The notes beneath the pieces are model-generated. The model saw only the letters and a list, made by a program, of their open reading frames with translations. It did not search any database and was not told the origin of the DNA. This document shows, piece after piece, positions 1-20,891 of a stretch of DNA of 20,891 nucleotides. The DNA comes from a virus. The stretch's first letter is position 1. Each line of letters opens with the position of its first letter. Made by a program: the position numbers and the translations under genes. The stretch is from the IMG/VR virus record IMGVR_UViG_3300023174_004339, positions 1-20,891 of that record; one strand, given 5' to 3'.

Positions 1-12
1 CCGCACAAAAGA

Positions 13-34
13 AAAGCGGCCCTGGGGCCGCTTT
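13..34 (-). terminator. Rho-independent terminator
   Basis: Perfect inverted repeat AAAGCGGCCC / GGGCCGCTTT. Read on the minus strand, the GC-rich stem is followed by TTTTCTTTT, the form of an intrinsic terminator. It lies just downstream of the stop codon at 57 and should end transcription of the 57-428 gene. Confidence 0.9.
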
Positions 35-56
35 GGTCTAAGTCACTGTTGAGGTA

Positions 57-428
57 TCAAGCAGTGTCTTTTTGTGCTTCTGAGTGCACATCAGTGCTCT
101 TTACAGAAACTTTGGATTTGGACTTGCCACCTGTGGACAATGTGACTTTGACTTCACCTTTGCGAGCTGACTTGAGTTTGTCAGCAGTGCGAGTTGCAAT
201 AGCGTAACTTGCATCACCAGTGAACACATCCAAAGATTGCATGTATTCCAATGCCTCAATCTTTGTCATGGGCTTGGGCAACTCCATGAGATTGATGTTG
301 GTGCATTTAGCCTTGTTGAGGATCTTGATGCGAGCCACTAGGTCGTTAGCGAAACGAGCCTTGGTAGTACCATCAGGATTAGTTGCGGTACCTGCTACGG
401 TAAAAGTTTTGTTGTCTTGCTTAGCCAT
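57..428 (-). CDS. Conserved phage protein of unknown function (123 aa)
   Basis: A 123-residue soluble protein. The start is supported by AAAGG about 6 nt upstream of the ATG. The segment KARFANDLVARIKIL (residues about 23-37), followed by INLMELPKPMTKIEA, is a pattern I associate with small conserved proteins of aquatic T4-like phages. I know no function for it. The C-terminal third is rich in Lys, Ser and Thr with no clear fold, and there is no signal peptide or membrane segment. The gene stands alone: two tandem sigma70-like promoters lie upstream and a strong terminator lies 23 bp past the stop. It is therefore probably a single-gene transcription unit with high, possibly early, expression. 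Confidence 0.8.
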   Translation of the reverse strand: MAKQDNKTFTVAGTATNPDGTTKARFANDLVARIKILNKAKCTNINLMELPKPMTKIEALEYMQSLDVFTGDASYAIATRTADKLKSARKGEVKVTLSTGGKSKSKVSVKSTDVHSEAQKDTA

Positions 429-491
429 AATATGCCTTTCAAAATTGCCTAAAAGTTAAATTTAATATGCTGTAAATTACAACATACCATA

Positions 492-520
492 ATTGTAGCA
501 AAATAGCAGTTATTGGTCAA
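492..520 (-). promoter_or_regulatory. Sigma70-like promoter P2 for the 57-428 gene
   Basis: On the minus strand, TTGACC (515-520), a 17-bp spacer, then TACAAT (492-497). Nearly the same sequence recurs at 6582-6610. It is framed by a 9-bp inverted repeat, GTAGCAAAA at 495-503 and TTTTGCTAC at 525-533, which overlaps the -10 side and lies upstream of the -35. Confidence 0.8.
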
Positions 521-591
521 CCTTTTTTGCTACTTTTTGGAAAGTTTTTTTCAGAATCTTTCCAAAATTCTGTGCTCTTTACACATACTTT

Positions 592-621
592 ATTATAACA
601 CATGTTCCAATTATTGGTCAA
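592..621 (-). promoter_or_regulatory. Sigma70-like promoter P1 for the 57-428 gene
   Basis: On the minus strand, TTGACC (616-621), an 18-bp spacer, then TATAAT (592-597). The -35 overlaps the stop codon of the radical SAM gene. A 7-bp inverted repeat, AACACAT (597-603) / ATGTGTT (627-633), frames it. A separate 10-bp inverted repeat, TTTTGGAAAG (535-544) / CTTTCCAAAA (558-567), lies between P1 and P2 and could be an operator or leader hairpin. Confidence 0.75.
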
Positions 622-2150
622 GCCAAATGTGTTGTAAATTTGCGACATTCTTCTAATTCTGGGATATAATCTTTCAGATACATCTTTCTGCTGACATCTA
701 GTTGGTCATTTAGGTCAAAGAATTTTTTGAGCGCATTTGGATCAAACTTTGGTTTGGTTTGGTAGTGAGCCAGCAAAGCGTCGATGGTGGATTTGGTGGC
801 TCGCCCATCAGCATGATAAACACTGGTCTTGGTTATTCTTTCAAGACTGTGCACAGCCAATTCATGATTTGGATGATTGTAGGCTGATTGTATGCCATCA
901 CCGTAATGATTGATTTGTGTGTAGATGTTGATGTCAGGGAACTCTTGATCCCAGTATTCAAACAAGAGATGAAGATTGGTGACATTGTACAAACTTGGCA
1001 CCATGTTCCAGGAAATGATGTGTCCCCGACGTCGCAGTTCTCGAACATTGTCCATTATTGATTCAAACTTGCTGGGCCATCTCAGATAATCGTTGACTGG
1101 GCCAAATCCGTCAAGGCTGATGCTCCAAGTCATGTTGGAAAAATTATCACACAAATCAAATATTTTACTGCTTATTTTATATCCGTTACTGCCCACACAA
1201 AAGTCAAAGTTGGTGCGATTGTGTTTGATACAATCATGTAAAAACTCCTGGAATTCAGGCATGACTGTGACCTCGCCACCTGTGACATGGATCCTGGTTT
1301 GGTCAGTGATGGCATCAACTCTGACATGATCAAATGTGCTGAATGTGTAGATCAAATCCTTGGGATAGATGATCTTGAGTTGAGTGTATTCTTTTTCAAT
1401 CAAACTACTGTAGTTGGGCTGACAGTGTCGGCAAGCAAGGTTGCATCGATTGTCAAGTCTAACTTCGTAAAACATGGGGTTTTTAATGTCCTTGAGACCC
1501 TCGACGCCATCAACATCAAGCTTGGCCACCCAGTCCATGGTTTCAAACATCCTGGGACTTTCTACTCCTAGGTCTTCTAACTCATAACAGTACTTGCAGT
1601 GATCTGGGTCAATGCGGTCGCCGGTGAGCATGGCTTCTCTTACCTTGGTGTATTCGGGATCAGTTTGCCAATCACCAATGGATTCAACATCTGTGACTTT
1701 TTTATTGGTGCGCAGGCAAACACTGGTGTGGCCATGTTCGTTGGTCAACAACACCCAGGGATAGATACAAAACCCTTTTTTATCTCGTATGGTGTTTTTC
1801 CAATATTCAAGTTTTTGAACATTTTCGTTGTCGCGATACACAACATCTTTGCCCTGTTCTTCAAACTCAACCATGAGCTTGTATGTTGCCAACAAAGGTT
1901 TCCAATTACTCCAACTTGATGATGGTTGATCCAACATCACCACTGTGTCAAACGACTTGGAGATTTCCAGGATACTGCCACGGTTGATGTCCAACACTGT
2001 GGTGTGATAGTAACCGGCAACACTTGGTGTAAACAAGGGATCAGTAATCAGTCCATGATTTTGTGTGCCGTTTTCTGTGGCCAAGGCACTGGTGCGAACA
2101 TCTGTGTCTACATCGTTGTTACCTAATACTAAAATTTTTTTGTTAAACAT
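618..2150 (-). CDS. Twitch/SPASM-type radical SAM enzyme
   Basis: A 510-residue radical SAM protein. The canonical CxxxCxxC [4Fe-4S] motif is CNLACRHC, with C236, C240 and C243. Before the core lie FCIYPW (C128), TSVCLR (C145) and HCKYCYELE (C185, C188), the usual layout of phage and bacterial twitch-domain radical SAM proteins, where these cysteines bind an auxiliary cluster. HVTGGE lies in the core, as expected for SAM binding. The first 120 residues (LGNNDVDTD..., GYYHT, LDQPSSSW) form an extra domain I cannot assign. The family mostly modifies peptides or proteins, but the substrate here is unknown and no precursor peptide is obvious nearby. It follows the 2154-2552 gene with a 3-bp gap, so the two are probably co-transcribed. 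Confidence 0.9.
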   Translation of the reverse strand: MFNKKILVLGNNDVDTDVRTSALATENGTQNHGLITDPLFTPSVAGYYHTTVLDINRGSILEISKSFDTVVMLDQPSSSWSNWKPLLATYKLMVEFEEQGKDVVYRDNENVQKLEYWKNTIRDKKGFCIYPWVLLTNEHGHTSVCLRTNKKVTDVESIGDWQTDPEYTKVREAMLTGDRIDPDHCKYCYELEDLGVESPRMFETMDWVAKLDVDGVEGLKDIKNPMFYEVRLDNRCNLACRHCQPNYSSLIEKEYTQLKIIYPKDLIYTFSTFDHVRVDAITDQTRIHVTGGEVTVMPEFQEFLHDCIKHNRTNFDFCVGSNGYKISSKIFDLCDNFSNMTWSISLDGFGPVNDYLRWPSKFESIMDNVRELRRRGHIISWNMVPSLYNVTNLHLLFEYWDQEFPDINIYTQINHYGDGIQSAYNHPNHELAVHSLERITKTSVYHADGRATKSTIDALLAHYQTKPKFDPNALKKFFDLNDQLDVSRKMYLKDYIPELEECRKFTTHLA

Positions 2151-2153
2151 TCA

Positions 2154-2552
2154 TTACCAACTGCTATTGTAAAATACTTTCAAACCCATGAACAATTCTG
2201 CTCGGGCATTCTTGATAAACTCAAGATCGTGGTTGCGATAGTGATCATCTGCATCGTTGCCAAAGAAGAATCCTGATGTACCAGGTAATGTGCCTGCAAT
2301 AACATCAAGTTCTAATATCTCAAGATCCTCATATGTCAACTCAAGTTCAATGCCATTGAAGTTGCTGCCATCTTCGTTGCCGCCATTGCGTCGATTCCAA
2401 AGTTGTTCCATCCAGCCATGTAGGTTGGGATGTTTGCGCCAGTAAGCAATCTCACGTGGTTTTGACACAGCATTAGAAACGGTGTCCTGTTCCCAATATT
2501 CCTGTTGCTGGCCTGCCCGGGCGGCTACGTATGCATACATGTCAAGTCCCAT
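2154..2552 (-). CDS. Conserved MGLDMY-type hypothetical protein
   Basis: A 132-residue protein beginning MGLDMYAYVAARAG, with EIAYWRKHPNLHGWMEQLW at about residues 34-52. Proteins opening MGLDMY and carrying a YWRK...H.W motif are common in phages and some bacteria, and I know no function for them. The central part (LELTYEDLEILELDVIAG) and GFFFGND are acidic and probably folded. There is no membrane segment. AAGGA lies 8 nt before the ATG, which fixes the start. It is the first gene of a two-gene unit with the radical SAM gene, and a promoter candidate sits just upstream. Confidence 0.85.
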   Translation of the reverse strand: MGLDMYAYVAARAGQQQEYWEQDTVSNAVSKPREIAYWRKHPNLHGWMEQLWNRRNGGNEDGSNFNGIELELTYEDLEILELDVIAGTLPGTSGFFFGNDADDHYRNHDLEFIKNARAELFMGLKVFYNSSW

Positions 2553-2586
2553 GTTAGTTATCCTTAGAAAAGTTACTTGCTAGTAA

Positions 2587-2615
2587 AATATAGTACAATT
2601 TTTATCGTATTGCAA
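2587..2615 (-). promoter_or_regulatory. Probable sigma70-like promoter for 2552 to 618
   Basis: On the minus strand, TTGCAA (2610-2615), 17 bp, then TATATT (2587-2592). It overlaps the end of the upstream gene. The -35 is weaker than in the other promoters of this window. Confidence 0.5.
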
Positions 2616-2952
2616 CCGTTGATTGTGCACGATCACTGTGCATGCAATGTCCTATTCCACGTATGGTGTCAGCGGCCATTTGCGGGTTGTTTTCAAACAT
2701 GCCGCGAATGTCTTGTTCACCAATGCCTTCGGTGGCATTAAATGTGTAGATTTCGTAGTGGCGTTGCGGGTTAAATTTTGCTCGCAACATCAAGTGTTGA
2801 GGGTTGGCATAAGCATGCCTGGGCGTTTCTTTGCCCTGTAGCTTTTCCCATGTCACACGCTGATGATCAGCAGTGATGTCAGCCACATACTCCAGGCCAT
2901 TACAATCCCACATCACTAGGAATTGATGTTCTTTAAAAGATTTCTTAGACAC
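2602..2952 (-). CDS. Conserved phage protein overlapping nadE
   Basis: A 116-residue protein if translation begins at the GTG at 2952, which overlaps the end of nadE by 8 bp. I prefer this start because the frame then reads SKKSFKEHQFLVMWDCNGLEYV, and the lead-in to FLVMWDCNGLEY looks like genuine protein. An ATG at 2913 would remove that segment, and a longer frame reaching 3009 lies wholly inside nadE. No strong Shine-Dalgarno is visible, so translational coupling to nadE is likely. Later motifs include LMLRAKFNPQRHYEIYTF and the GMFENNPQ segment. The function is unknown. Tight linkage to nadE is the only hint of a role. Confidence 0.7.
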   Translation of the reverse strand: MSKKSFKEHQFLVMWDCNGLEYVADITADHQRVTWEKLQGKETPRHAYANPQHLMLRAKFNPQRHYEIYTFNATEGIGEQDIRGMFENNPQMAADTIRGIGHCMHSDRAQSTVAIR

Positions 2953-3751
2953 TTTTTTTATACACTGGAATAGGCAACATCTTGTGCATGTTGCGAGCAC
3001 GGATAGCACGATACTTCTTGAGTTGTGCCCGTTCTTCTCGGCCCAATTCTATAGGCAAGGTGTTGTACACATCCTGACTCTCGTGCGCATCATTGGCCAT
3101 GGCCTGCTCCAATTCAGGGTAGCTCATGCCCAATTGGTCTTCGTCGGTGCGGCCATCAGTCCACAAGCCGTCTGTGGGTGGTGCATCAATGATTTCCTGT
3201 GGCAGGCCAAACTCTCGGCCCATGTCCCAAACTTCAGTTTTGAGACAGTCACCAATTGGGCTAATGTCTACACCACCATCGCCGTACTTGGTAAAGAAAC
3301 CTACGCCAAAGTCTTCAACTCGGTTGCCTGTGCCCACTACAATACCACCATGACTTTGTGCAATTTGGTACAAGGTCATCATGCGCAGTCTAGCACGTGA
3401 GTTGGCAAACGCAAGGTCAACCCTTGCTTCATCTTCGTTTTCCCTACAGTAAGGTACAAGATCTTTTTCAAATGCCGAGAACACTTTGGTCAAGTCCATG
3501 CTCATATGTGTGACATTTTTGTAGCGTTCCAACAACCAGGTGGCCTGCATTGAACTGCGATTGTTCAAGGCCTTGGCTTGACGTATTGGCATTTGGACCA
3601 CAATGGTTTTCAGCCCAGTTTCGGCACACAAGGCACTCACAACTGAACTGTCGATGCCACCCGAAATGCCCACCACAAGAGTTGAAATTTTGTTTTTGGT
3701 AGCATATGATCGGATCCATTTGGTGATGTTTTTACCTAATTGTTTTGACAT
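2945..3751 (-). CDS. nadE: Ammonia-dependent NAD+ synthetase
   Basis: A 268-residue, full-length short-form NAD+ synthetase (EC 6.3.1.5), which amidates nicotinic acid adenine dinucleotide using ammonia and ATP. The ATP-pyrophosphatase P-loop SGGIDSS is at residues 30-36. NSRARLRM (117-124), GTGNRVED (140-147) and FTKYGDGGVDISPIGD (153-168) follow in family order, then PPTDGLW (191-197) with DE at 203-204. No glutaminase domain is present, so it should use free ammonia. The start has AAAG about 8 nt upstream. It closes a string of coupled small genes (4408-3766) and overlaps the next gene. In a phage it would raise or restore NAD late in the pathway. A link to NAD-depleting host defences is possible but inferred. 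Confidence 0.95.
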   Translation of the reverse strand: MSKQLGKNITKWIRSYATKNKISTLVVGISGGIDSSVVSALCAETGLKTIVVQMPIRQAKALNNRSSMQATWLLERYKNVTHMSMDLTKVFSAFEKDLVPYCRENEDEARVDLAFANSRARLRMMTLYQIAQSHGGIVVGTGNRVEDFGVGFFTKYGDGGVDISPIGDCLKTEVWDMGREFGLPQEIIDAPPTDGLWTDGRTDEDQLGMSYPELEQAMANDAHESQDVYNTLPIELGREERAQLKKYRAIRARNMHKMLPIPVYKKSV

Positions 3752-3765
3752 TATTCATCTTTCTA

Positions 3766-3957
3766 TTATAAGTGTTCTGCCGCATCATCATATCCATTGC
3801 TTATCAGTGTTCGGCGACATTCTTCAATAATTAGCTTGGCAAACTTTGCGTATGCAATTTCGCACTCTTCTGCACCCATCCACTTGGGCCAAGGGCTACC
3901 ATTGAGATCAACATACATGCCTGCTTCCACTGCCAGTTGTTTAATGCGTTCATTCAT
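3766..3957 (-). CDS. Small conserved phage protein, LIIEEC type
   Basis: A 63-residue protein with start ATG at 3957, which overlaps the stop of the upstream gene as ATGA. A longer frame to 4008 exists but sits inside that gene. The sequence begins MNERIKQLAVEAG and contains KFAKLIIEECRRTL (about residues 38-51). I associate this N-terminus and KFA.LI..EC helix with short proteins common in large tailed phages. No function is known. The gene at 4193-4408 carries the same KYAELIIEEC segment, so the two are probably paralogues. Translational coupling in the operon is likely. Confidence 0.8.
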   Translation of the reverse strand: MNERIKQLAVEAGMYVDLNGSPWPKWMGAEECEIAYAKFAKLIIEECRRTLISNGYDDAAEHL

Positions 3958-4196
3958 TTTCGTAGGCCTTTGATATCTTTGTATTTTACACGAATATAAT
4001 TGTGCCAATCTTTACCAACCTTCAAGGGCAAGTCCAGGTGTACATTGACCATGGGACCTTCTAGTTCATTTCGCATGTTGTCAGTATAAACAGTGCCCAC
4101 ATAAGGAATACCTTTGTAAGTACCGTCTACTCTATCGCCGACCTTGTATCGAGGTCGGGGACGGTTGGCTTCAAAGTATTCTGCTAGTGTACTCAT
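3954..4196 (-). CDS. Small SH3/KOW-like phage protein
   Basis: An 80-residue protein. Residues about 16-55 read YKVGDRVDGTYKGIPYVGTV, then EGPMVNVHLDLPL, then YIRVKYKDI near the end. The short strands, glycines and GDRV...G.V pattern suggest a small SH3-like beta barrel of the kind seen in T4-like phages, but this fold is a guess from pattern. It overlaps both neighbours by 4 bp (ATGA), which implies translational coupling. No signal or membrane segment is present. The function is unknown. Confidence 0.8.
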   Translation of the reverse strand: MSTLAEYFEANRPRPRYKVGDRVDGTYKGIPYVGTVYTDNMRNELEGPMVNVHLDLPLKVGKDWHNYIRVKYKDIKGLRK

Positions 4197-4408
4197 TCGT
4201 CGAGTTCCATTCCAAAATGTCGTCTAACAGCCCTGCTGGTGTTCCAGCCTATGCCCTTATATAGATTTTGTTCAATCACTGTGGTGCATTCTTCAATGAT
4301 CAATTCGGCATACTTTTCTAGTGCGGCTTCCCATATATGTCGTTTTGCACCCAAACCAAATATTTCAAGTTTACTTTCTCGTTCAAATTGTCTAAGTTGT
4401 TTGTTCAT
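4193..4408 (-). CDS. Small conserved phage protein, LIIEEC type (paralogue)
   Basis: A 71-residue basic/acidic helical protein. EKYAELIIEECTTVI (about residues 31-45) matches the KFAKLIIEEC helix of the 3766-3957 gene, so the two look like diverged duplicates separated by one gene. The C-terminus, NTSRAVRRHFGMELDE, is a second pattern I have seen in such proteins. The start ATG directly follows the TAA of the upstream gene, and its own stop overlaps the next start. The function is unknown. Confidence 0.8.
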   Translation of the reverse strand: MNKQLRQFERESKLEIFGLGAKRHIWEAALEKYAELIIEECTTVIEQNLYKGIGWNTSRAVRRHFGMELDE

Positions 4409-5113
4409 TTAAAATACCTTGACACGATTGAGTTGGGTGCTGTTGTCCCGGCATGATTTAACTGTGCCCTTGATATTTAACCAGGTTCCTACATCGTAAC
4501 ATTCACGGAAACTAAAAAACACTGATTGATTCTTGTCAGTGATTGCAGTTATAAAATAACAACCATAATTTTGGCTATAAACTGTACGAACTACTTCAAC
4601 GTTGCAAGAGACTTTGTCACCTACTGCACCGACAAATCCGGCACTACTATCAACTCGGCTCATTGCATCAGTGACTCGACGATTAACAATGTAGCTTTGG
4701 ATTTGACTGGCGGTGATGGCAATTTCTAATCTTTGAGTATCGTTGAACTCGTCTAATCCCGCGGCGCGGGACACACTTTGCTCAAAGTCATTGAGCTGTC
4801 CTTTCAATGCCTTGACCAAGAGATTTTTCTTGTGCCAGTCACGTGCTTCCTGCCCAATTTGGATGTCCTCGTTGGTGACCAATGAAGAGTTGGCAATGGC
4901 ATCACGCATGATGGACTTGCTGGAACGAGCAGTGACCACTGGATTATCGTTAATGTGCTCAATACGATCCTCTTTGAGGTAAGCGCCATTGATGCGGTGA
5001 GCATAGGCTGCGGCTCCCCAGACTGCATCAGCTGTCCAGGTTTGTGTGGGAGTCTTGGCCTTTGGTGACAATGTACGACGTGCGACCCCAAAACGATAAT
5101 AGGATTTATACAT
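4409..5113 (-). CDS. Conserved phage protein with C-terminal OB-fold-like region
   Basis: A 234-residue protein with a strong ribosome binding site (AAAGGAG, 6 nt spacing). The N-terminal half (TWTADAVWGAAAYAHRINGAYLKE, then helices) is a pattern I associate with T4-like phages. The C-terminal 75 residues (VGDKVSCNVEVVRTVYSQNYGCYFITAITDKNQSVFF, then GTWLNIKGTVKSC) look like an OB-fold beta barrel, so a nucleic-acid-binding role is plausible but not shown. It is the first gene of the operon that runs through the LIIEEC proteins to nadE and is driven by the promoter at 5138-5166. Confidence 0.85.
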   Translation of the reverse strand: MYKSYYRFGVARRTLSPKAKTPTQTWTADAVWGAAAYAHRINGAYLKEDRIEHINDNPVVTARSSKSIMRDAIANSSLVTNEDIQIGQEARDWHKKNLLVKALKGQLNDFEQSVSRAAGLDEFNDTQRLEIAITASQIQSYIVNRRVTDAMSRVDSSAGFVGAVGDKVSCNVEVVRTVYSQNYGCYFITAITDKNQSVFFSFRECYDVGTWLNIKGTVKSCRDNSTQLNRVKVF

Positions 5114-5137
5114 ACCCGGCTCCTTTACTATAACAAT

Positions 5138-5166
5138 ATTGTAACAGATTTAATTTTAATAGTCAA
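5138..5166 (-). promoter_or_regulatory. Sigma70-like promoter of the nadE operon
   Basis: On the minus strand, TTGACT (5161-5166), a 17-bp spacer, then TACAAT (5138-5143). The -35 overlaps the stop codon of the small gene at 5163-5303. The predicted leader is short and leads to AAAGGAG before the ATG at 5113. Confidence 0.8.
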
Positions 5167-5303
5167 CTGATATGAAAAGGATTACGTCTACGCAAGTGAG
5201 CCATGGCGGCTGCCTTGGTTTCAAATCTGCCACTGATGGGTGTTTGATGTGCGCCACGCACAATGAACCAACCTGACAATAAACTGTTATAAACGACTTT
5301 CAT
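5163..5303 (-). CDS. 46-aa small protein (GWFIVRG...ISGRFETK)
   Basis: A 46-residue basic protein. Its start ATG overlaps the stop of the preceding small gene (ATGA), with AGAG upstream. GWFIVRGAHQTPISGRFETK (residues 11-30), followed by AAAMAHLRRR, reads like a real small domain: a beta hairpin ending in a helix, a pattern I associate with short phage proteins. Its reality is supported by the 4-bp coupling and the intact frame. Its function is unknown. The stop codon lies inside the -35 element of the next promoter. Confidence 0.7.
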   Translation of the reverse strand: MKVVYNSLLSGWFIVRGAHQTPISGRFETKAAAMAHLRRRNPFHIS

Positions 5304-5467
5304 TGTAATGTCTCTAATTCTGTACGAATCACAAGTTCTTGTTCCATGATCGAAATCATAATCTCGTCAAACACATTCCGACTGACCAGTGATCTGTACA
5401 ATGCCAGCTGTTTTTGCAAAGCTGGCGTGGGCATAGCCTGTATGTTCTTGTGGATGTCTTTGCTCAT
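5300..5467 (-). CDS. 55-aa small helical protein
   Basis: A 55-residue protein beginning MSKDIHKNIQAMPTPALQKQ and ending in a long, probably helical stretch (RNVFDEIMISIMEQELVIRT). It starts 2 nt after the stop of the 5469-5753 gene and its own stop overlaps the start of the next small gene, so all three are probably one transcript. There is no cysteine, signal or membrane segment. I do not recognise a family. Confidence 0.65.
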   Translation of the reverse strand: MSKDIHKNIQAMPTPALQKQLALYRSLVSRNVFDEIMISIMEQELVIRTELETLQ

Positions 5468-5468
5468 A

Positions 5469-5753
5469 TCAATTGCTCCAGTATGCTTCGCTGTCTACAC
5501 GGCAAGCCCAGGGTGTGTCTGCATCAATTTCCACGGGCTTGCCGGTCATCAAGTTGAGCACGGTCATCCGTCGCTGTGGGGCGGTGTAAGTGATGTAATC
5601 CACAATGTTGAGTTGGTCTTCGCTCCAACCAGCCTTGTTGCAGAGACGAGTACGAGTGGCTCTGGCTGCACCAAAAGTTTTGTAGGCCCGGGTTTTGTTG
5701 GGACCGTCTGTAACAATGAGTCCGGTACCTTTGGCAACAATTACGTATGACAT
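5469..5753 (-). CDS. Conserved phage hypothetical protein (94 aa)
   Basis: A 94-residue protein with AAAGGA 7 nt before the start. The end, NLMTGKPVEIDADTPWACRVDSEAYWSN, resembles a C-terminus shared by hypothetical proteins of aquatic T4-like phages (TG.PVE..DTP..C..DSE.YWS). The N-terminal half includes YKTFGAARATRTRLCNKAG, a basic helix. There is no known function. It is the first gene of a three-gene cassette (5753-5163) with its own strong promoter. Confidence 0.8.
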   Translation of the reverse strand: MSYVIVAKGTGLIVTDGPNKTRAYKTFGAARATRTRLCNKAGWSEDQLNIVDYITYTAPQRRMTVLNLMTGKPVEIDADTPWACRVDSEAYWSN

Positions 5754-5784
5754 ATAAATTTCCTTTGTTTCTTACTATACTTCT

Positions 5785-5813
5785 ATTATAGCAAAACCGC
5801 CAATTCTGGTCAA
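5785..5813 (-). promoter_or_regulatory. Sigma70-like promoter for the 5753-5163 cassette
   Basis: On the minus strand, TTGACC (5808-5813), a 17-bp spacer, then TATAAT (5785-5790). A 7-bp inverted repeat with a 4-nt loop, ATTCTGG (5803-5809) / CCAGAAT (5814-5820), sits on the -35. Confidence 0.85.
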
Positions 5814-5822
5814 CCAGAATAG

Positions 5823-5840
5823 TGTTGCGTTTTTACAACA
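5823..5840 (-). repeat. Gene-end hairpin TGTTG/CAACA
   Basis: Inverted repeat TGTTG (5823-5827) / CAACA (5836-5840) with an A-rich loop on the minus strand that contains the TAA stop of the 5833-6063 gene. Similar hairpins lie at 6134-6151 and 8735-8750, each just before the next promoter. None has the U-tract of a standard terminator. Confidence 0.5.
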
Positions 5841-6063
5841 GCCCCACGCTTTTCTTGATTTGGTAACGAGCAATCTTCTCATCAAAGTACATGCGAACGC
5901 CTTCATTGTAGGGACTTGCTACCACAATCTCACCCATCTCTGCGGCCAACAACTGGGCAAAGCGAGTAAGAATGCTTTGAGTGTCTTCGCTTTGATCCAT
6001 GGGATCTCGGTCCAGAATTTCTTGATAATCGTTGATGATTTTTTGTATGTTTTGATGTATCAT
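5833..6063 (-). CDS. Small hypothetical protein (76 aa)
   Basis: The start is set at the ATG at 6063, which has AAGGAG 6 nt upstream. A longer frame to 6126 runs through the promoter and is unlikely. The 76-residue product has an N-terminal helix (MIHQNIQKIINDYQEIL), a second helix (TQSILTRFAQLLAAEMGEIV), and then SPYNEGVRMYFDEKIARYQI. It has no membrane segment. I do not recognise the family. It forms a single-gene cassette with its own promoter and a leader almost identical to that of the next gene upstream. Confidence 0.75.
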   Translation of the reverse strand: MIHQNIQKIINDYQEILDRDPMDQSEDTQSILTRFAQLLAAEMGEIVVASPYNEGVRMYFDEKIARYQIKKSVGLL

Positions 6064-6093
6064 TTCCAACTCCTTTTTAATTACTATACAAGT

Positions 6094-6122
6094 ATTATAA
6101 CAAATTGGGTGTTTCTGGTCAA
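6094..6122 (-). promoter_or_regulatory. Sigma70-like promoter for the 5833-6063 gene
   Basis: On the minus strand, TTGACC (6117-6122), a 17-bp spacer, then TATAAT (6094-6099). The start of the leader, ACTTGTATAGTAATTAAAAA, is identical to that of the next promoter at 6582. Confidence 0.85.
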
Positions 6123-6133
6123 CCAAATTCTGG

Positions 6134-6151
6134 TGTTGTTTTTATGCAACA
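6134..6151 (-). repeat. Gene-end hairpin TGTTG/CAACA
   Basis: Inverted repeat TGTTG (6134-6138) / CAACA (6147-6151), just past the stop of the HExxH gene. It is the same type of element as at 5823-5840. Confidence 0.45.
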
Positions 6152-6152
6152 A

Positions 6153-6554
6153 TCACAGCTCAATGGCCCTACGGAACACAATTTCTTGACGTGCAAACGC
6201 CTGTATTTCCCAAGGTTGATCTAGATACGGGTGCTCAGTGGGGTAAAACTTGCCCTTCCACTTTTTACCTTTGGGGGTCACTTGCAAGGTGCCATTGGCA
6301 AATTGTGCTACATGAGTGAGCTCGTGTGCCAAAGTAATTCCCAAATTTAAAATGTTTTTAGTGGGCTTGAGCACAACCAAAAAGGTGTCAATGCCCAGCA
6401 AAGGCACAGTGGTGCCGTGTTCTTCAATGTCACGGTCTATCTTGATCATCAGCAGTCGTCGACTGCGATCAAGTCCCAGTTGAGTCATCATGCTGGGTAA
6501 AATAGCCTCAATATAGCGTCGGGTTTTGGGACCAGCTTCGATGTGATATTCCAT
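6153..6554 (-). CDS. HExxH zinc metalloprotease-like protein
   Basis: A 133-residue protein with the zincin motif HELTH at residues 77-81, in the context LGITLAHELTHVAQFANG. A later glutamate in PWEIQAFARQE (E116) could be the third zinc ligand. The core segments are a strand-rich N-terminus (RRLLMIKIDRDI), FLVVLKPTKN, the HExxH helix, and YPTEHPYLDQPWEIQAF. This is the compact arrangement of SprT/M48-like minimal peptidase domains in phages. The substrate is unknown. No signal peptide is present, so it probably acts in the cytoplasm. AAGG lies upstream of the start. It is a single-gene cassette with its own promoter. Confidence 0.8.
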   Translation of the reverse strand: MEYHIEAGPKTRRYIEAILPSMMTQLGLDRSRRLLMIKIDRDIEEHGTTVPLLGIDTFLVVLKPTKNILNLGITLAHELTHVAQFANGTLQVTPKGKKWKGKFYPTEHPYLDQPWEIQAFARQEIVFRRAIEL

Positions 6555-6581
6555 GACAGCCTTTTTAATTACTATACAAGT

Positions 6582-6610
6582 ATTGTAGCAAAATGGGAGT
6601 TATTGGTCAA
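6582..6610 (-). promoter_or_regulatory. Sigma70-like promoter for the HExxH gene
   Basis: On the minus strand, TTGACC (6605-6610), a 17-bp spacer, then TACAAT (6582-6587). Promoter P2 at 492-520 shares long runs with it (TTATTGGTCAA and TTGTAGCAAAAT on the plus strand), and its leader start matches that at 6094. Confidence 0.85.
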
Positions 6611-6614
6611 TCAT

Positions 6615-6848
6615 TTATTTCTGCGACTTTTTTAAGCAGAAAAATGTGGCGTCGGCATTGTTGCGAAAATACAACACTAGTTTTGTGGCCGACAAACGTC
6701 CTTTTCTGCGCCAATCTGGCGTGTCAAGTAAACGATAAAACCAACGGCGACCGGATTGGGTGCCAGATGGTCCAAATAAATCGTGTGCCAATTCTGTGTC
6801 GGTATTCTTGTAAGAATACAAGCCGCAGTCAATTCGTGTGGATTTCAT
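6615..6848 (-). CDS. Small phage protein, YFxxxxDAxxFxLxW-like (copy 1)
   Basis: A 77-residue protein whose start lies 20 bp inside the HNH-like gene, with no strong Shine-Dalgarno, so translational coupling is likely. The end, RLSATKLVLYFRNNADATFFCLKK, matches the end of the 10512-10757 protein (GRYVFYFKSSLDCTAFALKW). The middle, RRWFYRLLDTP, matches WRWQLVDAS. Both therefore look like one small alpha/beta domain family, with the W...YFYF..D...F pattern known from T4-like phages. The function is unknown. A 7-bp inverted repeat (TTTCTGC/GCAGAAA) covers its last codons. Confidence 0.7.
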   Translation of the reverse strand: MKSTRIDCGLYSYKNTDTELAHDLFGPSGTQSGRRWFYRLLDTPDWRRKGRLSATKLVLYFRNNADATFFCLKKSQK

Positions 6849-7395
6849 TTTTAAAATAGTTGTAATGGTTATCTAAATTCCAAGTAGCAGTGTCAACTGC
6901 CACGCCATCATGAGTTGTCACAGTAATGCCCAACTCTTGATATCTTTTCCAAAACCAATAAATGTCAGGTGTAGTACTGCCTAACCGAGTAGAGTTCAAC
7001 TTTCGATGTTTGGTGGCACTCAAGCGACATGTTGGAATATTCAGTGCTTCATCAACAGTGAGACGATCAAACAACAACAAGTCACGAGCCACAGAAGCAG
7101 GAATCACATGCTCAAACTCGGTCTTGGTACCATGTGCTAAACCTGTTTCATAATAGTGAGCACCAATGTTTTCTTTGATTGAGTAGCCATGATACCTGCG
7201 CAACAACACATCAATCATGTCGCGGATAAGACGTGCAGTTTGATCTTCTACTTTGAGTTGCCGATACATTTCAACATAACGTTCAATCTCGCTTCGGCAA
7301 AAATTGTAAGTGGCATCATAGCTGGCACCACCACGTTTGACTGGTGTGGGTTTCTTTTGTGCAAACCCACCAACACGTTCCATTAGTGTTTGCAT
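6829..7395 (-). CDS. HNH-like nuclease
   Basis: A 188-residue protein with start ATG at 7395, 1 nt after the stop of the ParB-like gene. The open frame extends to 7698 but that part lies within the upstream gene. EFEHVIP (93-99), N119 (ALNIPTC) and KHRKLN (129-134) give an H96...N119...H130 spacing typical of HNH/treble-clef nucleases. Helices (YNFCRSEIERYVEMYRQL, IRDMIDVLLRRY) precede it, and YWFWKRYQELGI follows. No paired zinc cysteines are seen. Immediate coupling to a ParB/DGQH-like gene recalls the domain pairing of GmrSD-type (DUF262/DUF1524) enzymes, here on separate proteins. The target is unknown: host DNA degradation, homing or defence are all possible. Confidence 0.65.
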   Translation of the reverse strand: MQTLMERVGGFAQKKPTPVKRGGASYDATYNFCRSEIERYVEMYRQLKVEDQTARLIRDMIDVLLRRYHGYSIKENIGAHYYETGLAHGTKTEFEHVIPASVARDLLLFDRLTVDEALNIPTCRLSATKHRKLNSTRLGSTTPDIYWFWKRYQELGITVTTHDGVAVDTATWNLDNHYNYFKNEIHTN

Positions 7396-7396
7396 A

Positions 7397-8587
7397 TTAA
7401 AACATGTCCTTGGCATCTGGTGTGTAAACGCTGAATGGCATCTTGGGAAACTTGAAGCCCGTTGGTTGTTGTGGTGCCCAAGTGGTATGCATTTGGTGCC
7501 AAAAGAATGCAATACCTTGTGGTGTGTTCTTGCTGTTGCGTGGTGGATCAGTCCAGTCTGTCTTGGGACGATGGCGGTTGTGCTTGTTCCAGGCATTGAC
7601 ATTGGCTTGATGGCATTGTTCCCAATACGGGCCTTTGGCATCAAAGTTGGCATCAAACAAGTCAATACAATGTTGTGCCAGGTCTTCAATCTGTGCATCT
7701 GTGTATCGAATATCTTGTTGTTCGCACAGGTTCAAGAACTCAATAATGATGGGAATTTCCTTAGTGTTAATGGGACGTTGCTGAATGCCCACTATGTACC
7801 GTCCATATACTGAGAACTGGCGTACCACTTCTACACTGGCATCATTAAGTTCGTTGAGACGACTAATAGCACCTGCTTGGTCAGTGTCGTTGAACTTTTC
7901 CGCAGTCAAAAACATGTCTGCGTTTTTGATGTGTGTCCACTTGGCGTGCGCATCTACCCACTCAGGTTCGTTGGCATTGTCCACTTCAACACCATAGATC
8001 ATCTGTATAAAGATGTCAATGATATCCAAGGGTTTTTTGCCAGCGTTCTTGCCCACTGTGGTGTTGTTGTTAATAAAGTTACTACGAAGCTCACCACGAC
8101 TTGCAATGTCGTAGATGTTGATGGGGACTTCAATGTCTTCAAAATTTTCCACAAGCCCGTGCACAGCAATCAAATACAAAGCAATCGAGGTGTGCTGTCC
8201 ATCCCACCCACCCCATCCGCCGTTGGGTGTGGCATACACCTGAATGGGTTGTGCTTGGTATGCACGGAAGTTGGTGATGATGGTAAGAATCCACTGCAAG
8301 TTGGGTTCACGTTGCATGGTGGTGTCAATCACAATGTCTTTGAGCTTGCCCATGAGACTCTTGCACATACGAAATTTAGAGCGGTCGTTGATGCTTTTGA
8401 GTCCAGGGTGATTGCGTTTGAATGCCTGCAAGGCCTTGGTTAGTTTTGCTTGCCAGTTGCGCTGAGCTTGCAGTGGCAATGCTGCCACGGTGTCATTGTA
8501 ACGCTGAACAAGGTCAACTAGATTTGATGCTGAATTTGTGTAGCGGGCGTTTCGCGTGGCCGCATAATTTGAAGTGGCAGTTGCCAT
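7397..8587 (-). CDS. ParB/sulfiredoxin-fold (DGQH-type) protein
   Basis: A 396-residue soluble protein. MQREPNLQWI (91-100), followed by NFRAYQAQPIQVY, and then GGWDGQHTSIAL (126-137) resemble the ParB/Srx-fold core of DUF262 and DGQHR proteins, whose conserved DGQ loop binds nucleotide or metal. After it comes a long helical part (FLTAEKFNDTDQAGAISRLNELND..., RPINTKEIPIIIEFLNLCEQQ) and a Trp/His-rich tail (FFWHQMHTTWAPQQ). AAGGA precedes the ATG. It heads a unit with the HNH-like gene and the small gene at 6615, with a strong promoter and a structured leader of about 90 nt. Its role is not established; a nuclease or DNA-sensing role with the HNH partner is an inference. Confidence 0.65.
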   Translation of the reverse strand: MATATSNYAATRNARYTNSASNLVDLVQRYNDTVAALPLQAQRNWQAKLTKALQAFKRNHPGLKSINDRSKFRMCKSLMGKLKDIVIDTTMQREPNLQWILTIITNFRAYQAQPIQVYATPNGGWGGWDGQHTSIALYLIAVHGLVENFEDIEVPINIYDIASRGELRSNFINNNTTVGKNAGKKPLDIIDIFIQMIYGVEVDNANEPEWVDAHAKWTHIKNADMFLTAEKFNDTDQAGAISRLNELNDASVEVVRQFSVYGRYIVGIQQRPINTKEIPIIIEFLNLCEQQDIRYTDAQIEDLAQHCIDLFDANFDAKGPYWEQCHQANVNAWNKHNRHRPKTDWTDPPRNSKNTPQGIAFFWHQMHTTWAPQQPTGFKFPKMPFSVYTPDAKDMF

Positions 8588-8613
8588 TTGTGTTTCCTTA
8601 GGTTCGTAACCAC

Positions 8614-8645
8614 ATAGCTTGTTGACACCATGTCAATGTTGCTAT
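8614..8645 (-). promoter_or_regulatory. Bipartite leader hairpin of the ParB-like gene
   Basis: In the predicted leader, an outer 5-bp stem (ATAGC 8614-8618 / GCTAT 8641-8645) encloses a perfect 6-bp inner stem (TTGACA 8622-8627 / TGTCAA 8631-8636) with a 3-nt loop. A second hairpin, CGGTA (8658-8662) / TACCG (8672-8676), lies at the 5' end. It may bind a regulator or shape mRNA stability; neither is shown. Confidence 0.5.
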
Positions 8646-8683
8646 TTTTAGGTTAGCCGGTATAAATCTTGTACCGTATGTGT

Positions 8684-8713
8684 ATTATATGCGAAAATCC
8701 CGATTGTTGTCAA
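8684..8713 (-). promoter_or_regulatory. Sigma70-like promoter of the ParB-like/HNH unit
   Basis: On the minus strand, TTGACA (8708-8713), an 18-bp spacer, then TATAAT (8684-8689). This is the only promoter here, among those with a full -10, that has the textbook -35. An 8-bp inverted repeat, AAATCCCG (8695-8702) / CGGGATTT (8715-8722), encloses the -35. Confidence 0.85.
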
Positions 8714-8734
8714 CCGGGATTTGGTATTTTGGAT

Positions 8735-8750
8735 GTTGTATTTTTACAAC
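8735..8750 (-). repeat. Gene-end hairpin GTTGTA/TACAAC
   Basis: Perfect 6-bp inverted repeat with a 4-nt loop that contains the stop codon of the TylF-like gene. It is the same kind of element as at 5823 and 6134. Confidence 0.5.
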
Positions 8751-9475
8751 ACTCTTACTGCTACTTTTTGGTGTTTAGACACACGACCAATGTACTCGTA
8801 TGCAACCCCGTACTTTCGGCAGTGCTCTTGCCAGGCACGAAACTCATCCAACTGCCAACCAGGATAGTTGATGTATTCATCAAACACAATCACAGTGCCA
8901 GGTACAATGTTGTTTTTTAAGTTGTTTAAAATTGTCACTGTGCTGGAATACAAATCGCAGTCAACATGCAATAATGCAATTGGCTCCGGATGTTTCTCAA
9001 CAAACCCCGGCAAGGTTTCGTTAAACCATCCCACAACAAGTTCACAATTTTTGCGCACCCGAGGCAAGTGATCTCTGGCAAAAAATCCCTTGCGCATCCT
9101 AGAAGTCCAGTCCTCAGGGAGACCATCAAACCCATCAAACCCATACACAGTTTTGTGCGGCAACCAATAAGCAAACTGATTCAGGGTTCGTCCGGTGGCT
9201 ACACCAAATTCCAACACTTGTCCATGTGCCAACAATCCTCGATCCAGTTGCGTGGTTGCAATCCATTCATGTAAATCATAGTCGGTGTCAAAGTTGGGCA
9301 CAGCTCGCATGTGCTCTAGCACATAACAAGCCGACTCTTCACTGGCCAGTCTTACCGCAGTAAACTCGGTGTCAATGACATCAGTGTACAGTCCCAGTGA
9401 TTGTTTTTGTGCTTGAGTGGGCTGTGGGTAACGCCACCACTCTTCGATTCTATCTAAAAGTCTATGTAAGTTCAT
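8744..9475 (-). CDS. TylF/macrocin O-methyltransferase-like SAM methyltransferase
   Basis: A 243-residue class I methyltransferase of the TylF (macrocin O-methyltransferase) family. SAM-binding motif I, LEFGVATGRT, is at 88-97. YGFDGFDGLPEDW (111-123), LLHVDCDLYSSTVT (168-181) and VFDEYINYPGW (197-207) follow, with the aspartates that bind metal and acceptor in this family. The N-terminus contains LGLYTDVIDTEF. Such enzymes methylate sugar hydroxyls in antibiotic or glycan pathways, and copies are known in aquatic phages, so a sugar or glycan substrate is likely but not proven. No good ribosome binding site is seen. It lies 17 bp after the membrane protein gene, so it may be read from the lysis unit. 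Confidence 0.85.
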   Translation of the reverse strand: MNLHRLLDRIEEWWRYPQPTQAQKQSLGLYTDVIDTEFTAVRLASEESACYVLEHMRAVPNFDTDYDLHEWIATTQLDRGLLAHGQVLEFGVATGRTLNQFAYWLPHKTVYGFDGFDGLPEDWTSRMRKGFFARDHLPRVRKNCELVVGWFNETLPGFVEKHPEPIALLHVDCDLYSSTVTILNNLKNNIVPGTVIVFDEYINYPGWQLDEFRAWQEHCRKYGVAYEYIGRVSKHQKVAVRVL

Positions 9476-9492
9476 CTAACAAGTGTAACAGA

Positions 9493-9798
9493 TTATTTAA
9501 AGAAAATCAACACCATAAGACTACTTTGGACAATGAATCCCAAGGCAATGGTCACAATGTTTAGGAAATTGCGTTGTACCACTGCTTGTGCAAACATAGC
9601 AGTTAATCCGGCCCAGGTCAACAGCACCATGTCTACACTGGGCATCTTGTCGCTGAGACCAGTGAGCACAGCAATCAATGTTGGTAATGTTGCTGAATGA
9701 AACAACACCACTGCCAACCAACTCAGTGTAGCCGCTGAAATGGGTGCAATATAAGATTGAATAGAGGTAACTGTTTTTTCAATGTCAAAGTTTTTCAT
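9493..9798 (-). CDS. Small three-span membrane protein, holin candidate
   Basis: A 101-residue protein with three likely transmembrane helices, at about residues 20-48, 56-74 and 79-99, separated by short loops (GLSDKMPSVD, QRNF), and a soluble N-terminus (MKNFDIEKTVTSIQSY). Size, topology and the position directly after a SleB-type hydrolase (TAA ATG with no gap, AAGGA upstream) suggest a holin. Holins have no reliable sequence signature, so this rests on context. It could be another small phage membrane protein. Confidence 0.6.
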   Translation of the reverse strand: MKNFDIEKTVTSIQSYIAPISAATLSWLAVVLFHSATLPTLIAVLTGLSDKMPSVDMVLLTWAGLTAMFAQAVVQRNFLNIVTIALGFIVQSSLMVLIFFK

Positions 9799-10365
9799 TT
9801 AGATATCCTTGTAAAAAATATGGCGACCAATCTTGGCCACTTTGCGTTTGTTCCATTGCGGGTTAACATAGTCAGCATGATAATACAATGCATCCTTGAG
9901 CTCGGGTAGACGGAACCCATCAACCATCACCATCTTTGCGGCTTCTTCACTTTCAAGCCAAAGCTTTTTGTGGATGGGCCGAGTCTTGAAATTCTGCTCA
10001 CAGTACCAACTAAACTGGCACAGTACTTGTTGGTACACTATGTTTTTTTGGTGAACAACTTGACATGGGTCATTGGGAAATTTTCCACTCTCCACACGGT
10101 TCATCACCACTTGTGCCACAGCCAGTTTGCCTTCAGCGGGTTCGCTGGCAGCTTCCCAGTAGATGTTTTGAGTCATGCATTGCAGTCGGCGTTCTTTGTC
10201 TTTGGCGGCTGCTTTAAACTCACTGATAGTGGACACTGTGCTGACATCAAAGTCGGCCAGGCGGCTTAGTTTGTTTTGGGTCACTGCATTAATCAGTGTT
10301 ATGCCGAAAGTGGCAATTATTAAAAACACCACGGTGTGTAGTGATAATCTAATATATTTTTCCAT
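9799..10365 (-). CDS. SleB-type cell wall hydrolase (endolysin candidate)
   Basis: A 188-residue protein with start ATG at 10365, six nt after AAAGGAG. An upstream ATG at 10398 lacks such a site. Residues 9-28 (LHTVVFLIIATFGITLINAV) form one membrane anchor or signal-anchor. Residues 62-188 are a Hydrolase_2/SleB domain: MTQNIYWEAASEPAEGK (E71 and E78 are catalytic candidates), VVMNRV (87-92), CQFSWYC (116-122), YYHADYVNPQW (161-171) and IGRHIFY. The family cleaves peptidoglycan, often as a lytic transglycosylase. The anchor suggests export to the periplasm, as in SAR endolysins. It has its own promoter and a leader of about 100 nt with a stable hairpin. The holin candidate follows at once. 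Confidence 0.85.
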   Translation of the reverse strand: MEKYIRLSLHTVVFLIIATFGITLINAVTQNKLSRLADFDVSTVSTISEFKAAAKDKERRLQCMTQNIYWEAASEPAEGKLAVAQVVMNRVESGKFPNDPCQVVHQKNIVYQQVLCQFSWYCEQNFKTRPIHKKLWLESEEAAKMVMVDGFRLPELKDALYYHADYVNPQWNKRKVAKIGRHIFYKDI

Positions 10366-10384
10366 TGGTTTCTCCTTTGTGTTA

Positions 10385-10400
10385 GTGTGCTTGCGCACAC
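10385..10400 (-). promoter_or_regulatory. Leader hairpin with GCAA loop before the lysin gene
   Basis: Perfect 6-bp stem GTGTGC/GCACAC closing a loop that reads GCAA in the minus-strand RNA, a GNRA tetraloop. It lies about 10 nt upstream of the ribosome binding site of the SleB gene and could stabilise the leader or tune translation. Confidence 0.55.
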
Positions 10401-10469
10401 CAAGGGCCCGAAAATATACAAAAACTCTTGTGATTTTTACGAACGTAAGTTTATGTATGCGGAAACTAC

Positions 10470-10498
10470 ATTGTAATATATGTACTTTTCTAGGTCAA
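10470..10498 (-). promoter_or_regulatory. Sigma70-like promoter of the lysis unit
   Basis: On the minus strand, TTGACC (10493-10498), a 17-bp spacer, then TACAAT (10470-10475). It would give a leader of about 100 nt before the SleB gene. Confidence 0.8.
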
Positions 10499-10511
10499 GC
10501 GATTTAGATAA

Positions 10512-10757
10512 CTAACACCATTTTAGTGCAAACGCTGTGCAATCCAGGCTGGATTTAAAATAAAAAACATATCGTCCAGGACGATGTCCATCACTGGCAT
10601 CCACTAACTGCCAACGCCATTCGCTGACCATTTCAGATTTGCACCATTCCAGCATGGGCTCTAGTACTCCCCAGGGCTTGCTCACTGTTTGAACATGGGG
10701 CCAGGCGGCAAGCAATTCATGCTTTATTTGATATTCTTCTTGCTCAAGTGATATCAT
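10512..10757 (-). CDS. Small phage protein, YFxxxxDAxxFxLxW-like (copy 2)
   Basis: An 81-residue protein whose start overlaps the end of the halogenase gene by 14 bp. The order WPHVQTVSKPWGVLE, then SEWRWQLVDAS, then GRYVFYFKSSLDCTAFALKWC shows the same small domain as the 6615-6848 protein, ending in a strand and a helix with an aromatic tail. I associate the family with T4-like phages, with no known function. Both copies sit downstream of an enzyme gene and overlap it. There is no terminator after it, but the next promoter begins 14 bp later. Confidence 0.8.
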   Translation of the reverse strand: MISLEQEEYQIKHELLAAWPHVQTVSKPWGVLEPMLEWCKSEMVSEWRWQLVDASDGHRPGRYVFYFKSSLDCTAFALKWC

Positions 10758-12288
10758 TGGGTTGGTGTATTTTCCTCAGCATGTCGGCAACTGTGATATT
10801 TTTGCCCAGCATGCGTTCATAATTATGTATTAGACTTTCGGTGTAGTCCACATAATTTTCAATGTGCAAATCGGGTATGTCGGGTAAATCTTCTGAATAC
10901 AATTTATCATATCCCATCAACATACTTGCCCAGTTCCATTGATTAAATGCTGTTTCACCTGGTTTCAACCAGGGCTGAGACAACAACTCTTTGATTTTTT
11001 CCGAAACTTCCTTGGAGGCATTAGCATCATGTACATCAAGCCAATAAGCAGTGTCCCGGCGTTCATTCAATGCATAGTGGTACACTACAAAATTTTTCAT
11101 GTGCAACAAGAACTTTTCAATCACTCGGTCATGCATCCTAATCAATCCGGCGTCAATGATACTATTGTTTCTCTTGTACAATTCCACAAATTTAACCACA
11201 GTTGAACAAGTCACCATGATGGATGTGGCTTCCAAGGGTTCAACAAAACTTTGACTCAACCCATTGGCCACAACATTTTTTATACTGCAATGCTGTTGTC
11301 TGCCACCAACAAATTTGATTTGTTTGGCTGGCTCCCAGTTGTGCCCTTGTTGTTTCCAGTATTTTGTCATGTGATCAACTGCCTGATCATCATTGATGTA
11401 TTGGTCAGAGTACACATACCCAGAACCAGTATTTTGCCATGTGGGTATGGTCCAAATCCAACCCACTGGTTGAGCATGTGCTACAGTTGTTGCATTGTCA
11501 GAATTTCTGCCTACAACTCGCCCAAACACCGCGGCGTTGTTGACTAGTTTAGAATAAGGTTCCCACTTGGTGAGTTTGTCAATTAACAGTCTTTTAAATC
11601 CAGTACAGTCAAAATATAAATCAGCAGTTATTGTGGTGCCATCCTTGAGCAACAAACTTTCAATTCCTTGTTCGCCTATCCTAACATCGGTAACGGTGTT
11701 AATTATTTCTTGATACTTGGTTGGGTCTGTATTGCGTCGAAGGCTATTGCCAAAATTAAATGCATCAACATGATAAGCATAACCGGGGTATCTACTGATG
11801 TTGGCTTGACCAAGTTGATTAAATGGGCTGAGTTTTTCATGCCAGAGAAAATGACTAGCCCCTTGACTACGATTAAAAAACTCACTACCTGTTTTATAGT
11901 GTTTGAGAAAATATTCTACGCTGGTAAGTTCTTTATCTACCAAACGTTTGCCATTCTCAAATGGTGCACGAGTCCAATTTTGATGTGGAAGTAAGTCGTC
12001 AAAACAATGAAACCATGATGATCCTGGACGATTCCAGTCCGTGTAGTGGACTCCGTATTTAAATGTAGCATTGGCATCACGCATCCAGGTAAACTCATCA
12101 ACCCCACAGGTTTCTGCCACATGTTTTATAGTTGGTGTTGTACTCTCTCCAACTCCAATTGGATCAACTTCTTCACTGTGAATTATTGTAAACTCGGCAT
12201 CCACTGTGGCAACTAGATACGCCAGCGTTATCCATCCAGCTGTGCCTCCACCTACCACACATATTTTGGGTTTTTTGTTTTCAATCAT
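10744..12288 (-). CDS. Flavin-dependent tryptophan-halogenase-family protein
   Basis: A 514-residue member of the flavin-dependent (tryptophan) halogenase family. The FAD-binding GGGTAGW is at residues 13-19 and GVGEST at 45-50. K77 in TFKYG matches the essential lysine (K79 of PrnA). WIWTIP at 277-282 is the WxWxIP signature, and FVEPLEAT (348-355) holds the glutamate (E346 of PrnA) used in catalysis. All key residues are therefore present. The family chlorinates or brominates indoles and other aromatics using FADH2, halide and O2. No flavin reductase is visible here, so host reductant would be needed. Phage copies are known, but the substrate is not. Its start overlaps the 12281-12520 gene by 8 bp. 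Confidence 0.92.
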   Translation of the reverse strand: MIENKKPKICVVGGGTAGWITLAYLVATVDAEFTIIHSEEVDPIGVGESTTPTIKHVAETCGVDEFTWMRDANATFKYGVHYTDWNRPGSSWFHCFDDLLPHQNWTRAPFENGKRLVDKELTSVEYFLKHYKTGSEFFNRSQGASHFLWHEKLSPFNQLGQANISRYPGYAYHVDAFNFGNSLRRNTDPTKYQEIINTVTDVRIGEQGIESLLLKDGTTITADLYFDCTGFKRLLIDKLTKWEPYSKLVNNAAVFGRVVGRNSDNATTVAHAQPVGWIWTIPTWQNTGSGYVYSDQYINDDQAVDHMTKYWKQQGHNWEPAKQIKFVGGRQQHCSIKNVVANGLSQSFVEPLEATSIMVTCSTVVKFVELYKRNNSIIDAGLIRMHDRVIEKFLLHMKNFVVYHYALNERRDTAYWLDVHDANASKEVSEKIKELLSQPWLKPGETAFNQWNWASMLMGYDKLYSEDLPDIPDLHIENYVDYTESLIHNYERMLGKNITVADMLRKIHQPNDIT

Positions 12289-12520
12289 TCTGTATATAGT
12301 ATTTTAATATGTGCTTATGACAATAATCAGTGCGATCATCATGAAACAAAATATTATCAGTTATGTTGAACTGATTACAAAAGGCCTGACCATAACGTTG
12401 ATTTTTAAGTGCTTGAAATATGTAACTGCCTCTCCAGGTGCTGTAATCCATGTTAGATATTTTTTTGTTGTTTTTAACCAGGTCAGTTTGATTGTAATTT
12501 CTTAGCAAGGCTGCAAGCAT
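12281..12520 (-). CDS. Small conserved phage protein upstream of the halogenase
   Basis: A 79-residue protein (or 56 residues if the ATG at 12451 is used). Neither start has a clear Shine-Dalgarno. The region from MDYSTWRGSYIFQALKNQRY through GQAFCNQFNITDNILFH is the conserved-looking part and resembles small phage proteins with WRGSYIFQALKNQRYGQAF. The N-terminal extension (LLRNYNQTDLVKNNKKI) is less convincing. It overlaps the halogenase start by 8 bp, so the two are coupled. No function is known. Linkage to the halogenase is the only clue. Confidence 0.7.
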   Translation of the reverse strand: MLAALLRNYNQTDLVKNNKKISNMDYSTWRGSYIFQALKNQRYGQAFCNQFNITDNILFHDDRTDYCHKHILKYYIQND

Positions 12521-12568
12521 ATTGTAGATGAAGTTGTGTAATTAAATGAAATATTGTTGAGATTGAAG

Positions 12569-13294
12569 TCAATCCCACAGGCCTTGATAGTATTTGCCAA
12601 ACAAGCGGAAGCCATTTTGAATACGGTCTTCTACCTTCTTCATGCCTTCATAATCACACTTGTATGTGTCTTTAGGACCGTGCGTCATTTGGTAATGCTT
12701 GTGCTCACCTTTAGGCACTTCGTTGCCATCCTTGTCCACAGGAATCCATAGTAGGTCATGTTCTCCTGAACGATAAGCATCTTCCCAAGAGTCGTCGACT
12801 TTGCAGTTAAACGCAAAGATCATCTCGTCCATGACCCAGTCCCAACGCAGGAAGTGATTGTCATCTATGTCCCACTCATTTTCTTTGGGTGGTGCGGCTG
12901 TGCTACGTAGGTGTTCAGGCACATCTTCGTCATCTACCAAGGGACTACCATGTTTGGTTGCTTTGAGTTGTTTGAGCATGGGCAACACAATGTGAGCCAA
13001 GGTATGATCCATGCTCCAGGTATCCCAGTAGTCAATCTTCACATAGTCAATCTTGGGATGAATTCGATCCAGTACCCACATAATACCCTTGCTGATGGGT
13101 TCTAGTCGATCACTCCACTTTTCGCACCAGTCCGGGCGTTCTACGTAGGCAGACTTTACTCGGCCTTCGTCTTCCAGGGTTTGCTGAAGTTTCCAGCGAG
13201 CGCACTTTGACCAGTCTGTCCAGAAGAACATGTAATCCAACATGGTGTAAGGTGAAATCCAGTGATCTCGATATTTGCCAATGTAAACTTTCAT
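12569..13294 (-). CDS. Conserved T4-like phage protein (WDTWSMDHTLA family)
   Basis: A 241-residue protein with a very recognisable core: WDTWSMDHTLAHIVLPMLKQ (about residues 90-109), LKATKHGSP, VDDEDVPEHLRST, WDIDDNHFLRWDWVMDEMIF, and finally ISNGFRLFGKYY-like RIQNGFRLFGKYYQGLWD. It begins MKVYIGKYRDHW. I recall near-identical motifs across marine and freshwater T4-like phages, always as a hypothetical protein. The many His, Asp and Trp residues might bind metal, but no catalytic role is known. AAGG lies upstream of the start. It sits in the long run of genes from 15749. Confidence 0.9.
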   Translation of the reverse strand: MKVYIGKYRDHWISPYTMLDYMFFWTDWSKCARWKLQQTLEDEGRVKSAYVERPDWCEKWSDRLEPISKGIMWVLDRIHPKIDYVKIDYWDTWSMDHTLAHIVLPMLKQLKATKHGSPLVDDEDVPEHLRSTAAPPKENEWDIDDNHFLRWDWVMDEMIFAFNCKVDDSWEDAYRSGEHDLLWIPVDKDGNEVPKGEHKHYQMTHGPKDTYKCDYEGMKKVEDRIQNGFRLFGKYYQGLWD

Positions 13295-13314
13295 TTATTA
13301 CCTTGTTTTAAATC

Positions 13315-13797
13315 TCAATTTGGGAAAGGCCAGCTATTGCTGGGCTGGGGTCGAGATTTTAATTTAATATTTTCTTCAATAATTGTGCCATCGTCTTTGC
13401 ATAAGTCAATTTGGTAAGGCTCATAAATGTGTACAGCAGTATCTTCTTCTTGCCAATTATGTTCACCGTCAAACAACCAACCAGCACCACCTTCGTAGTA
13501 GAGTTCCTTTAATTCCTGTTGCTCTAATTCTGGAATGTCATCGCTGAACTCCCATTCGATGCTAACACTGTCATCAAACTCACAGCCCCAACCCGCATCA
13601 GTTTTGGCATAAGCAACTTTATCACCTTCCCAGGGGAGGTTACAGTCCATGTCTTCTTCAATAAAACCTTGTCCCCAACGATAGGTTTCGTCAATGTTAA
13701 ACCAACTTGTAGTGCCATCAGAGTTTTCACGGAACATTTCTACATGATAGACAATGCTTTTCTTTTCCAGCGGTTTGATGAGATATACTTTAGTCAT
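13315..13797 (-). CDS. Acidic conserved phage protein (GWGCE...WLFDGEHNW)
   Basis: A 160-residue acidic protein. The start is set at the ATG at 13797, which overlaps the previous stop by 8 bp. The frame is open to 13866 but that part is the C-terminus of the neighbour. YRWGQGF, then AGWGCEFDD, then EQQELKELYYEGGAGWLFDGEHNW, then VHIYEPYQIDLC are patterns shared with hypothetical proteins of T4-like aquatic phages. The high Asp/Glu content recalls DNA-mimic proteins, though that is speculation. There is no membrane segment. It is coupled to the two upstream genes. Confidence 0.8.
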   Translation of the reverse strand: MTKVYLIKPLEKKSIVYHVEMFRENSDGTTSWFNIDETYRWGQGFIEEDMDCNLPWEGDKVAYAKTDAGWGCEFDDSVSIEWEFSDDIPELEQQELKELYYEGGAGWLFDGEHNWQEEDTAVHIYEPYQIDLCKDDGTIIEENIKLKSRPQPSNSWPFPN

Positions 13798-14020
13798 AGT
13801 GCACAAAATCGTAAGATTTCTCAAAGATAGGACCATCACAAATATAAAGCTCACCATCGATGCCACGCATCAGGTAGTCACCGGGTTTGCCTTGCTTGTA
13901 GTTGCCTTCCAAAGTATTTACACGGAATTCTTCGTTGATCTGTTTAGCATGCACTACAATAGGTCGCTTGACGCAGGCCCCCATGGCTTCAACTTGTTCA
14001 AATGTGTCAAATGTTTTCAT
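13790..14020 (-). CDS. PGDYL-type small phage protein
   Basis: A 76-residue protein. The second half, KPGDYLMRGIDGELYICDGP followed by IFEKSYDFV, is the PGDYL..G.DGE.Y.C...F...Y signature of a widespread small beta-rich family in phages and bacteria. The first half (CVKRPIVVHAKQINEEFRVNTLEG) is the usual partner strand region. The function is unknown. It overlaps its neighbours by 4 and 8 bp. Confidence 0.85.
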   Translation of the reverse strand: MKTFDTFEQVEAMGACVKRPIVVHAKQINEEFRVNTLEGNYKQGKPGDYLMRGIDGELYICDGPIFEKSYDFVHYD

Positions 14021-14520
14021 TCTTCTTCCTTAAAGTCTACAACGTTTCCATCTTCGTCTGCAATGATGATACGTACATTGCCGGCTTTGTCTTCAATTTC
14101 AAGTGGTCCCCACACCCAACATTCTGTGTCGCTTAGGTACCAGTCGCCATCACCATCTTCTTCTAGTGCCCAGGCACCTTCTTCTTGAATGAGTTCACGC
14201 AGTCGTTCTGCTTCTTCTTCATCCCCAACTTCGATTTCAACATCTCCCCAGCACCCGCCATCAAACATTTCAACCATCTCAGTGCTGTCAATATTGTTGC
14301 CGACTAGACTAAACAAGTCTACACTATCCCGTTTACCATCGCCACCTGGTACTTCATCAAATTCAAATTGCGGAAACTCATCATCAGTGGTTTCAATTGT
14401 AAACTCTGCACGTCGAAATCCATCACGCACAAGAATTTTATCATTGTTTTTGCGATTGTAGAAATATTCATGCTGTTCGCAAGATTTTTTATAGTGAGTT
14501 CTAATAGTCCATGTTGCCAT
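14017..14520 (-). CDS. Strongly acidic conserved phage protein
   Basis: A 167-residue protein rich in Asp and Glu (EIEVGDEEEAERLRELIQEE, DEDGNVVDFKEEE). It begins MATWTIRTHYKKSCEQHEYF, a start I recall from proteins of aquatic T4-like phages. DTECWVWGPLEIEDKAGNVR near the end is another recurring segment. AGGAAG lies upstream of the ATG and the stop overlaps the next start (ATGA). No enzyme motif is seen. The acidity may reflect metal or protein binding, or DNA mimicry, none of it shown. Confidence 0.8.
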   Translation of the reverse strand: MATWTIRTHYKKSCEQHEYFYNRKNNDKILVRDGFRRAEFTIETTDDEFPQFEFDEVPGGDGKRDSVDLFSLVGNNIDSTEMVEMFDGGCWGDVEIEVGDEEEAERLRELIQEEGAWALEEDGDGDWYLSDTECWVWGPLEIEDKAGNVRIIIADEDGNVVDFKEEE

Positions 14521-14522
14521 GA

Positions 14523-15212
14523 TTACTTCCTATCGCCAAACAACTGCAACAAGTTTAAGAACAAGTTGATAAAGTCCATGTATAAAGTTAGTGCGCCACG
14601 TACTTCTGCAACATCACTGGCTTCTACACTAAGCTCTTCACGGATCTTCTGTGTGTCGTAGGCAGTGAGGCCAAGGAAGATAATGATGGCTAGGGCGGAG
14701 ATCACCATCTGCATCACGGTGCTGCCAATAAAGATATTAACGATACTGGCAATGCAGATGGCGATCAAACCTACAATCATAAACTTGCCCAGGCTGTCTA
14801 GGCTCTGTTTGGTAAAGTAACCATACCCGCTCATGACACCAAACAACACTGCCGCACCCATAAACGCTGAGACAATACTACCCATGGTAAACACCGCAAA
14901 GATCATTGCAAAACTCAAGCCCATCAAGGCCGCAAAACCATGTAGGCAAAGTTGTGCCATTTGTTTAGTAGGGCTTGCGTTTAGTAAAATAGTAACTACA
15001 AAAATTGCCACCAATGGAGCAAAGATCACAATCCACTTCATTACACCTGTAAAAAAGAATTGTAGTAATTCTGGGCTAGTGCCCACAAAGTAACTGACAA
15101 TCATTGATACAATAACTGCCAGACTCATGTGTCCATACACACGACCCATTGCTGAGTTAATTTCACTGGGAGAACGATATGCAATTCCACCTGTATAAGT
15201 TGTTCCAAACAT
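14523..15212 (-). CDS. Bax inhibitor-1/YccA family membrane protein
   Basis: A 229-residue protein with start ATG at 15212 (AAAAGGA upstream); the frame reaches 15251 without a better site. It has about seven transmembrane helices from residue 28 to 222. The family signature is clear: GLTAYDTQKI (181-190) and GALTLYMDFINLFLNLLQLFG (206-226), with D186 and D213 in the positions of the conserved acidic pair of BI-1 proteins. Bacterial members include YetJ (calcium leak) and YccA, which binds and modulates the FtsH protease. A phage copy might protect membrane proteins from FtsH or alter ion flux; that is inference. It lies in a coupled run between the AbrB-like and acidic protein genes. Confidence 0.92.
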   Translation of the reverse strand: MFGTTYTGGIAYRSPSEINSAMGRVYGHMSLAVIVSMIVSYFVGTSPELLQFFFTGVMKWIVIFAPLVAIFVVTILLNASPTKQMAQLCLHGFAALMGLSFAMIFAVFTMGSIVSAFMGAAVLFGVMSGYGYFTKQSLDSLGKFMIVGLIAICIASIVNIFIGSTVMQMVISALAIIIFLGLTAYDTQKIREELSVEASDVAEVRGALTLYMDFINLFLNLLQLFGDRK

Positions 15213-15225
15213 ATTAATATTCCTT

Positions 15226-15411
15226 TTAAGTTTGTATTTTACTAGGTTCAAGTTTCTTGGTCAAACTCCAAGAACCATTTCCTAGATCTTCCCAAGACAA
15301 CACATCACCTTCTTGCCAACCAGCGGCTGCAAGCAAATCTTCTGGGAATTTGATAACAGCATCACCAGTTTCGGGATCTTCTTCTATGTCCAATGTCCAC
15401 TTAGTTGTCAT
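15226..15411 (-). CDS. AbrB/SpoVT-like small protein
   Basis: A 61-residue protein. KWTLDIEEDPETGDAVIKFP, then EDLLAAAGWQEGDVLSWEDL, then GSWSLTKK matches the swapped-hairpin AbrB/SpoVT-like pattern (EEDPETGD..., LL...GW.EGD.L.W) seen in many phages and in some antitoxins. Such domains bind DNA as dimers, so a regulatory role is plausible. No toxin gene is beside it. AGG lies about 7 nt before the ATG. It is followed 13 bp later by the BI-1-like gene. Confidence 0.8.
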   Translation of the reverse strand: MTTKWTLDIEEDPETGDAVIKFPEDLLAAAGWQEGDVLSWEDLGNGSWSLTKKLEPSKIQT

Positions 15412-15431
15412 TGTTTAGCCTAAAAATTATG

Positions 15432-15749
15432 TTAGTTAGTGACCATGGCCTTGAATTTTTGCATGACATTGGGTTCTCCCGCAATCACCTGAATGTGTGC
15501 ATCGGGCATGCGATAATTTAAATGTGCCAAGAGTTCTTGTGAGGTACTACCTTGGGCCAAGAATTCATTTTTGTCAACTGTGTAGACATAGAATATGCCA
15601 TCAATTTCTTCTATCTTGGCCGGTATTGGCACAGACACATCGGGCTCCAACCGAGAGTCCTGGATGGCACGAATAATAGCATTGGTGTACCACCAAACAA
15701 CCAAATAAAAACCAAACACTCCAGCTAGTAACCCAAATATAAATTCCAT
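15432..15749 (-). CDS. Small membrane-anchored conserved phage protein
   Basis: A 105-residue protein with an N-terminal membrane helix (FIFGLLAGVFGFYLVVWWYT, residues 3-22) and a soluble part: IDGIFYVYTVDKNEFLAQG, SQELLAHLNYRMPDAHIQVI. The soluble pattern (YVY..D..EFLAQG.T..EL...L..R.P) is one I know from hypothetical proteins of T4-like phages. CGGAG precedes the ATG, overlapping the end of the cupin gene. It is probably anchored in the inner membrane facing the cytoplasm. The function is unknown. Confidence 0.8.
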   Translation of the reverse strand: MEFIFGLLAGVFGFYLVVWWYTNAIIRAIQDSRLEPDVSVPIPAKIEEIDGIFYVYTVDKNEFLAQGSTSQELLAHLNYRMPDAHIQVIAGEPNVMQKFKAMVTN

Positions 15750-15750
15750 G

Positions 15751-16209
15751 TTAGGACTCCGTTATTTTATTGTATTTAAGATATTCTTCATTATGGATCC
15801 ATTTGTTTTTGACCAGAAAACCCCATTCTCGTTGCTTGGGTCCGGGCATAAACAATGTCCAGGCTGTGATGTCGGGGTCAAGTTCAATGCGATGGTACGA
15901 ACTAGAATTACACACACGGAAGTGTCCAGGACCACGCCAATGACACATTTCGGCAATTTTTTTGCCAGCACTGTCAAACACCGGCACCCATTCATAGTAC
16001 CCACCTTTTAAAATCAAAGTGGCATAGGGCCAGGGATGATCATGCACATCATCAGGATCTGATTTTAAAAATTTGTGTACAAATACATTGAATGGAAACC
16101 ACTTGCGATCTTTGAGAAAAACATAGTAGCGTTCTAAATAAGGCTCATCATCTTGCCTATCCATGATCACTCTATGTCTACCAAGTTGGGTAAGAAGTCT
16201 TTTAATCAT
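15751..16209 (-). CDS. Cupin-like metal-binding protein
   Basis: A 152-residue protein with start ATG at 16209. An in-frame TTG at 16260 lies upstream of the promoter and inside a terminator, so it is unlikely. DVHDHPWPYATLILKGGYYE (54-73) gives H56, H58 and E73, and YHRIELDP (105-112) gives H106, the ligand pattern of a cupin metal site. RGPGHFRV and WTLFMPGPKQREWGF complete the barrel. I recall similar cupin-like proteins in marine phages; the reaction is unknown. The -10 element ends just 6 nt before the ATG, so the mRNA is predicted to be leaderless, and no Shine-Dalgarno is present. Confidence 0.8.
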   Translation of the reverse strand: MIKRLLTQLGRHRVIMDRQDDEPYLERYYVFLKDRKWFPFNVFVHKFLKSDPDDVHDHPWPYATLILKGGYYEWVPVFDSAGKKIAEMCHWRGPGHFRVCNSSSYHRIELDPDITAWTLFMPGPKQREWGFLVKNKWIHNEEYLKYNKITES

Positions 16210-16215
16210 GTGTTT

Positions 16216-16244
16216 ATTATACAGGATTGTGAATTTGCAGTCAA
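16216..16244 (-). promoter_or_regulatory. Sigma70-like promoter of the cupin gene (leaderless)
   Basis: On the minus strand, TTGACT (16239-16244), a 17-bp spacer, then TATAAT (16216-16221). The start codon at 16209 falls at the expected transcription start. It lies directly after the terminator at 16247. Confidence 0.8.
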
Positions 16245-16246
16245 AC

Positions 16247-16275
16247 AAAAAGGTTGCCAATGTGACAACCTTTTT
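16247..16275 (-). terminator. Intrinsic terminator after the winged-helix gene
   Basis: Perfect 10-bp inverted repeat AAAAAGGTTG / CAACCTTTTT with a 9-nt loop, followed on the minus strand by further T residues. The A/T ends make it usable from either side. A second hairpin, GTTCGG/CCGAAC (16282-16299), lies between it and the stop codon. Confidence 0.9.
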
Positions 16276-16310
16276 GAGATGTGTTCGGTTTGGGCCGAAC
16301 AGCGAGGGGT

Positions 16311-16580
16311 TTAGACTAGGCCCATGGCCAATGCTTTGTAACCAGCAGCCACTACTTTGCGGCTGGGCTTACCCAAAACATACTCGGTAACATTGACACC
16401 GTTGCCAGCTTTGCGTGTGTTTGCATACACTGCAAAACCATGCTGGCGAATACGGCTGGCTTCGGCAGCCAAATTACCTACACCAAAACGCTTCTTGGCT
16501 TCGCTGGATGTAAGGCTTTCACCTTTCTGCAATGCAGAAAAAACCTTGTATGTCTTTGTTTCTGGGTTCATAAATTTCAT
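16311..16580 (-). CDS. Small winged-helix-like DNA-binding protein
   Basis: An 89-residue basic protein with start ATG at 16580 after AAAGGA; the frame to 16655 runs through the promoter. TYKVFSALQKGESLTSSEAK, then KRFGVGNLAAEASRIRQHGF, then AVYANTR is the pattern of small phage winged-helix proteins (SEA..RFGV.NL.A..SR.R..G). VNVTEYVLGKPSRKVVAAGY closes it. It probably binds DNA, perhaps as a local regulator. It is a single-gene unit with its own promoter and terminator. Confidence 0.8.
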   Translation of the reverse strand: MKFMNPETKTYKVFSALQKGESLTSSEAKKRFGVGNLAAEASRIRQHGFAVYANTRKAGNGVNVTEYVLGKPSRKVVAAGYKALAMGLV

Positions 16581-16626
16581 AAAATTTCCTTTAAAAGTAT
16601 TTCGATGTTGTTTGCATCGTGCTGTA

Positions 16627-16655
16627 ATTATATGACGTTTGTTGAATAATAGCAA
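16627..16655 (-). promoter_or_regulatory. Sigma70-like promoter of the winged-helix gene
   Basis: On the minus strand, TTGCTA (16650-16655), a 17-bp spacer, then TATAAT (16627-16632). The leader has a small hairpin, CGATG/CATCG (about 16603-16619). Confidence 0.65.
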
Positions 16656-16684
16656 TGGTTTGTGTTGCCAAATTGTTGGGTAGT

Positions 16685-17659
16685 TTATCCATTTAATTTT
16701 GCTTGCCAGAATTCACTGGTCTGGAACCAGTTGTAGTAGGCCATGAATCCTTCTTCAACATCAACTTGGGGGTCAAATCCCAGATCCATACGTGCCGCAT
16801 CAATGTTTAGTGCGCCACGGCTGGGAAAATCCAAGTCACGGTCACGCAAGTTAATTGTGCCTTTGCCAACTATTTTTACAATCATCCCGGCAGCCTCTGA
16901 CAGACTAACTGAGTGACTTTTGGTGATGTTATAAGTTCGGTTAATGGCATTTGGTAACACCGCGGCTGAAACAATGCCGTCGGCGGCATCATCTACATAG
17001 GTAAAGTCCAGGGTTTCTCCGGCTCCGTTGACATTCAATGTGCCATTTTGCATGGCAGTTAGCATGAATTTAGAAACCACTCGATCTTCCACATCAAGCG
17101 GACCATAAACTGCGCTGGGTCGGAGAATTGTGTAATTAAAGAATTTTCTACGTGAATAATCTTTGACCAACCATTCACCGGCAAGTTTCATAATACCATA
17201 TTGTCCCTGTGGCTTACAGATTGCATCCTCGGTCACATCATCGGTGAAATCACCGTACACCATGCTTGAACTTAGATAAACAAATCGTTTGACCCCGTGA
17301 TTTTTGGAAAGTTCACAGAGATTTAACAGTCCTTCCATCATGGTTTGTGCACCCAGGGTTGGATTGGCATTGACAACTTTTTGTCTTGGAAAGCTGGCTA
17401 GATGAATTACTACATCAAACATGTGTCGTTTGAAAATGCTTTCTATGTTTTTTGATGCAATATCCATGTCATATATCATGGTTGTTTCTATTTTTTTCCT
17501 ACGCTCGTCTGTGAGGTATTTTATTTCAGCAGGATCTAAAATACCATAATTGGTTCGGGTATCCACCACAACCACCGAGTGCCCTTGCTTTTCCAACCGA
17601 CTGACTACATTGTGTCCAATCAATCCAAGCCCGCCTGTTACTAAAATGCTTTTTTGCAT
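16685..17659 (-). CDS. NAD-dependent epimerase/dehydratase (extended SDR)
   Basis: A 324-residue extended SDR enzyme with start ATG at 17659 (GGAG, 7 nt upstream). An in-frame ATG at 17716 has no such site. The NAD-binding TGGLGLIG is at 8-15 and D33 follows strand 2 (VVVVDTR). The catalytic set is SSSMVYG (130-136) with Y154 and K158 (YGIMK). LRPSAVYGP (179-187) and FTYVDDAADGI (219-229) are typical of UDP-sugar epimerases and dehydratases. The exact substrate cannot be read from the sequence. It is transcribed away from the tail-fibre-like gene and probably belongs with the second SDR at 18547 in sugar-nucleotide conversion. Confidence 0.9.
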   Translation of the reverse strand: MQKSILVTGGLGLIGHNVVSRLEKQGHSVVVVDTRTNYGILDPAEIKYLTDERRKKIETTMIYDMDIASKNIESIFKRHMFDVVIHLASFPRQKVVNANPTLGAQTMMEGLLNLCELSKNHGVKRFVYLSSSMVYGDFTDDVTEDAICKPQGQYGIMKLAGEWLVKDYSRRKFFNYTILRPSAVYGPLDVEDRVVSKFMLTAMQNGTLNVNGAGETLDFTYVDDAADGIVSAAVLPNAINRTYNITKSHSVSLSEAAGMIVKIVGKGTINLRDRDLDFPSRGALNIDAARMDLGFDPQVDVEEGFMAYYNWFQTSEFWQAKLNG

Positions 17660-17730
17660 GTGATCTCCATTGCATATTTGTTTATCTACTAAACCTGCAC
17701 GACATAAAATATCCATGTAGATTCTGAGCT

Positions 17731-17758
17731 AATACATGTATTTTAACACAAAGTTAAA
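17731..17758. promoter_or_regulatory. Palindromes in the divergent intergenic region
   Basis: A perfect 12-bp palindrome AATACATGTATT (17731-17742) is followed by the inverted repeat TTTAAC/GTTAAA (17742-17747, 17753-17758). They lie between the SDR gene and the plus-strand gene, where shared control would act. No convincing sigma70 promoter is seen on either strand. Confidence 0.4.
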
Positions 17759-17801
17759 CATGGCACAACTTTTTTTTGGTAAATATTCTAAAGGATCAAT
17801 T

Positions 17802-18545
17802 ATGGGATACGTCAAAGGTATAGACAACAAAGCCAGAACAGTTAAAAATTCGCTGGAAGGGCAAGTGGGAGATATTGCACTGAATGAAGGCACGTTCAAC
17901 CAACTTGTTGTGAATGGAAATGTTGCGATTAGTGGGTATGTTAGTGGCAACGGGTACGCATTGACCAGTGTCAATGCATCAAATGTATCTGGAACTGTTG
18001 CCAATGCCACTTATGCTGGCTCAGTGACTGCAAACGCACAAGCCAATATAACCTCCCTGGGCACATTGACCAGTTTATCAGTTACTGGTAATACCACAGT
18101 TGGTAATCTAACCTCAAACACTTTGGCCACGCTTGGAAACATCACTGCTGTGAGATTTGCTGGAAACGGCCGAACACTTACATCAGTTGTGACCACAGCC
18201 AACACTGCCTACAATGTGGTCAAAGGCACATCCACCAGCATTGACAATATATCCTTGCAAGTGGCCGCAAACGGGTTGCCGCAAATTTCTGCTGTAACTT
18301 CAAATATATCTACATTTTGGTCTGTGGTGGCAGTGTTAACCGGGGGCAACACCACTTCTACCAACACCGGTGGCACCGCCAATGTGGGGGTTTGGACTGA
18401 TATTGGAGCATCAACTCTGGGCAGTGGTGGTGATACCATAACAGCAGTGATACAGGATCAAACCGGAGGCCACATATATCGTGGCACCTTTGTGCAAACA
18501 GCTGGACCAGGAAATGCTTCAGTTATAATTGAACGAATGATGTAA
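17802..18545 (+). CDS. Tail-fibre-like repeat protein
   Basis: A 247-residue protein on the plus strand with start ATG at 17802 (AAAGGA, 6 nt before). ATGs at 17736 and 17759 lie in frame but lack good sites. It begins MGYVKGIDNKARTVKNSLEG. Low-complexity Thr/Ser/Asn/Val/Gly repeats follow: GNGYALTSVNASNVSGTVAN, ANITSLGTLTSLSVTGN, TLATLGN. This is the style of tail-fibre or adhesin repeat segments in aquatic T4-like phages. The C-terminal third (GVWTDIGASTLGSGGDTITA, then HIYRGTFVQ) is a different, globular-looking domain. The protein is short for a full fibre, so it may be a fibre tip or a structural accessory. It is the only plus-strand gene and meets the GME-like gene end to end. Confidence 0.75.
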   Translation: MGYVKGIDNKARTVKNSLEGQVGDIALNEGTFNQLVVNGNVAISGYVSGNGYALTSVNASNVSGTVANATYAGSVTANAQANITSLGTLTSLSVTGNTTVGNLTSNTLATLGNITAVRFAGNGRTLTSVVTTANTAYNVVKGTSTSIDNISLQVAANGLPQISAVTSNISTFWSVVAVLTGGNTTSTNTGGTANVGVWTDIGASTLGSGGDTITAVIQDQTGGHIYRGTFVQTAGPGNASVIIERMM

Positions 18546-18546
18546 T

Positions 18547-19515
18547 TTAGACATCACTTAGATGATGATCAATTTGTTGTTTGATCCAGGCATAAGTTTT
18601 TACTAGCCCTGTTTCTAAATCTTCATTGGGCTGCCAACCAATCAATTGGTTGATGAGTTGGTTGTCACTGTTGCGTCCCATTACACCTGTTGGGCCAACA
18701 ATGTTGTTGATGGCGATGTGCTTGCCAGCCATGTCGGCAATCAACAGCACAAGATCATTGATGCTGATCATGCGTGTGCTACCTAAATTAACCGGAACCT
18801 TGCAATCACTATTCATGATGCGATCCATGCCTGACAGGCATTCATCGATGTACAAGAAACTACGAGTTTGATTACCCGGCCCCCACACATCTACCACACC
18901 TGTGCTTTGAACTACTTTGCGACACAGGGCCGCAGGTGCTTTTTCTCGACCATTGTTCCAGGACCCTTGAGGACCAAAGATATTGTGTAAACGAGCAATA
19001 CGTGCTTCAATGCCATGGTTGCGAGCGTAGCTCATGTACAAGCGTTCGCTAAACAACTTTTCCCAACCATACTCACTGTCTGGTGCCGCTGGGTAAGCAC
19101 TGTCTTCAACCAATAAAGGATTGTCTGGGTCAAGCTGATTGTGGGCTGGATAGATGCAGGCACTACTGCTGTAAAAAACTTTCTTGATGTTCTTTTTACG
19201 CATTTCATCCAAGACATTTAAATTGATCATGGCCGAGTTGTGCATGATATCAGCATCATGCTCACCGGTAAAAATATATCCAGCGCCGCCCATGTCAGCC
19301 GCCAGTTGATATATTTCGTCAATGTCTTTGGTTATGAGCTGTGCCACTGACAGTGGACTACGCAAATCAGTTTGAAAAAATTTATCAGCTATGGTTTCAT
19401 TGTAGGGTGGGTATTTTAAATCAGCGCCAATCACATAATGACCTTGTTGCTTGAGATAATTGACAAGATGATTTCCTATGAATCCCCCGGCCCCACACAC
19501 TAGTATTTTTTTCAT
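18547..19515 (-). CDS. GDP-mannose 3,5-epimerase-like SDR
   Basis: A 322-residue extended SDR very close in motif content to GDP-D-mannose 3',5'-epimerase (EC 5.1.3.18). The NAD site GAGGFIG is at 8-14. AADMGGAGYI (72-81) and SSSACIYP (116-123) follow, giving S118 and C120, with Y149 and K153 (YGWEK). NNGREKAPAALCRK (187-200) gives K192, QTRSFLYIDEC (216-226) gives R218, and GRNSDN (280-285) completes the set. These match the catalytic serine, cysteine, tyrosine, lysines and arginine known in the plant enzyme. The plant enzyme makes GDP-L-galactose and GDP-L-gulose. In a phage the product may feed glycan synthesis or decoration. GGAAAG lies upstream of the ATG. Its stop is one base from that of the tail-fibre-like gene. 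Confidence 0.9.
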   Translation of the reverse strand: MKKILVCGAGGFIGNHLVNYLKQQGHYVIGADLKYPPYNETIADKFFQTDLRSPLSVAQLITKDIDEIYQLAADMGGAGYIFTGEHDADIMHNSAMINLNVLDEMRKKNIKKVFYSSSACIYPAHNQLDPDNPLLVEDSAYPAAPDSEYGWEKLFSERLYMSYARNHGIEARIARLHNIFGPQGSWNNGREKAPAALCRKVVQSTGVVDVWGPGNQTRSFLYIDECLSGMDRIMNSDCKVPVNLGSTRMISINDLVLLIADMAGKHIAINNIVGPTGVMGRNSDNQLINQLIGWQPNEDLETGLVKTYAWIKQQIDHHLSDV

Positions 19516-19554
19516 TTTAATCTTTCCGATTCGGCGTGTATTTAAACAAGATTA

Positions 19555-19905
19555 TTACCGGACCGGCAATTTGATGTGTTTACAGTCACCGCGGAATTTG
19601 AATCCCGAACAAGTACAAGTAAGATTTCCGTGTTCTTCGGTGACTGTGTAAACATCACCGCGACTGCCAATCACTTGCCAGGATTTACCGACTGCAACCT
19701 CTTCTGCCCCAAAATTCCAAGAATTAGGCACTTCCACAAACTTGCGGCCACGGGTATCAATACGGATGGGTTTTTTAAATTTAAATGGTGTGCCGGTGCC
19801 ATCTTGGACATAGGCAAACATTTTGCCACGACTGTCATCTACAAAATAGACATGATTGCGAGCAGCCGGCTCGGTCCACTTGGTGACTTCTTTGAGAACT
19901 TTCAT
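19555..19905 (-). CDS. SWIM zinc-finger protein
   Basis: A 116-residue protein with start ATG at 19905 (AGGAG, 5 nt before); a longer frame to 19944 crosses the promoter. The C-terminus has CTCSGFKFRGDCKH, with C97, C99, C108 and H110, a SWIM zinc finger (CxCxnCxH) known to bind nucleic acid or protein. Before it, VYTVTEEHGNL forms the usual strand pair. The N-terminal 80 residues (HVYFVDDSRGKMFAYV, KPIRIDTRGRKFVEVP) are a beta-rich domain I cannot name. The protein probably binds DNA or RNA. It forms a single-gene unit with its own promoter. Confidence 0.85.
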   Translation of the reverse strand: MKVLKEVTKWTEPAARNHVYFVDDSRGKMFAYVQDGTGTPFKFKKPIRIDTRGRKFVEVPNSWNFGAEEVAVGKSWQVIGSRGDVYTVTEEHGNLTCTCSGFKFRGDCKHIKLPVR

Positions 19906-19918
19906 GTTGACTCCTATT

Positions 19919-19935
19919 AATAGTATTCTACTATT
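19919..19935 (-). promoter_or_regulatory. 5'-end leader hairpin of the SWIM gene
   Basis: Perfect 7-bp inverted repeat AATAGTA/TACTATT with a 3-nt loop. Its upstream arm overlaps the end of the -10 element, so the mRNA would begin inside or just after it. It could protect the 5' end or act as an operator. Confidence 0.5.
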
Positions 19936-19961
19936 GTACTGCAACTATCATTTTTGGTCAA
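19933..19961 (-). promoter_or_regulatory. Sigma70-like promoter of the SWIM gene
   Basis: On the minus strand, TTGACC (19956-19961), a 17-bp spacer, then TACAAT (19933-19938). Confidence 0.8.
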
Positions 19962-20137
19962 GATAAAATGCTCTGCATCCCCCGGCGGTAATTATAGTAC
20001 AGAAAGATATGACGCTATCATACCCCTCACACGTACCTTCCACCCGCTTCCCGACAGGGACCGTTCTCGCATTGCCAGCGGCCTTTTGGTTTAAAGACTA
20101 CCACCCGTAGTTGTCACACTACTTCTCATCCTGTGGG
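19962..20137. other. Unexplained GC-richer intergenic stretch
   Basis: About 176 bp with no convincing gene. The core (20041-20160) is about 55% GC against roughly 43% around it. Read on the minus strand it can form several short hairpins: GTAGT/ACTAC (20112-20127), GGCCG with CGGTC, and TATGA/TCATA (20008-20022). Two frames are open for 30 to 50 codons: a plus-strand 33-codon frame from ATG at 20009 and a minus-strand frame of about 49 codons without an ATG. Neither has a clear ribosome binding site or promoter. A structured RNA or a gene remnant is possible. No tRNA signature was found. Confidence 0.35.
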
Positions 20138-20320
20138 TCACAGTATCCGACGACACTCGGAACGTTTGGTTTGGTGTTTGTACTCTCGTTTCAACCACCA
20201 TTTGTATTTTTTTATGTATTCTTCAAGACGTAGTTCATCATCTTTGTGCAACAGACGTTCTTCTCTGTTCTCAAGCCAGAGACGCTGACACCAAAGTCTA
20301 AAATTACTAATTGGTGCCAT
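20138..20320 (-). CDS. Small basic phage protein (APISNFRLWCQRLW)
   Basis: A 60-residue protein with start ATG at 20320, five nt after the stop of the preceding gene; a longer frame to 20362 lies inside that gene. It begins MAPISNFRLWCQRLWLENRE and continues with EYIKKYKWWLKREYKHQ. This Trp/Arg/Lys-rich helical pattern is one I know from short proteins of aquatic T4-like phages. The function is unknown. The basic, helical make-up would suit nucleic-acid contact. It is likely co-transcribed with the 20326-20610 gene. Confidence 0.8.
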   Translation of the reverse strand: MAPISNFRLWCQRLWLENREERLLHKDDELRLEEYIKKYKWWLKREYKHQTKRSECRRIL

Positions 20321-20325
20321 TGTTA

Positions 20326-20610
20326 TTATGCGGCCTCTAACATGTTGGCCGGCACTCTCCATTGAGCAAAGGTATGACCGTTTTCACTGATGGTCACATA
20401 CTTGATGGCCACTTTGATCACAGTACCTGTGATGGTGCGACCACGTTTGGTGCTGTAAAACTTAACCGAAGACCCTGGAGAAAATTCACGTTTCTTTTGT
20501 TGAGCTAGTTGTGCCCGGGCATACCTGATGGCATCACCGATACTGACAAGCTCATCATTGGTGAAAGATCCAGCAATGATTGCACTATTGATTTCCTGAA
20601 TTGTAGTCAT
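20326..20610 (-). CDS. Conserved phage protein with SH3/KOW-like C-terminus
   Basis: A 94-residue protein with GGAG before the ATG. The N-terminal helix region (FTNDELVSIGDAIRYARAQL) is followed by a small beta barrel-like part: PGSSVKFYSTKRGRTITGTV, IKVAIKYVTIS, WRVPANMLEAA. I recall the same order (LNSI..AI..AR, then G..V.F.S.R.GR...G.V.KV, then WRVPA..L) in many phage proteins of unknown function. A nucleic-acid-binding role is plausible from the KOW-like turn but unproven. Confidence 0.85.
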   Translation of the reverse strand: MTTIQEINSAIIAGSFTNDELVSIGDAIRYARAQLAQQKKREFSPGSSVKFYSTKRGRTITGTVIKVAIKYVTISENGHTFAQWRVPANMLEAA

Positions 20611-20627
20611 CTTCTGCTCCGTTGTGT

Positions 20628-20657
20628 ATGTTACTATTCTTTAGACCCAGCTGTCAA
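20628..20657 (-). promoter_or_regulatory. Possible promoter for 20610 to 20138
   Basis: On the minus strand, TTGACA (20652-20657), an 18-bp spacer, then TAACAT (20628-20633). The -35 is perfect but lies in the end of the upstream gene, and the -10 is weak. Confidence 0.4.
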
Positions 20658-20889
20658 CCATCATGACGGGCTGTTTGAGCACTCGTTTAACAAAGTCCTC
20701 AGGCTCGTCGTCTGCACGTACCAGCACAAAGCCCATGCTCTCTACCAAGTCTACACTGCATACTTGCAAGTCCACGCCTGCGGCCTCAAAGGCAATGTTC
20801 ATTTTGGTAAGGGCATACTTAACGCCTGCGTCAAATGCCGCATACTCGCCTTCACCTATGTCTTCTCTATCGTAGCCCTGGTCTTCCAT
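20641..20889 (-). CDS. Hypothetical protein, possibly cut by the window edge
   Basis: An open frame of 82 codons from ATG at 20889 to TAA at 20641. Because the window ends 2 bases later, this ATG may be internal to a longer gene. The visible part is acidic: EDIGEGEYAAFDAGVKYALT, then FVLVRADDEPEDFVKRVLKQ. It has no membrane segment and no recognised motif. The position upstream of two conserved small genes on the same strand, and the lack of any competing gene, support it as real. Confidence 0.6.
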   Translation of the reverse strand: MEDQGYDREDIGEGEYAAFDAGVKYALTKMNIAFEAAGVDLQVCSVDLVESMGFVLVRADDEPEDFVKRVLKQPVMMVDSWV

Positions 20890-20891
20890 GG

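Follow-up and report, generated by a model that had tools for sequence, protein, structure and literature searches.

Flavin-dependent halogenases (FDHs) use FADH2 and O2 to form a C4a-hydroperoxyflavin, which then reacts with halide to give HOX (PMC7948982). A conserved lysine is essential if these enzymes are to halogenate their substrate, acting either through a haloamine or, as PMC7948982 argues, as a proton donor. Four tryptophan-contact regions (Trp1-Trp4) have been defined, and the enzymes without Trp4 form group C, for which a different substrate scope is expected, probably one without free tryptophan (PMC8269204). However, the group C enzyme KrmI is given as a Trp 6-halogenase (PMC8269204), and lack of Trp4 is therefore not an absolute bar to tryptophan. 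Cyanophage "prnA" has been on record since 2010 or earlier (PMC3037559, PMC2984593), and the Syn10 cyanophage enzyme VirX1 has been characterised biochemically and iodinates its substrates (PMC8407142; PMC7948982). VirX1 has no counterpart to Thal's helical lid, its pocket is open (PMC7948982), and it is both active and promiscuous (PMC7948982, PMC8407142).

Here we describe a halogenase gene in a 20,891-base virus contig from IMG/VR (the whole stretch of DNA analysed, referred to below as the window). Relatives of its product were found in 77 phage records, all below 60% identity and with cyanophages (about 30%) as the best-aligned, and a motif scan of viral contigs yielded at least 585 viral stretches that encode relatives. 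Phages were already known to carry halogenases. The preliminary description had presented this one as remarkable; the gene is real, but phage tryptophan-halogenase genes are common and VirX1 has been characterised, which weakens that presentation. Common as these genes are, the literature that we searched establishes no natural substrate for any phage halogenase.

VirX1 (PDB 6QGM) and the window halogenase are both phage-encoded FDHs with GxGxxG, the catalytic lysine and glutamate, and no free-Trp lid. However, VirX1 has YPFGP where the window clade has HxFDD, and it sits in a different, strongly supported clade; a second FDH-type protein of Syn10 is about 26-28% identical to the window protein. 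The FDHs of Prochlorococcus phage P-SSM2 and Pelagibacter phage HTVC008M are likewise phage-borne PF04820 members, but they form a separate deep phage group with about 29-30% identity to the window protein. The Trp 5-halogenases PyrH and AbeH and the 6-halogenases Tar14 and Th-Hal are the best PDB matches by sequence and near the top by fold, and have the same catalytic residues; they nevertheless fall in a separate clade, and their carboxylate-binding motifs (Trp3 QxxQ and Trp4 YHG..YS) are missing from the window halogenase. The Trp 7-halogenases PrnA and RebH also share the catalytic residues and the fold (TM about 0.8), but their group A Trp4 helical-lid motif is absent from the window protein and their clade, represented in the tree by RebH, is a separate one. 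BrvH and Xcc4156, which are group C indole FDHs, resemble the window halogenase in having HxF and no Trp4 and in that free Trp is not expected as substrate, but belong to a bacterial clade that is supported as separate.

The window halogenase and its active site

The halogenase ORF is intact, with an ATG start and a stop codon (Table 1), and the window also encodes an endolysin and other phage families. Two profile matches far beyond chance identify the product: PHROG 2928 'tryptophan halogenase' at 3.4e-98, and PF04820 (Trp_halogenase) with E=9.9e-90 and a score of 302 bits (cut-off 21), the latter spanning positions 1-443 of the 458-position profile. The preliminary description had called the gene a complete flavin-dependent halogenase in a phage with its FAD site, K77, WIWTIP and EPLEAT glutamate all present, and each of these elements was recovered, the FAD site as GGGTAGW at residues 13-19. 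In a phmmer alignment E353 coincides with PyrH E354, which makes the second E of E350-P-L-E353-A-T the catalytic glutamate. Among 20 aligned clade members GGG, K77, H94, F96, W277, W279, E350 and E353 are all invariant. Most clade members have WIWETP where the window has the canonical WIWTIP, and the catalytic glutamate of the window halogenase is followed by Ala354 where Thal has Ser359 (PMC7948982).

Table 1. Coordinates of the halogenase, its motifs and the two overlapping small ORFs in the window
Feature	Position	Strand	Basis or remark
Flavin-dependent halogenase, 514 aa	10744..12288	-	PF04820, PHROG 2928, AlphaFold model
GxGxxG FAD-binding motif, residues 13-18	12235..12252	-	G13, G14, G15 and G18 invariant in 20 aligned clade members
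K77, catalytic lysine (= PyrH K75, Thal Lys79)	12058..12060	-	phmmer alignment with PyrH; clade-invariant
H94-C-F96, HxF 'Trp2' aromatic-stacking motif	12001..12009	-	H94 and F96 clade-invariant; motif defined in PMC8269204
W277-I-W-T-I-P282, WxWxIP motif	11443..11460	-	W277 and W279 clade-invariant
E353, catalytic glutamate (= PyrH E354)	11230..11232	-	PyrH alignment; clade-invariant
Region aligned with Trp4 lid, WLKPGETAFNQWNWASMLMG instead of YHGFExYS	10912..10971	-	sequence alignments
79-aa ORF, orphan, 8-base overlap with halogenase start	12281..12520	-	no relatives found
81-aa ORF, 14-base overlap with halogenase end	10512..10757	-	weak paralogue of 6615..6848

An AlphaFold model built from 20 clade sequences is full-length, with a mean pLDDT of 83.6 and a pTM of 0.87. 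It has the two-domain FDH fold and matches the structures of PrnA, PyrH, AbeH, RebH, Thal, Tar14 and BrvH with TM 0.75-0.82. The model is of low confidence around residues 101-120 and of only moderate confidence at 431-450, both of which lie near the pocket; the substrate pocket was assessed from sequence and fold only. The best PDB matches by sequence are tryptophan 5-/6-halogenases (8FOV, 6NSD, 2WET), with VirX1 further down. The weakest PDB match is 5uao, entered as tryptophane-5-halogenase, which we take to be MibH. Taken together, the gene is intact and encodes a flavin-dependent halogenase that is probably active and two-component.

The halogenase lies in a co-directional run that consists of a gene for a 241-aa PHROG 11543 protein, the 79-aa ORF, the halogenase, the 81-aa ORF and then the endolysin. 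The preliminary description had pointed to the small ORF overlapping the halogenase start, had suggested that it is a carrier, substrate or partner, and had proposed its co-occurrence with the halogenase as a check. The ORF and its overlap are real, but no relative of it was found in Pfam, PHROGs, 50,697 phage records or viral contigs, nor among the ORFs of halogenase loci or of 10 whole clade contigs, and motif-pattern searches were empty. The gene does not recur in halogenase loci, and in clade relatives the corresponding slot usually holds an unrelated DUF6356 protein. The earlier reading of a complete, probably active halogenase with no reductase in the fragment stands, but the proposed role of the 79-aa ORF is unsupported. 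As for a linked precursor peptide of the RiPP type, the 79-aa neighbour neither recurs nor has relatives, and no further candidate was found. At the other end of the halogenase, the C-terminus of the 81-aa protein is weakly similar (38% over 39 residues) to that of the protein encoded at 6615-6848 (-).

A phage-only clade and its gene neighbourhoods

The window gene groups with about 28 contigs at 44-54% identity in a phage-only clade, the nearest long relative being 54% identical; when viral contigs were scanned specifically for the clade, about 25 came up at 44-53%, some of which had already been found. Across the genomes of 84,980 species of bacteria and archaea, a degenerate-pattern scan gave no bacterial match above 32% identity. 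In a midpoint-rooted mixture-model tree of 54 proteins, which includes RebH as the representative of the PrnA/RebH type and leaves out MibH and SrpI, the window gene falls inside a phage-only clade of 13 representatives whose branch is present in 96% of bootstrap trees (94/73). The grouping of this clade with two viral contig loci, L015 and L021, has support of 100/99, and the RebH/PyrH, BrvH/Xcc-type and VirX1 groups are split from the clade by branches with 97/90 and 99/99, in agreement with a quick tree. Closest kinship to VirX1 is ruled out by these two branches. The phylogeny with known and cyanophage halogenases that the preliminary description had asked for thus places the window halogenase, by sequence, in a distinct phage-only subfamily of a known kind of enzyme. 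Close clade pairs (75-99% protein identity) have dN/dS values of 0.05-0.22, one of them counted as pN/pS owing to saturated synonymous sites, which points to purifying selection on the family; for the window gene itself, no relative is close enough for such an estimate.

The L015 and L021 contigs each carry two different halogenase-type genes a few hundred bases apart (L015:6013-8912, L021:6013-9246). A radical SAM gene and a gene for an NDP-sugar epimerase come before the pair.

Clustering of neighbouring genes placed a DUF6356 (PF19883) gene upstream of the halogenase in 17 of the 28 clade loci, with at least one more found by profile, and in some cases one or two genes separate the pair. 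DUF6356 was not found in the window. It was first seen only in clade loci, but a DUF6356-centred scan gave 72 viral loci. The retrieved flank holds a PF04820-type ORF, in some cases a short halogenase, at 37 of them and no halogenase at the other 35, so that exclusivity to the clade is rejected. As DUF6356 also occurs without a clade halogenase, it is a module partner and not a dedicated subunit. Many of these 35 loci carry a gene of ~192 aa that resembles the 2OG-type gene adjoining the halogenase in three clade loci (L101, L107 and L114).

DUF6356 itself is a small protein with invariant H7, E10, Y15, H18, H21, H39, Y58 and H66, and travels with halogenase-type or 2OG-type genes (L246-L317; clade loci L091-L114). 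The DUF6356 loci also contain a distant, short halogenase-like subfamily of ~395-400 aa (L253, L255-L257, L260, L262-L265, L270, L275, L290, L292, L293), which keeps the lysine and glutamate but where WxWxIP has mostly given way to a sequence of the WQFxI[DG] type. In L256 and L264 the short halogenase stands in the order seen in the long clade, i.e. DUF6356, 2OG-type gene, halogenase.

Hydroxylases cluster near the clade halogenases. Matches to PF05118 (Asp/Asn-hydroxylase), whose model matched six clade contigs, lay within 5 kb of the halogenase in 17 of 21 cases against 5 expected from random placement (p=0.001), and PF05118, PF13759 and PF13640 together did so in 24 of 32 against 7 expected, although some of the contigs are close relatives and the p-values are optimistic. 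Neither PF05118 nor PF13640 matched anything in the window, but the PF05118 control genomes were silent as well. Tail-fibre-like gene clusters lie near about half of the clade loci, and glycosyltransferases, epimerases and radical SAM enzymes also recur, the last two being common to the window and the clade neighbourhoods. The clade forms a clearly delimited, phage-only subfamily with a recurring neighbourhood (DUF6356, 2OG hydroxylases and tail-fibre genes), which makes the substrate question concretely testable.

Candidate reaction, substrate and role

We consider it likely that the window halogenase is a two-component enzyme that would use host-supplied FADH2 and act on an aromatic target other than free tryptophan. 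The preliminary description had reported no visible flavin reductase, and indeed neither PF01613 (flavin reductase) nor PF02525 (flavodoxin-like) was found in the 20,891-base fragment; there was no reductase in 15 clade contigs either, which are themselves fragments. Host FADH2 is therefore the likely source. In the proposed mechanism a host flavin reductase would supply FADH2, which would bind at the GxGxxG site and react with O2 to give the C4a-hydroperoxyflavin. Halide would convert this to hypohalous acid, which would then travel through the tunnel guarded by WxWxIP. K77 and E353 would steer the electrophilic transfer of halogen to an electron-rich aromatic ring stacked on H94/F96. The window protein carries the conserved residues that such chemistry requires. 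The substrate would probably be an indole, a phenol or an aromatic side chain within some larger molecule. Enzymatic activity, host FADH2 as the source and the substrate class are inferred.

A NAD synthetase gene lies at 2945-3751 (-) in the window and may have a link to cofactor supply. P-SSM2 has an annotated NAD synthetase directly after its halogenase (L007:5451-5888).

The tryptophan-contact regions bear on the substrate. Trp1 reads STTPTI and Trp2 reads HCFDD, so that HxF is kept, but non-Trp group C enzymes carry HxF too. Trp3 has N163-I-S-R where group B has the carboxylate-binding QxxQ, Trp4 has LKPGETAFNQWNW where group B reads YHG..YS, and the free-L-tryptophan motif of groups A/B is absent. 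The lack of Trp3 and Trp4 with retention of HxF suggests that free tryptophan is an unlikely substrate and that the aromatic ring can probably still be held. Identification as a free-tryptophan halogenase is unsupported by the motifs. Targets may be small molecules or proteins, and the clade is a candidate source of non-tryptophan-pocket halogenases for biocatalysis.

There are several ways in which such an enzyme could serve the phage. It may be the product of an auxiliary metabolic gene that acts on a small host metabolite (free Trp, an indole, a phenolic or a signal) and so alters host physiology or excludes competitors; an auxiliary metabolic role is what has been proposed for cyanophage prnA (PMC10452541, PMC2984593). 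We regard this as a serious, if tentative, possibility: the HxF stacking motif is kept, and indoles, phenols and azaindoles are among the substrates of VirX1 and group C enzymes, but the lack of Trp3/Trp4 speaks against free Trp, the neighbours are sugar, hydroxylase and tail-fibre genes and not a biosynthetic pathway, and no aromatic or tailoring pathway is present in the fragment, as the preliminary description had observed for aromatic pathways. The clustering of PF05118 hydroxylases (17 of 21 within 5 kb), the tail-fibre-like clusters near about half of the loci and the missing free-Trp motif would also suit a modifier of the virion or of a peptide, halogenating Trp/Tyr of a phage protein (a tail fibre or a small peptide) beside protein hydroxylases in a virion-modification cassette. 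There is precedent in that MibH and SrpI halogenate RiPPs and that peptidyl-Trp FDHs exist, MibH acting after proline hydroxylation (PMC12615548). However, no match to PF05118 (with its controls silent), PF13640 or DUF6356 was found in the window, the placement p-values are optimistic given several closely related contigs, no substrate peptide was found and the adjacent 79-aa ORF does not recur, and we think this role rather unlikely. That the clade as a whole would halogenate protein, e.g. aromatic residues of tail fibres or of DUF6356, in an oxidative cassette with Asp/Asn hydroxylases is a concrete proposal to which we attach still lower probability. We know of no report of halogenation of virion proteins.

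The two other readings concern the enzyme itself. The fold could have been kept while the reaction drifted to other flavin chemistry, such as oxidation or halide-independent hydroxylation, as might be suggested by the Ala in place of Ser beside the catalytic Glu, the change from WxWxIP to WIWETP in most clade members and the loss of WxWxIP (WQFxID) in the short DUF6356-linked relatives; nevertheless, the Lys and Glu required for halogenation do not vary within the clade, the WIWTIP of the window copy is canonical, and this drift seems improbable. A decaying passenger gene without function would fit the sporadic distribution among phages, but the intact ORF, the invariant active-site residues and the clade dN/dS of 0.05-0.22 leave that reading with hardly any weight. 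An active halogenase acting on an aromatic target other than free tryptophan is thus the reading that we favour.

The window is a fragment of a marine-type virus. For the upstream gene, similar proteins occur in phages of Nitrincola, Limnohabitans, Sinorhizobium and Agrobacterium, and the phage type is only weakly placed by such similarities. Rfam and tRNA scans of the window were empty, and neither the 510-aa radical SAM protein (618-2150, -; tblastn against 50,697 phage records) nor the protein of 7397..8587 had a match in phage records. The window also encodes a TylF-type methyltransferase (8744-9475) and a Bax1-I (BI-1/YccA-like) membrane protein (14523-15251, -), and two NDP-sugar epimerases (16685-17716, - and 18547-19515, -) flank a repeat-rich tail-fibre-like ORF (17736-18545, +).
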